Positions 1 through 64,000 of a DNA stretch of 64,000 nt are shown here, in pieces. Position 1 is the stretch's first letter; every line of letters starts with the position of its first letter. The DNA is from Flavobacterium yafengii (GTDB lineage: Bacteria; Bacteroidota; Bacteroidia; Flavobacteriales; Flavobacteriaceae). The notes under the pieces are model-generated. The model did not search any database, was not told where the DNA came from, and saw only the letters and a program-made list of their open reading frames with translations. Location of the stretch: positions 62,001 through 126,000 of the forward strand of contig NZ_JASCRY010000002.1 in the NCBI RefSeq assembly GCF_030010375.1, given 5' to 3'. Position numbers and translations under genes: made by a program.

Positions 1-1697
1 TCGTATTTTATAAATTGTTGACCTTGTCTGGTAGCCGTATATTTTCGAAGACCTAATTCTACTAATGCATCAACACCCATATTTACAGCGCTATATAAAG
101 TTTCTCTATAAATATGTTCCACTTTATGATCGATTAATTCGTAAGCATCATTTCGGTTTCGGGCACGAGTTAAGATTTTTAAATTTGGAAAGTGCTTTTT
201 TAAGGTTTCAATGACTTGAAGATTTACGGTTGGATTATCTATAGCAGCGATGAAAACTTTAGCATTTTCACAACCGGCAGCTTTCAATAGTTCTAGCCGG
301 GTTGCATCTCCATAATAGACTTTAAAGCCCATCTTCCGTAATAAATCGATTCGGTCTGAATCATAATCCAGAATTGTTGATTTTATTTGGTTTGCTCTTA
401 ATAATCGCCCCACTGTACTTCCAAAATGTCCAAAACCAGCTATAATAACGGGATTGTCTTCGTCAATATAATCATTATCTTTTTTTATTTCTTTTTCCTG
501 AGTTCGGGTGTTTGGATAAATTATTCGCTCATTTATTAGAAGCAAAAAAGGAGTTGCAACCATGCTCATGGCTATGACCGCCATAATTTGATTGGCTAAA
601 ACATTAGGTACAATATTCAATTGCATGCAAAAACTCATGATTACAAAACCAAATTCTCCTGCTTGGCTTAAGCCAAAAGCAAAAAGCAGATTTTGATCCA
701 ATTTCTTTTTGTAAAATCGACTGGTGAAAAATAGCACTATGAATTTTACTAAAGTTAGAATCGCTCCAAAGACAAAAATGAAAAATGGATTGTCAATAAT
801 TAATTGAAAGTTTATTGAGGCACCGACACCCAGAAAAAACAATCCCAAAAGCAATCCTTTAAATGGTGCAATATCACCTTCTAATTCATGACGAAATTCG
901 GAGTTAGCCAATACTACTCCCGCCATAAAAGCACCAAGCGCAGGACTTAATCCAATTAATTGCATCATGTATGAAACACCAACGACCAATAGTAATGCTG
1001 AAGCGGTAAACAATTCCTGTAACCTGGTTTTTGCAATTATGTGTAATAAGGGGACAAATAAAAAGCGACCTGCAAAATAGATTGTCGAAATAATTCCAAT
1101 TACGATTACCGTTTGTAACCAACTCGCATATCCCGTAATTAATGATTGTGGTGCATCATTTGTTGCTTCAAGATTGACTGTTGACAAAAGTGGTAAAAAG
1201 GCTAAAATTGGGATTACTGCTATATCTTGAAAAAGTAAAACAGCAAATGAGGAGCGTCCCACGGAAGTATTTGACAATCCTTTTTCTTTTAAAGTTTGCA
1301 ATACAATAGCAGTAGAAGACAAAGCTAATGCCAGTGAAATTGCTAATGTAGTTTCCCACTTCCAGTCCATAAAAAAAAGACATCCGATAAATAGAATAAG
1401 AGTGGTTCCTATCAATTGCAAAGATCCCATTCCAAGAATAAACTTCCGCATTTTCCAAAATTTGCTTGGTTCTAATTCTAAACCAATTAAAAATAACATC
1501 ATTACAACGCCAAATTCAGCAAAATGCATAATATCCTGACCTTCCTGACCAATAAAACCAAGTACATAGGGACCAATCACTATTCCGGCCAATAAATAGC
1601 CTAAAATAGAACTCAAACCTAATTTTTTAGCAATAGGTACACAAATTACCGCAGCTGTTAAATAAATGATTGCCTGAAGTAAAAAATTCGTATCCAT
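1..1697 (-). CDS. kefC: KefC-type K+/H+ antiporter with RCK domain (3' end outside window)
   Basis: Inner-membrane CPA2 monovalent cation/proton antiporter, expected to let K+ out in exchange for H+ under electrophile stress. About 565 codons are read from an ATG at 1697; the C-terminus runs off the left edge. The first ~380 residues are a series of membrane helices. Near residue 415 a RCK/TrkA-N Rossmann fold begins with GFGHFGSTVG and continues through a GDATR motif typical of these NAD-binding domains. It lies 1 bp downstream of the kefF-like gene, the same order as kefF-kefC in Escherichia coli, so the two are surely co-transcribed. Family assignment is firm. Gating by glutathione is doubtful here because the window carries bacillithiol synthesis. 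Confidence 0.9.
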   Translation of the reverse strand, partial: MDTNFLLQAIIYLTAAVICVPIAKKLGLSSILGYLLAGIVIGPYVLGFIGQEGQDIMHFAEFGVVMMLFLIGLELEPSKFWKMRKFILGMGSLQLIGTTLILFIGCLFFMDWKWETTLAISLALALSSTAIVLQTLKEKGLSNTSVGRSSFAVLLFQDIAVIPILAFLPLLSTVNLEATNDAPQSLITGYASWLQTVIVIGIISTIYFAGRFLFVPLLHIIAKTRLQELFTASALLLVVGVSYMMQLIGLSPALGAFMAGVVLANSEFRHELEGDIAPFKGLLLGLFFLGVGASINFQLIIDNPFFIFVFGAILTLVKFIVLFFTSRFYKKKLDQNLLFAFGLSQAGEFGFVIMSFCMQLNIVPNVLANQIMAVIAMSMVATPFLLLINERIIYPNTRTQEKEIKKDNDYIDEDNPVIIAGFGHFGSTVGRLLRANQIKSTILDYDSDRIDLLRKMGFKVYYGDATRLELLKAAGCENAKVFIAAIDNPTVNLQVIETLKKHFPNLKILTRARNRNDAYELIDHKVEHIYRETLYSAVNMGVDALVELGLRKYTATRQGQQFIKY

Positions 1698-1698
1698 A

Positions 1699-2304
1699 TT
1701 AAGTCAGTATTGTTGCAAACCATTCATTCAAATAGTGGTGTTGCAAAATTTCATCCGTATCTAAATTATTGTTTTCTAAATAGTCCAAAAAATAACCATA
1801 AATCAAACCATTTTTTTCATAATCTTCCTTTTCCATATTATGTGTTCCATGTACTACAAAAGGTGGTAAATAAATCATATTACACACTTTTGCAGTTTGG
1901 TTAAAGGGTTCCAATAATTCAAGAATACTATAGCGATCACTACCCGTTTCACAATAATTTTCCTTATTGCCTCCAGTTGTAATGACCTGAAAAATAATTT
2001 TATCCTGTAGCGCTTTACCCTTTTTTCCATAAGCCCAGTTATGTTCCAGCACCATATCAATCCATTGCTTCATCAATGGCGGACAACTATACCAGTACAT
2101 GGGATGATGCCAAATAATAATATCATGCTTACTTAATAAATCCTGTTCGTATTTTACATCAATATCAAAATCGGGATATTGCTCATATAAATCATGAAAA
2201 GTGATGTTTTCTGAATCGGGAATATTCTCCACCAAAGCTTTATTCGCATGAGATTTCTCGAATAGCGGATGCGAAAATAGGATTAAGATTTTATTTTTTG
2301 GCAT
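1699..2304 (-). CDS. kefF: KefF-type NAD(P)H:quinone oxidoreductase, ancillary subunit of KefC
   Basis: 201-residue cytoplasmic flavodoxin-like protein of the NQO1/KefF/YwrO family. The N-terminus ILILFSHPLFEKSHANKAL is the FMN/FAD-binding segment, and IIWHHPMYWYSCPPLMKQW with EHNWAYG gives the typical flavin- and partner-binding loops. In Escherichia coli KefF binds KefC, activates it, and reduces quinones and other electrophiles. The adjacent downstream kefC supports the same pairing. The nearest other members are general modulator-of-drug-activity oxidoreductases, but the operon context favours KefF. Confidence 0.88.
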   Translation of the reverse strand: MPKNKILILFSHPLFEKSHANKALVENIPDSENITFHDLYEQYPDFDIDVKYEQDLLSKHDIIIWHHPMYWYSCPPLMKQWIDMVLEHNWAYGKKGKALQDKIIFQVITTGGNKENYCETGSDRYSILELLEPFNQTAKVCNMIYLPPFVVHGTHNMEKEDYEKNGLIYGYFLDYLENNNLDTDEILQHHYLNEWFATILT

Positions 2305-2450
2305 GAAATTTATTTTAACTATTTAAAAGAATTATTGTATCGATTTACAATGTTTTAATGAAAATAAAACTGGTCTAAGGTATAAAATATTGCTTAATCT
2401 TAATAATTTACAATCGTTCAAATACTTTTTTTAAAGTAATAAACAGAAAA

Positions 2451-2489
2451 TCCCGTCAAAACAAAATCTAAAATTTAGTTCAGACGGGA
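2451..2489 (-). terminator. Intrinsic terminator after the 2561-4801 antiporter gene
   Basis: Seven-base arms TCCCGTC (2451-2457) and GACGGGA (2483-2489) flank an AT-rich loop. On the minus strand the stem is followed by TTTTCTGTTT. It lies about 70 bp past the antiporter stop codon and upstream of kefF. Confidence 0.6.
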
Positions 2490-2560
2490 TATATTTAAAA
2501 GCTATCTTTTGTATTACAAGAATCTAAAGAATAGAATTCAAAAAAATAAATCTCCTTTAT

Positions 2561-4801
2561 TTAATTTTTGGAAAGATTAGCTAATAATTTTTTACTGCCC
2601 ACAATCCAAAGAATATCGTTTTTTTCTAAAATCAATTTTGATTCTGGATTGAGAATTCTTTTTCCTCCTCTTTCCAAACCAACAATCAAGCCACGTGTTT
2701 TTTCACGTAATTCAGAATCCCGTATGCTTTTTCCAATAAATGCTTCATTTATAAGTTCTAACTGCTGTAAAACAATATCAGATTGAGTGGGGGTTGGTGG
2801 AATATCAATTTCATTTTGATCCAAATATTTTTTAAATGCGGCCACTTGTAAGTCGGTTCCAATGACACAAATTTCATCTCCGGGAAATAATCTTTCGTTT
2901 CTGCTGGGAATATTAATGGTAATTTCACCACGCTTGATGAAAGCGATATTAATTCCTAATTGTTCCCGAATACTTAATTTTTCTAATGTTTTTCCAGCAA
3001 TATTTGAGGTTGGAGCAACTTCAAAAGTAGTCATGTGACCATCCCAAGGTGTTAAATCACTACGACTTCTTACCGCTTTTTTAATTTCTCTGGCATTTAA
3101 ATTTTTCAAAAAATGATCTTCAATTTTGTGATATTGCGCATTTAATTTTTTTGGAAAAATAAAATAAACCACAACGGCAGCAATCAGCATTATAAAAGCG
3201 ATTCCAGGAGAGAAAAAGATATTTAATAAAAATCCAATATAAAAAAGGGCTAATACCATTCGTAGCAAAATCATCATCAGTATTGGTCCGCGATATTTAC
3301 GTTCTTCTCTCAAAATAGCTACTTCTTTTGCCGCTACACGTCGCAAGGATAACGCCCATAAAAAAGGAGATATTATTACGATTGTAATTAATGCCGCGAA
3401 TATGTTTCCAAATTGTGATCCTTGAACTAAAGGCAGAATGAATTTTGATGAAAGTAAAATGACAGCCACGATAATTACGGAATGGATAATCACCTGCGTC
3501 AGAAACGCACGTACGACTATTTGCCAGTTGCTTACTAATTTTATGGATTGCGCATTAGCACTATATCTTTCAATTTTTTTAATCCATTTTCTAGGCAGTT
3601 TTTTTTCCAGATATTCCGAAAATGGAGTGGAGAATTTGACCATAAAAGGAGTCGTAAAAGCCGTCACTGCTGATACAGCCACTACAATTGGATAAAGAAA
3701 ATCACTGGTTACATTCAATGTCATTCCCAGTGTTGCAATAATAAAGGAGAATTCCCCAATTTGCGATAAACTCATTCCGGTTTGCACCGATTGTTTCAGA
3801 GGTTGCCCTGAAAGTAAAGCACCAATTGTTGAACTTACGGATTGTCCTATAATCACTACGAATGTCAAAATAGCGACAGGCAAAGCATATTCGGTCAATG
3901 TATCTGGATTAATTAGCATACCAACCGATACAAAGAAAACCGCACCAAAAAGGTCTTTAACAGGTTTAACTAAATGCTCGATGTGCTCCGCCTGAGTTGT
4001 TTCGGCAATGATGGAACCCATGATGAAAGCACCTAATGCAGGAGAAAAACCAACATTGGCAGCAAGAATAACCATCATTAAACACAAAGCAAGTGAGATG
4101 ATTAAAAGCATTTCGTCAGTCAATATGTTTTTGGCTTTTTTAAGTAAAGTCGGGATAAAAAAGATACCTCCAACAAACCATATTGTCAAGAAAAAGATCA
4201 GTTTAAGAACGGATTGTAACAGCTCTCCACCCGAAAACTGTTGACTCACGGCAATTGTAGAAAGTAATACCATCATCAAAATGGCAACTAGATCTTGAAC
4301 AATGAGAGAACCGATAACTATTCCCGCAAATTTTTGGGTTTTTACTCCGAGTTCATCAAATGTTTTCAGAATAATAGTGGTAGATGAAATTGAAAGAATA
4401 ACTCCTAAAAAGATACTGTCCATCTGTTTCCAGCCAATCCATTGGCCGGCTAAATACCCGATGGCAACCATCGAAATAATTTGTGTTACAGCAGTAATAG
4501 ATGCAGTTCCACCCACTTTCATCAGTTTCTTAAAACTAAATTCCAGCCCCAAACTAAATAATAAAAAGATTACTCCAATCTCTGCCCAAACTTCTACGCT
4601 TTTAATGTCTTTTATCGAAGGGAAAAAATCAAAATGATTTCCTGCCAAAAATCCGGCAATTAAATACCCCAGAACGAGAGGCTGTTTTATTTTTTTAAAT
4701 AACAAAACTGCTACAGCAGCTGTCATAAGAATTAATCCTAAATCACTAATTAAAGGTTGTAAGTGGTGTGATACATTTGCTACTGTTTCTGCGGTATTCA
4801 T
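2561..4801 (-). CDS. CPA2 cation:proton antiporter with two C-terminal RCK_C domains
   Basis: 746-residue inner-membrane Na+(K+)/H+ antiporter of the KefB/NhaS3 superfamily. Residues ~15-400 form the Na_H_exchanger fold (PLVLGYLIAGFLAGNHFD at the start, FSPALGAFIMGSIIAET and SLSQIGEFSFIIATLG further on), followed by extra helices to ~560. Two TrkA_C/RCK_C modules follow (~590-660 and ~675-746); each ends in the typical GDEICVIG or NDILWIVG strand. No TrkA_N Rossmann domain is present, unlike the neighbouring KefC. The RCK_C pair may bind a nucleotide or an ion as regulator, which is inference. The gene seems to be a single unit with its own terminator; start ATG at 4801. Confidence 0.85.
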   Translation of the reverse strand: MNTAETVANVSHHLQPLISDLGLILMTAAVAVLLFKKIKQPLVLGYLIAGFLAGNHFDFFPSIKDIKSVEVWAEIGVIFLLFSLGLEFSFKKLMKVGGTASITAVTQIISMVAIGYLAGQWIGWKQMDSIFLGVILSISSTTIILKTFDELGVKTQKFAGIVIGSLIVQDLVAILMMVLLSTIAVSQQFSGGELLQSVLKLIFFLTIWFVGGIFFIPTLLKKAKNILTDEMLLIISLALCLMMVILAANVGFSPALGAFIMGSIIAETTQAEHIEHLVKPVKDLFGAVFFVSVGMLINPDTLTEYALPVAILTFVVIIGQSVSSTIGALLSGQPLKQSVQTGMSLSQIGEFSFIIATLGMTLNVTSDFLYPIVVAVSAVTAFTTPFMVKFSTPFSEYLEKKLPRKWIKKIERYSANAQSIKLVSNWQIVVRAFLTQVIIHSVIIVAVILLSSKFILPLVQGSQFGNIFAALITIVIISPFLWALSLRRVAAKEVAILREERKYRGPILMMILLRMVLALFYIGFLLNIFFSPGIAFIMLIAAVVVYFIFPKKLNAQYHKIEDHFLKNLNAREIKKAVRSRSDLTPWDGHMTTFEVAPTSNIAGKTLEKLSIREQLGINIAFIKRGEITINIPSRNERLFPGDEICVIGTDLQVAAFKKYLDQNEIDIPPTPTQSDIVLQQLELINEAFIGKSIRDSELREKTRGLIVGLERGGKRILNPESKLILEKNDILWIVGSKKLLANLSKN

Positions 4802-4913
4802 AGGCGTTTACTTATTTTTAAGGTTTTTGAGTATATTGGTAAGATATAAAAAAACTTTAATTTTTTAAGCATTATTAGAGCTAAATGTCGCTTTTTATGA
4901 TTTTTTTAGCAAT

Positions 4914-4959
4914 AAAAAACCCGTTGAAAAGAATTTTTATCTCTTTTCAACGGGTTTTT
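4914..4959 (-). terminator. Intrinsic terminator of purB
   Basis: Long near-perfect hairpin with arms ACCCGTTGAAAAG and CTTTTCAACGGGT and runs of A/T on both flanks. It begins ~25 bp after the purB stop codon, and the A-run reads as T-run on the minus strand. It may act in both directions. Confidence 0.85.
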
Positions 4960-4984
4960 ATAAATTAGAATAATTTCTTAAAAC

Positions 4985-6331
4985 TTATATTCCTAAGAAA
5001 TTACTTGGAGTGATTTGCATCAACTCTGCTTTAATTTCATCCGAAACTTCTAAAGTTGCTATAAAACCGTGAATTGCTTTTTTATCAATCGCTTCATTAG
5101 TTCTTGTTAAGCCTTTCAAAGCTTCATACGGGTTAGGATATGCTTCACGACGTAAAATAGTTTGAATCGCTTCAGCAACGACTGCCCAGTTTTTCTCTAA
5201 ATCTTCATGGAATTTTGGTTCGTTCAATAACAATTTGTTCAATCCTTTCAAAGTAGCTTCAAAAGCGATTAGCGTGTGTCCAATTGGTACACCAATATTT
5301 CTCAAAACCGTACTATCCGTTAAATCACGTTGTAATCTTGATAACGGTAATTTAGCTGATAAATGTTCGAAAATAGCATTGGCAATTCCTAAATTTCCTT
5401 CTGAATTTTCAAAATCAATTGGGTTCACTTTGTGTGGCATTGCCGAAGAACCTATTTCTCCCGCTTTGATTTTTTGTTTGAAATATTCCATTGAAACATA
5501 CGTCCAAATATCTCGGTCTAAATCGATGATAATCGTATTTATTCTTTTCAAAGCATCAAAAAATGCAGCGAAATGATCGTAATGTTCAATTTGCGTAGTA
5601 GGAAAGGAGTGGTGTAAACCAAGGTTTTCCTCCACAAATTTCCCGCCGAATTTTCTCCAGTCAATTTGAGGATACGCCACGTGATGCGCATTGTAATTTC
5701 CTGTTGCTCCGCCAAATTTAGCTGCAAAAGGAACATTAAACAACAAACGCATTTGCTCTTCTAAACGCTCTACAAAAACACCAATTTCCTTACCCAAACG
5801 CGTTGGAGAAGCCGGCTGTCCATGCGTACGGGCAAGCATTGGAATATCCTTCCATTCGATGCTTAAATCTTTCAATTTTGAAGTTAAAGTAATCAAAGAA
5901 GGCATGTATACTTTCTCGAAAGCTTCTTTTGTAGATAGCGGAATCGCCGTATTATTAATATCTTGAGAAGTCAATCCAAAGTGGATAAACTCTTTATATT
6001 CTGATAATCCTAGTTTTTCAAAAGCATCTTTGATGAAGTATTCCACCGCTTTTACATCGTGGTTGGTTACTTTCTCTGTTTCTTTGATCCAAAGGGCATC
6101 TTCAGTAGAGAAGTTTTTATAAATGTTGCGTAAGCTTTCGAATAAATCTGGGTTTACGTTTTTTAGTTGTGGCAAAGGCACTTCGCACAAAGCAATGAAA
6201 TATTCAATTTCAACCAATACGCGGTATTTGATTAAGGCTTCTTCAGAGAAAAATGGAGCCAGTGAAATAGTCTTGTTTCTATATCTTCCGTCGATTGGCG
6301 ATATAGCATTCAATTCGTTTAAAGTAGTCAT
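4985..6331 (-). CDS. purB: Adenylosuccinate lyase
   Basis: 448-residue cytosolic enzyme of de novo purine synthesis. It removes fumarate from SAICAR and from adenylosuccinate. The fumarase/aspartase superfamily signature SSAMPHKVNPIDFEN is present near residue 290, with the catalytic Ser in its mobile loop, and TSQDINNTAIP carries the substrate-binding region. N-terminus LNAISPIDGRYRNKT is typical of the short PurB type of Gammaproteobacteria and Bacteroidota, and the length fits. Monocistronic with a strong terminator; the start at 6331 is the only ATG before the conserved ISPIDGRY. Confidence 0.96.
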   Translation of the reverse strand: MTTLNELNAISPIDGRYRNKTISLAPFFSEEALIKYRVLVEIEYFIALCEVPLPQLKNVNPDLFESLRNIYKNFSTEDALWIKETEKVTNHDVKAVEYFIKDAFEKLGLSEYKEFIHFGLTSQDINNTAIPLSTKEAFEKVYMPSLITLTSKLKDLSIEWKDIPMLARTHGQPASPTRLGKEIGVFVERLEEQMRLLFNVPFAAKFGGATGNYNAHHVAYPQIDWRKFGGKFVEENLGLHHSFPTTQIEHYDHFAAFFDALKRINTIIIDLDRDIWTYVSMEYFKQKIKAGEIGSSAMPHKVNPIDFENSEGNLGIANAIFEHLSAKLPLSRLQRDLTDSTVLRNIGVPIGHTLIAFEATLKGLNKLLLNEPKFHEDLEKNWAVVAEAIQTILRREAYPNPYEALKGLTRTNEAIDKKAIHGFIATLEVSDEIKAELMQITPSNFLGI

Positions 6332-6399
6332 TGTTTAGTTGTTTGTTCGAAAGGCACAAATATAAACCTTTCGAGACAAAATAGAAAACGAATGGTTTT

Positions 6400-7092
6400 T
6401 TAAATAAACGCTGTAAGCTTCTTTTTTAGTATTTTCATTCCTTCAGAAGCCACTTCTGGAATCACATCTAATGGATTTCGAAGATTTGGGATTTTTATGG
6501 GTTTTGGATCAATATAAAAAATAGGTGTTTCTCGCGCTGTGAAATCGATTAATCCAGCCGCAGGATACACTTGTAATGACGTTCCTATAACAGCAAAATA
6601 ATCCGCATTTTGGGTTATTGAAATCGCTTCATCAAGCGCTGGAACTTCTTCACCAAACCAAACGATATGCGGACGCAATTGATTTTTATTCTCATCGAAA
6701 TCACCAAAATTCAAATCGTCCTGCCAATCCAGAATGTAATTTGGATTTTTGGTACTTCTCACTTTTAATAATTCGCCGTGTAAATGCAACACATTAGTAC
6801 TTCCGGCGCGTTCGTGTAAATCATCTACATTTTGTGTGATAATGTGCACCTCAAAATCCTTTTCTAATTCAGCGAGAATTTGATGACCCAAATTAGGTTC
6901 TACTTCCTTGAGTTGTTTTCGTCTTTGATTGTAAAAATCCAGCACCAAAGCCGGGTTTTTATGCCAGCCTTCGGGAGTTGCGACGTCCATAACGTTATGA
7001 CCTTCCCAAAGTCCGTCACTGTCACGGAAAGTTTTTATACCACTCTCGGCACTGATTCCGGCACCAGTCAAAACCACTAATTTCTTTTTCAT
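6400..7092 (-). CDS. cobB: Sir2-family NAD-dependent protein deacylase lacking zinc cysteines
   Basis: 230-residue sirtuin. NAD-binding GAGISAESGIKTFR lies at residues 10-23, TQNVDDLHERAG at ~90, catalytic His in LHLHGE at ~105, IVWFGE at ~143 and GTSLQVYPAAG at ~170. FYNQRRKQL at 53-61 supplies the Tyr and Arg that in CobB and SIRT5 recognise succinyl and malonyl lysine, so desuccinylase/demalonylase activity is the best guess. The four Cys of the zinc module are absent; the whole protein has no Cys. The ~35 residues between the catalytic His and IVWFGE are therefore held by another fold. Start ATG at 7092. Confidence 0.9.
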   Translation of the reverse strand: MKKKLVVLTGAGISAESGIKTFRDSDGLWEGHNVMDVATPEGWHKNPALVLDFYNQRRKQLKEVEPNLGHQILAELEKDFEVHIITQNVDDLHERAGSTNVLHLHGELLKVRSTKNPNYILDWQDDLNFGDFDENKNQLRPHIVWFGEEVPALDEAISITQNADYFAVIGTSLQVYPAAGLIDFTARETPIFYIDPKPIKIPNLRNPLDVIPEVASEGMKILKKKLTAFI

Positions 7093-7108
7093 TATTTTTA
7101 AATATTAA

Positions 7109-7208
7109 GGAACACAGATGACACGGATTAAACAAATTAAAACGGATTTTTTAAAATTTATTTAAAGTGATTTGTGAAAATCCGTTAAATCTGTGTCATC
7201 TGTGTTCT
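7109..7208. repeat. 100-bp nested inverted repeat (dispersed hairpin element)
   Basis: Outer arms GGAACACAGATGACACGGATT (7109-7129) and AATCTGTGTCATCTGTGTTC (7188-7207) pair with one wobble. Inner arms AACGGATTTT (7141-7150) and AAAATCCGTT (7177-7186) pair perfectly. It fills most of the gap between the divergent sirtuin and trmH genes. From memory, similar ATCTGTGTCATCTGTG units are common intergenic repeats in Flavobacterium genomes; this window holds one copy. Confidence 0.8.
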
Positions 7209-7279
7209 ATTTTATTTTAGCTTTTATTAAAAAATAAAACTACTCTTTTTTAGTATTTTTGCCAAAAAAATAACCCGCA

Positions 7280-7942
7280 ATGATTGACATTGATTATCTT
7301 AATTTTCTTGAAAATATCTTAACGGATAACCGCAAAGAAAAATTTCTGAAAGTATTGGAAAACAGAACCAAGCATTTTACGATTGCTGTTGAGGATATTT
7401 TCCAGATGCACAATACGAGCGCGGTGATGCGCAGTTGTGAGATTTTTGGAATTCAGGAATTGAATGTTATCGAGCAGCGTTACGGAAAAAGTATCGATAA
7501 GGAAATTGCCATGGGCGCTCAAAAATGGGTTGATATCAATACATTCGACAGTATTACGAATTGTGTGGATACGTTAAAAAATAAGGGGTATCAAATCATT
7601 GCCACTACGCCACATGAGAATGATTGCTTGATGGATGATTTTGATATTTCGAAACCAAGCGCTTTATTTTTTGGAACAGAAAGAGACGGATTGTCTGAAG
7701 AAATTTTACAACGTGCCGATGGTTTTCTTAAAATCCCGATGGTAGGTTTTACCGAAAGTTTGAATATCTCGGTTTCGGCGGCAATCATCATTCAAAACCT
7801 GACCAATCGATTGCGCAATTCAAACATTGATTGGCATTTATCTGAAAATGAAATTTTAGAAAAGCGTTTGGCTTGGGCCAAAAATTCCATAAAAGATATT
7901 AAGAGAATAGAAGAACGGTATTTTTCTGAAAACGTGAAATAG
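7280..7942 (+). CDS. trmH: tRNA (guanosine-2'-O-)-methyltransferase, SPOUT class
   Basis: 220-residue SpoU/TrmH-family enzyme that methylates the 2'-OH of G18 in tRNA with S-adenosylmethionine. All three SPOUT motifs are visible: HNTSAVMRSCEIFG with catalytic Arg at ~43-56, LFFGTERDGLSEEIL at ~132, and IPMVGFTESLNISVSAAI at ~153-170, which forms the trefoil knot. The last 45 codons (from ~7805) occur a second time at 8906-9034, after the HAD gene; see that entry. The C-terminal tail SENEILEKRLAWAKNSIK is thus probably not the ancestral one in this strain, though the gene itself is intact. Confidence 0.92.
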   Translation: MIDIDYLNFLENILTDNRKEKFLKVLENRTKHFTIAVEDIFQMHNTSAVMRSCEIFGIQELNVIEQRYGKSIDKEIAMGAQKWVDINTFDSITNCVDTLKNKGYQIIATTPHENDCLMDDFDISKPSALFFGTERDGLSEEILQRADGFLKIPMVGFTESLNISVSAAIIIQNLTNRLRNSNIDWHLSENEILEKRLAWAKNSIKDIKRIEERYFSENVK

Positions 7943-8067
7943 TTCTTTCATATAATGGTACGCTAATGTTTTTTATTTTAAAAAATATCATGTAACTTGT
8001 ACTATTTTCACGAAACAAGATACTTTGTCGTATATTTTATTTAACGCATGATTTAAAAAGAAAAACA

Positions 8068-8889
8068 ATGAAAGAATTTAAAAATAGCAACCAAGGTTTA
8101 GTAAATACCACATTGACTGTTGGAGAAGAAGAAATTAGCGCGCCTATTTTAATTTTAAAAGAGGAGACAGACAATAATGAGGAGTACAGCGCTGGTTATT
8201 TACAAAGACCCAAGGTTTTATTTTTTGATGTAAATGAAACGTTGCTGGATCTTAATAGCATGAAAAAAAGTATTGGCGCAGCGCTAGGAGGTCATCCTGA
8301 ATTGATGTCCTTGTGGTTCACTACAATGCTTCAGTATTCATTGGTTACAACAGTAGCAAATCAATATCATGATTTTGGAACAATTGGAGCCGCTGCACTT
8401 ATAATGGTTGCCCACAAAAATGGAATTGATATAACGGATAAACAAGCTAAAGATGCTGTTGCTCCAATTTTATCATTGCCTGCACATCCAGAAGTGAAAG
8501 AAGCTCTCTTACTTTTAAGAAGAGAAGGTTTTAAATTAGTTGCCTTCACTAACTCATCCAATAAAGCGGTAGAAACGCAACTTAAATATGCAGGGATTCA
8601 TGATCTATTTGACGATGTGTTAAGTATAGAAGATGTAAGTAAATTCAAGCCTCATGCAGATACTTATAATTGGGCTGCCAAAAAAATGGGATTAAAACCG
8701 AATGAATGTATGTTGATAGCTGCCCACGGTTGGGATGTTGCCGGTGCAAATTGGGCTGGTTGGCAAACGGCATTTGTTAGCCGTCCTGGACAGCAATTGT
8801 TTCCTCTTGCAAATTTACCTGAAATTAATAAAGAGAATATTTTATCAGTTGCTCAGAAGCTAATTTCAATACCGTTTCAGCAGTTGTAA
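8068..8889 (+). CDS. Haloacid dehalogenase, type II (HAD superfamily), with N-terminal extension
   Basis: 273-residue cytosolic hydrolase. HAD motif I is FFDVNETLLDL with nucleophile Asp54, motif II FTNSS (~165), motif III Lys in SKFKPHADTY (~190), and motif IV AAHGWDVAGANWAGW (~215). The last is diagnostic of L-2-haloacid dehalogenases, which hydrolyse 2-haloalkanoic acids to 2-hydroxy acids. About 46 residues precede the core; they are hydrophilic and unlike the usual family start, but no later in-frame ATG keeps motif I. The gene lies between two copies of the trmH 3' end, which implies it was acquired. The true substrate could be another small organic acid or phosphate. Confidence 0.85.
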   Translation: MKEFKNSNQGLVNTTLTVGEEEISAPILILKEETDNNEEYSAGYLQRPKVLFFDVNETLLDLNSMKKSIGAALGGHPELMSLWFTTMLQYSLVTTVANQYHDFGTIGAAALIMVAHKNGIDITDKQAKDAVAPILSLPAHPEVKEALLLLRREGFKLVAFTNSSNKAVETQLKYAGIHDLFDDVLSIEDVSKFKPHADTYNWAAKKMGLKPNECMLIAAHGWDVAGANWAGWQTAFVSRPGQQLFPLANLPEINKENILSVAQKLISIPFQQL

Positions 8890-8905
8890 TCATTGAAAAT
8901 TAAAG

Positions 8906-9034
8906 AACCGATTGTGTAATTTAAACATTGATTGGCATTTATCCAAAAATGAAATCTTAGAAAAGCGTTTGGCTTGGGCCAAAAAATCCATTAAACGAAT
9001 TGAAGAACGGTATTTTGAGGAAAACCCAAGGTAG
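8906..9034 (+). pseudogene. trmH: Orphan second copy of the trmH 3' end
   Basis: 43 codons in one open frame, starting NRLCNLNIDWHLSKNEILEK and ending in TAG at 9034. They match the last 45 codons of trmH (7280-7942) closely, apart from substitutions and a missing three-codon block (DIK). There is no start or catalytic domain, so it cannot encode a working enzyme. It is best explained as the original trmH end, displaced when the dehalogenase segment entered. Confidence 0.9.
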
Positions 9035-9305
9035 TGTAAACGAACGCTTAAATTAGATTTTAACGGTTTGCTGAGTCATTGCGAGGAACGAAGCAATCAC
9101 ACCTAGTATTTTCTTTTGATAAGTGCTTATCATTGTGGTCACGGACTGCAAATACGCGCAATCGGGTTGATGAAAGTCAGCCACTTTATTACGTTTTAAT
9201 ATACTATCAAGTTCTAAAAATTGCGCAAAGTCAGAGACATTTGCGCAGCTTTTACGAAAAATTCATGTGTTTTCAGAGACCCTTTGCAGAGCGGACTTCT
9301 CCCCA
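9035..9305. other. Intergenic stretch with dispersed-repeat fragments
   Basis: No convincing gene. At 9075-9098 there is TCATTGCGAGGAACGAAGC followed by AATC, which resembles a repeat half widely seen between bacterial genes. TGCGCAAA (9222-9229) and TTTGCGCA (9240-9247) form a small hairpin. Open frames here start inside the repeat and have no family features. Confidence 0.5.
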
Positions 9306-11567
9306 TTAGTCAAATAGTGTTGTTTGTCCTTCACGCTTTAACCTCCATTCGTCTTGTCCAATATGTTCAGCAATATCTTCTAGTACATTTAAAATTGTTT
9401 GACTTTCCGGAGTTGTTCCATTTTTTAAAAGAGGTAAAATTGCTAAAACCATTTCGTCAAAATGTGAGGATTTATTTTCTCTTTCCATTCTTCGTAAATA
9501 GCTAATTAAGTAGTATTTAATTCGAAGTCTTACGTCAAGGTGCGTTTGAAATTTAGTATTCTTTTTTATAGTGAATTGCTCTGTTGTTTCATTATAGTCA
9601 AAGTTCTCAAGCAAAATAGGAGTAAGGTCTGAATATTCCTTTTTAAGTAAGTCAAGAAAACCCAGTTCCAAACCTTTAATGATTAACTCGTCATTGATTT
9701 GCTCTAAAGTTCCTCCGTTGTTCTTTGCAATGACACCCTCAATAGTTTGCATTACAATTTCAGCAATGTCCATTCCTAAATTAGCCTTCATTATTGATCT
9801 TGGATTACGAATCTTACGGAAATTGATAATCAATTGTCCTGATAAAACAGTGAAAGGATTTTGTCTTTTCTTAAAACTTGTTTGTCCATTTTTTTGAGGA
9901 ACTGCACCAACATATTCAAAACCACAATTTTCTGCAGTATCAATTATTAAATGCCAAAATTCAGGGTCTTTATGAGCAAAAACAAATGAAAGCCAACGGT
10001 CAAATTTTAAAACACGATACATTTCTTTTATACTTTGTACTATTAACTCATTGTACTCATTTTTACTCTTATTGTGTTCACCACCTTCAATAGCTTCTTC
10101 TTTAAAGTCTTGTTCGGTTACTTCCAAGTCAAGCCAAGCGTTCCACATTGCTGATAAATCGAGGTAAGGGATTTTCTTCCCATAAGGTGGGTCTGTGTAA
10201 ATGTAATCAATACTTTCTTTTGGAATAAATTTCAAGTTGGTTGCTGTGCCTTTGATAATCTGTGCGTTGGAAATGGTGTTTTCATTAATGAAATACTCCA
10301 TTTCTTTTTTTGCTTCTCTTACTTTTTTGAACCGAAGTTCAAAGTAATACATAACATCTACATCAACATGACTTGGAGCAATTCTATACCGATAATAACG
10401 AAAAGCAGAACAGTCTCCTTGTCCTGCTTTCGGTTTATTGGGGGTGGTATGATAAGTCAAATTGACTTTTGTAACAAGCCCTGAAAACATAAGCAATAAT
10501 GAATTGCGTATATTTTCATTTGTCTGTTTTTTTATAGTTGATTTTAGCAAACCTAATTGTGCCGTTTGTTTATCGCTAAATAATTGGTCAACCGTTTCAA
10601 CATCTGAACCTTTAGGTAATGAAATCGGTTTTGGCCCAGGATATTTTTTTAAGGCTTTTTTGATTTCTGCTTCTGTAGTTGGTTCTTTCTTTTTATATTC
10701 TTCTATTACTTCTTCAAAGGCTCGTGCTAAGTCAGTTTGATTGACGGGTGCAATAAGAGCTTGAACAATAAAAACAGCCATTGGATTTAAGTCAATGTTT
10801 ACTGCACTTCTACTATTCATCAATGCTTCTATTGCAGTAACACCACTACCTCCAAAAGGGTCAAGTACCAAGTCTCCTGGTTTACTGAAATTTTTTATGT
10901 AGTCAGCAACTACATTCCAAGTTTGTTTTGTAAAGTAACCGTGAACACCAAAGTGTCGCTTAGCGGATTGCTTTTTCACAGGGATTTCTTCAAGTAACGG
11001 TCTTGTGTTGTAGTCAAAATCCCCTTTAGGTTTTGCGGTTGCCGTAGTTGCACCATAGGTAAAGTTTTTACCAATTTGAAAACTGGACGGGGATAGAAAT
11101 AATTTTAAATCTTCCCAATGCCTTTCAATATTTTCGATTTCAAAAAACAAAACTGGTTTGTCTGTGTCTGAAGTCCTGTAAATTGAAAACTCCAAGCCGT
11201 TGCAAAGTGTAAAATAATTACTTCTAATTTCGGGATGTGTTGCATAGCTATAAACCTGCTCTACATTATCGTCATTGATAATTTTTTGATTTGGTGCTTT
11301 TGCGTCTAGTACCCAAGCAAAATTATTCTCAACTTTCAATGTGTAGTCTGGAATAAGATTTATTGGCCTTTTTTTGCTCCCAATTTTCAAAAATGGGTGT
11401 TGCAAAGTTTTACTACGAACAATATTTTCTTGCGTGTAACCAAGTTCTTTTAAAATAGGAAGAATAATTACCTCTCTAACACTATCTTCTTTAAAGTCTG
11501 GGTCAGTTGCTATTGTCTTAAAATCAAGTTGTCCAAATAATTTCTCTCTTGTTATTTTATCGTTCAT
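9306..11567 (-). CDS. Fused restriction-modification protein: HsdR_N nuclease plus N6/N4 DNA methyltransferase
   Basis: 753 residues. Residues 1-165 match the HsdR_N-type PD-(D/E)XK nuclease: PDY with Asp74 and LDAK with Asp88 and Lys90, followed by the motif area around NVEQVYSYA. From ~205 an amino-methyltransferase follows, with motif I DPFGGSG (236-242) and catalytic DPPY (459-462). The ~200 residues between hold a target-recognition or helical region rich in YYRYRI/YYFELRF. Having cleavage and methylation in one chain suggests a type IIG-like solitary restriction-modification enzyme, but it could be a regulatory methylase. No separate HsdS or HsdM is near. It lies next to the disrupted trmH end, an accessory setting. 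Confidence 0.82.
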   Translation of the reverse strand: MNDKITREKLFGQLDFKTIATDPDFKEDSVREVIILPILKELGYTQENIVRSKTLQHPFLKIGSKKRPINLIPDYTLKVENNFAWVLDAKAPNQKIINDDNVEQVYSYATHPEIRSNYFTLCNGLEFSIYRTSDTDKPVLFFEIENIERHWEDLKLFLSPSSFQIGKNFTYGATTATAKPKGDFDYNTRPLLEEIPVKKQSAKRHFGVHGYFTKQTWNVVADYIKNFSKPGDLVLDPFGGSGVTAIEALMNSRSAVNIDLNPMAVFIVQALIAPVNQTDLARAFEEVIEEYKKKEPTTEAEIKKALKKYPGPKPISLPKGSDVETVDQLFSDKQTAQLGLLKSTIKKQTNENIRNSLLLMFSGLVTKVNLTYHTTPNKPKAGQGDCSAFRYYRYRIAPSHVDVDVMYYFELRFKKVREAKKEMEYFINENTISNAQIIKGTATNLKFIPKESIDYIYTDPPYGKKIPYLDLSAMWNAWLDLEVTEQDFKEEAIEGGEHNKSKNEYNELIVQSIKEMYRVLKFDRWLSFVFAHKDPEFWHLIIDTAENCGFEYVGAVPQKNGQTSFKKRQNPFTVLSGQLIINFRKIRNPRSIMKANLGMDIAEIVMQTIEGVIAKNNGGTLEQINDELIIKGLELGFLDLLKKEYSDLTPILLENFDYNETTEQFTIKKNTKFQTHLDVRLRIKYYLISYLRRMERENKSSHFDEMVLAILPLLKNGTTPESQTILNVLEDIAEHIGQDEWRLKREGQTTLFD

Positions 11568-11844
11568 CAGTTTTCAAATGTGTCTGTTTTAATACCAGTA
11601 TGTTCTTATAGTGTCAGTTTCGGGCCTTGCCTATAACGAGTATATGGTCTGACGATATGCGACTTGTCACCCCAAAAAAGGGTAGATAGGTCTGATAAAC
11701 ATCAGACTTTATTGATTTTCAAATATATAAATTAATCGCTGAAAATACTTATAAATTTGAACAAGTAATTAAATCGTTAAAAATATATTCTTTCATTGTA
11801 GCATTAGTACGTAAAACCGTAAACAGAGTTATTTATCGAAAAAT
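11568..11844. other. AT-rich gap upstream of the restriction-modification gene
   Basis: No gene seen. 11625-11690 is less AT-rich than its surroundings and holds GCCTATAACGAGTATATGG, which vaguely recalls cassette-boundary sequences but lacks clear paired arms. The rest is low-complexity AT-rich DNA that probably contains the minus-strand promoter of the restriction-modification gene. Confidence 0.4.
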
Positions 11845-11926
11845 CCCTAGCCCCGACAGTAGTGAAAATCCTTGTGGGGCTTTCGTTTAGCCCCACAAGA
11901 TTGAAACGTATGGCGGGAATAGCTCC
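11845..11926 (+). ncRNA. Structured intergenic repeat, Flavo-1-like (copy 1)
   Basis: Starts CCCTAGCCCCGACAGTAGTG, ends GGCGGGAATAGCTCC. Between these, a perfect 10-bp hairpin CTTGTGGGGC (11871-11880) / GCCCCACAAG (11890-11899). The ends match the other copies (17306, 25224, 34793, 57607), while the hairpin sequence differs and remains paired. The name rests on memory of the Rfam Flavo-1 motif and is unverified. Confidence 0.65.
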
Positions 11927-11963
11927 AAAAAAAATTCCCCAACTACTTTCGTAATTGGGGAAT
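11927..11963 (-). terminator. Intrinsic terminator of secA
   Basis: ATTCCCCAA (11934-11942) and TTGGGGAAT (11955-11963) form the stem. On the minus strand it is followed by a T-run. It lies 27 bp past the secA stop and abuts structured repeat copy 1. Confidence 0.85.
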
Positions 11964-11989
11964 GTAATAATAAGGAATTGAAACGGTTA

Positions 11990-14900
11990 TTAGTTAACGA
12001 TAACCCATTGTCCTGAAGCGATTAAGCTTTCGGCTTTTTTGTATTTCATTTCTTGTATTTGTCCGTTGGCCACGTTTTGAATCGTTACGTTATCATTACG
12101 ATTGATTTTTGGCATATCTCTCACGATAGTTTCGGTAACTTGTCGTTGTTGCGTTTCCCCCGCTTCACGATTAGCACTTTCACTATTTGGAATTTCGTCT
12201 TTACTTAATTTATAGTCTTCTTGTTGACGAACTTCTTTCGCTTCTTGAATTTGTTGATTCTCTTGAGCCGGCAAGTCCCCTTTGAACAAGAATGAAATCA
12301 CTTCCTTGTTTACATTGTCAATCATTGCTCTAAACAAATTGAACGCTTCCAGTTTGTAAATAAGTAATGGATCTTTTTGTTCGTGAACCGCAAGTTGAAC
12401 CGATTGTTTCAACTCATCCATTTTACGTAAGTGTTTCTTCCAAGCTTCATCTACAATAGATAAAGTGATGTTTTTTTCGAAATCAGCAACAAGTTGAGCT
12501 CCCTCAGTTTCGTAGGCTTTTTTTAAATCAGTAACTACATTCAACGATTTGATTCCGTCTGTAAAAGGAACTACAATACGCTCAAATTGGTTGTTTTTAT
12601 CTTCGTAAACACTTTTTATGATTGGGAATGCTTCTCTGGCACTTCTTTCGGTTTTCTCCGTATAATATTCCAGCGTAGCTTTGTATATTTTACCGGTTAA
12701 TTCCATTTCACTCAATTTACTGAATTCACTTTCAGTAACTGGTGAAGTAATAGAGAAATAACGAATCAATTCGAATTCAAAGTTTTTGAAATTATTTGTT
12801 GCTTTGTTTTCATCAACAATCAATTCACAAGTATCATAAAGCATGTTCGCAATATCCAATTTCAATCGCTCTCCAAACAATGCATGACGACGACGTTTGT
12901 ATACTACTTCACGTTGTGCGTTCATTACATCATCATATTCCAATAAACGTTTACGAACACCAAAGTTGTTTTCTTCTACTTTTTTCTGAGCACGTTCGAT
13001 AGATTTAGTCATCATAGAATGCTGAATCACTTCACCTTCCTGCAATCCCATTCTGTCCATCACTTTAGCCACTCTTTCAGAACCAAACAAACGCATTAGG
13101 TTGTCTTCAAGAGAAACATAAAACTGGGAACTTCCAGGATCACCTTGACGTCCTGCACGACCACGTAACTGACGGTCAACACGACGGGAATCATGACGTT
13201 CTGTTCCTACAATTGCTAATCCACCAGCGGCTTTTACTTCGGCAGATAATTTAATATCGGTACCACGACCAGCCATATTCGTTGCAATAGTTACCACACC
13301 AGGTTTCCCTGCTTCTTCAACAATTTGCGCTTCTTGTTTGTGCATTTTTGCATTCAAGACATTGTGTGCAACGCCTCTCATTTTCAACATTCGGCTTAAT
13401 AATTCTGAAATCTCTACAGAAGTTGTACCAATAAGAACCGGTCTTCCTGCTTTAGATAATTCAGTTACGTCTTCGATAACGGCATTGAATTTTTCACGAG
13501 TAGTTTTATAAATAAAATCCTCTTTGTCTTTTCTGGCCATTCCTCTGTTCGTAGGAATTTCTACAACGTCTAATTTATATATTTGCCATAACTCACCTGC
13601 TTCAGTCGAGGCTGTTCCAGTCATTCCTCCCAGTTTGTTGTACATTCTGAAATAATTCTGTAACGTAACGGTTGCAAATGTTTGTGTAGCGGCTTCGATT
13701 TTTACATTTTCTTTGGCTTCAATTGCTTGGTGCAATCCGTCAGAATAACGACGACCGTCCATAATACGACCGGTTTGCTCATCAACAATCATGATTTTGT
13801 TATCCATGATTACATATTCTACATCTTTTTCGAATAAAGCGTAGGCTTTCAAGAGTTGTGTCAACGTGTGAATACGCTCACTTTTTATACCAAAATCTTG
13901 AAACAATTGTTCTTTTTCTTCGGCTTCAGTGTCTTTATCTAATTTTTTCTTTTCGATAGCGGCAATTTCAGTTCCAATGTCCGGAAGTACAAAAAAGTCA
14001 GAGTCCGTATCTCCAGAAAGGTATTTAATTCCGTTGTCTGTCAATTCAACCTGATTGTTTTTTTCTTCAATAACAAAATACAATGCCTCATCAATCTTGT
14101 GCATTTCTCTTTTGTTATCCTGCATGTATTGATTCTCCGTTTTTTGAAGCAATTGTTTGATTCCTTCTTCACTCAAAAATTTAATTAATGCCTTGTTTTT
14201 TGGTAATGCTCTGTAAGCTCTTAATAATTGGAATCCACCTTCTTTGGTATTTCCTTCTTTTATTAATTTTTTTGCTTCAGATAAGAAACCGTTTGCCAAC
14301 TGGCGTTGTAAACTAACTAAGTTTTCAATTTTTGGTTTCATTTCCATGAATTCATGACGATCTCCTTGCGGAACCGGACCTGAAATAATCAATGGTGTTC
14401 TGGCATCATCAATTAAAACAGAATCGACCTCATCGACAATAGCGTAATTGTGTTTTCTTTGCACTAAATCTTCTGGCGAATGTGCCATGTTATCTCTCAA
14501 ATAGTCAAAACCAAATTCATTATTAGTTCCGTAAGTGATATCAGCATCGTACGCTTTTTTTCTTCCTTCAGAACTTGGTTGGTAATTGTCAATACATTCT
14601 ACAGTCATACCGTGAAATTCGAATAATGGCGCTTTCCAAGTACTATCTCTTTTTGCCAAATAATCATTCACAGTTACTAAATGCGCACCATTTCCTGTCA
14701 ATGCATTTAAGTAAAGCGGTAAAGTTGCCACCAATGTTTTTCCTTCACCTGTTTGCATTTCAGCTACTTTTCCTTCATGCAAAACCATTCCGCCAATTAA
14801 TTGTACGTCATAGTGAATCATGTCCCAAGTAATTTCTTTTCCTGCAGCACTCCATGAATTTGCCCAAATTGCATTGTCACCATCTAAGGTAATGTAGCTT

Positions 14901-15331
14901 TTAATAGCCGAAAGTTCACGGTCTTTTGCAGTTGCAGTTACCACTATTTGGGTGTTGTCTTTAAAACGTCTTGCTGTTTCTTTAACAACGGCAAAGGCTT
15001 CCGGAAGAATTTCCATTAAGGTTTTCTCAGAGATATCGTAAGCTTCTTTTTCAAGTGCATCAATAGCAACATAAATATCTTCTCTTTTGTCAATGTCTTC
15101 AATGCTTTCTACTTCCAGTTTCAGCGCAGTAATTTTTGCGTCTTTTTCTGAACGAGCTTCTTTTATTTTGTCCTTAAAAAAGTTTGTTCGACCTCTAAGT
15201 TCATCATGGGATAATGCCATTAGTGGTTCCTCAAAAGTTTTTATTTTGTTGAGATAAGGTTGTAAAGCTTTGACATCTTTTTGTGACTTATCGCCAACAA
15301 AGACTTTAATAATACTGTTTATGAAACTCAT
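11990..15331 (-). CDS. secA: Preprotein translocase ATPase SecA
   Basis: 1113-residue motor that drives secretory proteins through SecYEG at the inner membrane. Walker A MQTGEGKTL lies at 192-200, DEVD Walker B box at 300-303, the SecA signature VTNDYLA-like VNDYLAKRD at ~221, and the helicase II region GTDIKLS/RQLRGRAGRQGD in the middle third. Walker A is ~90 residues later than in Escherichia coli because of an insertion at ~55-165 usual for Bacteroidota. The C-terminus (EMKYKKAESLIASGQWVIVN) has no CXCXSGX8CH zinc motif, so SecB binding through it is not expected. Upstream is the DUF2795 gene, partly insulated by a hairpin. Confidence 0.97.
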   Translation of the reverse strand: MSFINSIIKVFVGDKSQKDVKALQPYLNKIKTFEEPLMALSHDELRGRTNFFKDKIKEARSEKDAKITALKLEVESIEDIDKREDIYVAIDALEKEAYDISEKTLMEILPEAFAVVKETARRFKDNTQIVVTATAKDRELSAIKSYITLDGDNAIWANSWSAAGKEITWDMIHYDVQLIGGMVLHEGKVAEMQTGEGKTLVATLPLYLNALTGNGAHLVTVNDYLAKRDSTWKAPLFEFHGMTVECIDNYQPSSEGRKKAYDADITYGTNNEFGFDYLRDNMAHSPEDLVQRKHNYAIVDEVDSVLIDDARTPLIISGPVPQGDRHEFMEMKPKIENLVSLQRQLANGFLSEAKKLIKEGNTKEGGFQLLRAYRALPKNKALIKFLSEEGIKQLLQKTENQYMQDNKREMHKIDEALYFVIEEKNNQVELTDNGIKYLSGDTDSDFFVLPDIGTEIAAIEKKKLDKDTEAEEKEQLFQDFGIKSERIHTLTQLLKAYALFEKDVEYVIMDNKIMIVDEQTGRIMDGRRYSDGLHQAIEAKENVKIEAATQTFATVTLQNYFRMYNKLGGMTGTASTEAGELWQIYKLDVVEIPTNRGMARKDKEDFIYKTTREKFNAVIEDVTELSKAGRPVLIGTTSVEISELLSRMLKMRGVAHNVLNAKMHKQEAQIVEEAGKPGVVTIATNMAGRGTDIKLSAEVKAAGGLAIVGTERHDSRRVDRQLRGRAGRQGDPGSSQFYVSLEDNLMRLFGSERVAKVMDRMGLQEGEVIQHSMMTKSIERAQKKVEENNFGVRKRLLEYDDVMNAQREVVYKRRRHALFGERLKLDIANMLYDTCELIVDENKATNNFKNFEFELIRYFSITSPVTESEFSKLSEMELTGKIYKATLEYYTEKTERSAREAFPIIKSVYEDKNNQFERIVVPFTDGIKSLNVVTDLKKAYETEGAQLVADFEKNITLSIVDEAWKKHLRKMDELKQSVQLAVHEQKDPLLIYKLEAFNLFRAMIDNVNKEVISFLFKGDLPAQENQQIQEAKEVRQQEDYKLSKDEIPNSESANREAGETQQRQVTETIVRDMPKINRNDNVTIQNVANGQIQEMKYKKAESLIASGQWVIVN

Positions 15332-15375
15332 GATATGTTTTTATTTCTAATTGTGTACTTCTGTAAATTTAAACC

Positions 15376-15402
15376 AAAAAAAAGCCTCTTTTGAGACTTT
15401 TT
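15376..15402 (-). terminator. Hairpin with T-run between DUF2795 gene and secA
   Basis: AAAAAAG-C-CTC and GAG-A-CTTTTTT pair across a TTTT loop with one mismatch. It is symmetrical and followed by T-run on the minus strand. It probably ends part of the transcripts from the DUF2795 promoter; secA may be read by readthrough or from its own promoter. Confidence 0.55.
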
Positions 15403-15416
15403 TATTGGTTTACCTT

Positions 15417-15638
15417 TTAATATTCATCCTCATTCCAAAGATAATCTTCGTCAGTAGGATAATCTGGCCAAATTTCTTCCATTGATTCATATATCTCGCC
15501 TTCATCCTCTATAGATTGAAGGTTTTCTACTACTTCTAATGGAGCTCCTGCTCTAATAGCGTAGTCAATAAGTTCGTCTTTGTTAGCAGGCCACGGTGCA
15601 TCGCTTAAATAAGATGCTAATTCTAATGTCCAATACAT
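15417..15638 (-). CDS. DUF2795 family small acidic protein
   Basis: 73-residue conserved Bacteroidota protein of unknown function. It opens MYWTLELASYLSDAPWPANK and is very acidic toward the C-terminus (EIWPDYPTDEDYLWNEDEY). The family is short everywhere, so this is full length. A near-ideal promoter lies upstream and secA downstream, suggesting constitutive expression with housekeeping genes. The function cannot be told from sequence. Confidence 0.85.
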   Translation of the reverse strand: MYWTLELASYLSDAPWPANKDELIDYAIRAGAPLEVVENLQSIEDEGEIYESMEEIWPDYPTDEDYLWNEDEY

Positions 15639-15660
15639 GTGTTGTCGATTTAGTTTTGTG

Positions 15661-15690
15661 CAAAAATAAATTTTTTACTGAAAAAGACAA
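15661..15690 (-). promoter_or_regulatory. Bacteroidota sigma-A type promoter for the DUF2795 gene
   Basis: Read on the minus strand: TTG at 15690-15688, 19-bp spacer, TATTTTTG at 15668-15661. This matches TTG-N19-TAnnTTTG exactly. The DUF2795 ATG is 23 bp downstream. Confidence 0.8.
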
Positions 15691-15733
15691 GTAAAAAAAC
15701 ATTTATTTTTAGTTAAAGTTAAGAACGTTTTAT

Positions 15734-15765
15734 TTAGTGTTCAGTGTTCGGTATTTAGTGTTCAG
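15734..15765. repeat. Short imperfect direct repeat of TTAGTGTTCAG units
   Basis: TTAGTGTTCAG, GTGTTCGG and TTTAGTGTTCAG follow each other in the gap between DUF2795 and the adenosyltransferase gene. It is low-complexity intergenic DNA without visible function. Confidence 0.6.
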
Positions 15766-15800
15766 CTTTTAACTGCAAACTTACAACTGTAAACTGCCAA

Positions 15801-16370
15801 CTACTTCCTCGGAATCCATTGAACTTCGGCAGCGTTCAAATCATGAGACAACTTTCGTGCCAACACAAAAAGGTAGTCAGAAAGTCGGTTTAAGTACTTG
15901 ATTGCGATTTCAGCAACGGGTTCATTGTGGCTTAAATGGACGGCTAAACGCTCTGCTCTGCGACAAACACAACGCGCAATATGACAATATGACACAGTGG
16001 TATGTCCGCCTGGAAGTACAAAATGAGTCATTGGCGGTAATGCTTCTTCCATAGCGTCAATTTCATTTTCCAATAATTCAATGTCAGATTCTATAATTCC
16101 CAAATTTTTCAAACGAAGTTCACCGTTTTTCATCACTTCTTTTTCCGGTGGCGTTGCTAATATAGCACCAACAGTAAATAGACGATCTTGGATTTCGATA
16201 AGGATTTCTTTGTAATGCGCATTCATTTCCTGATCGCGAATCAGACCAACATGAGAGTTCAACTCGTCAACGGTTCCGTAACTTTCAATTCGAGCATGGT
16301 CTTTTGGGACTCTGGTTCCGCCAAAAAGTGCTGTTGTTCCTTTATCTCCAGTCTTTGTATATACTTTCAT
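15801..16370 (-). CDS. Cob(I)alamin adenosyltransferase, PduO type
   Basis: 189-residue cytosolic enzyme that transfers adenosyl from ATP to cob(I)alamin, giving coenzyme B12. The ATP-binding N-terminus is YTKTGDKGTTALFGG (4-18), then GTVDELNSHVGLIRD (32-46), and the active-site stretch CRRAERLAVHLS with NRLSDYLFVLAR. This matches the MMAB/PduO family in full length. B12 is probably used by methylmalonyl-CoA mutase, since the same window has an acyl-CoA carboxylase operon. It lies 29 bp downstream of the ATP-grasp gene on the same strand; co-transcription is possible. Confidence 0.93.
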   Translation of the reverse strand: MKVYTKTGDKGTTALFGGTRVPKDHARIESYGTVDELNSHVGLIRDQEMNAHYKEILIEIQDRLFTVGAILATPPEKEVMKNGELRLKNLGIIESDIELLENEIDAMEEALPPMTHFVLPGGHTTVSYCHIARCVCRRAERLAVHLSHNEPVAEIAIKYLNRLSDYLFVLARKLSHDLNAAEVQWIPRK

Positions 16371-16399
16371 CTACCGTTTATTTGATTTAAAAAACAAAT

Positions 16400-17257
16400 T
16401 TAGCGTATTAATTCCACTATTGCTGCAACAAATCGTTCCAGTGAATTTTCACTGAGATTGAAATATAAATCAGGTTCAATGCATTCAATTTCCATTAAAT
16501 AGAGTTCGTTCTCAATAAGAATTCCGTCTACTCGCGCATACAGTAATTTTTCTTGAAATGTATTTACTACTTTTTGGGCTTTCTCAATCATTTCTGAATT
16601 GGGTTGAACCAAATTGTATTTTCCTCCAAAAAGAGATTGTACTCTAAAATCGCCATCCACGGGTTTTTTATTCACCGCATGTGAGAATTTTTTATTGAAA
16701 AAGATAAAGGAAGTTTCTCCCAATGTTTGAATCTCTGGCATGAATTCCTGTAAAAGCAACTCTTTTTCAGCAGCTATACTTTTATATTTTTCGCTTACTG
16801 CTTGAATTTCTGAGACTTCAAAAACTTCGGTGAGATAGGATCCTGCTGAAAATGCCGGTTTTATAACCGCTTTTTTCCAGTGTGAGGGAATCAGTTCTGC
16901 AAGATTAAGATGATCTGTTTTATCAATGAAAACGGTTGGCAAAATTGTAATTCCTTGCTGTTCCATTTCACGCAAGTAAAACTTATGGATGTTTTGCTTG
17001 ATTATTTCAATAGGATTTAGTGTTTTGATTCCCAGTTTTTCTATTTGGTCTAGCCAAATTTTAAACTCGGTTTCTTTCTCGAAATAATCCCAAGTATTAC
17101 GGAAAATCAAGTAGTCAAAATCACTCCAGTTAATGGTTGTGTCACTCCAAATAGCGGCGCTGGCTTCTATATTATGGTTGGCTAATGCAGGAATTATTTT
17201 TTGATCTTCTGGATTTAAATCGGGAAGTTTTTCGCAGGTTAGGATGGCGATTTTCAT
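16400..17257 (-). CDS. ATP-grasp domain protein, glutathione-synthetase-like, unknown substrate
   Basis: 285 residues. The fold reads as a pre-ATP-grasp N-terminus (~1-90, FDYLIFRNTWDYFEK), then an ATP-grasp core with WKKAVIKPAFSAGSYLT (lysine and flexible loop, ~128), LLLQEFMPEIQTLGETSFIFF (hinge, ~170) and ENELYLMEIECIEPDLYF (metal-binding Glu residues, ~250). It therefore probably forms a peptide-like bond from a carboxylate, ATP and an amine. Relatives include DcsG-like and RimK-like ligases, but the substrate is not evident. No biosynthetic neighbours are present. Confidence 0.8.
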   Translation of the reverse strand: MKIAILTCEKLPDLNPEDQKIIPALANHNIEASAAIWSDTTINWSDFDYLIFRNTWDYFEKETEFKIWLDQIEKLGIKTLNPIEIIKQNIHKFYLREMEQQGITILPTVFIDKTDHLNLAELIPSHWKKAVIKPAFSAGSYLTEVFEVSEIQAVSEKYKSIAAEKELLLQEFMPEIQTLGETSFIFFNKKFSHAVNKKPVDGDFRVQSLFGGKYNLVQPNSEMIEKAQKVVNTFQEKLLYARVDGILIENELYLMEIECIEPDLYFNLSENSLERFVAAIVELIR

Positions 17258-17305
17258 TTTTTGATAGGTATTATTTGGAATTTTAAACGCAATTGTAATT
17301 TGGAT

Positions 17306-17402
17306 TTCCTAGCCCGGATAAAAGCGGTATCCTCTTTCTTGTCATTCAGACGAAGGAAGAATGGTAAGAAAGAGATACAAGCGGATAGCCGGAAAAAGCT
17401 CC
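17306..17402 (+). ncRNA. Structured intergenic repeat, Flavo-1-like (copy 2)
   Basis: Begins TTCCTAGCCCGGATAAAAGCG, ends GCCGGAAAAAGCTCC. The variable hairpin is long: CTCTTTCTT (17332-17340) pairs with AAGAAAGAG (17366-17374), and inside it CATTC (17343-17347) pairs with GAATG (17359-17363). It fills the gap between the ATP-grasp and ABC genes, running opposite to both. Confidence 0.62.
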
Positions 17403-17410
17403 TGAAAAAA

Positions 17411-18097
17411 CTATTTGGTAGTGTCGCTTTCTATAAGTCCGTCACGCAAACGAATGATTCGGTGTGCATAAGCGGCAATTTCTTCCTCGTGCGTTACCAG
17501 AATTACCGTGTTTCCATTACTATGGATGTCTCCAAAAAGTTTCATGATTTCTAATGACGTTTTACTGTCCAGATTTCCGGTAGGTTCATCGGCAAGAATG
17601 ATGGACGGTTTGTTGACCAAAGCACGCGCAATTGCCACACGCTGGCGTTGTCCTCCCGAAAGTTGGTTGGGCTGGTGATCCATTCTGTCTGCAAGATTTA
17701 CTTGTTCCAAAACTTCGGTAGCTCGTGCTTTTCTTTCCGATTTTGAAAATCCGGCATAAATCATGGGTAAAGCCACGTTGTCTAATGCGGTGGTTCTGGG
17801 TAAAAGGTTGAAAGTCTGGAAAACAAATCCTATTTCTTTATTTCGAATTTCGGCTAATTCATCATCTTTCATCTGGCTGACGTCTTTTCCGTTCAAGATA
17901 TAACTCCCGGAAGTTGGCGTGTCTAAACAGCCTAATAAATTCATTAAAGTTGATTTTCCAGATCCTGAAGGTCCCATCAATGCTACATATTCTCCTTTAT
18001 TTATTTCTAAATCAATGCCTTTAAGTACATAAACGATTTCATTTCCAAGTACAAAATCTCGTTTGATATTGGTTATTTTTATTAGCGGGTTTGCCAT
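17411..18097 (-). CDS. ABC transporter ATP-binding protein, LolD/MacB type
   Basis: 228-residue cytoplasmic ATPase. Walker [10 protein letters not shown] (~42), Q-loop [10 protein letters not shown] (~92), signature [15 protein letters not shown] (~145), Walker [14 protein letters not shown] (~165) and H-loop VTHEE (~198). [16 protein letters not shown] is the hallmark of the LolD/MacB/FtsE cluster, which powers lipoprotein release, macrolide/peptide export or mechanotransmission. No permease gene is adjacent, so the partner must be encoded elsewhere. Confidence 0.92.
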
Positions 18098-18476
18098 TAG
18101 AATATATGATTTTTGACCTTCGACTGTGCGTAGGGTGCTATTAAATTAGATTTTAAAAGTACAAAAGACTTTTCAATTATTAATAAGTAGTTGTTTTTTA
18201 AAATTTGTTACATTTTCGGCTTCAATTTTAAATACAAGCTAACTTTTTTAAAATCAAACACTTGCAATTTTTGCTTATTTCTTTTAAAATGTGATTTTTA
18301 ATACATAAAATCAGCCGTAATTATTTATACTATTTCAGGGTTAATTTATGTAATTCACACTTTATTTCTTGTTATTTCATAATTATATGTAATATTTATA
18401 ATATTTTTGGATTATAATTATGAATCGAATAATGTTGCTTAAATTTACATAATAATATTAATCAAATCAAGTAGTT
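18098..18476. other. Divergent AT-rich intergenic region
   Basis: 379 bp between the ABC ATPase gene (minus) and the lipoprotein gene (plus). No ORF of note. TATTTTTG at 18402-18409 fits the Bacteroidota -7 box for the lipoprotein gene, but no TTG stands at the right distance. Presumed promoters for both directions; nothing else seen. Confidence 0.45.
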
Positions 18477-19151
18477 ATGAAAAGTACAAAAATGGTGTTA
18501 GGAATAGCGGTAATCGCTTTAGGATTTACTTCATGTAAAGATGAAAAAGCTCAACAAGCAGAAAAAACGGTAGATACGTATGTAATGTATGTTGATTCAT
18601 TAGGAAATGTTGCTTCAGAGGATGCTAAAGCAAACTGGCAAGGAATTGAAGCTACGTATCAATTAAGAAGCGGAGATGCTCAAGCAGCTTTAGCTAATAT
18701 GAAAGATAACGCAGAAGCGCAAGAACGTCTTGATGCTGCAACTGCTAAATACGAAGCTTTGAAAGCTAAATATGAAGCTGAAATGCAAGAGAATGCTCAA
18801 GCTGCTGTAGCTGCAAACCCAAAACAACAACTAAGAAATGCTTTGTTTGGTGAAGGAAAAATAGGGGATGACATGAGCTTTACTTGGGTAAACAAAGACA
18901 ATATTCTTGGTGTTTATCAACAATTTGTAAGTACTGTTGAAACAAATAAAGATGCTTATTCTCGTGAAGACTGGGATGAAATTAAATTGATGTATGAAGC
19001 ATTGGACAGCAGAAAAAATACTGTTGAAAAAGAAGGACTTTCAGGTGATGATAACAGAAAAATTGCTAGTTTAAAATTGAAATTTGCACCAATGTACACT
19101 GTGAACAGAATGGGAGCAAAATCAGGAGAAATGAAAAAAGCTAAAGAATAA
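18477..19151 (+). CDS. Helical lipoprotein of unknown function
   Basis: 224 residues. Signal peptide with lipobox FTSC (Cys20), so it is probably anchored to a periplasmic or outer-membrane leaflet. The rest is largely charged alpha-helix rich in Ala, Glu and Lys (NAEAQERLDAATAKYEALKAKYEAEM would form a coiled coil). Start chosen at the ATG giving MKSTKMVLGIAVIALGF. It has its own strong terminator, so it is a single-gene unit. It is not recognised beyond similarity in style to Bacteroidota DUF-type lipoproteins. Confidence 0.8.
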   Translation: MKSTKMVLGIAVIALGFTSCKDEKAQQAEKTVDTYVMYVDSLGNVASEDAKANWQGIEATYQLRSGDAQAALANMKDNAEAQERLDAATAKYEALKAKYEAEMQENAQAAVAANPKQQLRNALFGEGKIGDDMSFTWVNKDNILGVYQQFVSTVETNKDAYSREDWDEIKLMYEALDSRKNTVEKEGLSGDDNRKIASLKLKFAPMYTVNRMGAKSGEMKKAKE

Positions 19152-19173
19152 GGAATAATTAATTCAATGTTAG

Positions 19174-19207
19174 AAATGACAGTCAGGGATGGCTGTCATT
19201 TTTTTTT
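19174..19207 (+). terminator. Intrinsic terminator of the helical lipoprotein gene
   Basis: AATGACAG (19175-19182) and CTGTCATT (19193-19200) form the stem, followed by nine T. It overlaps the stop codon of the convergent methyltransferase gene by 2 bp. Confidence 0.9.
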
Positions 19208-19985
19208 AGATACGAATCACAAAATGCTCTTTGGGTTGTTCTTTTCTAAAAAACACCAATCCCCATTGAAACGTATCAATAGTTACAGTCACTTTTGGAT
19301 GTTTTTTGATAATTTTCCAAGCTTCTTCCATTTCTGGTGACCAATGAATGTCATCGAATATCCAAACGGTTTCGTTTGTAATAGTAGGAAGTAATAAATC
19401 GAAATAGTCTAGTGTTGCTTTCTTGGAGTGATTGCCGTCGAAGTAAATGAGTTTAAAGTCGAAAGTCGAAAGTCGAAAGTCATTCAAATAACTACTGAAT
19501 TCGGTTACGATTGAATTTACATTATCAAAAGGGAACAATTGTAATTGACTTTTTGCAATTGCCATTGTATTAGGACAACCTTCTAAAGTGATTATTTTTG
19601 CTTTCAAATTCCCTAAAGAAAGCGCAGCAGTTGCCAATCCTAACGATGTTCCGATTTCTAAAATACTTTGGGGCTGAAAATAATGGGTGATTCTAAATAA
19701 TAATTCGGCTCGCTTCGAAGAAATTCCTGCTGTTTTAGCAATCTTGGAAATAACTCTTGTATTCGATTTGAAAACTTTCGAACCCGCACCAAAATCAGTT
19801 ACTTCAATCGTATTGTTATTTGCTAAAAGCGAGTTTCGGTACTTTCTTAAAATAGCATATTCGGGTTTTGATTTTTTATCATAAAAACATTTTGTCAGTA
19901 AACTAAATACAAACGGAGAATGTACAGCATGCTCGTTTTTTGAGTGCCAAAGGAATTGTAAATACGATTTTATTTGAAACAGCAT
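19206..19985 (-). CDS. Class I SAM-dependent methyltransferase, O-methyltransferase-like
   Basis: 259 residues from the ATG at 19985 (MLFQIKSYLQFLWHSKNEHAVHSPFV). A longer frame reaches 20084, but its extra 33 residues come from repeat DNA and look spurious. Motif I is ILEIGTSLGLATAALS, then acidic loop ITLEGCPNTMAIAKSQL, and YFDGNHSKKATLDYFDLLLP with IFDDIHWSPEMEEAW as in catechol-O-methyltransferase-like enzymes. The substrate is unknown. A 7-bp tandem repeat inside the gene encodes FRLSTFDF between motifs I and IV. Confidence 0.82.
   Translation of the reverse strand: MLFQIKSYLQFLWHSKNEHAVHSPFVFSLLTKCFYDKKSKPEYAILRKYRNSLLANNNTIEVTDFGAGSKVFKSNTRVISKIAKTAGISSKRAELLFRITHYFQPQSILEIGTSLGLATAALSLGNLKAKIITLEGCPNTMAIAKSQLQLFPFDNVNSIVTEFSSYLNDFRLSTFDFKLIYFDGNHSKKATLDYFDLLLPTITNETVWIFDDIHWSPEMEEAWKIIKKHPKVTVTIDTFQWGLVFFRKEQPKEHFVIRI
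19455..19481. repeat. AAAGTCG heptanucleotide tandem repeat inside a coding region
   Basis: Three full copies of AAAGTCG plus a six-base partial copy, within the methyltransferase gene. One unit is 7 bp, so loss or gain of one would shift the frame. Confidence 0.85.
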
Positions 19986-20032
19986 AGTGATAGTTGCAAG
20001 GTAGGCGCGAAGATACAAAAAAGTCATAAGGA

Positions 20033-20095
20033 GTGAGAAGTGAATCGTGAATGGCTTAGTGCCCGAATTATTACTATTCACCACTCACTATTCAC
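20033..20095. repeat. Imperfect inverted repeat upstream of the methyltransferase gene
   Basis: A 22-nt arm at 20033-20054 (GTGAGAAGTGAATCGTG...) resembles the reverse complement of 20074-20095. It is a typical intergenic GTGAAT-rich palindrome and explains the spurious N-terminal extension of the methyltransferase frame. Confidence 0.6.
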
Positions 20096-20104
20096 TTTAA
20101 AGCC

Positions 20105-20135
20105 TATCTTTGCGCCCTTGGAATTTGCACCAAGG
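20105..20135 (+). promoter_or_regulatory. Possible -7 box and 5' leader hairpin of the SDR gene
   Basis: TATCTTTG (20105-20112) matches TAnnTTTG, but no TTG lies 17-23 bp upstream. Directly after it CCTTGG (20117-20122) and CCAAGG (20130-20135) form a small hairpin before the ATG at 20155. Confidence 0.35.
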
Positions 20136-20154
20136 ATAATATCCATTTTTTACG

Positions 20155-21705
20155 ATGATGATTGAACAAATAGAACATAAAAGGGCCATAAGCTCAGAAG
20201 AAATTGACCGATGCATCGCTATTTTGGCACAATTAAATACCGATACCGACCAAATATTTGATATCCCGAAAGAACAACGAACAGCCTTAATCAAAGCGGC
20301 AGGAATGTTTTCCAGACCCGATCGTGACGAGCTTTCCCGAAGAAAAAAAGACGGAAAAGTGGCTGCTAAGCGCAAAATGGAAAAACGGGACCGAACCGCC
20401 CGAAAGGAAACCGGGATACGGCATGCGCGTGAAGCGAGTATTTTTGTGGCACCAAAATTATTGGCTTCACATGATCTCGCTCACAAAGAGCAATTAGAAC
20501 TGGAAACTCCACGAAATTGTTACGTTTGTAAAACGGAATTTACTAAAATGCACCACTTTTATGATACGATGTGTACCGATTGTGGTGATTTTAATTATGC
20601 CAAACGTTTTCAAACTGCTGACGTAAACGGACAAGTTGCCGTTATTACAGGTTCTCGTCTAAAAATTGGGTATCACATTACGTTGATGTTGTTGCGTGGT
20701 GGAGCAACCGTTATTGCAACGACTCGTTTTCCGGTGGATTCCGCTTTGCGTTTCTCTAAGGAAGCTGATTTTATGGATTGGGGACATCGTTTGAAAATTC
20801 ATGGGTTGGATTTACGACACATTCCGAGTGTGGAGATTTTTTGCAACTTTATTGAGCAAAAATACGAGCGATTGGATATTCTAATCAATAATGCAGCGCA
20901 AACCGTGAGACGTCCTGCCGGATTCTATACGCATTTAATGGAAAACGAAGAGCGTTCTATCGCTTCTTTGCCCAAACAAGCGCAAGAATTATTATTGGAT
21001 CATACCAATTGTTTGGATGAATTAAAAGTATTGACATCTGGAGCTTCTCCAAATCAAAATATGCCGGTGACTTGGCACGGACCAGAGCCTGGGATTGGGT
21101 TGCGGGCTTCCGCCAAATTATCCCAGATTCCGTATTCGTTTGATAATGCGCTCGTGGCAAACGAAGTTTTTCCGGAAGGAGAACTCGATGCCGATTTGCA
21201 ACAAGTCGATTTGAGAAAAACCAACAGCTGGCGTTTGCGATTGGGACAAATAGAAACCACGGAGATGATAGAAGTGCAGTTAGTGAATTCCGTAGCACCT
21301 TTTGTATTGTGTAACCGCCTTTCGGAAGTGATGAAGAAAGACAACACTGGAAAAAAACATATCATCAATGTGTCGGCAATGGAAGGAAAGTTTCATCGTT
21401 TTTTCAAGGAAGACCGCCATCCGCATACCAATATGGCCAAAGCCGCTTTGAATATGCTGACGCACACTTCTTCGGGAACTTTGGCAAAAGACGGCATTTT
21501 TATGAATGCGGTCGACACCGGTTGGGTAACCGACGAAGATCCGGCAGAATTAGCCAAAAGAAAACAGGAAGAAGAGGATTTTCAGCCGCCATTAGACATT
21601 GTGGATGGAGCAGCGCGAGTTATGGATCCGTTGTTTGACGGTATCAATACGGGAAAACATTGGTGTGGAAAGTTTTTGAAAGATTACAATCCGATTCCTT
21701 GGTAG
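20155..21705 (+). CDS. Zinc-ribbon short-chain dehydrogenase without the usual catalytic Tyr
   Basis: 516 residues, twice the length of a classical SDR. Residues 1-115 are a basic helical region. Four Cys at 122, 125, 140 and 143 (CYVC and CTDC) form a zinc-ribbon-like knuckle. The Rossmann SDR follows: TGSRLKIG (165-172), ILINNAAQT (~242) and [10 protein letters not shown] with the Ser. Where YXXXK is expected the sequence is TNMAK, so Lys is kept and Tyr is Thr. A ~90-residue insertion lies between NNAAQT and the active site. NAD(P)-linked chemistry is likely, but the substrate is unknown. The gene 3' end is duplicated at 22299. ATG at 20155 or 20158. Confidence 0.82.
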
Positions 21706-21767
21706 AACCTTCAGATTTATAAAATAAAAAACCACAACAAAATCTAATTCTGTTGTGGTTTTTTATT
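21682..21767 (+). repeat. SDR gene 3' end plus terminator, copy 1 of a duplicated block
   Basis: From the last eight codons of the SDR gene through its terminator. Nearly the same sequence returns at 22299-22385: TTCCTTGGT, GAACCTTCAGATTTATA and ACCACAACA are shared in order. The two copies bracket the small membrane protein gene. Confidence 0.85.
21726..21764 (+). terminator. Intrinsic terminator of the SDR gene
   Basis: Perfect 14-bp arms AAAAAACCACAACA (21726-21739) and TGTTGTGGTTTTTT (21751-21764). May also serve the convergent membrane protein gene. Confidence 0.92.
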
Positions 21768-21814
21768 GTTTCGCTTTGTGTACAGTTTACAAATCCGCAA
21801 TCACGGTTTACTGT

Positions 21815-22105
21815 TTACGATCCGGCGAACGGTGTCCCGAAAAGGCCAACTGCAAGTTCTATCCAAATAAGGAGAAGCACTACCAGAATAATTGTACAGA
21901 GAATGATTCGATGATTGGTTTTTTTTACCTTTCTCATTACAAGCTCACAGATAAGACCTGTACCGAGTAATAGAACGCCAGCGACTACAAAATCGGACCG
22001 ATTCCAGTTTACTTCATTTGTGAATTGCATTGCTATTAATGGGATGAACAGTAAAAAAACTACTGTGAGGACAATGCCAATGAGTCTTTTGTTTTCCATA
22101 ATCAT
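21815..22105 (-). CDS. Small membrane protein, three predicted helices
   Basis: 96 residues: helices at ~8-27 (IGIVLTVVFLLFIPLIAM), ~40-57 (VVAGVLLLGTGLICELVM) and ~66-87 (IILCTIILVVLLLIWIELAVG), with a basic loop RKVKKTNHR between the last two. It ends GLFGTPFAGS. Inner-membrane location expected, function unknown. It is the only gene between the two copies of the SDR 3' end and runs opposite to the SDR gene, so it looks acquired. Confidence 0.75.
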   Translation of the reverse strand: MIMENKRLIGIVLTVVFLLFIPLIAMQFTNEVNWNRSDFVVAGVLLLGTGLICELVMRKVKKTNHRIILCTIILVVLLLIWIELAVGLFGTPFAGS

Positions 22106-22298
22106 AATTTTTAGTTTTATAGATTAATTTGGTTGTGCATAATTCGAAAGTGTAGTTTTCAATATTTAATAAGGTTCACTTTCAGTGTTTTTACTTTACA
22201 AATATACGCAACTTTGAAATGCAAAGTACTTTCTATTTAGAAATTATTTTGATTGCATATAATATTTATTGAAAAAATAGATTGGTAGAAAAATCCGG
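22106..22298. other. AT-rich upstream region of the small membrane gene
   Basis: No gene seen. CAAATATA at 22199-22206 reads TATATTTG on the minus strand, a plausible -7 box for the membrane protein gene; the -33 element is not at standard spacing. Confidence 0.4.
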
Positions 22299-22385
22299 GA
22301 TTGTAATCCTATTCCTTGGTGGAACCTTCAGATTTATAGAACAAAAAACCACAACAGAATTCGATTTCGGTTGTGGTTTTTTTGT
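22299..22385 (+). repeat. Second copy of the SDR gene 3' end and terminator
   Basis: Repeats 21682-21767 with scattered substitutions, including a working hairpin ACCACAACAGAA / TTTCGGTTGTGGT and T-run. No coding domain remains. This is the same architecture as the trmH remnant at 8906-9034. Confidence 0.85.
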
Positions 22386-22484
22386 TTTTTTGGATTTGTG
22401 TCTTTAATATTGTTGACAAAAAATCATTGCTATAAAAACGTCTATATACCTAAACAATTGAAGCGTTTTGTGAAATTTTAAAAT

Positions 22485-22988
22485 TTAATTTTGTAGCTCC
22501 CAGTGAATCATTTCATTATCCCTTCCTACTTCTTTAAAATTTAATTTAGTTAATATCTTTGAAGAATCGATATTTTCTAAAAGACATTTAGCTGTTATTA
22601 AAGTAACTTCGGAGTTTGAAAAAGCCCATTTAATTAAACCACGAGTGGCTTCACTAGCATAACCCTTTTTTCTTTCACTATCAATTATGCCATAACCAAT
22701 ATCTATTGCTCCTAAATGATTAGGTATGCCTTTAAATCCGATATCACCAATAATTGTCATTTCATCTTTCAAAACGATCATCCAAGATTCAAAGCCTGTG
22801 GGTTCTTGAACTAAATTCAGATTATGCAGTATTTTAGGAATTGTATCTAAAGTTTCCTCATCCGGATATCCTTTCCCTAAATGAAACCCCATTTCAATAA
22901 GTTTAGTAAAATCACCGCTTAAAATGATATTAGCAATTTCTTTTGTAAAAGGTATTAGCAAAAGTCTATCTGTAATTATATTTTCCAT
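22485..22988 (-). CDS. GNAT family N-acetyltransferase, RimJ/RimL-like
   Basis: 167 residues. ITDRLLLIPFT at the start is the usual opening of RimJ/RimL acetyltransferases; IGDIGFKGIPNHLGAIDIGYGI forms the central sheet, and SERKKGYASEATRGLIKWAF carries the acetyl-CoA loop (R/Q-X-X-G-X-A). NIDSSKILTKLNFKEVGR is the C-terminal part. It moves acetyl from acetyl-CoA to an amine, possibly a ribosomal-protein or small-molecule target. No operon partner. Confidence 0.88.
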   Translation of the reverse strand: MENIITDRLLLIPFTKEIANIILSGDFTKLIEMGFHLGKGYPDEETLDTIPKILHNLNLVQEPTGFESWMIVLKDEMTIIGDIGFKGIPNHLGAIDIGYGIIDSERKKGYASEATRGLIKWAFSNSEVTLITAKCLLENIDSSKILTKLNFKEVGRDNEMIHWELQN

Positions 22989-23128
22989 AGAATTAGGAGC
23001 ATTATGAAAAAACCGTAGCTGTGTTTTGTTTTTTCAAATATATTTAATTATTCTTACAAATCATTAAAATGACTTTCTATCTGTTGTAAGTTTAGGAATT
23101 CCTTTTTCTTTTTTGCCTAAAAAAAAAT

Positions 23129-23170
23129 AACCCCAACATTTCCAGCGTTACCGCTAAAAGTGTTGGGGTT
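23129..23170 (-). terminator. Intrinsic terminator of uup
   Basis: AACCCCAACA (23129-23138) pairs with TGTTGGGGTT (23161-23170), with an inner AGCG/CGCT pair. On the minus strand it is followed by TTATTTTTTTTT. It lies 22 bp past the uup stop. Confidence 0.92.
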
Positions 23171-23192
23171 GTAAATAGTATAAAATAAAGTA

Positions 23193-25055
23193 TTATCCTT
23201 CTATCTTCGCACTCAGCTCAAACCATCGTTCCTCTTTCTCTTCAATTTTATTGATGATGTTTCTCAATTCGTTAGCTTTCTTTTCAATGTCGCTTTCCCC
23301 AATTTTTCCGTCTGAGAATAATTGCTCAATAGCTACTTTCTGAAGCTCTAAATCCTTGATTTCTTTCTCTGTTTTCTGGAATTCTTTTTGCTCGTTGAAC
23401 GTCAGGTTTCCAGTTGGATTATTTTGTTTCCAGTCTTTCTTTTCGGCTTTGTTTTCCTCTTTTTGAGCTACATCAGTACTGTCTTCGTAGGCTCTAAAGT
23501 CAGAATAGTTTCCAGGAAAATCTTCGACCACACCATCACCTCTAAAAATGAATAAGTGATCCACAATTTTATCCATGAAATACCTGTCGTGAGAAACCAC
23601 CAAAAGGCAACCCGGATAATCCAAAAGGAAGCTTTCCAAAACATTCAAGGTTACAATATCCAAATCATTGGTAGGCTCATCCAGAATCAAAAAGTTAGGA
23701 TTCTGAATCAAAACCGTACACAAGTACAAACGTTTCAATTCTCCACCACTCAATCGGTCCACAAAATCATATTGTTTTTTAGCATCAAACAAGAAACGCT
23801 CTAACAATTGCGAAGCCGAAATCAATTTCCCTTTCATCAACGGAATGAATTCTCCGTATTCCTTAATCACATCAATAACGCGCTGACCCGGCTTTGGGTT
23901 GATTCCGCTTTGCGTGTAGTAACCTACTTTTATCGTTTCGCCAATCACCACTTTTCCACCATCAAGAGGAATAGTTCCGGTTAATAAATTCAAGAAAGTT
24001 GATTTTCCGGTTCCATTTTTTCCAATGATTCCAATACGTTCGCCACGTTGAAAATCAAAACTGAAATTATCCATGATGACATGATCCTTGAATTTTTTGG
24101 AGATTTTGTGAAGCTCGATAATCTTGCTTCCCATGCGTTCCATGTTAATTTCAAGCTCTACTTTATTTTCACGACGGCGACTTTGTGCTTTTTCCTTAAT
24201 TTCATAAAAATCATCCTGACGCGATTTCGATTTTGTCGTTCTCGCTTTTGGCTGACGGCGCATCCATTCCAGTTCTTTCACAAAAAGATTCTGTGCTTTA
24301 TCCACACTCGAATTCTCGGATGCGATGCGTTCCTCTTTTTTCTCTAAATAGTACGAGTAATTTCCTTTGTATTGGTATAATTTTCCGTTGTCCAGTTCGA
24401 TGATTTCGTTACAAACGCGCTCCAAGAAGAAACGGTCGTGCGTCACCATAAACAACGTAATATTTTCTTTGGCAAAATAGCTTTCCAGCCATTCAATCAT
24501 CTCTAAATCCAAGTGATTCGTAGGTTCATCCAGAATTAATAAGTCGGGACGATTAATTAAAATAATAGCCAGTGACAAACGTTTTTTCTGTCCACCTGAA
24601 AGATTTTTTACTTTCAGTTTGAAATTTTCCAACTTCAACTTGAACAAAATTTGCTTGTATTGCGTTTCAAAATCCCAGGCATTGTGCTGATCCATTCCGT
24701 CAAAAGCTTTTTGGTAGGCTTCTTCATCTTCGGGATTTTCTAATGCTTTTTCATACGCTTCAATCACTTTCAAAGTCTCGTTATCCGATGCGAAAATACT
24801 TTCTTCAATCGTTAATTCTTCCTGTAAATTATTGTTTTGCGAAAGAAATGCCATTTTGATGCCTTTTCTCAACACGACTTGTCCGGTATCGGATTCTTCA
24901 AGACCATTAATGATACTCATAATAGTTGTTTTTCCAGAACCGTTTTTGGCTATGAAGGCAATTTTTTGATCTTTATTAATTCCAAACGAGATGTCTTTAA
25001 ACAACGTACGTTCACCAAAAGATTTCGAGATATTTTCAACAGAAAGGTAATTCAC
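23193..25055 (-). CDS. uup: ABC-F family ATPase Uup
   Basis: 620-residue soluble twin-ATPase protein. Domain 1: Walker A AKNGSGKTT (~36), LSGGQKKRLSLAIIL and LLILDEPTNHLDL. Domain 2: GKNGTGKST (~345), LSGGELKRLYLCTVL and FLILDEPTNDLDI. A linker with basic RRQPKARTTKSKSRQ joins them, and the C-terminal ~80 residues form a coiled coil (KEIKDLELQKVAIEQLF), as in Uup. ABC-F proteins act on the ribosome or on DNA intermediates; Uup is linked to transposon excision and ribosome rescue. It has its own promoter and terminator. A resistance-type ABC-F is less likely given the C-terminal extension. Confidence 0.9.
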   Translation of the reverse strand: MNYLSVENISKSFGERTLFKDISFGINKDQKIAFIAKNGSGKTTIMSIINGLEESDTGQVVLRKGIKMAFLSQNNNLQEELTIEESIFASDNETLKVIEAYEKALENPEDEEAYQKAFDGMDQHNAWDFETQYKQILFKLKLENFKLKVKNLSGGQKKRLSLAIILINRPDLLILDEPTNHLDLEMIEWLESYFAKENITLFMVTHDRFFLERVCNEIIELDNGKLYQYKGNYSYYLEKKEERIASENSSVDKAQNLFVKELEWMRRQPKARTTKSKSRQDDFYEIKEKAQSRRRENKVELEINMERMGSKIIELHKISKKFKDHVIMDNFSFDFQRGERIGIIGKNGTGKSTFLNLLTGTIPLDGGKVVIGETIKVGYYTQSGINPKPGQRVIDVIKEYGEFIPLMKGKLISASQLLERFLFDAKKQYDFVDRLSGGELKRLYLCTVLIQNPNFLILDEPTNDLDIVTLNVLESFLLDYPGCLLVVSHDRYFMDKIVDHLFIFRGDGVVEDFPGNYSDFRAYEDSTDVAQKEENKAEKKDWKQNNPTGNLTFNEQKEFQKTEKEIKDLELQKVAIEQLFSDGKIGESDIEKKANELRNIINKIEEKEERWFELSAKIEG

Positions 25056-25116
25056 TTTGTAAGATATGAGTTATAAATTGAAAGCTATGCCTGCGTTGCG
25101 AAACATAACTTTTTTG

Positions 25117-25146
25117 CAAAAGTAATTCATTTACATCAAGTTTCAA
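25117..25146 (-). promoter_or_regulatory. Promoter of uup, Bacteroidota consensus
   Basis: On the minus strand: TTG at 25146-25144, 19-bp spacer, TACTTTTG at 25124-25117. Exact TTG-N19-TAnnTTTG. The ATG is at 25055. Confidence 0.75.
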
Positions 25147-25223
25147 GTTTTTGTGGTTTAAGTAATGTTAAAACTAAAAACGGCAGCCTATTTTTTAGGA
25201 GCGAAAGATTTGGTCTTATTTGT

Positions 25224-25292
25224 GGCTATCGTTCCCGCTTTCGCCTTTATCTTTGTTCGTTCCTCTCAAAGGATACCGGCTCTATCGGGGCT
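25224..25292 (-). ncRNA. Structured intergenic repeat, Flavo-1-like (copy 3, divergent)
   Basis: On the minus strand it begins AGCCCCGATAGAGCCGG, has a weak hairpin CTTTG/CAAAG flanked by TAT/ATA, then GCGAAAGCGGGAACGATAGCC. The 5' end matches the other copies well, while the 3' end differs (GATAGCC instead of ATAGCTCC), so it may be a subtype or a decaying copy. It occupies the 303-bp gap between uup and the antitoxin-like gene, where nothing else is seen apart from the uup promoter. Confidence 0.55.
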
Positions 25293-25358
25293 AAGAAGAA
25301 ACATGTTTTTTAATCTTCAATAAAATAGCGTAAATTTGAGTAGTTAAAAATTTGTATC

Positions 25359-25601
25359 ATGAAAACGGAGACTTTAAAAATCAACATCACGCAAAGAATC
25401 TTAAATAGTAACGACAATAAGATTCTTAGTAAAATAGCAAAACTTCTTGATGAAGAAAATAGTGTAGGTTATGACACAGATGGAAACCCAATTCCTGAAA
25501 AAGAGTATATAAAGGATATTCATGAGGCTTTGGATCAATTGAATGAAGGGAAGTTAGAAACCTATCCGAGTGAAGAGGTAAAAAGAAAAATAGTAGGATA
25601 A
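25359..25601 (+). CDS. Antitoxin-like small protein without adjacent toxin
   Basis: 80 residues, cytosolic, acidic. NITQRILNSNDNKILSKIAKLLDEE followed by GYDTDGNPIPEKEYIKDIHEALDQLNEGKLETYPSEEVKRKI resembles the short antitoxin subunits that accompany RelE/ParE toxins in Bacteroidota. No toxin follows; the next gene is a glycosyltransferase 46 bp on. It may be a solitary antitoxin or an unrelated regulator. TAAATTTG at 25331-25338 could be its -7 box. Confidence 0.6.
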   Translation: MKTETLKINITQRILNSNDNKILSKIAKLLDEENSVGYDTDGNPIPEKEYIKDIHEALDQLNEGKLETYPSEEVKRKIVG

Positions 25602-25646
25602 TTTTCTAATTTTTTAATTGGCAAGTTTTCTAATTATATTTGCTCA

Positions 25647-26810
25647 ATGCAACTATCCGTCATCATTCTCAATTACAACGTTCGCTATTTTCTCGAGCAA
25701 TGTGTTTTAAGCGTTCAAAGTGCTTTAGAAACCATTGACAGCGAAATCATTGTAATTGATAATAATTCCCCTGATGACAGTTGTGCGATGATGAAACAGC
25801 GTTTTCCAAACGTAAAATTCATTCAAAACAATGAAAATGTAGGTTTTCCAAAAGGCAATAATATAGGTGTAGCCCAAGCCAAAGGAGAATACATCTGCAT
25901 TCTCAATCCGGATACCGTTGTCGCCGAAGATACGTTTACCAAAGTATTGGCTTTCGCCCAAAAACAACCTGATTTAGGAATCTTGGGTTGCAAACTCATC
26001 GATGGAACCGGAAAATTTCTGCCGGAAAGCAAGCGTAGCGTTCCTACACCTTGGGTCGCTTTTACCAAAATCACGGGTTTGTACAAATTATTTCCCAAGT
26101 CGGGAACATTCGGGAAGTATTACGCACAACATTTAAACGAAAACCAAACTGGAAAAGTAGACATTCTTGTGGGTGCTTTTATGTTTATGAAAAGAGATTT
26201 ATACCTTGAATTGGGCGGTTTTGATGAAGATTGTTTCATGTATTCTGATGATATTGATTTGTCGTATCGAGTTTTGAAAGAAGGAAAGTCTAATTATTAC
26301 TTCCATGACACCACTGTAATCCATTATAAAGGAGAAAGTACCAATAAGGACGAAACGTATATGAAGCGGTTTCAGGAAGCGATGCATTTCTTTTACAAAA
26401 AGCATTTTGAAATTTCTTTATTGTTTTCGCTTTTTATGAAAATAGGAATTGTCTTTTTCTCTTTGGTAAAAATGTTTCAAGGGAAACCAGGAATAAAAAT
26501 CGCTCCAAAATCATATCTATTGTATTCGGCTAACGAAAAATTAGTAGATAAACTCCGTTTAGTTTTGCAAAAAAAAGTCCTGTTTCACGATTTGAAAACA
26601 GAAAAAATGGTAATTTCGTCTTCTATTAAAAGTAAAATAAGCACAGAAGTTATTTTAGATAACGAATTCATTTCTTTTAAAGAATGTATTGCAATTCTCG
26701 AATCTTCAAGGAATAAAAGGTTTACCTTTAAAATTATACCAAAAAACGCTAAATTTTTAATAGGAAGTAACAATAGTAACGAGAGAGGTGAGATTATAGA
26801 AATAGAGTAA
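25647..26810 (+). CDS. Glycosyltransferase family 2 (GT-A), rhamnosyltransferase-like
   Basis: 387 residues. GT-A fold over ~1-250: SVIILNYNVRYFLEQCVLSV, VIDNNSPDD, NVGFPKGNNIGVAQAKGEYICILNPDTVV (nucleotide-sugar and metal binding), GAFMFMKRDLYLELGGFDEDCFMYSDDIDLSYR (acceptor and catalytic acid region). A hydrophobic stretch at ~260-280 (LLFSLFMKIGIVFFSLVKMF) could tether it to the inner membrane. The last ~90 residues are not recognised. It probably adds a sugar to lipid- or polysaccharide-linked acceptors. TATATTTG at 25635-25642, only 5 bp before the ATG, hints at a very short leader. Confidence 0.88.
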   Translation: MQLSVIILNYNVRYFLEQCVLSVQSALETIDSEIIVIDNNSPDDSCAMMKQRFPNVKFIQNNENVGFPKGNNIGVAQAKGEYICILNPDTVVAEDTFTKVLAFAQKQPDLGILGCKLIDGTGKFLPESKRSVPTPWVAFTKITGLYKLFPKSGTFGKYYAQHLNENQTGKVDILVGAFMFMKRDLYLELGGFDEDCFMYSDDIDLSYRVLKEGKSNYYFHDTTVIHYKGESTNKDETYMKRFQEAMHFFYKKHFEISLLFSLFMKIGIVFFSLVKMFQGKPGIKIAPKSYLLYSANEKLVDKLRLVLQKKVLFHDLKTEKMVISSSIKSKISTEVILDNEFISFKECIAILESSRNKRFTFKIIPKNAKFLIGSNNSNERGEIIEIE

Positions 26811-26894
26811 AAAATTACATTTAATGTAATTTATGTTTAAAATATTTAGTAATTTCGCAAACTGAAAATCAAAATCACCTTTTAGGTTAACAAT

Positions 26895-28187
26895 ATGGCA
26901 AGATTTGAATTAAAGCTTCCGAAAATGGGAGAAAGCGTTGCAGAAGCGACCATTACAAATTGGTTGAAACAAGTTGGAGACAAAATTGAAGCCGATGAAG
27001 CGGTACTTGAAATTGCTACTGATAAAGTAGACAGTGAAGTGCCAAGCGAAGTTTCGGGTATTTTAGTCGAACAACTGTTCGGTAAAGATGATTTAGTTCA
27101 AGTAGGGCAAACGATTGCCATTATTGAAACGGATAGCGCAGCTGTTACTGAAACAGTTCAAGAAGTTGCTGCTCCTGCTGAAGTTGCAATTATTGAAAAA
27201 ACAGTTGAAGTAGCCAAAGAAGCGGTTGCGGTTCCTGCTGATTTCTCTGATTCTGAAAAATTCTTATCGCCTTTGGTAAAAAACATTGCCAAAGAAGAAG
27301 GTGTTTCTGTAGCTGAATTAGCAGCGATTTCTGGAACAGGAAAAGAAGGAAGAGTAACTAAAAATGATATTTTAGAATACGTAAAAAATAGAACAAGCCA
27401 ACCTGTAGTTGCGGCTCCAGTTCAAAAAACAGTAGCGGCTCCAGTGGCTCAAAAAGCGGCTCCGGTATCAGTAAGCGGTGGGGATGAAATTATAGAAATG
27501 GACAGAATGCGCAAGCTGATTGCGGGTTATATGGTCGCTTCTGTGCAAACTTCGGCTCACGTACAATCATTTATTGAAGTGGATGTGACGAATATTGTAA
27601 AATGGAGAGAGAAAAATAAAGTTACTTTCGAAAAAAGAGAAGGGGAGAAATTGACATACACGCCAATTTTTATGGAAGCAGTTGCTAAAGCGCTGAAAGA
27701 TTTCCCTGGAATGAATATTTCTGTAGATGGTGATTATATCATTAAAAAGAAAAACATCAACCTAGGAATGGCTGCTTCGTTACCAAACGGAAATTTAATT
27801 GTTCCTGTTATTAAAAACGCAGACCAACTAAATTTAGTAGGAATGGCAAAAGCGGTAAACGATTTAGGAGGTCGCGCAAAAGCTGGAAAACTAAAACCGG
27901 ACGACACGCAAGGTGGAACTTATACGGTTACGAATGTGGGGACTTTTGGAAGTGTTTTCGGAACGCCAATTATCAATCAGCCGCAAGTGGGGATTTTAGC
28001 TCTTGGAGCAATCCGTAAAATGCCGGCAGTAATTGAAACTCCTGAAGGAGATTTTATCGGAATTCGTCAAAAAATGTTCTTATCGCACAGCTATGATCAT
28101 AGAGTAGTTGATGGAGCATTAGGAGGTAGTTTTGTAAAAAGAGTTGCAGAATACTTAGAAGCTTTTGATGTAAACAGAGATGTTTAA
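26895..28187 (+). CDS. 2-oxoacid dehydrogenase E2, dihydrolipoamide acyltransferase
   Basis: 430-residue core subunit of a pyruvate or branched-chain 2-oxoacid dehydrogenase complex. Lipoyl domain 1-80 with attachment Lys in EIATDKVDSEVPSEVSG; an Ala/Val/Pro-rich linker; E3-binding domain ~120-155 (LSPLVKNIAKEEGVSVAELAAISGTGKEGRVTKNDIL); second linker; catalytic domain from ~200 ending with HSYDHRVVDGALGG, which holds the active His and Asp. Neither E1 nor E3 lies next to it; in Flavobacterium a lone E2 of this type is usually grouped with branched-chain 2-oxoacid dehydrogenase. Strong terminator downstream. Confidence 0.93.
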   Translation: MARFELKLPKMGESVAEATITNWLKQVGDKIEADEAVLEIATDKVDSEVPSEVSGILVEQLFGKDDLVQVGQTIAIIETDSAAVTETVQEVAAPAEVAIIEKTVEVAKEAVAVPADFSDSEKFLSPLVKNIAKEEGVSVAELAAISGTGKEGRVTKNDILEYVKNRTSQPVVAAPVQKTVAAPVAQKAAPVSVSGGDEIIEMDRMRKLIAGYMVASVQTSAHVQSFIEVDVTNIVKWREKNKVTFEKREGEKLTYTPIFMEAVAKALKDFPGMNISVDGDYIIKKKNINLGMAASLPNGNLIVPVIKNADQLNLVGMAKAVNDLGGRAKAGKLKPDDTQGGTYTVTNVGTFGSVFGTPIINQPQVGILALGAIRKMPAVIETPEGDFIGIRQKMFLSHSYDHRVVDGALGGSFVKRVAEYLEAFDVNRDV

Positions 28188-28205
28188 AAGTTTATAATTA
28201 CAATA

Positions 28206-28241
28206 AAAACCCGATTGATTTTTAAAAATCAATCGGGTTTT
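28206..28241 (+). terminator. Intrinsic terminator of the E2 gene
   Basis: Perfect 18-bp palindrome: ACCCGATTGATTTTT meets AAAAATCAATCGGGT with A/T flanks. 18 bp past the stop codon. Confidence 0.92.
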
Positions 28242-28332
28242 CTTTTTTTGAGGTTTTCTGGAACTTTAAACGTTGAACTTTAAATGAAATTAAACCCAAA
28301 TTTCTATATTTGTAGTCACACAAAATTTAAAA

Positions 28333-29109
28333 ATGGAACTTAAACTCAATAAACCAATTTGCTTTTTCGATCTTGAAACCACAGGAATCGATATCGGAAA
28401 AGATAGAATTGTAGAAATCTCAATATTCAAAATTTTTCCAAACGGAAACAAAGAAAGTAAAACGTGGTTAGTGAATCCAACGATTCCAATTCCGCCACAA
28501 ACAACAGCGGTTCATGGAATTACCGATGAGAAAGTAGTGAATGAACCTACTTTTAATGAGCTGGCAGCACAGGTTTATAATATGATTAAAGACAGTGATT
28601 TGGCTGGATTTAATTCAGATCGTTTTGATATTCCGTTATTGGCAGAGGAAATGTTACGTGCCGGAGTAGATTTTGACATGAAAAACAGAGTTTCAGTTGA
28701 TGTACAGACCGTTTTTCATAAAATGGAAGAACGTACTTTAAGTGCAGCTCACAAGTTTTATTGTGGAAAAACGCTTGAGAATGCACATTCAGCAGAAGCA
28801 GATACCATGGCGACTTACGAAATTTTGAAAGCGCAACTGGATCGTTATCCTGAACTGGAAAATGATATGAAATCATTGTCGGAGTTTACTACAAGAAAGA
28901 AAATCGCTGATTTCGCAGGAATGATTGCTTTTGACAAGGATGATGAAGAGATTTTTACTTTTGGAAAACACAAAGGGGTAAAAGTCGATAAAATTCTGGA
29001 AACTGAACCTGGTTATTTCAGCTGGATACAAAATGCTGATTTTCCGTTATACACCAAAAAAGTTTTGACTGCAATTAAACTTCGAAAACTGAATAATAAA
29101 TTAAGCTAA
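28333..29109 (+). CDS. DnaQ-like 3'-5' exonuclease (DEDDh)
   Basis: 258 residues. Exo I FFDLETTGID (Asp and Glu), Exo II around GFNSDRFDIPLLAEE, and Exo III HSAEADTMATYEIL with His and Asp, all in order in the first 165 residues, as in the proofreading subunit family. A C-terminal module of ~75 residues contains FTFGKHKGVKVDKILETEPGYFSWI, a FGKHKG motif found fused to such exonucleases. Probably trims DNA or RNA 3' ends; no polymerase partner is adjacent. TATATTTG at 28305-28312 is a likely -7 box. Confidence 0.9.
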   Translation: MELKLNKPICFFDLETTGIDIGKDRIVEISIFKIFPNGNKESKTWLVNPTIPIPPQTTAVHGITDEKVVNEPTFNELAAQVYNMIKDSDLAGFNSDRFDIPLLAEEMLRAGVDFDMKNRVSVDVQTVFHKMEERTLSAAHKFYCGKTLENAHSAEADTMATYEILKAQLDRYPELENDMKSLSEFTTRKKIADFAGMIAFDKDDEEIFTFGKHKGVKVDKILETEPGYFSWIQNADFPLYTKKVLTAIKLRKLNNKLS

Positions 29110-29151
29110 TTTTTGAATTTTTCAATCATTAAATTTTTTAATTAATAAGAA

Positions 29152-29763
29152 ATGAAAATCATCTGCATCGGTAGAAATTACACCAATCATATAAAGGAAT
29201 TACACAATGAAAGACCAACTGAGCCTGTAGTTTTCATGAAGCCGGATTCGGCCGTTTTATTGAAACAACATCCATTTGTAATTCCGGAATTTTCGGAAGA
29301 TATTCATCACGAAATTGAAATTATTGTCAAAATAAATAAAGTTGGTAAATACATCGAGCCTAAGTTTGCGCATAAATATTATGACGAAATTAGTGTTGGA
29401 ATTGATTTTACAGCTCGTGATTTACAGGCAAAATTAAAAGCAAAAGGCTTGCCTTGGGAAAAAGCAAAAGCATTTGACGGCTCGGCAGTTATAGGTGAAT
29501 TTTTGCCGAAAAATCAATTTAGTTCATTAGAAAATATTACTTTTGAATTAACCAACAACAATAAAACGGTGCAAAAGGGTAATTCCAGTCACATGTTGTG
29601 GAAAATTGACGAACTAATTTCATACGTTTCTCAATTCTTCACCTTAAAAATTGGAGATATTATTTTTACGGGAACTCCAGAAGGAGTAGCTGCTGTAAAG
29701 CCAGATGATGTTTTGGAAGGATTTTTAGAAGGACAACAACTATTTAGAATACAAGTAAAATAA
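29152..29763 (+). CDS. Fumarylacetoacetate hydrolase family protein
   Basis: 203 residues, FAH fold, close to FAHD1/YcgM acylpyruvases. IICIGRNYTNHIKEL at the start, VFMKPDSAVL, HHEIEIIVKI (metal-binding Glu pair), GIDFTARDLQAKLKAKGLPWEKAKAFDGSAVIG, and IIFTGTPEGVAAVKPDDVLEG at the C-terminus. It probably cleaves or decarboxylates acylpyruvates such as oxaloacetate with Mg2+. The stop codon overlaps the Hpt gene start by one base (TAATG), so the two are translationally coupled. Confidence 0.92.
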   Translation: MKIICIGRNYTNHIKELHNERPTEPVVFMKPDSAVLLKQHPFVIPEFSEDIHHEIEIIVKINKVGKYIEPKFAHKYYDEISVGIDFTARDLQAKLKAKGLPWEKAKAFDGSAVIGEFLPKNQFSSLENITFELTNNNKTVQKGNSSHMLWKIDELISYVSQFFTLKIGDIIFTGTPEGVAAVKPDDVLEGFLEGQQLFRIQVK

Positions 29764-30107
29764 TGGCTATAAACTACAACCTTTCAAAAGTGTACGCACT
29801 TTCAGACAACGATGCGGAATTTGTAAATGAAATTTTGACTTTATTTGTTACCGAAGTTCCAGACGATTTACTTCAAATTAAAGAAGGAATAAAAAAGAAA
29901 GATCACAAGCATGCTTATGCTTATGCACACAAGATAAAACCTACGCTTGATTTAATGGGTTTAAATATGGCTTTTGAAGAGATTCTCCAAATCGAAGCCT
30001 GGACCAAAGCCGAAGGTAAAAAGAAAGACATCAAAGAAACTTTTAAGAGCGTAAAAAACCAAGTTAACGACGCTATCAAAGAAATCAAAAAAGATTTCGA
30101 TTTGTAA
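29763..30107 (+). CDS. Histidine phosphotransfer (Hpt) domain protein
   Basis: 114 residues, a single four-helix Hpt domain. The phospho-acceptor is His56 in YAHKIKPTLDLMG. It passes phosphate between a hybrid kinase receiver and a response regulator. Overlaps the upstream FAH gene by one base. A possible source is a hybrid kinase such as the one at 47998-50109, which has a receiver but no Hpt; that link is inference. Confidence 0.9.
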   Translation: MAINYNLSKVYALSDNDAEFVNEILTLFVTEVPDDLLQIKEGIKKKDHKHAYAYAHKIKPTLDLMGLNMAFEEILQIEAWTKAEGKKKDIKETFKSVKNQVNDAIKEIKKDFDL

Positions 30108-30111
30108 TATT

Positions 30112-30204
30112 GGGGCGTGACCCGCTAAAAAAGCGGGTCGGGCTATCCGTTACAATCTCTCTCGTTAAAAAACGAGAGAGGATTTTCACTTTTATCCCTC
30201 ACGC
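30112..30204. repeat. Multi-hairpin intergenic repeat (GGGCGTGA family)
   Basis: Terminal stem GCGTGA (30115-30120) / TCACGC (30199-30204). Inside it GACCCGC (30119-30125) / GCGGGTC (30133-30139) and a perfect 10-bp hairpin CTCTCTCGTT (30157-30166) / AACGAGAGAG (30171-30180). CGGGCTATCCGTTACAATC links them. From memory such GGGCGTGACCCGC elements are common between flavobacterial genes. Different family from the Flavo-1-like copies. Confidence 0.75.
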
Positions 30205-30278
30205 AAAAAAAAACTGAATGTGCTATTTTATACATTTCTTTTTTTAAGATTGCAATCCCATAAAAAAATCACAAAAAA

Positions 30279-31532
30279 ATGAAAGCAACCATAGTTACCA
30301 TTGGTGACGAAATTTTAATAGGTCAAATTGTCGATACGAATTCTGGTTTTATTGCCAAGTCGTTAGATAAAATTGGTGTTGAAATCAATGAAATGATTTC
30401 GATTAGTGATGATAAAAAACACATTTTAGATACGTTTGCAGTACTTCAAAATAAAGTCGATTTGGTGATTATAACTGGAGGTTTAGGACCGACAAAAGAT
30501 GACATTACCAAGAAAACATTTTGTGATTATTTTGATGATGAATTGATTGTTGATCAAAAAGTGCTGGCTCATGTTACGCAACTTATAGAAGGTTTTTATA
30601 AGCGAACAATTACCCAAATCAATAAAGATCAGGCGCTGGTTCCGTCAAAATGCACGGTGCTTCACAATCAGGTGGGTACTGCGCCAGGAATGTGGATGAA
30701 AAAGGAAAACACCGTTTTTATTTCGCTTCCAGGAGTTCCTTATGAAATGAAGTATGTAGTGGAGCATGAAATCATCCCAAAAGTAGTTCGGGAATACAAA
30801 CGACCTTATATTATCCATAAAACAATTCTTACGTACGGACAAGGTGAAAGTATGGTGGCGGAACGGATAGAGGATTGGGAAAATAATCTTCCGGAATTTA
30901 TTAAGTTGGCTTACTTGCCTGCGCCTGGAAGAGTTCGTTTGCGCCTTTCGGCCCGTGGCACAGATAAAGAAAAATTAGAAGCTGCTATCGAAGAAAATGT
31001 AAACACACTGGATGCTATAATCCATGATATTATCGTTGGTTTTGATGATGATGAAACTTTAGAGGTTGTGGTAGGAAAAATGCTTACAAAGCAAAATAAA
31101 ACGATTTCCACTGCCGAGAGTTGTACCGGAGGTAAGATTGCAGCAGTATTAACATCGGTTTCTGGGGCTTCAAAGTATTTTAAAGGAAGTGTGGTTTCGT
31201 ATGCAACTGAAGTTAAAATCGATGTTTTAGGCATTCCGGAAAGCCTCATAAAAGAAAATTCTGTGGTGAGTAGAGAAGTAGTTTCGGCGATGGCTTTGAA
31301 TGTAAAAAACATGATGAAAACAGATTATGCAATTGCGACAACCGGTAACGCTGGACCGTCAAAAGGAGACTCAAATGCAGAAGTTGGAACAGTTTTTATT
31401 GCATTGGCAACACCAAGCGAAGTAATTGTTGAAGAATTTAATTTTGGTCAACCCCGTGAAAAAGTGATAGATAGAGCTGTAATTAAAAGTTTAGAACTAT
31501 TACAGAAAGAAATTTTAAAAAATGTGCAATAA
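30279..31532 (+). CDS. cinA: CinA-like protein / nicotinamide-nucleotide amidase
   Basis: 417 residues. N-terminal MoaB/MogA-like domain ([41 protein letters not shown]) with ADP-ribose pyrophosphatase activity in related proteins; C-terminal CinA domain (~255-410: [39 protein letters not shown]) with NMN deamidase activity. Together they serve pyridine-nucleotide recycling; in some species the gene is competence-induced. Full length. It precedes the ribosomal-protein cluster but is probably separate from it, as a promoter follows. Confidence 0.93.
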
Positions 31533-31537
31533 ATTTG

Positions 31538-31568
31538 TTGCTTAATAGGTTTATTTTTCTTTTCTTTG
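31538..31568 (+). promoter_or_regulatory. Likely promoter of the rpmB-rpmG-DUF4295 cluster
   Basis: TTG at 31538-31540, 20-bp spacer, TTTCTTTG at 31561-31568, one mismatch from TAnnTTTG. The rpmB start is 37 bp downstream. Confidence 0.55.
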
Positions 31569-31604
31569 CACCCTGATTTTGAATAACGATAAAAGATAAG
31601 TATA

Positions 31605-31841
31605 ATGTCAAGAGTTTGTGACCTTACAGGTAAAAGAGCGATGGTAGGAAATAACGTTTCTCACGCTATGAACAAAACTAAGAGAAAATTTTCTGTAAAC
31701 TTAGTTAAAAAGCGTTTTTATCTTCCAGAAGAAGATAGATGGATTACTCTAAGAGTAGCTGCATCTACGATAAAAACAATTAATAAAAATGGAATCGCTG
31801 CAGTTTTGAAAAAAGCGCAGTCAGAAGGATTTATTAAATAA
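31605..31841 (+). CDS. rpmB: 50S ribosomal protein L28
   Basis: 78 residues, complete. [28 protein letters not shown] is the L28 signature N-terminus. The single Cys-containing stretch has no zinc knuckle. First of four closely spaced genes (27 bp to rpmG), a Bacteroidota-typical cluster. Confidence 0.97.
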
Positions 31842-31868
31842 TCCATTCCAAAATAAAAAAATAGCAAG

Positions 31869-32051
31869 ATGGCAAAGAAAGGTAATAGAATCCAGGTAAT
31901 TTTAGAATGTACTGAGCACAAGACTTCGGGTGTTGCAGGAACTTCAAGATACATAACAACAAAGAACAAAAAAAATACACCAGACAGATTAGAGATTAAG
32001 AAATTTAATCCAATCTTGAAACGTGTAACTGTTCACAAAGAAATTAAATAA
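31869..32051 (+). CDS. rpmG: 50S ribosomal protein L33
   Basis: 60 residues. [47 protein letters not shown] matches L33; only one Cys remains, so this is the C-minus (zinc-free) form. Co-transcribed with rpmB. Confidence 0.97.
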
Positions 32052-32126
32052 TAATTAGAGATTTTAATAAAAATCTCAAATGGTCACATTTGGAGATTTT
32101 ATTTAAATTTAAATAACATTTGAATC

Positions 32127-32279
32127 ATGGCAAAGAAAACCGTAGCATCGTTACAAACATCTTCTAAGAGATTATCAAAAGCCATCAAAATGGTGAAATC
32201 TCCAAAAACAGGTGCATATACATTCGTAGAATCTATTATGGCCCCTGAAGCTGTTGATGAATTCTTGAAAAAGAAATAA
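32127..32279 (+). CDS. DUF4295 small basic protein (ribosome-associated cluster)
   Basis: 50 residues: starts MAKKTVASLQTSSKRLSKAI, ends VDEFLKKK. Conserved in Bacteroidota directly after rpmB-rpmG; lysine-rich, probably an accessory ribosomal protein, although its role is not shown by sequence. Followed by a terminator, so the cluster ends here before ftsY. Confidence 0.9.
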   Translation: MAKKTVASLQTSSKRLSKAIKMVKSPKTGAYTFVESIMAPEAVDEFLKKK

Positions 32280-32299
32280 TTAGCAATCACATTATATAG

Positions 32300-32329
32300 A
32301 AAAGCTACTTTCATTCGGAAGTAGCTTTT
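32300..32329 (+). terminator. Intrinsic terminator of the rpmB cluster
   Basis: AAAAGCTACTT (32300-32310) pairs with AAGTAGCTTTT (32319-32329), then T-run. 21 bp after the DUF4295 stop. Confidence 0.88.
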
Positions 32330-32407
32330 TTATTTTCTATATTTACCGTTAGAAAAACGTATTGGTTCTTTGGACTTAAATACTTCATTCTTAATACTAT
32401 TTATACA

Positions 32408-33388
32408 ATGAGTTTTTTCAAAAGAATATTTTCATCAGAGAAAAATGACCCGAGCCTAAGTGAACAGGCGAAGCAAACATTAGACAAGAGTCTTGAAAAA
32501 TCAAAAACAAATTTCTTTTCGAAGTTAACCAAAGCTGTTGCCGGAAAGTCAAAAGTTGATGAGGAGGTTTTAGATAATTTAGAGGAAATCCTTGTTGCCT
32601 CAGATGTTGGTGTGAATACTACATTAAAAATAATTACCAGAATCGAAAATCGTGTTGCTTCAGATAAATATCTTGGTATAGAAGAACTCAATCAAATTCT
32701 TAGAGAAGAAATTGCTGCTTTATTATCAGAGACAAATACTGGTGAAGCTACTGAATTTGTAATTCCAATCCAGACGAAACCTTATGTTTTAATGGTGGTT
32801 GGGGTAAATGGTGTCGGAAAAACGACTACCATTGGTAAATTAGCCTATCAGTTTAAAAAAGCAGGTTATAATGTGGTTCTTGGTGCAGCCGATACTTTTC
32901 GTGCGGCTGCCATCGATCAGTTACAAATATGGGCGGATAGAGTAGGCGTTCCTATTGTTCGTCAAGATATGGGAAGTGATCCTGCTTCGGTAGCTTTTGA
33001 TACCTTACAATCAGCAGTGGCACAAAATGCCGATGTCGTTATTATTGATACTGCAGGTCGTTTGCATAATAAAATTAATTTAATGAACGAATTGACCAAA
33101 GTAAAACGAGTGATGCAAAAAGTCGTTGGTGATGCGCCACATGATGTATTATTGGTTTTGGATGGATCAACCGGTCAGAATGCTTTTGAACAAGCAAAAC
33201 AATTTACAGCAGCTACTGAGGTTACTTGTTTAGCAGTTACTAAACTGGACGGAACTGCAAAAGGCGGCGTTGTAATAGGAATCTCAGATCAATTTAAAAT
33301 TCCAGTAAAGTACATTGGTGTTGGAGAAGGAATTGAGGATCTTCAGGTTTTTAATAAGTATGAGTTTGTAGATAGTTTTTTTAAATAA
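32408..33388 (+). CDS. ftsY: Signal recognition particle receptor FtsY
   Basis: 326-residue SRP GTPase at the inner face of the membrane; with Ffh it targets nascent membrane proteins to SecYEG. Helical N domain (1-110), then G domain: G1 GVNGVGKTT (132-140), DTFRAAAIDQLQ, G3 DTAGRL, G4 TKLDGTAKGG and a C-terminal IGVGEGIEDLQVF. The short acidic A domain usual for Bacteroidota is nearly absent. Follows the rpmB cluster after a terminator. Confidence 0.97.
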   Translation: MSFFKRIFSSEKNDPSLSEQAKQTLDKSLEKSKTNFFSKLTKAVAGKSKVDEEVLDNLEEILVASDVGVNTTLKIITRIENRVASDKYLGIEELNQILREEIAALLSETNTGEATEFVIPIQTKPYVLMVVGVNGVGKTTTIGKLAYQFKKAGYNVVLGAADTFRAAAIDQLQIWADRVGVPIVRQDMGSDPASVAFDTLQSAVAQNADVVIIDTAGRLHNKINLMNELTKVKRVMQKVVGDAPHDVLLVLDGSTGQNAFEQAKQFTAATEVTCLAVTKLDGTAKGGVVIGISDQFKIPVKYIGVGEGIEDLQVFNKYEFVDSFFK

Positions 33389-33396
33389 TAATCAGA

Positions 33397-33573
33397 ATGG
33401 ATTTTTCTTCTTTAAAAAACACACCTCCGATGTATCTCTATTTAGTGAGTATCATTTCTTTTATATTGGCAAATCTTATTCGAGATAAAAGCCTTGGTTT
33501 CTATTATTTTTTGTTGATAATAGGATTGGTTTTCTTTGTTTTAGGTTTTATGAGACGTTTGAAAACCAAGTAG
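33397..33573 (+). CDS. Small two-helix membrane protein downstream of ftsY
   Basis: 58 residues. MDFSSLKNTPPMYLYLVSIISF begins the first helix (~13-28); the second (~36-52, YYFLLIIGLVFFVLGF) ends in MRRLKTK, giving a cytosolic basic tail. Only 8 bp from ftsY and in the same direction, so co-transcribed. Unknown function; the ordered layout and clean codons support a real gene. Confidence 0.75.
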   Translation: MDFSSLKNTPPMYLYLVSIISFILANLIRDKSLGFYYFLLIIGLVFFVLGFMRRLKTK

Positions 33574-33575
33574 AT

Positions 33576-34652
33576 TTATTGGTATAAAGCACTAATTTTT
33601 TGCCATAACGTTTCATCAAAATCGGATAAAGCAAAAGTTGGATTATCTGGATTTGCAACATCTCCCATTCTGATAACGACCATTTTCTTGCTTGGAATAA
33701 CATAGATTTTCTGATCATTTTTGCCTAACGCCATATACATATCGGCTGGAGCAGTTGGTATTAAACTACCATTGAACTGAAGTTGGCTTTGTGGCAAATG
33801 ATAACTTGATTTTCCATTCAGCCACCATAAATAACCATAGCCCAGATTTATAGTTTGTGAAGTGTTTGTGGCTTCATTAAGATAGTTCTCATTCAATATG
33901 GTATTGCTTTCCCATTTTCCTTTGTTGGATATTAACAAACCAAAGCGTGCCATGGAGCGGGTTGTACTTCCATAAACGGAATTATTGCCTAATTGAAACC
34001 ATGTGCCATCCATTCCTATTTTATCTTTCAATTTGGTATTGAAATAGGAATTCCAGGTTTGACCGCTGGCTTGAGCAACCACATCCTGTAATTTTACATA
34101 TGCATTATGATACGCCCAACGTGTTCCTGCATCCGCTTTATATTTTAGGCTTGCTGGATCAACATCATCCGTACTATCATCTAAACCGGAAGTCATATTG
34201 AGTAAATGTTTGTTTGTAATTAAGTTTTCTTTTGCTAAAGGCAAGCTGGTCCAACCGGTTCCTATGTATTGCGAAACTTTAGTATTGATGTTGATGAGGT
34301 TTTCTTGTTGTGCAATTCCTGTTACAGTTGATGTCAGCGTTTTTCCGGCGCTTGCCCAATACCAAAAAGCATTGGCGTCATGACCATTGAAATAATGTTC
34401 CATTACGATTCTTCCGTTGACAAGAATGATGAAAGATTTAGAATTTTTGAGTTCTAAATAATCTAATAGTGGTTGAACTGCGGATTGTTTCCAACCTAAA
34501 CTTGCAATAGATTTTGTTTCCCAAGTTGTACCAGTTAAAGGCGGGAAATAGATTGTTTCTGCAGGTGTTGGAGTAGGAGTTGGTTCGGTAGTATCGGAAC
34601 TGCAGCTGCTACACAATAATACGATGAGGAGACTATAGATTATTTTTGACAT
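33576..34652 (-). CDS. Class C beta-lactamase-like serine hydrolase lipoprotein
   Basis: 358 residues. Signal with lipobox LCSSC; then a Thr/Pro linker EPTPTPTPAE. Penicillin-binding-protein-like fold: active-site Ser in SAGK (SXXK, within YWASAGKTLTSTV), YHN in RWAYHNAYVKLQ (YXN), and the third motif probably in the C-terminal DMYMALGKNDQ region. Family members are esterases, peptidases or lactamases; a true resistance enzyme is unlikely. Transcribed toward the ftsY gene; stops lie 2 bp apart. Confidence 0.88.
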   Translation of the reverse strand: MSKIIYSLLIVLLCSSCSSDTTEPTPTPTPAETIYFPPLTGTTWETKSIASLGWKQSAVQPLLDYLELKNSKSFIILVNGRIVMEHYFNGHDANAFWYWASAGKTLTSTVTGIAQQENLININTKVSQYIGTGWTSLPLAKENLITNKHLLNMTSGLDDSTDDVDPASLKYKADAGTRWAYHNAYVKLQDVVAQASGQTWNSYFNTKLKDKIGMDGTWFQLGNNSVYGSTTRSMARFGLLISNKGKWESNTILNENYLNEATNTSQTINLGYGYLWWLNGKSSYHLPQSQLQFNGSLIPTAPADMYMALGKNDQKIYVIPSKKMVVIRMGDVANPDNPTFALSDFDETLWQKISALYQ

Positions 34653-34725
34653 CTTGTTACTGATTTATTTCTAATTCCTTTAAGACCAAAAATATAGAAA
34701 ATAGTTTAATGTGTTTCTGCTATTT

Positions 34726-34758
34726 TTGTTTTCTTTGAATTTAATAAGAGTAACTTTG
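34726..34758 (+). promoter_or_regulatory. Possible promoter upstream of structured repeat copy 4
   Basis: TTG at 34726-34728, 22-bp spacer, TAACTTTG at 34751-34758. If used, the transcript would carry the Flavo-1-like element (34793-34876) as 5' leader of the lipoprotein gene at 34893. Confidence 0.45.
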
Positions 34759-34792
34759 TAGTATAAAATAAAAGAGTTGTATCTTCAAAATG

Positions 34793-34876
34793 CCTAGCCC
34801 TGATGGAAGCGGAAATCCTTTTTAGCCGCTTTTTTTGCGGATAAAAAGATTGCAGCGAAAAGCAGGAAACAGCTCC
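34793..34876 (+). ncRNA. Structured intergenic repeat, Flavo-1-like (copy 4)
   Basis: Starts CCTAGCCCTGATGGAAGCGG, ends AGCAGGAAACAGCTCC. The hairpin CTTTTTA-G-CCGC / GCGG-A-TAAAAAG covers 34818-34849 with one internal mismatch. It is 16 bp ahead of the lipoprotein ATG and in the same direction. Confidence 0.68.
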
Positions 34877-34892
34877 TAAAAATAATAAATAT

Positions 34893-35333
34893 ATGAAAAA
34901 CACATTTAGCATTCTTTTTATAGCATTCCTTTTTGTGGGATGTCAGCAAAATATTAAGCCTGTAGACATTTCTAAAATAAACGGATATTGGGAAATTGAA
35001 AAAGTTGTTTTTGATGCTGGGAAAGACAAGAATTACGGGATGAATGAAAGTTATGATTTTTTTAAAATAGATAATAATAAAGGGATTCGTAAGAAAGTGA
35101 TGCCGCAATTGGACGGGACTTTTTTAGTGAATGATGTTTATGAAAGCGTAACGGTGCGATTTGCCGATGACAAAGTGTTTTTGGATTATTCGACACCTTA
35201 TATGAAATGGAGTGAAGAGTTAATTGCTTTGTCAGCAGAAGAATTAGTATTGTTGAACAAGGAAAAAATAGAATATCATTACAAGAAAACAACACCAATA
35301 AATTTACTGGGCGATGGCAAAACGGCTAAATAA
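34893..35333 (+). CDS. Lipocalin-like lipoprotein, unknown function
   Basis: 146 residues with lipobox FVGC (Cys17). The mature part is beta-rich (INGYWEIEKVVFDAGK, NKGIRKKVMPQLDGTFLVND, YESVTVRFADDKVFLDYST) and resembles the lipocalin-like lipoproteins of Bacteroidota. Probably in the periplasm, anchored to a membrane. The last 20 bp overlap the following DUF721 gene, so the two are translationally linked. Confidence 0.82.
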   Translation: MKNTFSILFIAFLFVGCQQNIKPVDISKINGYWEIEKVVFDAGKDKNYGMNESYDFFKIDNNKGIRKKVMPQLDGTFLVNDVYESVTVRFADDKVFLDYSTPYMKWSEELIALSAEELVLLNKEKIEYHYKKTTPINLLGDGKTAK

Positions 35334-35610
35334 TCAAAGTACAATAGGGGATGTTTTGAAACAAATTATCCAAGTGAATAAACTGCAACCTGGAATGGAT
35401 CAAATTGACGTTAAAGACGCATGGAAAAATCTGATGGGAAATGGTGTGAATAATTACACTAAAAATGTGGTTTTGAAAGGAAGTACTTTGTATGTGGAAT
35501 TGAGTTCTTCAGTATTACGGGAAGAATTAAGTCATGGTAAATCAAAAATTGTGGCTATGATTAATGAAGAACTGCGTCGAGATGTGGTAAAGGATGTGGT
35601 TTTAAGATAA
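35314..35610 (+). CDS. DUF721 family protein, DciA-like
   Basis: 98 residues, cytosolic. STIGDVLKQIIQVNKLQPGMDQIDVKDAWKNLMG and LYVELSSSVLREELSHGKSKIVAMINEEL match DUF721, whose better known member DciA loads the replicative helicase DnaB in bacteria without DnaC. It starts inside the upstream lipoprotein gene (20-bp overlap). Shorter than DciA of Proteobacteria, lacking its disordered C-terminus; whether it loads helicase here is inference. Confidence 0.85.
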   Translation: MAKRLNNQSTIGDVLKQIIQVNKLQPGMDQIDVKDAWKNLMGNGVNNYTKNVVLKGSTLYVELSSSVLREELSHGKSKIVAMINEELRRDVVKDVVLR

Positions 35611-35646
35611 TGATTTTAGACTAAAGATTAAAGATTTCCTGGTCAT

Positions 35647-35684
35647 AAAAAAATCCCGTTTCAATTTTGAAACGGGATTTTTTA
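35647..35684. terminator. Bidirectional terminator between the DUF721 gene and ndk
   Basis: AAAATCCCGTTTCAA and TTGAAACGGGATTTT separated by TT (35665-35666). A- and T-runs on either side serve the convergent genes at 35314-35610 and 35717-36136. Confidence 0.92.
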
Positions 35685-35716
35685 TTTATACGATTTTCTA
35701 AATCTTAATTCATGAA

Positions 35717-36136
35717 TTAAAATTGCTCTCTTCCAGCAAAATGGAAAGCACCTTCGATAGCTGCGTTTTCATCGCTATCAGAACCGTGAACTGCATTTTC
35801 TCCGATAGAAGTTGCGTAAGCTTTACGGATAGTTCCTTCAGCAGCTTCAGCTGGGTTTGTAGCACCGATTAAAGTTCTGAAATCTTCAACAGCGTTATCT
35901 TTTTCTAAAATAGCAGCAACAATTGGTCCTCTTGACATGAATTCAACTAATTCACCGTAGAAAGGTCTTGCAGCGTGAACTTCATAAAATGCTTGAGCAT
36001 CAGCAACAGTTAATTGCGTTAATTTCAAAGAAACGATTTTGAAACCTGCATTAGTAATCATTGCAAGTATGTTTCCGATGTGTCCGTTAGCAACAGCATC
36101 AGGCTTGATCATTGTAAATGTTCTATTAGTAGCCAT
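35717..36136 (-). CDS. ndk: Nucleoside diphosphate kinase
   Basis: 139-residue cytosolic enzyme that balances nucleoside triphosphates. Phospho-His117 in [34 protein letters not shown]-terminus and [18 protein letters not shown] loop. Full length. CAAAAGTA at 36169-36176 reads TACTTTTG on the minus strand, a probable -7 box. Single-gene unit. Confidence 0.97.
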
Positions 36137-36254
36137 TTTTTTGTTTTTTAAATTTTTCGAATTGGGTGCAAAAGTAAACTTTTTTTATGTGTTTATTTTA
36201 ATAAATCACCAATTAAAAGGAGTTTATTTAAGATTAATTAGGATTTTTTAAAAA

Positions 36255-37526
36255 TTAAACCTTAAAGATTAATTTATGTTTATAAAAAAGCCCTAAAATG
36301 AAAGACCAAATAGTTACATAAATCAAAGCTCCGGCTAAGGATGCCGTCATAGGATTATTGAAAACCGGTGCAATCCAAAAACTATACAGATAATTTTGAA
36401 GATTGATTTGTTCTGTTGGTATTTCAGGATTTTGAAATTGGATCATTTCCAATCCTTGTGGGATTATTTCCGAAAAGAAGAATACAATCATTGGATTTAC
36501 GCCCCAAATAAGAAATAGCTTTGTCCATTTTTTATAGTTTGCAATATCAATTACATAATAAAAAAGAGTCAAAGAAAGTATTGCCAAACCGGATGTGTAT
36601 AAAACAAAAGAGCTCGTCCACAATGATTTGTTTAGTGGAAATACGATAGACCATAAAAGTGCAAGAATAATAAGAATGATCCCAGCGATTCCCATTCTTT
36701 TTGCAATTTCCAGTTTTGGTAATGGACGATTTAGCAATTGACCAATAAGCAATCCTATTATTCCGGAAGCTATTGCAGGAATAGTACTTAGAATTCCTTC
36801 TGGATCCCAAGTTTTTGTAACTGCCCATACATGATCTTTTAATAAAATACTGTCAATCCATGATGCTAAATTAGTTCCTTTTTCAAGGTTTACTAGACCA
36901 ATTCCAGGAACAGGAATCAGTGTCATTATTGCCCAATATCCTAATAAAATTGTTGAAGCTACTATAAGTTGTGTTTTTTGGGTAGTTTTTAAATACAAAA
37001 GAGATATTATAAAATATACAATTCCAATGCGCTGTAAAACGCCGGGAAGTCTCACGTCTTGATAAGCTTCAATACCACTGTAAGCTAAGAATACATAAAC
37101 AGCAAATATAGCAACGGCTAAATAGGTTTTGACTTTTGGATTGAAACTTCCCATAAGTGCATAGCCTACGCCAATTGTTATGATTAATCGTCCTATTAAT
37201 AACGGGATTCCTTCCAGTCCGAAGAGTTGTATTTTTCCAAAAAAATTAAAAAAGACCCCTAAACAAAACATGCGCAGTGAGCGAACCATTATTTTATTAA
37301 AAGTTGTACTGTCAAAAGTTTTTGTAGGCATTGCGAAAGAAACAGCTACGCCCATAATGAAAATAAAAAACGGAAAAACTAAATCGGTGGGAGTGCAACC
37401 ATTCCAATCAGAGTGTAATAAAGGAGGATAGACTGTCGCCCAGCTTCCTGGATTGTTGACAATGGTCATTAATAAAATAGTAAATCCTCTAAATACATCC
37501 AGTGAAATCAGGCGTTCTTTGATCAT
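36255..37526 (-). CDS. NagX-like transmembrane acetyltransferase (DUF5009/HGSNAT type)
   Basis: 423 residues with about ten to eleven membrane helices. ERLISLDVFRGFTILLMTIVNNPGSW is the family start; PTDLVFPFFIFIMGVAVSFAM and GVLQRIGIVYFI follow. Relatives acetylate amino sugars across the membrane, as in heparan-alpha-glucosaminide N-acetyltransferase, or take part in GlcNAc use. It starts 16 bp after the bshC stop and on the same strand, so it is probably in its operon; a functional link to bacillithiol (made from GlcNAc-malate) is only suggestive. Confidence 0.85.
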   Translation of the reverse strand: MIKERLISLDVFRGFTILLMTIVNNPGSWATVYPPLLHSDWNGCTPTDLVFPFFIFIMGVAVSFAMPTKTFDSTTFNKIMVRSLRMFCLGVFFNFFGKIQLFGLEGIPLLIGRLIITIGVGYALMGSFNPKVKTYLAVAIFAVYVFLAYSGIEAYQDVRLPGVLQRIGIVYFIISLLYLKTTQKTQLIVASTILLGYWAIMTLIPVPGIGLVNLEKGTNLASWIDSILLKDHVWAVTKTWDPEGILSTIPAIASGIIGLLIGQLLNRPLPKLEIAKRMGIAGIILIILALLWSIVFPLNKSLWTSSFVLYTSGLAILSLTLFYYVIDIANYKKWTKLFLIWGVNPMIVFFFSEIIPQGLEMIQFQNPEIPTEQINLQNYLYSFWIAPVFNNPMTASLAGALIYVTIWSFILGLFYKHKLIFKV

Positions 37527-37542
37527 TAGTTTTTGGGTGGTT

Positions 37543-39135
37543 TTAAGGAAGTGTAATTATATCAAAATTAGACTGTAAAGGCTTGAGTTGATTCACCAAT
37601 GTTGGAATCAGATTGTCACCATTTTCTAAATAAAATTCCGAAAAATTAGTTTGGCGTTCCTGTAAACTTTGGTTGGGAAATAATTCGTTTTGCAAGTCTG
37701 TGATGCGTTGTAAAACATCACTTAATTTTCTTTTTTGTGCTTTAAGCAAACGTTTCTCCAGATTTTCTAATCCTTTAGTTTGTTTTACTTCCTGTGCTTT
37801 TACAGCTCCAATAAAAGATTTATCTGTTTTATTTGCTACTTCATAAAGCGCTTCAAATTGTTTTTGCAATTGGGTTTTCAAATGCGTTAAATCGATTGGG
37901 AAATCTGATAATTGTTTGGTTTTAGTATTCACTAAATCATCCTGTTTTGAAAATAAATCGGCCCAATTCAAGTCTAATTTGTCTGCTTTTTTAGTTTGCT
38001 TTTCGGTTGCTAATAGAACAGAGTTTCTAAGTAGAAGGATTGGAAAAGTTATTTTTGCAGCAGCAAAAAAGGATTTTAGTTCTAACCAATATGCGATTTC
38101 TCCGCCTCCGCCAATGTAGCATAAATTAGGTAGAATAACTTCTTGATACAACGGACGCATAATCACGTTAGGACTGAATTTCTCTGGATGATTCTCTAAA
38201 AGTGTTAGAATTTCACTTTCAGAAAACTCGATTTTAGTGTGATTTACTTTGTAAGTATCATTTTCAAAGATGATGCGTTCTCTGATGTCATCTTCGATAT
38301 AAAACAAATTAATTTCCCGTGGATTGACTTGAACCGTGTAGTCTTTTAATTTTTCAGCAGTTTCCAATACTAATTTATGGGATGACTGTTGCAATAATTC
38401 TTCTTTTACAAAAGGAATGAAGTTGCGTTTTAAATCCTGATTATCTGCGTCCAAAATGACTAAGCCATACGCGCCAAAAAGGGCATTGGCCAAAAATCTC
38501 GTAGCATCGGCTAAATTATCGTGATTGAGATAAGAATCTTCAAATAGTTTTTTGAGTGTATTTGCATTTGTACTGGAACCTAATTCCAGCGCATATACTT
38601 CAAGGAAATCAGCTAAACCTTCAGTAGATAATCTACCAACAGGACCAGTGCTTTCTTTGTTCCAACGGAATTTTTTACCTTTAAAATTAAAATAATTGAT
38701 TTCTTCAAAATCATGATCCTCGGTTGCCATCCAATAAATTGGGACAAAATTTGAATCAGGATATTTTGCTTTTAATTCGGTTGTTAAATTAATGGTTGAA
38801 ATAATTTTGTACAAAAAATACAATGGCCCACTGAATAAATTCAATTGATGACCAGTGGTAATGGTAAATGTATTGGAATTTGCTAAAGAGGCAATATTTT
38901 GATTTGTTAAAGCCGAAGTTTCAACGGTATTGTATTGTTTTTGCAAAACAGAAACTAAAGTAGCTCTGGAAGTATCATCAAAATTAGCTTGCTTCTCCTG
39001 AATTTGCGATTCAAAATTTCCAAGATTGGGAAAACGATGGTATAAAGAGTGAAGATTGCTTTTTTCCTCTAAATAATCATTCATTAGAGCAGAAAAATAT
39101 CCGGAATTCTGATAGCTGATACAGTCGGTTGGCAT
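37543..39135 (-). CDS. bshC: Bacillithiol biosynthesis cysteine-adding enzyme BshC
   Basis: 530 residues. N-terminal IPIYWMATEDHDFEEI-like segment (VPIYWMATEDHDFEEINYFNF), TGHQLNLFSGPLYFLYKI and a C-terminal coiled coil (KGLENLEKRLLKAQKRKLSDVLQRI) match BshC. It joins cysteine to GlcN-malate, the last step of bacillithiol synthesis, so this organism probably uses bacillithiol as low-molecular-weight thiol. Possibly co-transcribed with the NagX-like gene downstream. Confidence 0.94.
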   Translation of the reverse strand: MPTDCISYQNSGYFSALMNDYLEEKSNLHSLYHRFPNLGNFESQIQEKQANFDDTSRATLVSVLQKQYNTVETSALTNQNIASLANSNTFTITTGHQLNLFSGPLYFLYKIISTINLTTELKAKYPDSNFVPIYWMATEDHDFEEINYFNFKGKKFRWNKESTGPVGRLSTEGLADFLEVYALELGSSTNANTLKKLFEDSYLNHDNLADATRFLANALFGAYGLVILDADNQDLKRNFIPFVKEELLQQSSHKLVLETAEKLKDYTVQVNPREINLFYIEDDIRERIIFENDTYKVNHTKIEFSESEILTLLENHPEKFSPNVIMRPLYQEVILPNLCYIGGGGEIAYWLELKSFFAAAKITFPILLLRNSVLLATEKQTKKADKLDLNWADLFSKQDDLVNTKTKQLSDFPIDLTHLKTQLQKQFEALYEVANKTDKSFIGAVKAQEVKQTKGLENLEKRLLKAQKRKLSDVLQRITDLQNELFPNQSLQERQTNFSEFYLENGDNLIPTLVNQLKPLQSNFDIITLP

Positions 39136-39227
39136 GTTTTGAGTTTCTAAATTTGTCGCTAAAGTAAGAAAAAGTAAAGTTATGTTTTTTTGGTTTAAGA
39201 TATGTTTAGGAAATGTCTATTTTTAAA

Positions 39228-39260
39228 TTGTTAAGAATCCATTTTTAACCTTTATTTTTG
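39228..39260 (+). promoter_or_regulatory. Probable promoter of the radical SAM gene
   Basis: TTG at 39228-39230, 22-bp spacer, TATTTTTG at 39253-39260. The TTG start codon at 39278 is 17 bp beyond the -7 box, giving a short leader. Confidence 0.6.
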
Positions 39261-39277
39261 CACCAAACTTATTCCTT

Positions 39278-41470
39278 TTGAAAACCAAATTATTCGTAAT
39301 CACGCCTCCTTTTACCCAACTGAATACACCGTATCCGGCAACCGCATATATCAAAGGGTTTCTGAACACCAAAAACATTGAGTCTGTGCAGGCGGATTTG
39401 GGTATTGAAGTGATTTTGAAATTGTTTTCGAAAAAAGGACTTGAAGATTTGTTTAATTACTCAAGATCCAAAACCCAATACCCAACACCCAATAGCCAAA
39501 GAATTTCCGCTTTACAAGATGAATACCTTAAAACGATTGATCCCGTAATTTCTTTTTTACAAGGGAAAAATCCAACCTTGGCACTTCAAATATGTCAGGA
39601 AGATTTCTTGCCGGAAGCGTCCCGTTTTGCACAATTGGAAGAACTCGATTGGGCTTTTGGAACGATGGGAACACAAGACAAAGCCAAGCATTTAGCGACT
39701 TTGTATCTGGAAGATATTTCGGATTTTATTGTGGAATGTGTTGATGCTAATTTTGGTTTTAGCCGCTATGCGGAACGTTTGGGACGAAGTGCGAATTCTT
39801 TTGACGAATTGTACGAAGCTTTACAGCAGGAACCTACTTATATTGATAATTTACTTCTTTCTATTCTAAAAGAACGAATAGAAACTATTCAACCTACATT
39901 ATTCCTAATTTCGATTCCGTTTCCAGGGAATTTATATTCGGCTTTTCGTTCCGCCCAATGGGTGAAAAAGCATCATCCAAATATCAAGATTTCGATGGGA
40001 GGTGGTTTTCCCAATACCGAATTGCGTTCGCTTTCAGATGCCCGAGTGTTTGAGTTTTTCGATTTTATTACGTTGGATGATGGTGAAATGCCAATTGAAG
40101 AATTAATTTCCAATATTGAAAATCCAGATTACAATTCCTACAAACGAACCTTTCTATTGGAAGAAGGAAAAGTAGTTTACAAAAATAATTCTCTAAAACA
40201 CGATTACAAACAATCGCAAGTGGGAACTCCCGATTATTCTGATTTACTTTTGGATAAATACATTTCGGTTATCGAAATTGTGAATCCAATGCACCGTATG
40301 TGGAGCGATGGCCGCTGGAACAAACTCACCATGGCGCACGGTTGCTATTGGGGGAAATGTACGTTTTGTGATATTTCATTGGATTATATCAAAATTTACG
40401 AACCCGTTGCTGCCAATTTATTGTGCGACCGAATGGAGGAAATGATTGCCCAAACAGGCGAGAATGGATTTCATTTTGTTGATGAAGCCGCACCTCCGGC
40501 TTTGATGCGCGCTTTGGCTCTCGAAATCCTTCGCAGGAAATTAGCAGTGACGTGGTGGACCAACATTCGATTTGAAAAAAGCTTTACCAAAGACTTGTGT
40601 TTGCTTCTAAAAGCATCCGGTTGTATCGCCGTTTCTGGCGGTCTCGAAGTCGCTTCCGATAGATTGTTAAAATTAATAGACAAAGGTGTAACGGTAGAAC
40701 AAGTTGCGAAAGTGACCCGAAATTTCACTGAAGCAGGCGTTATGGTTCATGCGTATTTGATGTACGGTTATCCTACACAAACCATTCAGGAAACGGTGGA
40801 TAGTCTCGAAATGGTGCGTCAATTATTTGAAGTTGGGGTATTACAATCGGGATTCTGGCATCAATTTGCGATGACCGCGCACAGTCCAGTGGGTTTGTAT
40901 CCGGAGAAATTTGGTGTAATAAAAGAAACCGAAGCAATTGGAACTTTCGCCAATAACGATATTAATTATACCGATGCAACAGGAATCGATCATGATAAAT
41001 TCAGTTTTGGACTCAAGAAATCCTTATTCAATTTTATGCACGGAATCTGTTTTGATTATGAATTGCAGGATTGGTTTGAGTTTAAAATTCCAAAGACTAA
41101 AATTTCACCCGATTTTATTTTTGATGCCTTACAGGAAGACGATGATTTCAATATCAAACCTACGGCTAAAATCGTTTGGTTAGGTGGGAAGCCATTTATT
41201 GAACATTTTACAAAATCTAAAAAAGGGAATTCTTGGGAAATGATGACTTTGACTTTTCATGATAAAAAAGAAAGTTTCTCCATTCAAACCAATAAAAAGG
41301 AAGGAGAATGGTTGGTTGAAATGCTGCTAAAAATTTCCGTTTCGAATGCTAAAATTTATAATTACCAAGAAGTTAAAGCTAATTTCGAATCACATCTTGA
41401 AGACTTTGAATTATTTTGGTACTCAAAACCTATTAAAACCCTTAGAGAGTTTGGATTATTAGTATTATAA
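39278..41470 (+). CDS. B12-binding-type radical SAM protein
   Basis: 730 residues. N-terminal ~1-300 reads as a cobalamin-binding-like domain (TPPFTQLNTPYPATAYIKGFLN; later SMGGGFPNTELRSL). The radical SAM core holds GCYWGKCTFCD, that is C-X4-C-X2-C, binding a 4Fe-4S cluster that cleaves SAM; HFVDEAAPPALMRALALEIL and SGGLEVASDRLLKLIDKG are further core strands. The start is TTG at 39278; no ATG is near, and KTKLFVITPPF fits the family start. Probably acts on a lipid, cofactor or polyketide-like substrate; function unknown. Single gene, followed after 99 bp by the carboxylase operon. Confidence 0.85.
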   Translation: MKTKLFVITPPFTQLNTPYPATAYIKGFLNTKNIESVQADLGIEVILKLFSKKGLEDLFNYSRSKTQYPTPNSQRISALQDEYLKTIDPVISFLQGKNPTLALQICQEDFLPEASRFAQLEELDWAFGTMGTQDKAKHLATLYLEDISDFIVECVDANFGFSRYAERLGRSANSFDELYEALQQEPTYIDNLLLSILKERIETIQPTLFLISIPFPGNLYSAFRSAQWVKKHHPNIKISMGGGFPNTELRSLSDARVFEFFDFITLDDGEMPIEELISNIENPDYNSYKRTFLLEEGKVVYKNNSLKHDYKQSQVGTPDYSDLLLDKYISVIEIVNPMHRMWSDGRWNKLTMAHGCYWGKCTFCDISLDYIKIYEPVAANLLCDRMEEMIAQTGENGFHFVDEAAPPALMRALALEILRRKLAVTWWTNIRFEKSFTKDLCLLLKASGCIAVSGGLEVASDRLLKLIDKGVTVEQVAKVTRNFTEAGVMVHAYLMYGYPTQTIQETVDSLEMVRQLFEVGVLQSGFWHQFAMTAHSPVGLYPEKFGVIKETEAIGTFANNDINYTDATGIDHDKFSFGLKKSLFNFMHGICFDYELQDWFEFKIPKTKISPDFIFDALQEDDDFNIKPTAKIVWLGGKPFIEHFTKSKKGNSWEMMTLTFHDKKESFSIQTNKKEGEWLVEMLLKISVSNAKIYNYQEVKANFESHLEDFELFWYSKPIKTLREFGLLVL

Positions 41471-41569
41471 GTTTTTCTCTCTAACTATATCTATTTAGCA
41501 TAAAACTTAATTTTAGGTTTACGAAAACGTTTTCTTTTACTTATTTTTACGATTCTAAAATAGAAACAA

Positions 41570-42055
41570 ATGAGTATTGGTTATAAAGTTAATGTAAACG
41601 ACACTTTTCATTTTGATTTGGAAAAGGAAAGTGTTTCACAACTAGATGTAGTGAGTGTGGAGACGAACAAGTTCCATATTTTACACGAAAACACACCTTA
41701 TCAAGCGGAAATCGTCACTTCTGATTTTCTTCAAAAAAACTATACCGTCAAGGTAAACAACAACACCTATACCGTTGCCATTTCAAATCCTTTGGATATT
41801 TTGATTAAGGAAATGGGATTCGAAACGGGACTTACCAAACAAGTCAATTTTATCAAAGCACCTATGCCCGGATTGATTCTAGAAATCAGTGTTGTGGTAG
41901 GACAAACTGTAAAAGAGAACGACAACCTGATTATTTTGGGTGCCATGAAAATGGAAAACAGTTTTCTTTCCCCGAGAGATGGCGTTATCAAAACCATTTC
42001 GGTTGCTATGGGAGATGCTGTGGATAAAGGACAGTTGTTAATTGAGTTTGAATAA
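41570..42055 (+). CDS. Biotin carboxyl carrier subunit of an acyl-CoA carboxylase
   Basis: 161 residues. The last ~75 form a biotinyl domain with GAMKMEN, biotin on Lys127, and APMPGLILEISVVVGQTV before it. The first ~90 residues (VNDTFHFDLEKESV...NNNTYTVAI) are the beta-rich linker seen in propionyl-CoA carboxylase alpha chains of Bacteroidota. First gene of a three-gene set with biotin carboxylase and carboxyltransferase. Confidence 0.93.
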   Translation: MSIGYKVNVNDTFHFDLEKESVSQLDVVSVETNKFHILHENTPYQAEIVTSDFLQKNYTVKVNNNTYTVAISNPLDILIKEMGFETGLTKQVNFIKAPMPGLILEISVVVGQTVKENDNLIILGAMKMENSFLSPRDGVIKTISVAMGDAVDKGQLLIEFE

Positions 42056-42068
42056 TAAAATACGGCTA

Positions 42069-42129
42069 ATTCGCTAATTAAAAATAGAATATTGAATTAT
42101 TCAAAGGAAGAGATTTAAAATTAGCGAAT
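42069..42129. repeat. Inverted repeat between carrier and carboxylase genes
   Basis: Perfect 11-bp arms ATTCGCTAATT (42069-42079) and AATTAGCGAAT (42119-42129) around a 39-nt AT-rich loop. It lies in the 94-bp gap inside the carboxylase operon and could be a hairpin that limits readthrough or stabilises mRNA ends; no T-run follows. Confidence 0.65.
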
Positions 42130-42149
42130 CTGCGGTTAAAAAATAAAAA

Positions 42150-43592
42150 ATGAAAAAATTATTAGTTGCCAATAGAGGGGAAATCGCCATTAGGGTGATG
42201 AAAACCGCACAAAAAATGGGCATTAAAACCGTAGCAGTATATTCTACTGCCGACAGAAATGCACCGCACGTAAAATTTGCCGATGAAGCGGTTTGGATCG
42301 GAGAAGCGCCTTCGAGCCAATCGTATTTATTAGGAAGTAAAATTATAGAGGTTGCGAAATCCTTAAACGTAGATGCCATTCATCCAGGTTATGGATTTCT
42401 GAGTGAGAATGCGGATTTTGCCGAAGAAGCGGAGAAAAACAACATCATTTTTATTGGTCCAAAGTCGAAAGCGATAAAAATCATGGGAAGTAAATTAGCG
42501 GCTAAAGATGCCGTTAAACAATACAATATTCCAATGGTTCCCGGTTTTGACGAAGCCATTACTGATGTCGAAAAAGCAAAAGTAGTTGCTAAAAAAATTG
42601 GTTTCCCTATACTGATTAAAGCATCAGCAGGTGGTGGTGGAAAAGGAATGCGTGTGGTAGAAAGTGAAGCTGATTTCGAATCCCAAATGGATCGCGCCAT
42701 TAGTGAAGCCATTGCTGCTTTTGGAGATGGTTCCGTTTTTATCGAAAAATATGTGGGTTCGCCAAGACATATCGAAATTCAAATTATGGCAGACAGTCAT
42801 GGGAATGTGTTGTATTTATTCGAAAGAGAATGCAGTATCCAGCGTCGTCACCAAAAAGTAATTGAAGAAGCGCCTTCTTCGGTTTTAACACCGGAATTGC
42901 GTAAAAAAATGGGTGAAGCCGCTGTTTTGGTGGCTAAATCCTGTGATTATTTAGGAGCTGGAACCGTTGAATTTTTATTGGACGAAAATAATAATTTCTA
43001 CTTCTTGGAAATGAATACCCGTTTGCAGGTGGAACATCCCGTTACAGAATGGATTACCAGAACCGATTTGGTAGAACTGCAAATCAGAGTGGCAAGAGGA
43101 GAAGCATTGACAATCAAACAAGAAGATTTGAAAATAAAAGGACACGCGATGGAATTACGTGTGTATGCCGAAGATCCGATGAATGATTTCTTGCCGAGTG
43201 TAGGCCACTTAGACGTGTATCAATTGCCTGTTGGTGAAGGAATTCGTGTGGATAATGGTTTTGAGCAAGGCATGGATATTCCTATTTATTACGATCCGAT
43301 GTTGGCCAAATTAATCACTTATGGTGAAACCCGTGAAGAGGCTATTCAAATTATGATTAAGGCAATTGAAGATTATCATGTGGAAGGTGTGCAGACGACA
43401 CTGCCTTTCGGGAAATTTGTTTTTGAACACGAAGCGTTTCGTTCCGGGAAATTTGACACGCATTTCGTGAAGAATTATTACAATGCCGATGTGTTGAAAA
43501 AACAAATGGCGCAAGAAGCCGAAATCGCCGCTTTGGTGGCTTTGAAACAATATTTTGAAGATCAAAAAATAGTACGCTTATTAAACTCTTAA
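42150..43592 (+). CDS. accC: Biotin carboxylase subunit
   Basis: 480-residue ATP-grasp enzyme that carboxylates biotin on the carrier. KKLLVANRGEIAIRVMKTAQKMG start, ATP loop KASAGGGGKGMRVV (~155-168), FLEMNTRLQVEHPVTE with metal and catalytic residues (~288), and RIRVYAED-like MELRVYAEDP. Full length. The operon ends with a propionyl-type beta subunit, so it serves propionyl- or another acyl-CoA carboxylase more probably than fatty-acid acetyl-CoA carboxylase. Confidence 0.94.
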   Translation: MKKLLVANRGEIAIRVMKTAQKMGIKTVAVYSTADRNAPHVKFADEAVWIGEAPSSQSYLLGSKIIEVAKSLNVDAIHPGYGFLSENADFAEEAEKNNIIFIGPKSKAIKIMGSKLAAKDAVKQYNIPMVPGFDEAITDVEKAKVVAKKIGFPILIKASAGGGGKGMRVVESEADFESQMDRAISEAIAAFGDGSVFIEKYVGSPRHIEIQIMADSHGNVLYLFERECSIQRRHQKVIEEAPSSVLTPELRKKMGEAAVLVAKSCDYLGAGTVEFLLDENNNFYFLEMNTRLQVEHPVTEWITRTDLVELQIRVARGEALTIKQEDLKIKGHAMELRVYAEDPMNDFLPSVGHLDVYQLPVGEGIRVDNGFEQGMDIPIYYDPMLAKLITYGETREEAIQIMIKAIEDYHVEGVQTTLPFGKFVFEHEAFRSGKFDTHFVKNYYNADVLKKQMAQEAEIAALVALKQYFEDQKIVRLLNS

Positions 43593-43594
43593 AA

Positions 43595-43732
43595 CGTCAG
43601 TTCGAGTTGAGCAAAGGTTTTGAACAAAAAACCTTTGGGAAGTATCGAGAACTTTACATTTCATAAGGCTTCTCGATACAATTTTAAACAGTAAAGCTAC
43701 CGCATTACTGTTCAAAACCACTCGAAGTGACG
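43595..43732. repeat. Multi-hairpin repeat element in the carboxylase operon
   Basis: Outer arms CGTCAGTTCGAGT (from 43595) and ACTCGAAGTGACG (43720-43732). Three inner hairpins: AAAGGTTT/AAACCTTT (43613-43636), GTATCGAGAA/TTCTCGATAC (43642-43679, perfect), AACAGTAA/TTACTGTT (43687-43712, perfect). It fills nearly all of the 177-bp gap between accC and the beta-subunit gene. GTCACTTCGAGTG-type elements recur, from memory, in many Bacteroidota genomes. Confidence 0.82.
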
Positions 43733-43769
43733 AAATTTTAAAAAACAATAGTATCCAATTCAATAAAGT

Positions 43770-45311
43770 ATGGAATCTAAAATAAAAACACTAAACGATA
43801 AAATTGCCGAAGCTCATTTGGGTGGAGGTAAAAATAGAATTGCAAAACAACATTCCAATAAAAAGCTAACAGCGAGAGAACGTGTCGAGTATTTGATGGA
43901 CGAAGGTTCTTTTGAAGAAATCGGGATGCTGGTGACGCACCGAACGTCTGATTTTGGAATGGAAAAAGAACTGTATTACGGTGATGGTGTCATTACGGGA
44001 TACGGAACCATAAACGGACGATTGGTCTATATTTTCGCACAGGATTTCACGGTTTTTGGTGGTTCATTATCTGAAACCCATGCCGAGAAAATCTGTAAAG
44101 TCATGGATATGGCAGTCAAAATGGGAGCGCCCATGATTGGACTGAATGATTCTGGTGGAGCCCGTATTCAGGAAGGTGTTCGTTCTTTGGGAGGTTATGC
44201 CGATATTTTTTATAGAAATGTACAAGCTTCAGGAGTTATTCCGCAAATCTCTGCGATTATGGGACCCTGCGCCGGTGGAGCCGTATATTCTCCTGCGATG
44301 ACTGATTTTACTATGATGGTTGAAGATACCAGTTACATGTTTGTTACCGGACCAAATGTGGTAAAAACCGTAACCAACGAAACCGTGACTTCGGAGGAAT
44401 TGGGTGGGGCGAGTACGCATTCTACTAAATCTGGTGTGGCACATTGCACGTCGACAAATGATGTGGAATGTCTGGAGGATTTGAAACGCTTGTTGAGTTA
44501 TTTGCCACAAAGCAACAAAGAAAAAGCACACAATTTACCTTACGAACTCAATGATGAGGTTCGTACCAAATTAGCGACTATTATTCCGGATAATCCCAAC
44601 AAACCGTACGACATGCACGAAGTGATTGGTGGAATTATTGATGAAGATTCGTTTTTTGAAATTCATAAAAATTATGCCGAAAATATCCTGGTAGGTTTTG
44701 CTCGATTGGGAGGGAAAAGCATTGGAATTATAGCAAACCAACCAATGATTTTAGCTGGTTGTCTTGATGTGAACAGTTCGAAAAAAGCGGCTCGATTTAC
44801 CCGTTTTTGCGATTGTTTTAATATTCCGTTATTGGTTTTGGTGGATGTACCCGGCTTTTTACCGGGAACCGATCAAGAATGGAACGGGATTATCGTTCAC
44901 GGTGCGAAACTGTTGTATGCTTTTAGCGAAGCAACCGTGCCAAGAGTAACCGTGATTACACGTAAAGCCTATGGTGGTGCGTATGATGTAATGAACTCCA
45001 AACACATTGGTGCCGACATGAATTTTGCCTGGCCAACTGCTGAAATTGCCGTGATGGGAGCCAAAGGCGCCTCTGAAATTATCTTCAAGAAAGAAATTAA
45101 TGAAGCCGAAGATCATGAAGCAAAACTCTTGGAAAAAGAAGCGGAATATGCTGATTTGTTCGCGAATCCGTATACAGCAGCACAACGTGGTTTTGTAGAT
45201 GAGGTAATCTTACCGCAAGACACTAGACGTAAACTGATAAAAGCATTTAGTATGCTCGAAAATAAAGTAAGCATTACTCCTAATAGAAAACACGGGAATA
45301 TTCCTTTGTAG
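43770..45311 (+). CDS. Acyl-CoA carboxylase carboxyltransferase subunit (propionyl-CoA type)
   Basis: 513 residues. Carboxyltransferase fold in two crotonase-like halves: [29 protein letters not shown] and [22 protein letters not shown] in the first, [34 protein letters not shown] and [32 protein letters not shown] in the second. It moves carboxyl from biotin to propionyl-CoA (giving methylmalonyl-CoA) or a similar acyl-CoA. With the B12 adenosyltransferase at 15801 it fits a methylmalonyl pathway. Followed by a terminator that ends the operon. Confidence 0.94.
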
Positions 45312-45332
45312 CATTTTATGAAAATTGAAAAG

Positions 45333-45358
45333 ACCACCTGATATAGGTGGTTTTTTTG
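45333..45358 (+). terminator. Intrinsic terminator of the carboxylase operon
   Basis: ACCACCT (45333-45339) pairs with AGGTGGT (45345-45351), followed by T-run. Confidence 0.85.
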
Positions 45359-45431
45359 TTAAATTTTATTAGATATTTCACTTCAAAATTCTCGTCTGTT
45401 GGAATTATTCTAGTCTCAACAAAATTTTCGT

Positions 45432-46490
45432 TTATTTTTCATACGATTCTATTGTTTTTAATAGCAGTTCAGAATAATTAAAAATTTCATCTAAATTTCT
45501 AATTTCGTTTTTAGTTTCTTTTTTTACCTCGTCAAATGTTCCAATAAATTTTCTACTTCCATTTAAGTATAGTCTGCATACTGCTTTTCGATTATTGTCG
45601 TCAAGGAAAACAGCAAAATAAGATTGAGCATCTCTAAAAGTTACTCGGTTAACAGAAGTTTTTTGACGCAAAATTGTTTTAACAATCATAAAACCTTCTA
45701 ATTCTTCTTCGGTTGTGTTTACTTTACTTATATCTTCTAAATTTTTTTCTGTTGAAATGTTAACCTCACTATTTTTTTCATCTTCTTTTGATAATGCAGT
45801 TTTTAATCTTTCGGTTATTAAATCGCTAATATGTTGCTGAATAGATTTTTTTGTTAATTCTGTGAATTGTTCTAAAACTTTAGCTGTTACAACACTTGGA
45901 TATACTTGTTTTGCAAAATGTTTTACAAATTCGGGTGTTGGATTTGTAAGCTCCTGATTTAAAATATGTTTTAGTTCGTTCATGAATTTTAATTCACTTG
46001 CAGTATTTACAATGCTTTCAGCATCAAAATTGGTTTTATGAAATTTTTTCAATTCTTCAATTTGATTGTCTTTAACATCTGTAATATTGAATTCCAAGAA
46101 CGGTTTTTCATCCATTTTGTTTGGAGAAACCAAGTCGGAATAAAATCGGTACACTATTCCATTTGTCAAAATTCCAAATTTGGCTTTTGAAACATGAAAA
46201 TATCGTAATAGTTGTCCGTCGTGAATGTTTAAGTTTTGTGCCCAATGTTTACACTCAATCAGTATTGTTGGATTTCCATCTTTAAAAATTGCATAGTCAA
46301 TTTTTTCACCTTTTTTAATTCCAATATCTGCTATAAACTCGGGAACAACTTCTAAGGGATTAAAAACATCATAACCTAGACTTTGCAAAAATGGCATCAC
46401 AAATGCATTTTTTGTGGCTTCTTCAGTTTGTATTTGGTCTTTGTGTTTTGTTCTGTCTGCAATTACTTTAATTTGGTCTTTTAAATCCAT
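45432..46490 (-). CDS. HsdR_N-type nuclease protein without partner subunits
   Basis: 352 residues. First ~160 residues match the HsdR_N nuclease fold: TEEATKNAFVMPFLQSLGYDVFNPLEVVPEF, then KIDYAIFKDGNPTILIECKHW with Asp65, Glu79 and Lys81 of PD-(D/E)XK. Residues ~165-250 are charged and helical; the final ~100 (LEGFMIVKTILRQKTSVNRVTFRDAQSYFAVFLDDNNRKAVCRLYL) form a small beta module seen in similar stand-alone proteins. No helicase domain, methylase or specificity gene is present. It could be a defence nuclease or a decayed restriction remnant, but the frame is intact. Confidence 0.8.
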   Translation of the reverse strand: MDLKDQIKVIADRTKHKDQIQTEEATKNAFVMPFLQSLGYDVFNPLEVVPEFIADIGIKKGEKIDYAIFKDGNPTILIECKHWAQNLNIHDGQLLRYFHVSKAKFGILTNGIVYRFYSDLVSPNKMDEKPFLEFNITDVKDNQIEELKKFHKTNFDAESIVNTASELKFMNELKHILNQELTNPTPEFVKHFAKQVYPSVVTAKVLEQFTELTKKSIQQHISDLITERLKTALSKEDEKNSEVNISTEKNLEDISKVNTTEEELEGFMIVKTILRQKTSVNRVTFRDAQSYFAVFLDDNNRKAVCRLYLNGSRKFIGTFDEVKKETKNEIRNLDEIFNYSELLLKTIESYEK

Positions 46491-46795
46491 GATTTTATAG
46501 TGTATTTGTTGTTAATTTTAAACCATAATTATGCTAATCAGTATATTTAGTGACTTTGCATTTTTTGTGTATAAATAACTAAAATAGATTTAGTTAAATG
46601 AAATGCTTTTATTGTTAAACAAATTAAAACCTCTTTTTTTGCTATACTTTACGGTTTCCCGTAAATGAGTGATAATTTTTTAATTAGTGAATTGCTTTAA
46701 AAACCGGTTGGTGTATTTTTAGTATCATTTGACATTTTAGTATCTTTCGCAGCTGACTAAAAAATTAAACTAGAATTAATTAAAAAGACAATTAA
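46491..46795. other. Divergent AT-rich intergenic region
   Basis: 305 bp between the nuclease gene (minus) and the aldo/keto reductase gene (plus). No ORF. TATCTTTC at 46741-46748 is one base from the -7 consensus for the reductase gene. ACGGTTTCCCGT (46650-46661) is a short palindrome that could be an operator. Confidence 0.4.
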
Positions 46796-47752
46796 ATGAA
46801 ATACAACAGATGTGGGAAAAGCGGTTTATTACTGCCACAAATATCTTTAGGATTATGGCACAACTTCGGTTCGGTGGATAATTTTGAAAATGGGGAGAGC
46901 ATTGTCAAAGCCGCTTTTGATAAAGGAATTTCCCATTTTGATTTGGCCAATAATTACGGTCCGGTTCCTGGTTCAGCAGAGACTAATTTTGGTAGAATAT
47001 TGAAAAATAATTTTCAAGGAAACCTACGTGATGAAATCGTGATTACGACGAAAGCTGGTTACACCATGTGGAACGGTCCTTATGGTGACTGGGGTTCCCG
47101 AAAATATTTGTTATCAAGTTTAGACCAGAGTTTGAAGCGTATGAATCTGGAATATGTCGATATTTTTTATTCGCATCGTTTTGATCCGGAAACGCCTTTG
47201 GAGGAAACTATGATGGCTTTGGATTATGCCGTACGAAGCGGAAAAGCTTTATATGCGGGGATTTCTAACTACAATGCAGAGCAAACCAGAGAAGCTACCG
47301 AGATTTTGAAACGATTAGGAACACCTTGCTTGATTCATCAAGTGAAATATTCGATGTTTGTTCGAGAACCTGAAGCGGGTTTATTAGATGTTCTCGAAGA
47401 AAAAGGAGTGGGTTGTATTGCTTTTTCGCCTTTGGCACAAGGACTTTTAACAGATAAATACCTGAAAGGGATTCCGGAAAATTCGAGAGCCTCTAATCCT
47501 AACGGGCATCTAAGAACAGATGAGGTTTCGGAGGAAAGAATCCAAAAAATCATTCAGCTTAATGCCATTGCACAGCAAAGAAACCAATCATTGGCACAAA
47601 TGGCTTTGGCTTGGCTATTAAAAGACAACCGAATCACTTCTGTTTTGATTGGTGCTAGTTCTGTAGGTCAATTAAATAATAATATAAACAGTTTGCAAAA
47701 TCTGGATTTTTCCGCAGCTGAATTATTGGAGATTGAGAATATTTTAGGATAA
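46796..47752 (+). CDS. Aldo/keto reductase, YghZ-like (L-glyceraldehyde 3-phosphate reductase)
   Basis: 318 residues, TIM barrel. Catalytic set Asp49, Tyr54 (FDLANNYGP), Lys86 (TTKAGY) and His127 (YSHRFD); NADPH-binding C-terminus SVLIGASSVGQLNNN. FGSVDNFENGESIVKAAFDKGISHFDLANNYGPVPGSAETNFGRIL is characteristic of YghZ/Gpr, which reduces L-glyceraldehyde 3-phosphate and methylglyoxal. Single-gene unit with its own terminator. Confidence 0.92.
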   Translation: MKYNRCGKSGLLLPQISLGLWHNFGSVDNFENGESIVKAAFDKGISHFDLANNYGPVPGSAETNFGRILKNNFQGNLRDEIVITTKAGYTMWNGPYGDWGSRKYLLSSLDQSLKRMNLEYVDIFYSHRFDPETPLEETMMALDYAVRSGKALYAGISNYNAEQTREATEILKRLGTPCLIHQVKYSMFVREPEAGLLDVLEEKGVGCIAFSPLAQGLLTDKYLKGIPENSRASNPNGHLRTDEVSEERIQKIIQLNAIAQQRNQSLAQMALAWLLKDNRITSVLIGASSVGQLNNNINSLQNLDFSAAELLEIENILG

Positions 47753-47863
47753 TTAGAAATTTTTGATCGGAAATAGAAAATTAAAGATTTAGAAGAGCAA
47801 GAATCGAGGTTTGATCGCTTTTGCGAAAGTATTCCGTTGATAAATAAACCTTTATTGCAATAG

Positions 47864-47896
47864 ACTCCATCGTCTTGCATAGATGGAGTTTTTTTT
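47864..47896 (+). terminator. Terminator-like hairpin after the aldo/keto reductase gene
   Basis: ACTCCATC (47864-47871) pairs with GATGGAGT (47882-47889), followed by eight T. It is 112 bp past the stop codon, so a short untranslated stretch is transcribed. Confidence 0.8.
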
Positions 47897-47958
47897 ATGA
47901 TAAAAAAATGTTAACTTGCGCCAAATAAAAAAAGTGATATATCTTACAAAAATGGAAA

Positions 47959-47987
47959 TTGTATTTTAGTTTTATTTTTTAGATTTG
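47959..47987 (+). promoter_or_regulatory. Promoter of the CHASE4 hybrid kinase
   Basis: TTG at 47959-47961, 18-bp spacer, TAGATTTG at 47980-47987. The ATG at 47998 is 10 bp beyond, so the leader would be only a few nucleotides. This decides against the upstream GTG at 47989. Confidence 0.65.
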
Positions 47988-47997
47988 AGTGTATTTC

Positions 47998-50109
47998 ATG
48001 AAGAGATTGATTAATTTAAATACGTATTCTAAACTACTGTTGTTGATAATTTCAACAAGTATTTTCTTTTTTCTAATTTACATCTCGCTCTATCTTTATA
48101 CTGTTCAAGAAGAACATCATTTTTACAAAACCACTTACAATCAATATGACAAGGAAGTTAAGTCTTTGTTTAGACTTAATTCTAAAACGCCTACAGCCAC
48201 TATTATTGATGTTACCTATTGGGATGAGTTGGTCCATTTTACAAAAACAAAAGATGAAAAGTGGTATGATAAATATATTTTAAGTGAATTTGAATCGTAT
48301 GAAGCTGATTACATTGGTATTTATGGTTTAGATCAAAAACTAATAAATAAAATAGCTTCGTCAAAGATTAAAAGTCTTGATTTTATTCCAAAAGAGATGA
48401 TGTCAGTACTTTATAAGTCTAAACTTAAAAGATTTTATATAAAAATCCCTGAAGGTATTGTTGAGGTTTTTGGTGCGACAATTCATCCTTCTAATGATCC
48501 TAAAAAGAATAAAACGAAACCTTCCGGCTATTTTTTTATGGCCAGACTTTTAGACGAGCCCTTTTTTAATGCTTTGGGAAATATAAGCAGCTCAAAAGTA
48601 AATTTAGCTTCAAGTGATTATGTAATTGCAAATGAAGATGATTTTGTTATTGTAGGTTTAGATTTAAAAGATTGGAAAAATGAAGTTGTTGCCAAATTGC
48701 TTTTTAGAAGACCTTTCAATTTAAATTATACAAACACAAAAGAGATTCTTTTTATTGTTGTTCTCGTTTCCTTGATTAACATTTTTGTCTACGTTTATTA
48801 TACGAAAAGATGGGTTTATAATCCATTAAAGTTAATTAAAAGTATTTTGGAAACGGGTAATGTAAATTATATAAATAGTTTAAAAAGATCTGATGGGGAG
48901 TTTGGATACATTGGAAACCTATTTGAAGAAAACAGCAATCAACGGAAACAATTAGAAATTTCTAAACAAAAAGCAGAAGAAAGTGATACCTTAAAATCCT
49001 CTTTTTTGGCTAATTTATCGCATGAAATCAGAACTCCTATGAATGCTATAATGGGATTTAGTGATTTACTTCATGATTCAGATTTGAAGGAAGCCGAGAG
49101 ATTAGAGTATTTGAAAATTATAAAAAATAGCGGTGGAAGTCTGGTTTCGATTATCGAAGACCTTATCGAAATGTCTAAAATCGATGCAAAACAAATTATG
49201 CCTAATTATAAAGGATTAGATTTAGAAAAGTGCATTACAGAATTGTATGATTCCATTAAGATTACGATTCCTAAAGACAAAGAAATCCAGTTTTATATTC
49301 TTGAAAATCCGGATAAACTTCAAGGAAATATTTTAACAGACGAAACAAAATTGAAACAGATTATAGTTAATTTAATTACTAATGCTTTAAAATTTACCGA
49401 TAGAGGTTTCGTCGCTTTTGGATATTCAATAAACAAAGAAAAAGAAGTTTTAGAATTTAAGATAGAAGACTCTGGTATGGGAATCAGCGAAAATTATTTA
49501 AAAGTAATTTTTGATAGGTTTAGAAGAATAGAAGGCGATGGATCTATCGAATTATCAGGATTAGGATTGGGTTTGTCAATTACAAAAGCTTACGTAGAAA
49601 TGTTGGGCGGAGAAATAAAGGTAAGTTCTACAATTGGGTTGGGTTCCATTTTTTCATTTACAATACCATTAAAATTAGATCAAACGGTAAAAGCAATAAA
49701 ACCCAAAAAAGTAAAATCTTTTTACAGGAATTATGACAATGAAATTATTTTAGTTGCAGAAGATGATACCATTAATTTCTTGCTGCTGAAAAAAATTATA
49801 GAATCAAAAAATCATACCGTTATAAGAGCTAAAAACGGACAGGAAGCAGTAGATATTTGTACAGAAAATCCAAACATTACTTTGGTGTTTATGGATATAA
49901 AAATGCCTGTTTTAGATGGTTATCAAGCTTACGAAAAAATAAAAGTGATAAAACCAGAACTTCCCGTTATTGCCCAAACTGCTTACTCCTCATTTGAAGA
50001 TAAAGAGAAAATGATGCAATTTGGTTTTATGGACTGTATCACAAAACCATTAGATAAGGAAAAAGTATTCGAACTGCTGGATACTGTTTTTATGGAAAGC
50101 AATAAATAA
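47998..50109 (+). CDS. CHASE4 hybrid sensor histidine kinase
   Basis: 703 residues from ATG 47998. Membrane helix ~12-35; periplasmic CHASE4-like sensor ~40-245 (VTYWDELVHFTKTKDEKWYDKYIL is its hallmark); second helix ~250-270; HisKA with His in FLANLSHEIRTPMNAIMGF; HATPase_c with NALKFTDRG, DSGMGIS and GLGLGLSITKAYVEMLGG; C-terminal receiver with Asp in LVFMDIKMPVLDGYQAY. As a hybrid kinase without Hpt it would need a separate phosphotransfer protein, such as the one at 29763. The ligand is unknown. Confidence 0.92.
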   Translation: MKRLINLNTYSKLLLLIISTSIFFFLIYISLYLYTVQEEHHFYKTTYNQYDKEVKSLFRLNSKTPTATIIDVTYWDELVHFTKTKDEKWYDKYILSEFESYEADYIGIYGLDQKLINKIASSKIKSLDFIPKEMMSVLYKSKLKRFYIKIPEGIVEVFGATIHPSNDPKKNKTKPSGYFFMARLLDEPFFNALGNISSSKVNLASSDYVIANEDDFVIVGLDLKDWKNEVVAKLLFRRPFNLNYTNTKEILFIVVLVSLINIFVYVYYTKRWVYNPLKLIKSILETGNVNYINSLKRSDGEFGYIGNLFEENSNQRKQLEISKQKAEESDTLKSSFLANLSHEIRTPMNAIMGFSDLLHDSDLKEAERLEYLKIIKNSGGSLVSIIEDLIEMSKIDAKQIMPNYKGLDLEKCITELYDSIKITIPKDKEIQFYILENPDKLQGNILTDETKLKQIIVNLITNALKFTDRGFVAFGYSINKEKEVLEFKIEDSGMGISENYLKVIFDRFRRIEGDGSIELSGLGLGLSITKAYVEMLGGEIKVSSTIGLGSIFSFTIPLKLDQTVKAIKPKKVKSFYRNYDNEIILVAEDDTINFLLLKKIIESKNHTVIRAKNGQEAVDICTENPNITLVFMDIKMPVLDGYQAYEKIKVIKPELPVIAQTAYSSFEDKEKMMQFGFMDCITKPLDKEKVFELLDTVFMESNK

Positions 50110-50367
50110 ATTCAGGATACTTAAACTTGAATTATTGCTTTTAACTGTGTTGTCTTTACTTATTTCTAAAATTTTTCAAAATTTCAGAAAGAGATTTGTC
50201 TTATTCTTGTGATTTTTTTAAACGGTTCCGCCTATTAATAGCTGTAATTTTACTAGATTTAAAACATTAGTAAGGAAAGATGAATAGTTAATCGATGTTG
50301 GAAATAATTTCAAACTGCTAGTTAATTTACCAAAACTTATATTTCAAAAAATTTAAATTACAAACAC

Positions 50368-51720
50368 ATGATTTTTAAATCGATAAATCCGTTTACTCAA
50401 CTAATTATAGCTGAACACGAGGTATTGACGAATGCGCAATTGAATCAAAAACTGCAATTATCTGAGCGAGCATTTAAAAATTGGAGGCAAACCACATTTG
50501 AGCAAAGAGCGGATATGATGAAAAAGTTGGCTAACATTCTGAGGGAAAAGAAAGCAGCGCTAGGTTTATTAATAACCAATGAGATGGGCAAAGTGCTATC
50601 TGAAAGTATTTCTGAAGTGGAAAAATCAGCTGGAAACTGTGACTTCTATGCCGAAAATGCGGAACAAATGTTGAAAGATGAATATTATGACACTCCTTTC
50701 AAAAGCATGTCCGTTTATGATCCAATGGGAGCTGTTTTTGCAATAATGCCGTGGAATTATCCTTTTTGGCAAGTGTTGCGTTATGCAGCTCCGGCAATTA
50801 TGGCTGGGAATGTAACTCTTTTAAAACATGCATCAAACGTTATTGGTTGTGCCAAAGCAATTGAAAATGCATTCTTGGAAGCTGGTTTTCCTAAAGGTGT
50901 TTTTCAACAAATTACAATTGATATTCCTCAGGTCGAAAGTGTAATTGCATCAGATATTGTGCATGGAGTTACTTTGACCGGAAGCGAAATGGCGGGTTCA
51001 TCTGTGGCTTCATTGGCAGGAAAGCATATCAAGAAATCTGTCATGGAATTGGGAGGCTCAGATGCTTTTATAGTTTTGAATGATGCAAATCTTGAAAAAG
51101 CGGCAACGGTTGCGACACAATCTAGAATGTTAAATGCAGGTCAGGCGTGTATTTGTGCCAAACGATTCATTGTTACTGAGAAAGTGGCAGATGAATTTAC
51201 GGTGCTTTTTACCCAAAAAGTAAAAGCCTTGCAGCAAGGAAATCCATTACAGGAAGGAATTAATATGGGGCCGCTCGCTCGGTTGGATTTAGCGGAGAAA
51301 TTAGCAATTCAATTGGAGAAATCATTGCAACAAGGTGCAAAATTAATAGTAGGCGGGGAACGGGAAAATTGTAATTTCCAACCCACACTAATTGATTTTG
51401 TTGATTCAAATAATATTGCTTTTCAGGAAGAAACTTTTGGACCGTTAGCAACTATTATTAGAGCTAAAGATGAAAATGATGCTGTGACTATTGCCAATAA
51501 TCATAGATATGGTTTGGCTTCTGCAATTTGGACTGAAGACCGTGAAAATGCGTATAGACTGGCACGAAAAATAGAAGCCGGAAATGTGTTTGTTAATTCA
51601 TTAGTACGATCAGATTCCAGAGTTCCTTTTGGAGGAGTAAAAAAATCAGGTTACGGAAGAGAATTGGGAACAATAGGAATCAAGGAATTTATGAATATGA
51701 AATCATTGATTATCGAATAA
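50368..51720 (+). CDS. Aldehyde dehydrogenase, succinate-semialdehyde dehydrogenase type
   Basis: 450 residues, NAD(P)-linked. Catalytic Glu227 (VMELGGSDAF) and Cys261 (LNAGQACICAKRF); PWNYPFWQVLRYAAPAIMAGN oxyanion/cofactor area; KKSGYGRELGTIGIKEFMNMKSL C-terminus. Closest in form to the short SSADH group (Sad/GabD-like) that oxidises succinate semialdehyde. Neighbours give no pathway hint. Start ATG at 50368, no clear promoter in the 258-bp gap before it. Confidence 0.9.
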   Translation: MIFKSINPFTQLIIAEHEVLTNAQLNQKLQLSERAFKNWRQTTFEQRADMMKKLANILREKKAALGLLITNEMGKVLSESISEVEKSAGNCDFYAENAEQMLKDEYYDTPFKSMSVYDPMGAVFAIMPWNYPFWQVLRYAAPAIMAGNVTLLKHASNVIGCAKAIENAFLEAGFPKGVFQQITIDIPQVESVIASDIVHGVTLTGSEMAGSSVASLAGKHIKKSVMELGGSDAFIVLNDANLEKAATVATQSRMLNAGQACICAKRFIVTEKVADEFTVLFTQKVKALQQGNPLQEGINMGPLARLDLAEKLAIQLEKSLQQGAKLIVGGERENCNFQPTLIDFVDSNNIAFQEETFGPLATIIRAKDENDAVTIANNHRYGLASAIWTEDRENAYRLARKIEAGNVFVNSLVRSDSRVPFGGVKKSGYGRELGTIGIKEFMNMKSLIIE

Positions 51721-51748
51721 TAATATTTGGTATTTATTATAATTAAAG

Positions 51749-51797
51749 AATCGAGAACAGGAATTGTATTTATAACAAATCTGTTCTCGATTTTTTT
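51749..51797 (+). terminator. Intrinsic terminator of the aldehyde dehydrogenase gene
   Basis: AATCGAGAACAG (51749-51760) pairs with CTGTTCTCGATT (51781-51792) over a 20-nt loop, followed by T-run. Confidence 0.85.
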
Positions 51798-51860
51798 ATT
51801 CACTCTATTTCTATTTATAAAAGTGTCAAGCTATGGATTCATTGCTTGATTTGCATTTTA

Positions 51861-52340
51861 TTAATAGGTATAGATAGCCGCTTTTAAGTCTTTTGGTTTA
51901 TTAGAAAGAATCACGATAAATTGAGATCCTTTAAGTGCGGCATTTTCTTTTAATCGTTTCTCACCGTTATCAGAAAACGATAAAGGCGATTCTCCCTTCG
52001 TTCCTCCGTAAAAACTAGTTATCATACCAGATTCTTTCAATCCGATTGTTTGATGTTTTTTTAATACAACAACTTTTTTATAATCGGATTTTCCATTTAG
52101 TTGAATTTTTTTAGATATGATTTCAGAATCACTTTTTGACTTTTCATTCAATTGTGCTACTGCATATTGACTGATTGTCTTTTCTTGAACACTTTTGGGT
52201 AGCGTGTAGTAAACTAAATTATTTTCTGTTTTAATAAAGTTTATATCAATTGTTCCGCCATCATGTTTGATAATTTGATGTGTTTGCGCAATTAATGAAG
52301 TTGTAAAAAAAATAGTAAATGCTATAAATAAATTTTTCAT
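51861..52340 (-). CDS. Secreted protein of unknown function
   Basis: 159 residues. Signal peptide MKNLFIAFTIFFTTSLIAQ with cleavage probably after AQ, so periplasmic or exported. HQIIKHDGGTIDINFIKTENNLVYYTLP looks like the short beta repeat common in Bacteroidota secreted proteins. The last part carries GSQFIVILSNKP. Not recognised further. Possibly co-transcribed with the gene at 52424, 83 bp upstream. Confidence 0.7.
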   Translation of the reverse strand: MKNLFIAFTIFFTTSLIAQTHQIIKHDGGTIDINFIKTENNLVYYTLPKSVQEKTISQYAVAQLNEKSKSDSEIISKKIQLNGKSDYKKVVVLKKHQTIGLKESGMITSFYGGTKGESPLSFSDNGEKRLKENAALKGSQFIVILSNKPKDLKAAIYTY

Positions 52341-52423
52341 GTGTTTGTATAATAGTATATGTATAGGAACCCATTTTTAATTTGGGACATATGTTAGTAA
52401 TGTTTTTAGTAAAGAAATATGGA

Positions 52424-52729
52424 TTAAACTATTTCTGGCGGAGGAGTGAAATTTTTTAAAGCAAACTCTTTAATATTAAATAAATCAAAAGAATTGATTT
52501 TCTTACTTTCAAAAGAGTAGTATTCTAAACAATTGATACTTTCAATTGTAGCTATAAAAAGTGTTTTTGATTTGCTCTCTAAATTATTTTCTTCAGAATT
52601 TTTTTCAGATTGCTCGTATAAATCATATTTATTTTCATTAGAAAGAACGGAAAATTTGTCACTTATCCATACAGAGGAAAAAGCGACAAATAATAGTAAA
52701 ACCGAAAACTTAATTAATAAATGAATCAT
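52424..52729 (-). CDS. Small secreted or membrane-anchored protein, unknown
   Basis: 101 residues. N-terminal hydrophobic segment (LLIKFSVLLLFVAFSSVWI) that may be a signal anchor; acidic and Asn/Ser-rich middle; ends FALKNFTPPPEIV. This C-terminal FTPPPE pattern recalls short Bacteroidota proteins with a hydrophobic leader, but no function is known. Same strand as the gene at 51861. Confidence 0.6.
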   Translation of the reverse strand: MIHLLIKFSVLLLFVAFSSVWISDKFSVLSNENKYDLYEQSEKNSEENNLESKSKTLFIATIESINCLEYYSFESKKINSFDLFNIKEFALKNFTPPPEIV

Positions 52730-53351
52730 ATTTTAAATATAACAAAAAGGAATTTATACGCTATTAAAATTTTCATAAATTAAGAGTTAGTAATAGCGTG
52801 ATTTAGTAGTTGAAATTATTAATTCAATTATTTTTTTAGTGTGTTATGAATTGTGTTTCCATAATAAAAAAAGCTTTAGATAGAGGTCTTAGTTTTAAAA
52901 AAAATCAACGATTTTGTATTTTATTGCAAAATTTATTTTTTTTAATTTAATGTATTTTTCACAGGGGTGTGTTTTTTAATTTAGTTTTAAACGACTTAAA
53001 AAAGCGATTTATATGTTTTGTTTTAGTGTTTAATCAAAATAAATAGGGGTTGTTTGTAAAAAATACATTATTGAATTTTTAAAATTGATGCTTTAAAATA
53101 CGGAATATCCATTATTTTTTGATCATTTTTCGTTATTAATAATTCTTTTCGAATCAAGGCAAAAAAGTAGCAAATAGTAATTCAAGTGAAATAAAAGTTA
53201 ATAAATTCGCTTCAGAAACAAGAAAATTTCACATTAAAAAAAGCAAATATAAAAGCTGTTTTCTTGATTATAAGCATGAAATTTTTTTAAAAAGAATAAA
53301 CTAAGACCAAAATAATAACCAAACTAGATTACTAATTAAAACCAATTAAAG
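52730..53351. other. Long AT-rich upstream region of the porin gene
   Basis: 622 bp without a convincing gene or consensus promoter. Very AT-rich, with many T-runs and A-runs. It probably holds the promoter and perhaps regulatory sites or a long leader of the porin gene, as well as the divergent promoter of 52424-52729. Confidence 0.45.
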
Positions 53352-54401
53352 ATGAAAAAAAACCTAGCTATTCTAGCATTAATGCTAACAACAAGTTTAA
53401 CTTTTGCGCAAGACGCTCCAGTTGCTCCTTCAACTACTTTTGCAGGATCTGCTGATGCATATTATAAATATGATTTTTCTGGTGTAGACAACAGTTTGAC
53501 CAGTTTTACAAATTCTCATAATTCATTTGAATTAGGGATGGCCTCTATCGAAGCATCTCATAAAATGGGTAAAGCATCTGTTTTTGTTGATTTAGGGTTT
53601 GGAAACAGAGCTGCTCAATTTACTTATAATGATGCCGCTTCAACTTTTATGATTAAACAATTAAATTTCACTTACGAGTTTTCGGATAAATTTAAAGTCA
53701 CTGCAGGTAGTTTTGGAACCCATGTGGGATATGAATTATTAGACGCAGTAGATAATAAAAACTACAGTATGTCTTACGCATTTACGTACGGTCCCTTCTT
53801 TAATACTGGAGTAAAAGCACAATATACTTCTGGAAAATTCAGTTTCATGGCTGGAGTTACAAATCCAACAGATTTTAAAACAACAATCGAAGCGGGTTCA
53901 ACCCAAAAAACTTTCATAGGTCAACTAGGTTATGTTGGTGACACTGGAAGCGCATATTTTAATGTTACTTCAGGAAGTAGTAATCCTTCTTCTGATGAGA
54001 ACAAAACACAATTTGATTTTGTAGGTTCGAAAAAAGTGAGTGATACATTCTCTTTAGGATTTAACGGTACGTATGCAATGACAAACAATGACTTTGATAG
54101 TTCATTGGATGGTGAATGGTTTGCTTTAGTAGGATATGCAAATTTTGCATTGAAAGAGACGTTAAGTTTAGCTTACAGATTAGAGTATTTAGATGCTAAA
54201 GATGCTACTGCCGGACTTGGTTCGCTTGCTGGAACTAGTGTTGTTGGTAATACTTTATCACTAAATTATAAAGTAGGAAACTTGACTATTATACCTGAAT
54301 TCCGTGTTGACACAGCTTCTGAAGATATCTTCACAAATAGTGATGCCGCTCCAAAAGGTTTAACCGCTTACGCATTACTTGCAACAACTTACTCGTTCTA
54401 G
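53352..54401 (+). CDS. Outer-membrane beta-barrel porin
   Basis: 349 residues. Signal peptide MKKNLAILALMLTTSLTFAQ; the mature protein is a run of amphipathic beta strands ending in aromatic ATTYSF, the usual C-terminal F for BAM assembly. FAGSADAYYKYDFSG and FEVTAGSFGTHVGYELLD-like SFGTHVGYELLDAVDNKNYSMSYAFTYGPFFNTG are typical of Bacteroidota porins (BBP2-like/OmpL family). Probably a diffusion channel, perhaps for anions or small substrates. The last ~50 bp and terminator are duplicated downstream. Confidence 0.82.
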   Translation: MKKNLAILALMLTTSLTFAQDAPVAPSTTFAGSADAYYKYDFSGVDNSLTSFTNSHNSFELGMASIEASHKMGKASVFVDLGFGNRAAQFTYNDAASTFMIKQLNFTYEFSDKFKVTAGSFGTHVGYELLDAVDNKNYSMSYAFTYGPFFNTGVKAQYTSGKFSFMAGVTNPTDFKTTIEAGSTQKTFIGQLGYVGDTGSAYFNVTSGSSNPSSDENKTQFDFVGSKKVSDTFSLGFNGTYAMTNNDFDSSLDGEWFALVGYANFALKETLSLAYRLEYLDAKDATAGLGSLAGTSVVGNTLSLNYKVGNLTIIPEFRVDTASEDIFTNSDAAPKGLTAYALLATTYSF

Positions 54402-54654
54402 TATTGAGATAATATTTTTTTTTTGCTGCCAAGATGCTTTAAAGTATTTTGGCAGCTTTTTTTTGCTTCGATTTTGAGATGCTTTAGAAATCTATTTGAG
54501 ATGTAATGCTACACTTCAAAAGGGGAATGATTTAGGTATTGCTCGCAACAACTTATTAGTTCTAGTATTGAGATGCTATTTTTTTTCGCTGCCAAGATGC
54601 TCTAAAGTATTTTGATGGCCTTTTTGTTTAGATTTTGAGGTACTACAGGAGTCT
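54353..54654 (+). repeat. Tandem duplication of porin 3' end and terminator (~164-bp offset)
   Basis: The end of the gene (CTTGCAACAACTTACTCGTTC and TAGTATTGAGAT), its terminator (GCTGCCAAGATGCT, AAAGTATTTTG) and the flank GATTTTGAG recur 164 bp later at ~54517-54654 with substitutions; GTTCTAG lies at 54395 and again at 54559. The second copy has no barrel upstream and a decayed hairpin (TTGATGGC instead of TTGGCAGC). Confidence 0.85.
54425..54464 (+). terminator. Intrinsic terminator of the porin gene
   Basis: GCTGCCAA (54425-54432) pairs with TTGGCAGC (54449-54456), with an inner CTTT/AAAG, followed by eight T. Confidence 0.92.
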
Positions 54655-54697
54655 TTTCTGATAAACGACAAATAGAGTTTGATGTGGTTTTAAATAG

Positions 54698-54733
54698 AAA
54701 ACGGTTCTTTGAAAGATTCAAAAAACCGTTTTT
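54698..54733 (-). terminator. Terminator after the amidase gene
   Basis: AAAACGGTT (54698-54706) pairs with AACCGTTTT (54724-54732), with inner CTTTGAAAG. On the minus strand the stem is followed by CTATTT. It lies 29 bp past the amidase stop and may work both ways. Confidence 0.75.
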
Positions 54734-54761
54734 ATACGTATTTATATAATTTGTAAACTAT

Positions 54762-55676
54762 TTATTGTTTTTTATAAATAGAGTAAATAGTATTTATTGT
54801 CTTTTCATCTAATAAGTCATTGACTTCTGTTTGAATATAATGTAGTTTAAAAGCCATTATTGCAGCGGGTAGATTTTTAGTGTCATATCCTATAATTCGC
54901 AATCCTTGTTCTACATTAAAATCAATTGGAGCAGTTTCTAAAAACTCATCAGACCAAAGACCAAAACCTTTGTCTGCTAATATTTTCCAGGGAAACAATT
55001 GGCTGGGATCTTTTTTTCTGGTAGGTGCAATATCTGCGTGACCAATAATGTTCTGAGCAGGAATATTGTAATCTTTTTTTAGCTTCGTCAAAAGCGCCAG
55101 TAAGCTGTTGATTTGTAATTCAGAAAAAACTTCAGATCCATTGTTGTCTAATTCAATTCCTATTGATGTCGAGTTAATATCTGTATTTCTTCCCCAAGTA
55201 CCAGCACCTGCATGCCACGCTCTAAAATAATCATTCAACATTTGAACCACTTTACCGTCATCCGAAATTAGATAATGCGAACTCACTTGAGACTCTATTT
55301 TAGTGAATGTTTTTAGTGTTTGTTGTAATGAATCCTGTGCGGTATGATGGATAATAATGAAATTCGGCTTTCTTAAATTAAAATTTACAGTTCCTATCCA
55401 TTCCGTATTAACACCGTTTTGCAAAGGAGTTGATCCCATTTTGAAAAGAGTATCTTTATAGGTGTGCAACTGTTTTGTGTATAGTGTATCAATGTTTATT
55501 TCTACATGAGGAATAACAGGTAATGGCTGCGGATCTTTATTAGAAATAGTCTCTTTTAATGTTTTGAGCTTAGAATCATAAATTTTTTCACTCTTTTTAT
55601 AAGGATTTGTTGAGCAGGATGCAGCGATAACTGCCAAAATAAGGTAATAAAAAATTTTTCTCATGTAGGTTTTCAT
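54762..55676 (-). CDS. N-acetylmuramoyl-L-alanine amidase lipoprotein (Amidase_2)
   Basis: 304 residues. Lipobox IAASC, so anchored in a membrane facing the periplasm. Amidase_2 zinc site: His in IIIHHTAQD, His in AWHAGAGTWG and the third ligand in IGHADIAPTRKKDPSQLFPW; STSIGIELDNNG carries the conserved Glu. It cleaves the bond between MurNAc and the peptide, as AmiD does in recycling. A second ATG at 55664 (MRKIFYYL) is also possible as start. Third gene of the probable rimO operon. Confidence 0.92.
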   Translation of the reverse strand: MKTYMRKIFYYLILAVIAASCSTNPYKKSEKIYDSKLKTLKETISNKDPQPLPVIPHVEINIDTLYTKQLHTYKDTLFKMGSTPLQNGVNTEWIGTVNFNLRKPNFIIIHHTAQDSLQQTLKTFTKIESQVSSHYLISDDGKVVQMLNDYFRAWHAGAGTWGRNTDINSTSIGIELDNNGSEVFSELQINSLLALLTKLKKDYNIPAQNIIGHADIAPTRKKDPSQLFPWKILADKGFGLWSDEFLETAPIDFNVEQGLRIIGYDTKNLPAAIMAFKLHYIQTEVNDLLDEKTINTIYSIYKKQ

Positions 55677-55698
55677 TTAGCAACAGACTAAAAATCGA

Positions 55699-56172
55699 TT
55701 AATTAGATTTCTTTTTAGATTTCGATTTTTTAGGATTTTTAGCTTCTTCATTCATAGCTATATATTTCTCCTTTTGGTCTTTGTTTAATAATTCCATTAT
55801 TTTTCTATCAGTAGTTTCTGAAAGAACTGTTATGTTTTTTATTTTTTCATCTTGGCTAACTTCTGCTTTTATAAGCATGCCTTGTGTTTTTATGCTTTCG
55901 GTCAAAATATTTGAGATTGCAATTACCTGAAGTTCGTCCAGAATAAGTTCTGGTTGTATTCGCTTCATGATTTTTCCAACCGTTACTTCAACAGGAATTT
56001 CTTTTGGTTTGTCTTGAGTTCTGGATTGATCCATTGCACTGTTCATTCTACGATTACTTCCATAACCATTGCCGTAACCGTTTCCATATCCGCCATTACC
56101 GTATTGCGCAGAAATTATATTTGTCGATAATAATACAAATGCGATGATTAATAGTGATTGAAATGATTTCAT
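55699..56172 (-). CDS. Secreted Gly/Tyr/Asn-rich protein with helical C-terminus
   Basis: 157 residues. Signal peptide to SAQ, then YGNGGYGNGYGNGYGSNRR repeats (~24-42), and a charged helical rest (VEVTVGKIMKRIQPELILDELQVIAISNIL, TDRKIMELLNKDQKEKYIAM) reminiscent of Spy/CpxP-like periplasmic proteins. It ends in a Lys/Ser-rich tail KNPKKSKSKKKSN. Between rimO (39 bp) and the amidase gene (22 bp) on the same strand. Unknown role; the YGN repeat may stick to envelope surfaces. Confidence 0.7.
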   Translation of the reverse strand: MKSFQSLLIIAFVLLSTNIISAQYGNGGYGNGYGNGYGSNRRMNSAMDQSRTQDKPKEIPVEVTVGKIMKRIQPELILDELQVIAISNILTESIKTQGMLIKAEVSQDEKIKNITVLSETTDRKIMELLNKDQKEKYIAMNEEAKNPKKSKSKKKSN

Positions 56173-56211
56173 ATTTAGTTTTTAAAATGGATTAAAATCG
56201 TCTTAAGAAAA

Positions 56212-57525
56212 TTATGCTGGTTCTCCGTATAAATCAAATTCTGTTGCTTCAATAATTTTTATCATTACAAACTCACCCGTTTTTACATAATGTTTTGATG
56301 CGTCAATCAAGACTTCATTATCTACATCAGGGCTGTCAAATTCAGTTCTTCCTACAAAATGTCCGCCTTCTTTTCTGTCAATGATACATTTGAATGTTTG
56401 TCCTACTTTCTCTTGGTTTAAATCCCAAGAAATTTGCGATTGCAATTCCATGATTTCGTTTGCACGTTCTTGTTTTACGGTATCTGGAACATCATCTTCC
56501 AGTGCGTAAGCATGCGTATTTTCTTCGTGAGAATAAGCAAAACAGCCCATTCTGTCAAATTTCATTTCTTGAACAAAATCTTTCAATATATTGAAATCTT
56601 CTTGTGTTTCTCCAGGATATCCTACAATCAAAGTTGTACGAATAGCCATTCCGGGTACAGCAGCGCGGAAATCTTTCAATAATTTTGTTGTTTTTTCTTG
56701 AGTTGTTCCGCGACGCATTGATTTCAAAATAGAATCTGAAATGTGTTGCAACGGAATATCAATATAATTACAAATTTTAGGCTCGCGCTTCATGATTTCT
56801 AGAACATCCATTGGGAAACCGGTAGGGAAGGCATAATGTAAACGAATCCACTCGATTCCTTCTACTTTTACTAACGCTTCCAATAATTCTCCAAGAGCTC
56901 TTTTTTTGTAAATATCTAAGCCGTAATAGGTTAAGTCCTGAGCAATCAAGATTAATTCTTTCACGCCGTTTTTAGCTAATCCTTCTGATTCTTTAACTAA
57001 TTTTTCAATAGTTTGCGAAACGTTTTTCCCTCGCATTAATGGAATCGCACAAAAGCTGCACGGTCTGTCGCAACCTTCTGAAATCTTTAAATAGGCATAG
57101 TTTTTTGGAGTCGTAGTCAATCGTTCCCCTAATAATTCATGCTTATAATCTGCTCCTAAAGCTTTCAATAATTGTGGTAACTCTGTAGTTCCAAAAAACT
57201 GGTCTACATTTGGTATTTCTTTTTCTAAATCGGGTCTGTAACGTTCAGATAAACATCCTGTAACGAATACTTTGTCGACCAATCCTCTTTCTTTCTTGTC
57301 AGCATATTCCAAAATCATATTTACTGATTCTGCTTTAGCATTATCAATAAATCCACAAGTATTTATTACAATAATATTTCCCTCTTCAGCTTCCGGAGCT
57401 TCGTGCGTAACATCTTTTCCGCTTGCGCGAAGCTGTCCCATTAACACTTCACTGTCATACACATTTTTCGAACACCCAAGAGTGATTACGTTGATTTTAT
57501 TCTTTTTTAACGACTTAGTTCTCAT
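56212..57525 (-). CDS. rimO: Ribosomal protein S12 methylthiotransferase RimO
   Basis: 437 residues. UPF0004 domain with three Cys (TLGCSKN, NTCGFI, TGCLSERY) for the auxiliary cluster; radical SAM core with SEGCDRPCSFCAIP, C-X3-C-X2-C; C-terminal TRAM domain (VGQTFKCIIDRKEGGHFVGRTEFDSPDVD). It adds a methylthio group to Asp of ribosomal protein S12. The SARAA/RG core and length distinguish it from MiaB. CAAAATTA at 57558-57565 reads TAATTTTG on the minus strand, a probable -7 box. Confidence 0.95.
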   Translation of the reverse strand: MRTKSLKKNKINVITLGCSKNVYDSEVLMGQLRASGKDVTHEAPEAEEGNIIVINTCGFIDNAKAESVNMILEYADKKERGLVDKVFVTGCLSERYRPDLEKEIPNVDQFFGTTELPQLLKALGADYKHELLGERLTTTPKNYAYLKISEGCDRPCSFCAIPLMRGKNVSQTIEKLVKESEGLAKNGVKELILIAQDLTYYGLDIYKKRALGELLEALVKVEGIEWIRLHYAFPTGFPMDVLEIMKREPKICNYIDIPLQHISDSILKSMRRGTTQEKTTKLLKDFRAAVPGMAIRTTLIVGYPGETQEDFNILKDFVQEMKFDRMGCFAYSHEENTHAYALEDDVPDTVKQERANEIMELQSQISWDLNQEKVGQTFKCIIDRKEGGHFVGRTEFDSPDVDNEVLIDASKHYVKTGEFVMIKIIEATEFDLYGEPA

Positions 57526-57606
57526 AACATTAGAATCCCGATAATTTGGGAATTTTGCAAAATTACAATTTTTATTTTTAGGACCATAAATCTTTGTGTT
57601 TTTTAT

Positions 57607-57674
57607 GGAGCTATTCCTGCTGTACGTTGCAATCTCCCGAAAAAAACGGGAGGATTTCCACTGCCATCAGGGCT
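57607..57674 (-). ncRNA. Structured intergenic repeat, Flavo-1-like (copy 5)
   Basis: On the minus strand: AGCCCTGATGGCAGTGGAAA at the start, hairpin CTCCCG/CGGGAG (57634-57639, 57647-57652), ACAGCAGGAATAGCTCC at the end. It is the shortest copy and lies between rimO and the terminator of the barrel gene. Confidence 0.66.
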
Positions 57675-57678
57675 AAAA

Positions 57679-57710
57679 AAAATCCGTTCCATGATAACGA
57701 AACGGATTTT
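57679..57710 (-). terminator. Terminator of the barrel-lipoprotein operon
   Basis: AAAATCCGTT (57679-57688) pairs with AACGGATTTT (57701-57710). On the minus strand it is followed by a T-run; 22 bp past the stop codon. Confidence 0.85.
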
Positions 57711-57731
57711 AAATTTTATTTTTCGGATTGA

Positions 57732-59312
57732 TTACAATTCAAATAATAATGTTACTGAAACATTGTTGTTTATGGCATTAATACTGGCACCATCAGTAAA
57801 TCCTTGATTAAAAAAACCTTGTTGTGAGTTTCTTTTGGCATAAGAATAAGCTAAATCTACTTTGGTAGAACCAAAACTATATCCTAAACCTGCTGAATAA
57901 CCTGTTAAATCTCCTATAGTTATGGAGTTTTTATAAGGACTTTGTTCGTAACGATATCCTGCTCTTAAGCTCAACACTTCAATTTTATACTCAGCGCCTA
58001 TTCTTAGTTCGCCTGTAGTGTCTAAGATTGAATTCATATCTCTATTTAAATCATTAAAATAAGGATCGTTTTCAGGTTTAAATTTAGTGTTGCTATAATC
58101 CTTAATAGCGTAATCAACGCTTATTAATCCGGATTTTCCAAAAACATAAGCAAAACTCCCTGTTAACTTACTCGGAGTTTGTAGTTTATAAGGTTCGTAA
58201 ATATTAACAACCTGAGGATTTACTACGTCATTAGTATCATCAGCATTTGTTGCGCTGCTTACTACAACCAATCTTTGAGACAGCTCATCGTTTAATTTAT
58301 ACCATGTAGATGATTCGTAAGCAAGGCCTAAACGAATTTCGTCAGAAACTTTGGCAATTGCTCCTAATTGAAAAGAAAACCCTGTTCCGTAAGTATATAA
58401 GTCATTTTCAAAACTCAATCGAGTTACAGTGTAATCATTTGTTAATGGAGCATTGTTATCTTCGTAAAAAGTAGATGATTTGTGAAAGTCAGTAAAATGA
58501 GAGTTCAAATTTAGTCCTATATATAACTTGTCGTTATATGATGTTGCTGCATTAAAAGATAATTTCCCGTTATATCCGGTGCTGTAAACGGAATTTTCTT
58601 GGTAATAATTACCTCCGGCAGGAACATTAGAGGTGTACGGAGAATTATTATTAGTTTCATCAACGGCATCAATAATAAAACCTTGGTATCCTAAAAATGC
58701 TTGTTGCGCTGCAAATCCATTTAAATTTGGATACTGGTTATTAGGGAGATTGCTTCCTAAAAATGAATATAAGTCTGAAATAGATTCTCCGGGATTTGTG
58801 TTTACAAATTCTTGAGGTACTGGAGCTCCATTATTAGAATTGTTGGCGTAACTTAAAAAATAATCACCTATGGAATTGTTTGGGTTGGTTCCTGCAGAAA
58901 AAATCCCGTTGTCAAAATTAGTAATGTTTTCGTAATTAACACCTAATGAGATTTTTTTCCAATTGCTGTTTGTGTTTCTGTTATTAAAAACAAAAACGGC
59001 ACCTGCTTGATTCAAATCAAAGGAATTATTTTTCTCGCTTGTTGTGCTACCAAAATAATTGGACTTGTTTTTTGTGTCAAAATTACTTAAGGTAAGAGCC
59101 ATTTGGTTGTTTGTAAATACTGCAGAACCCGCAGGATTTACATTTATAGAGGATAAATCACCTCCAAGAGCTCCAAAAGCACCACTCATAGCTCTAAAAC
59201 GAGCTGTTCCATTCAGGTTATCTTGTGCGTAACGCATAGCATCTGATATTTCTTGTGATTGTGCAACGCTTGCAGTGAAGCCTAAAGCTAATAAAAATAT
59301 ATATTTTTTCAT
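57732..59312 (-). CDS. OmpP1/FadL/TodX-type outer-membrane transport protein
   Basis: 526 residues. Signal peptide to SQ; N-terminal DAMRYAQDNLNGTARFRAMSGAFGALGGDLSSINVNPAGSAVF is the FadL-family hatch-like region with the NPA motif. The remaining ~450 residues are beta-barrel strands ending NVSVTLLFEL. It probably imports hydrophobic compounds such as fatty acids. It lies 55 bp after the W/Y/N-rich lipoprotein gene on the same strand, an operon with one terminator. Confidence 0.85.
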   Translation of the reverse strand: MKKYIFLLALGFTASVAQSQEISDAMRYAQDNLNGTARFRAMSGAFGALGGDLSSINVNPAGSAVFTNNQMALTLSNFDTKNKSNYFGSTTSEKNNSFDLNQAGAVFVFNNRNTNSNWKKISLGVNYENITNFDNGIFSAGTNPNNSIGDYFLSYANNSNNGAPVPQEFVNTNPGESISDLYSFLGSNLPNNQYPNLNGFAAQQAFLGYQGFIIDAVDETNNNSPYTSNVPAGGNYYQENSVYSTGYNGKLSFNAATSYNDKLYIGLNLNSHFTDFHKSSTFYEDNNAPLTNDYTVTRLSFENDLYTYGTGFSFQLGAIAKVSDEIRLGLAYESSTWYKLNDELSQRLVVVSSATNADDTNDVVNPQVVNIYEPYKLQTPSKLTGSFAYVFGKSGLISVDYAIKDYSNTKFKPENDPYFNDLNRDMNSILDTTGELRIGAEYKIEVLSLRAGYRYEQSPYKNSITIGDLTGYSAGLGYSFGSTKVDLAYSYAKRNSQQGFFNQGFTDGASINAINNNVSVTLLFEL

Positions 59313-59367
59313 TTTTAATTCGTAGGTTTTAATTTAATATCAAAATAGGAAGGTTTAGAAAGAAGTA

Positions 59368-60348
59368 TTATCCTCTTCCGCCTCTTCCGCCACCGCCAGA
59401 TGATCTACCGCCACCGCCAGAATTTCCGGAACTATTTGAGCTAGGACTGTATGATCTGGAATTGTTGTCATTTCTTGAACTTGGAGTATATGATCTTTCC
59501 GGTCTGTTGTTCTCGCTGCGGGAACTATTCGTATTTGATCTTCTGCTAGGTGTACTATTCGAATTGTTTTGATATTGTCCTTGATTTCTTGAAAATGTTG
59601 GACTTGTTCTGTTGAATCCGTTTGTTGTGCTTCTTCTGAAATCAGTATTAGTGTTTCCTCTGTAATTTGAATTAGTTCTACGATTAACGGTATTGCTTTG
59701 GTTTCTAGAGTAATTTGCTGAACTTCGGGTATTGTAATTTCTGTTACTACTTGTATTGGTGGTATAGGAAGAACCCCTTCTGCTTGCGTTATAGGAATAG
59801 GATCTATTGTTGTAGTAATTTGGGTATCCCCCATTATTGCCATACCAGTTATTCCAGCCCCAGTTATTTCCATACCAACTATTCCAACCCCAATTATTTC
59901 CGTACCAATTATTCCAGCCAAAACCAACGTTCCATCCCCCTCCATAACTGGTATTCCAACCCCAGTTATTTCCATACCAGTTATTCATTCCCCATCCATT
60001 GTCATAAACATTTATGCTTACAGTTTGAGGATTACTGCCCCATCCTGGATAGTTGTTATAGTCTAGGCTGTCGTTTTCTATATTATAATCATTGTAATTG
60101 TCTACATCTGTAAAAATTTCTACAGGTTGGTTGTTGTTCTGCAAAGACCCAAAGTAGTCTTTGTATTGATTATTTGGAGCATTTTGTGTCTCTACTTCTA
60201 CAGCTCTTCTTGGAGCGTTACCATATATTCCATCAGAATCATAGTAAGAACTGTTTTGGTAGGAGCCACAAGATGTCAACAAGACGCTCAAAAATCCAAC
60301 AATGTAATATATTGTTGGGTTTTGGAAGGAAAGAGTACTAGTTTTCAT
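59368..60348 (-). CDS. W/Y/G/N-repeat lipoprotein with Ser/Arg/Asn-rich tail
   Basis: 326 residues. Lipobox LLTSC (Cys27). Residues ~115-175 hold repeats of the type NNWYGNNWGWN, at least five units. Residues ~180-305 are Ser/Asn/Arg/Thr-rich and likely disordered; the end is GGGGRSSGGGGRGGRG. Composition resembles adhesive or phase-separating low-complexity proteins; no enzyme domain. Another open frame across the repeat (59355-59975) is an artefact. Co-transcribed with the FadL-like barrel downstream. Surface or periplasmic location is inferred. Confidence 0.8.
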   Translation of the reverse strand: MKTSTLSFQNPTIYYIVGFLSVLLTSCGSYQNSSYYDSDGIYGNAPRRAVEVETQNAPNNQYKDYFGSLQNNNQPVEIFTDVDNYNDYNIENDSLDYNNYPGWGSNPQTVSINVYDNGWGMNNWYGNNWGWNTSYGGGWNVGFGWNNWYGNNWGWNSWYGNNWGWNNWYGNNGGYPNYYNNRSYSYNASRRGSSYTTNTSSNRNYNTRSSANYSRNQSNTVNRRTNSNYRGNTNTDFRRSTTNGFNRTSPTFSRNQGQYQNNSNSTPSRRSNTNSSRSENNRPERSYTPSSRNDNNSRSYSPSSNSSGNSGGGGRSSGGGGRGGRG

Positions 60349-60365
60349 ATATATGGAGTTTTTTA

Positions 60366-60396
60366 TTGTTGCACATTACAAAAATAGTTAGTTTTG
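60366..60396 (+). promoter_or_regulatory. Probable promoter of proS
   Basis: TTG at 60366-60368, 20-bp spacer, TAGTTTTG at 60389-60396. A minus-strand -7 box TATTTTTG (60386-60379) for the lipoprotein operon overlaps it, so the two may compete. Confidence 0.6.
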
Positions 60397-60449
60397 CTGA
60401 ACTATTTACTTAAAATTATTAATGCAAAATTTGTGCCAAACTATTCAAC

Positions 60450-61928
60450 ATGAGTAAGAACTTAACTACAAGATCAGAAGATTATTCAAAATGGTATAAC
60501 GAGTTGGTTGTCAAGGCCGATTTAGCCGAAAATTCAGGAGTTAGAGGTTGTATGGTTATCAAGCCTTACGGATATGCGATATGGGAAAAAATGCAAGCCG
60601 AATTGGATCGAATGTTTAAAGAAACAGGGCATCAAAACGCCTATTTTCCGCTATTTGTTCCAAAAAGTATGTTTGAGGCTGAAGAAAAAAATGCGGAAGG
60701 GTTTGCAAAAGAATGTGCAATTGTAACGCATTATAGATTAAAAAATGATCCAGACAGGCCAGGGAAGCTTATGGTTGATCCTAATGCGAAATTAGAAGAG
60801 GAATTAATCGTTCGCCCTACAAGTGAGGCTATTATTTGGTCTACTTATAAAGGATGGGTACAATCTTACAGAGATTTACCTTTGTTGATTAATCAATGGG
60901 CAAATGTAGTTCGTTGGGAAATGAGAACTAGATTGTTTTTGCGAACAGCGGAGTTTTTATGGCAAGAAGGACATACAGCCCACGCGACAAAAGCGGAGGC
61001 TATTGAAGAATCAGAAAAAATGATGAACGTGTATGCTGATTTTGCCCAGAATTTCATGGCAATTCCAGTTGTAAAGGGATTGAAAACCGAAACGGAGCGT
61101 TTTGCTGGAGCTGAAGAAACATATTGTATCGAAGCTTTAATGCAAGATGGAAAAGCGTTGCAAGCCGGAACTTCACATTTCTTAGGTCAGAATTTTGCGA
61201 AAGCTTTTGATGTTAAATTTGCAAATGCCGAAGGGAAGCAAGAATATGTTTGGGGAACTTCATGGGGTGTTTCAACTCGTTTGATGGGAGCATTAGTGAT
61301 GACGCATTCAGATGATCAAGGATTGGTATTGCCTCCTAATTTAGCGCCTATTCAGGTAGTGATTGTCCCTATTTACAAAACAGACGAGCAATTGGCGGCT
61401 ATAACAGCTGAAGTAAATGTTTTGACAGCATCTTTACGAAAATTACATATCTCAGTGAAATTTGATGACAGAACTACTCAGAAGCCAGGTTTTAAATTTG
61501 CAGAATGGGAATTAAAAGGTGTGCCTGTTAGAATTGCCGTAGGTCCAAAAGATTTAGAAAATGGAACTTTCGAGGTGGCAAGAAGAGATACGTTGACTAA
61601 AGAAGTAGTTTATAAAGATGGAATTACAACTTACGTAAGTGATTTATTGGAGCAAATTCAAAAAGAATTGTTCGAAAAAGCATTAAATTATAGAAATACG
61701 CATATTACTGAAGTAAATAGTTTTGAAGAATTCAAAGAGGTTTTAGACACTAAAGGAGGTTTTGTATCAGCACATTGGGATGGAACTGCTGCAACTGAGG
61801 AGAAGATTAAAGACTTAACTAAAGCTACTATCAGATGTATTCCTTTAGATAGAGAAGAAGAGGTGGGAAGCTGTGTTTTTACTGGTGAAAGCTCAGTAGG
61901 GAGAGTGTTATTTGCGAAGGCATATTAA
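60450..61928 (+). CDS. proS: Prolyl-tRNA synthetase, archaeal/eukaryotic-like type
   Basis: 492-residue class II synthetase that charges tRNA-Pro. Class II motifs: [64 protein letters not shown] (motif 2), [28 protein letters not shown] (motif 3), then anticodon-binding domain [12 protein letters not shown] and a C-terminal zinc-like domain. This is the short form without the bacterial INS editing domain. Just upstream of tRNA-Glu genes, but these have their own promoter. Confidence 0.96.
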
Positions 61929-61956
61929 AAAAAAATAATTTTTTTTGCATGTACTA

Positions 61957-61986
61957 TTGTACGTTTCAAAAATAGTTGTATTTTTG
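61957..61986 (+). promoter_or_regulatory. Promoter of the tRNA-Glu cluster
   Basis: TTG at 61957-61959, 19-bp spacer, TATTTTTG at 61979-61986. Exact match to TTG-N19-TAnnTTTG. The first tRNA begins 20 bp beyond the -7 box. Confidence 0.85.
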
Positions 61987-62006
61987 CATCCGCATTAGAG
62001 AAGCAG

Positions 62007-62078
62007 GGCCCGTTCGTCTATCGGTTAGGACGCATGGTTTTCATCCATGTAAGAGCGGTTCGATTCCGCTACGGGCTA
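62007..62078 (+). tRNA. tRNA-Glu (anticodon TTC), gene 1
   Basis: 72 nt. Acceptor GGCCCGT/ACGGGCT, anticodon stem CATGG/CCATG with loop TTTTCAT giving TTC; GTTCGATT T-loop; discriminator A; no encoded CCA. Same sequence as gene 2. Confidence 0.94.
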
Positions 62079-62124
62079 CTATTTTCATTGCGTGTTAAAG
62101 TTTTCCTGAACTAAGAGGGAGTAT

Positions 62125-62196
62125 GGCCCGTTCGTCTATCGGTTAGGACGCATGGTTTTCATCCATGTAAGAGCGGTTCGATTCCGCTACGGGCTA
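62125..62196 (+). tRNA. tRNA-Glu (anticodon TTC), gene 2
   Basis: Identical over 72 nt to gene 1, 46 bp downstream of it; flanks differ, so it is an older tandem copy kept uniform or a duplication of the gene alone. Confidence 0.94.
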
Positions 62197-62238
62197 CAAA
62201 TTTCAATATTTTAGATTGATAAAAACTTAGGGGATAAT

Positions 62239-62310
62239 GGTCCGTTCGTCTAGGGGTTAGGACGCCAAGATTTCGTCTTGGTAACAGGGGTTCGATTCCC
62301 TTACGGACTA
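62239..62310 (+). tRNA. tRNA-Glu (anticodon TTC), divergent gene 3
   Basis: Acceptor GGTCCGT/ACGGACT, anticodon stem CCAAG/CTTGG, loop ATTTCGT giving TTC. Differs from genes 1 and 2 in acceptor, D-loop (AGGGG instead of ATCGG), anticodon and T stems, yet has the same anticodon. 42 bp after gene 2, 32 bp before rpsT. Confidence 0.92.
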
Positions 62311-62342
62311 CAAAAAATAGTAAAAGATAAAAAAATAATAAA

Positions 62343-62594
62343 ATGGCAAATCATAAATCAGCTTTAAAAAGAATTAGAAGTAACGAAAAGAGAAGAGTAT
62401 TAAACAGATACCAACACAAAACTACTCGTAACGCTATCAAAGCCTTGAGAATAGCTACTGATAAAACAGATGCTACTTCTAAATTATCAAGCGTGATATC
62501 TATGATTGATAAATTAGCTAAAAAGAACATCATTCATGATAACAAAGCTTCTAATTTAAAATCTAAATTAACTAAGCACGTTGCTAAATTGTAA
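62343..62594 (+). CDS. rpsT: 30S ribosomal protein S20
   Basis: 83 residues, Lys/Arg-rich. MANHKSALKRIRSNEKRRVLNRYQHKTTRNAIKAL is the S20 signature; SKLTKHVAKL ends it. Directly after the tRNA cluster and probably on the same transcript. Followed by a strong terminator. Confidence 0.97.
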   Translation: MANHKSALKRIRSNEKRRVLNRYQHKTTRNAIKALRIATDKTDATSKLSSVISMIDKLAKKNIIHDNKASNLKSKLTKHVAKL

Positions 62595-62616
62595 TTAATA
62601 CAATTTATTAAGATAT

Positions 62617-62647
62617 AAAAAAAGCTCTCAATTATGAGAGCTTTTTT
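62617..62647. terminator. Bidirectional terminator between rpsT and the response regulator
   Basis: AAAAAAAGCTCTCA and TGAGAGCTTTTTTT over a short loop. Serves rpsT (plus) and the response regulator gene (minus), whose stop is 16 bp away. Confidence 0.92.
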
Positions 62648-62662
62648 TATGGATTATATTTT

Positions 62663-63067
62663 TTATTCTATCTTGTTCTTTAAGTATTCAAGCATTGAGC
62701 GTGTGATTGGTTTCGATAAAAAGTCAATTACCATTGGATATTGTTTCGCTTTTTCTAAGTCTTCAGGATCTATGGTTGAGGAAAGTACAACGACTTTAAT
62801 AGTATTGAATTCTGAAAATTCCGGACTGTTGAAATGGTCTAAAAATTCCCATCCTCCCATTACAGGCATGTTTAAATCCAAAAAAATTAATTGCGGGTGT
62901 TCGTTTGGTTTGTTTTTGGCATATCTGATGGTGTTAAAGTAGCTTAGTGCTTCTTCTCCATTTTGAGCTGTTATTATTTCATTAGAAAACGATGATTTGA
63001 TTATTACTTTTTTGCATAACATAAGTGTTATAGGGTCATCATCTACACATAAAATTTGATCTAACAT
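62663..63067 (-). CDS. Single-domain response regulator
   Basis: 134 residues, one receiver domain: acidic pocket LCVDDDPIT (~7-14), phospho-Asp64 in IFLDLNMPVMGGWEFL, Ser/Thr in VVVLSSTIDP and Lys in DFLSKPI. No output domain, so it signals by protein contact or phosphorelay. Start ATG overlaps the stop of the kinase gene by one base, so they are translated together and form a pair. Confidence 0.93.
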   Translation of the reverse strand: MLDQILCVDDDPITLMLCKKVIIKSSFSNEIITAQNGEEALSYFNTIRYAKNKPNEHPQLIFLDLNMPVMGGWEFLDHFNSPEFSEFNTIKVVVLSSTIDPEDLEKAKQYPMVIDFLSKPITRSMLEYLKNKIE

Positions 63068-64000
63068 TATTGTTTGTTTTTGAATGTTAATGTAAACGTA
63101 GTTCCTTTGTTGACTTCGCTTTCAATTTCAATTGTTCCTCCCATTGTTTCAACTTGAGATTTTACTAAATAAAGACCTAGTCCTTTACTGTCAGGGTAAT
63201 TGTGGAAACGTTGATAGAGTCCAAATACTTTATCTCTGTTTCGTTCTAAATCGATGCCTATTCCATTATCTTTAAAAACTAATACAACAGTATCGTCTAT
63301 TTCCTGAGTCGTAATGGTTATTTTGAGCTTTCTGTTTTCAGATTTATATTTTATGGCATTTGTCAAAAGATTTAACAATATACTTTCTATGTAAGCTTTA
63401 TTGATGTTTATAATAGAAACTTTTTCGAAATTGAGTTTTATGATTGGTTTGTATAATTCAATTTGAAAATTAAGTTGGCTGAAAACATTTTCAAAGATTT
63501 CTTTTATTAAAACAGCTTCTTTCTGGATAGAAGGATTATCTTTAATGATAATAACTTTTACTAAATCATTGATGGTGTCATTTAATAAATGAGTAGATTT
63601 ATTAAAGCCATTTAAGATTTCTTTTAATTCTTGGTTCTCAATAGGAATGTCTTCCAATAAATTCAGCAGTCCAGTTAAGTTTGATAATGGAGCCCTAAGA
63701 TTGTGAGAGGTTATGTAAGAAAATTGTTTTAAGTCTTTATTGTTTTGGGTTAATTCTCTGATAAGTTGCTCTTTTTCTTTTTCTTGCTTTTTTTCATCGG
63801 TTATGTCTCTTTGAATGGAAATCCAGTGAGAAAGTTCATTCTCAGCATTATAAATTGGTATCATGGAGAAACGAACCCAATATTCTTCTTTGTTTTTGTT
63901 TAGGCTGATTGTTTCTATAAGACATTCCTGTTTGTTTTTAATAGAGCTTAAAAGTTTTTCAAGTTCGTTAATATCGGAATTTGGACTATTAAAAGGATCT
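63067..64000 (-). CDS. PAS sensor histidine kinase (5' end outside window)
   Basis: About 310 codons in the window, open to the right edge; an internal ATG at 63864 is not the real start. Visible part: PAS/PAC end (DPFNSPNSDINELEKLL..., EEYWVRFSMIPIYNAENELSHWISIQRDITDEKKQ), HisKA with SYITSHNLRAPLSNLTGLL, HATPase_c with NLLTNAIKYKSENRKL, DNGIGIDLERN and KGLGLYLVKSQVETMGG. The LOV-like form of the PAC end (ISIQRDIT) suggests a PAS sensor, possibly flavin-binding; the key Cys part lies outside. Pairs with the following response regulator. Confidence 0.9.
   Translation of the reverse strand, partial: DPFNSPNSDINELEKLLSSIKNKQECLIETISLNKNKEEYWVRFSMIPIYNAENELSHWISIQRDITDEKKQEKEKEQLIRELTQNNKDLKQFSYITSHNLRAPLSNLTGLLNLLEDIPIENQELKEILNGFNKSTHLLNDTINDLVKVIIIKDNPSIQKEAVLIKEIFENVFSQLNFQIELYKPIIKLNFEKVSIININKAYIESILLNLLTNAIKYKSENRKLKITITTQEIDDTVVLVFKDNGIGIDLERNRDKVFGLYQRFHNYPDSKGLGLYLVKSQVETMGGTIEIESEVNKGTTFTLTFKNKQ

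Follow-up and report, generated by a model that had tools for sequence, protein, structure and literature searches.

A SpoU-family (TrmH-like) RNA methyltransferase gene of Flavobacterium yafengii, called trmH below, has very probably acquired a donor trmH 3' end, together with a spacer and a type II haloacid dehalogenase-like (HAD) gene, by recombination within trmH, and its native 3' end has been displaced downstream. The locus preserves an unusually full record of one capture: a hybrid gene with a short switch interval, a foreign end that accompanies the HAD gene, a displaced native end in decay, an empty site in a relative, a joint shared by three species, and loci that carry the unit without a remnant. 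The capture is clean and of a mechanistically familiar kind, and no integrase is in sight. It shows how a gene can come to lie behind a core gene that stays intact, with no recombinase visible, and the displaced end offers a testable footprint for many variable chromosome intervals that lack mobile elements.

Organization of the trmH-secA interval

The window, which is the whole stretch of 64,000 nucleotides analysed, comes from a genome of 3.92 Mb. The features of the locus are as follows.

7280..7942, + strand: SpoU-family (TrmH-like) RNA methyltransferase gene, 220 aa, complete; hybrid, body native and last codons foreign (PF00588, 3.9e-34)
7900..7926, + strand: probable switch interval from native-type to HAD-associated sequence in trmH (sites -46/-43 as in G337/G007; VK-specific from -17)
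7943..8067, + strand: spacer accompanying the VK end and the HAD gene, 125 nt (121/125 nt identical to F. urumqiense)
8068..8889, + strand: type II HAD dehalogenase-like hydrolase gene, 273 aa (TIGR01428, 168.1 bits)
8880..8905, + strand: right-hand joint of the HAD 3' end to trmH position about -155 (from alignments; identical joint in F. ranwuense and F. xueshanense)
8889..9034, + strand: native trmH 3' end in displaced position, now in decay (9-nt deletion; last 45 nt versus G337 trmH, 41/45)
9035..9300, strand not assigned: native flank, which adjoins trmH directly in the HAD-less genome G337 (225/251 aligned nt identical)
9306..11567, - strand: N6/N4-type DNA methylase, 753 aa (PF01555), more variable cargo of the trmH-secA interval
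11990..15331, - strand: presumed secA, the second core gene bordering the variable interval

The trmH product scored 118.2 bits against the SpoU family PF00588 (cut-off 29.7) and 123.8 bits against the TrmH equivalog NF008295, below its cut-off of 227, so that TrmH-like is the safer name. The names secA, purB, sir2, thrC and katG are presumptive and were given from the sequences. From 7942 to secA (11990) the domain-bearing genes were the HAD gene and the DNA methylase on the opposite strand. The methylase gave partial PADLOC matches to PglXI and to type II MTases and is a possible defence gene, with no partner identified. Two REP-like hairpin repeats (9068-9165 and 9163-9305) lie inside the flank; their cores have many further copies in this and other genomes, and longer copies sit in the trmH-secA interval of several species. 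secA was found in 39 of 67 rows, at a distance of 113 to 11,329 nt from trmH. A tRNA gene was also considered as an attachment site and was rejected, the tRNA genes of the window being three tRNA-Glu genes at 62 kb only.

The end of trmH recurs behind the HAD gene

According to the initial annotation, the end of trmH recurs after the HAD gene, and both a repeat search and blastn recovered this recurrence. The repeat search paired 7805-7894 with 8906-8995 (90%) and 7887-7933 with 8979-9025 (79%), and window-wide blastn joined both into one alignment of 7787-7933 with 8889-9025 (147 nt, 80%, E 1e-31). The second copy had been described as starting at 8906 and reaching its own stop codon. It does stay in the trmH frame until its own TAG at 9032-9034, ending in IDWHLSKNEILEKRLAWAKKSIKRIEERYFEENPR, but the repeat starts about 17 nt earlier than proposed, at the stop codon of the HAD gene (8887-8889). 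Opposite the DIK codons of trmH the second copy has a gap of 9 nt.

A second trmH tail was also found behind the HAD gene in F. ranwuense and F. xueshanense, so the repeat is not due to chance. When a profile of the tail was run against 66 trmH downstream regions, full copies were found in the window, F. ranwuense and F. xueshanense only (E 1e-31 to 4e-39). F. xueshanense gave the next two matches, both partial (E 0.005 and 0.15), and those after them had E 1 or worse; the best match to the reversed sequence, which served as control, also had E 1. A genus-wide hotspot of trmH tail displacement was rejected, since just 3 of the 66 downstream regions held full copies.

The remnants of F. ranwuense and F. 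xueshanense each contain an in-frame stop codon, and both retain the DIK block; the absence of this block at 8906-9034 is therefore a later deletion in the lineage of the window. With stop codons in two relatives and the 9-nt deletion in the window, the trmH remnant is in decay and looks non-functional.

An empty site in a HAD-less relative

If the downstream copy is the displaced native end, relatives without the HAD gene should have a trmH that ends like this copy and is joined directly to the region after 9034. Genome G337 has this arrangement. Its trmH ends in DIKRIEERYFEENPR (..RYFEENPR) and is followed by a window-like flank, in which 225 of 251 aligned nt are identical to window 9035-9300 and which has an extra 38-nt piece relative to that region. 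No HAD match was present within the 18 kb of G337 examined, and the spacer at 7943-8067 has no counterpart behind it. The last 45 nt of the G337 trmH agree with the second copy of the window at 41/45 positions and with the present window trmH end at 34/45.

Two tails would likewise result if the trmH end had been duplicated locally in tandem and the HAD gene had then inserted between the copies. However, neither end is a copy of the other, as the 41/45 and 34/45 agreements indicate, and what follows trmH in G337 is the 9035-9300 sequence and not the 7943-8067 spacer. The empty site contradicts a tandem duplication, which we consider barely credible.

The further expectation that HAD-less strains would lack the DIK block failed. 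DIK lies within the last 45 residues in 59 of 60 trmH rows without the VK end, the sole exception (L201) reading DSK, and it was present in 28 of 30 further loci, the other two reading DIQ and DII. The trmH of G337 itself contains DIK.

G337 was the only close empty-site genome among the 398 searched. G239 gave a weaker match to the same arrangement, and in G305 trmH ends in EENPR with a flank unlike that of the window. In the tail and flank matches of G070, G113 and G036, the flank similarity was due to the hairpin repeat and not to the stretch adjoining the stop codon.

The foreign end of trmH and the switch point

The body of the window trmH was nearest to that of two HAD-less genomes, G305 (93.1%) and G337 (92.9%). 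The upstream trmH end, by contrast, had been proposed to be foreign and to accompany the HAD gene, and this was borne out, because the ENVK (VK) end was confined to HAD-bearing loci. It was found in 7 of 67 rows (6 genomes, with F. ranwuense counted twice), every one with a HAD gene behind, and in 4 of 30 loci of a second set (the window, F. ranwuense, F. sinopsychrotolerans and F. urumqiense). Six of 398 genomes of the genus carried the VK end together with the spacer; G071 matched over 53 nt only, and F. sinopsychrotolerans over 97 of 173 nt.

A foreign end of about 45 codons, as first suggested, was not upheld. The last 200 nt of trmH were compared in ten genomes (six VK ends and four native ends), and all sites that split the two groups lie within the last 17 nt. 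Judged from these alignments, the demonstrably foreign part of trmH is the last 17 nt or so only. Sites -46 and -43 of the window match those of G337 and G007 and differ from the other five VK sequences, and the native ends of G305 and F. xueshanense carry the VK-type base at these sites; sites -39 and -34 are private to the window. The simplest switch interval is 7900-7926, and the foreign part thus amounts to about 6 to 14 codons. Since F. ranwuense differs from the window at -43/-46, the switch mapped in the window may postdate the founding exchange.

The HAD gene and its spacer

The HAD protein scored 168.1 bits against TIGR01428, above the cut-off of 125.4 of this curated type II haloacid dehalogenase family, and contains the motifs FDVNETL, TNSSN, KFKPH and AAHGWD. 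Such motifs are catalytic, and the protein is a putative dehalogenase. The reading frame is open in all seven species compared.

The window HAD gene lacks the TetR neighbour and the Tat-like N-terminus of the F. sinopsychrotolerans locus. The HAD proteins of F. sinopsychrotolerans, F. petrolei and F. psychrolimnae have an N-terminus with SRRNF, which we take to be a Tat signal motif; the group of the window has no such N-terminus. The dN/dS of the HAD gene was 0.15-0.34 in the window's group versus 0.07-0.10 in the F. sinopsychrotolerans group, and the higher values fit a constraint that relaxed once the Tat-like N-terminus had been lost. The spacer (7943-8067) showed partial likeness to the trmH-TetR spacer of F. 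sinopsychrotolerans.

Eight Winogradskyella loci (L105, L112, L123, L128, L131, L140, L157 and L160) also have a HAD gene, 54-65% identical, near trmH and sir2; it lies within a few kb of these genes in a different orientation.

The same unit in other species

F. ranwuense carries trmH with the VK end, the HAD gene and the second trmH tail. F. xueshanense has the HAD gene and the second tail, and its trmH has a native-type end (EETPR) with the same kind of flank behind it and 4.7 kb of other DNA between trmH and the HAD gene. The ENVK end and the shared spacer near the HAD gene are present there as remnants only. Two short VK-type trmH remnants (L083:4670-4708 and 5837-5875, 1167 nt apart) start at about -39. 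Each of them lies directly behind a REP-like repeat, in an apparently duplicated unit, and they point to a second capture ahead of the earlier one. Behind the trmH remnant, L083:7285-7968 encodes a kinase of polyvalent-protein type (PF18762), which hints that the trmH-secA interval of this species holds cargo from a mobile element.

In F. urumqiense, trmH with the VK end and the HAD gene are followed by a katG-like gene, and a second tail was not detected; the unit can therefore occur without the remnant. In F. sinopsychrotolerans, F. petrolei and F. psychrolimnae, trmH has the VK end and a HAD gene 68-69% identical to that of the window lies 740 nt further on; the intervening gene, read in F. 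sinopsychrotolerans (L085), encodes a TetR regulator. No second tail was detected at these three loci.

Divergence, trees and the direction of transfer

Silent-site divergence of the HAD gene among the window, F. ranwuense, F. urumqiense and F. xueshanense was 0.21-0.30, versus 0.33-0.94 for a marker gene located 52 kb away in the window. Between F. sinopsychrotolerans and F. petrolei or F. psychrolimnae it was 0.17, and 0.61-0.66 for the marker. Between F. petrolei and F. psychrolimnae the values were 0.18 for the HAD gene and 0.26 for the marker, and this likeness could reflect plain descent. The window and F. urumqiense share 121/125 nt of the spacer and have a HAD dS of 0.26, with a marker dS of 0.88 and 88% identity in secA; their trmH body, purB and secA are 88-93% identical. 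Because species resemble each other more in the HAD gene and spacer than in their core genes, the unit has moved between species, and by these divergences it is younger between them than the core genes are. The history of this cargo is incongruent with that of trmH, secA and the marker, as would be expected of a recombination hotspot without mobile elements.

In the joined tree of the left flank (purB, sir2 and trmH body) the window grouped with G337 (91/95), and among 15 other genomes G337 had the closest secA (96.7%), followed by G305 (96.1%) and the VK/HAD carrier F. sinopsychrotolerans (95.6%). The joined left flank and secA of the window are thus nearest to the empty-site genome, by small margins. 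For purB alone F. ranwuense was closest (94.0%), then F. sinopsychrotolerans (93.6%), with G337, G305 and F. petrolei at 93.2%. The marker tree, built without G337, paired the window with HAD-carrying F. ranwuense (100/95), and the secA tree was built without F. ranwuense and F. xueshanense. The trees are weak, which counts against the main model.

The direction could also be the reverse, an ancestral trmH(VK)-HAD locus having received a native-type end and flank from a donor with the EENPR end, joined behind the HAD gene and anchored through homology on the secA side. VK-HAD loci without a detected remnant in F. urumqiense, F. sinopsychrotolerans, F. petrolei and F. psychrolimnae would agree with this. 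In F. xueshanense a native-type end and flank precede the VK remnants, so such transfers do occur, and the secA of F. sinopsychrotolerans is among the closest to that of the window. Since purB, the marker tree and sites -43/-46 do not speak clearly for G337, this alternative gains slightly and capture of the HAD unit loses slightly. However, HAD-less G337 has the joined left flank and the secA nearest to those of the window, and between species the HAD gene and spacer are of more recent date than the core genes. We judge the reverse direction unlikely, and follow the capture of a donor end with its HAD gene below.

A model for the capture

DNA from another Flavobacterium, consisting of its own trmH 3' end, the spacer and the HAD gene, would have entered a lineage whose trmH ended in ..EENPR. 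Homologous recombination inside trmH would have given the resident gene the ..ENVK end and placed the spacer and HAD gene behind it. The other side would have closed without extended homology, the HAD 3' end being joined about 155 nt before the resident stop codon, and the native 3' end and its flank would have stayed downstream as a dead remnant.

Homologous exchange on the left side is shown by the sequence switch within trmH, and the right joint lacks extended homology. As this joint is identical in three species, one founding event followed by spread is probable. Our best overall reading is one-sided homologous recombination, perhaps by a single crossover of an end-joined circle. The arrangement is that of a Campbell-type integration, in which a segment of trmH flanks the insert with the incoming end on one side and the native end on the other. 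On balance, we lean slightly towards an end-joined circle with one crossover as the incoming molecule, as opposed to a linear fragment or a template switch. Experimental precedent in an E. coli lacZ-end assay makes this route plausible: PCR indicated a duplicated lacZ end in 56 of 60 Lac- clones, sequencing of 14 clones confirmed duplications of 109-950 bp, and these are ascribed in that account to a single crossover of a trimmed circle (PMC3240628).

Linear DNA could have produced the same insertion, with homology in trmH and an illegitimate joint or template switch on the right, as in homology-facilitated illegitimate recombination (HFIR). No circle would be required, and short similarities exist at the joint (TTTC.GC and TAATCATT), where HFIR would be expected to leave microhomology of 3-10 bp. 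HFIR is described for three competent species and rarely for E. coli (PMC3240628). However, in HFIR products the gain of DNA is generally offset by a loss of recipient DNA of about equal size, according to the same account (PMC3240628), and here the native end and flank have been kept, save for the 38-nt difference from G337 further along. Moreover, roughly 110-140 nt of trmH are duplicated, and the duplications of the E. coli assay were ascribed to circles (PMC3240628). The linear route is a possible but clearly secondary explanation.

The claimed absence of an integrase agreed with our scan: no recombinase domain was seen among the scanned ORFs between trmH and secA of the window, F. xueshanense, F. 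urumqiense and F. sinopsychrotolerans. The scan covered called ORFs and Pfam matches, including a part of the small ORFs, and in F. xueshanense the interval stops short at the end of its contig. Site-specific integration at the trmH 3' end by a lost or trans-acting integrase would give the same anatomy as prophage e14 at icd, which supplies a new icd end and displaces a native end of 163 bp (PMC6379469), and the PF18762 kinase behind the F. xueshanense remnant would suit it. Yet the interval genes examined in the four species include no recombinase, and the remnants start at different points, at -155 in the window and at about -39 in the two VK remnants of F. xueshanense. We hold such an integration to be very unlikely. 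For the preferred recombination within trmH, we infer the route of entry and that no recombinase ever took part.

Displaced ends at other genes

The 3' end and terminator (21682-21781) of an SDR gene (20155-21705) are repeated at 22299-22401, 594 nt downstream, with a small ORF of 96 aa (21815-22105, - strand) between the copies. Among 19 genomes compared, F. ranwuense has this displaced end too; one was also found in G070 at +1810 (59 nt, 90%) and in F. xueshanense at +841 (36 nt, or 99 nt at 80% in another comparison). Four other genomes had repeats of the terminator or of shorter non-coding pieces only, and in F. petrolei just 121 nt separate the SDR gene from the next core gene. For thrC, a decayed 3'-end remnant lies 3.2 kb downstream (L260:18243-18691; C10 at about 404.2-404.7 kb), with a 43-nt remnant (86%) in F. 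petrolei (L329) and an apparent empty site in G029 (L334). The end and terminator of gene 53352-54401 (54368-54496) are duplicated at 54532-54657, 131 nt apart and without cargo, possibly by simple tandem duplication, and a gene that we take to be NAD(P)HX dehydratase-like has a candidate displaced end of 22 matching nt. These last two are weak cases. At L071:9599-10222 an exact 120-nt repeat of a gene start lies about 750 nt upstream of it and may be a displaced 5' end, the mirror image of the trmH case.

A survey of C10:62001-526000 gave 10 matches from 337 3' ends and none from 335 5' ends. Five of the 10 were kept (trmH, the SDR gene, gene 53352-54401, the dehydratase-like gene and thrC), and five were set aside, without individual inspection, as family repeats with a coding overlap of at least 225 nt. 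A second stretch of the same genome gave one match each from 332 3' and 332 5' ends, and G010 gave three from 321 3' ends and two from 320 5' ends; three of these four 3' matches were paralogs on inspection, and for the fourth and the three 5' matches coverage was the sole ground for calling them paralogs. In 131 loci, 3 of 1469 3' ends were labelled displaced, two of them the known trmH cases, and 4 of 1322 5' ends. A general rule that 3' ends are displaced more than 5' ends was dropped, as the wider survey did not bear out such an excess.

Displaced ends might, tentatively, be a recurring and readable scar of recombinase-free capture at core-gene borders in this Flavobacterium group. At trmH, the SDR gene and thrC, incoming DNA would then have re-ended the gene and stranded its old end, a suggestion we offer with reserve. 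It is equally speculative that capture repeats at one locus, as at trmH in F. xueshanense and as the differing SDR distances (window/F. ranwuense, F. xueshanense and G070) might indicate. If true, a single genome could reveal in which direction and order captures took place and where the crossovers lay.

Comparison with known systems

By title and abstract opening, the partial collection of literature consulted held no report of the trmH site or of 3'-end displacement at Flavobacterium housekeeping genes. Variable hotspots without mobility genes, with recombination in the flanking core genes, are known in general (PMC5635113). The trmH-secA interval resembles them in being variable, in showing no mobility genes in the four species scanned, and in a transfer anchored in a core gene. 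However, the model outlined for such hotspots is double recombination in both flanks, whereas at trmH one side is homologous, the other is not, and a displaced end is left.

Prophage e14 likewise brings a replacement 3' end and leaves the 163-bp native end of icd displaced beyond it, but e14 integrates site-specifically and can excise, of which there is no sign at trmH (PMC6379469). Orphan rhs-CT modules are displaced 3' fragments downstream of a main gene as well, usually without start signals; their ends encode different toxins, whereas at trmH a single housekeeping gene accounts for both ends, of which the displaced one looks dead (PMC3967940). HFIR shares with trmH the homology at one end and the non-homologous joint at the other, but it normally deletes recipient DNA, and the trmH locus duplicates it.

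In the lacZ-end assay, as at trmH, a gene end is duplicated around an insert (109-950 bp there, about 150 nt here), with a trimmed homology arm and no site-specific recombinase (PMC3240628). That assay used a selected, conjugating laboratory plasmid (PMC3240628), whereas the trmH case concerns a chromosomal gene passed between species, with a proposed mechanism.
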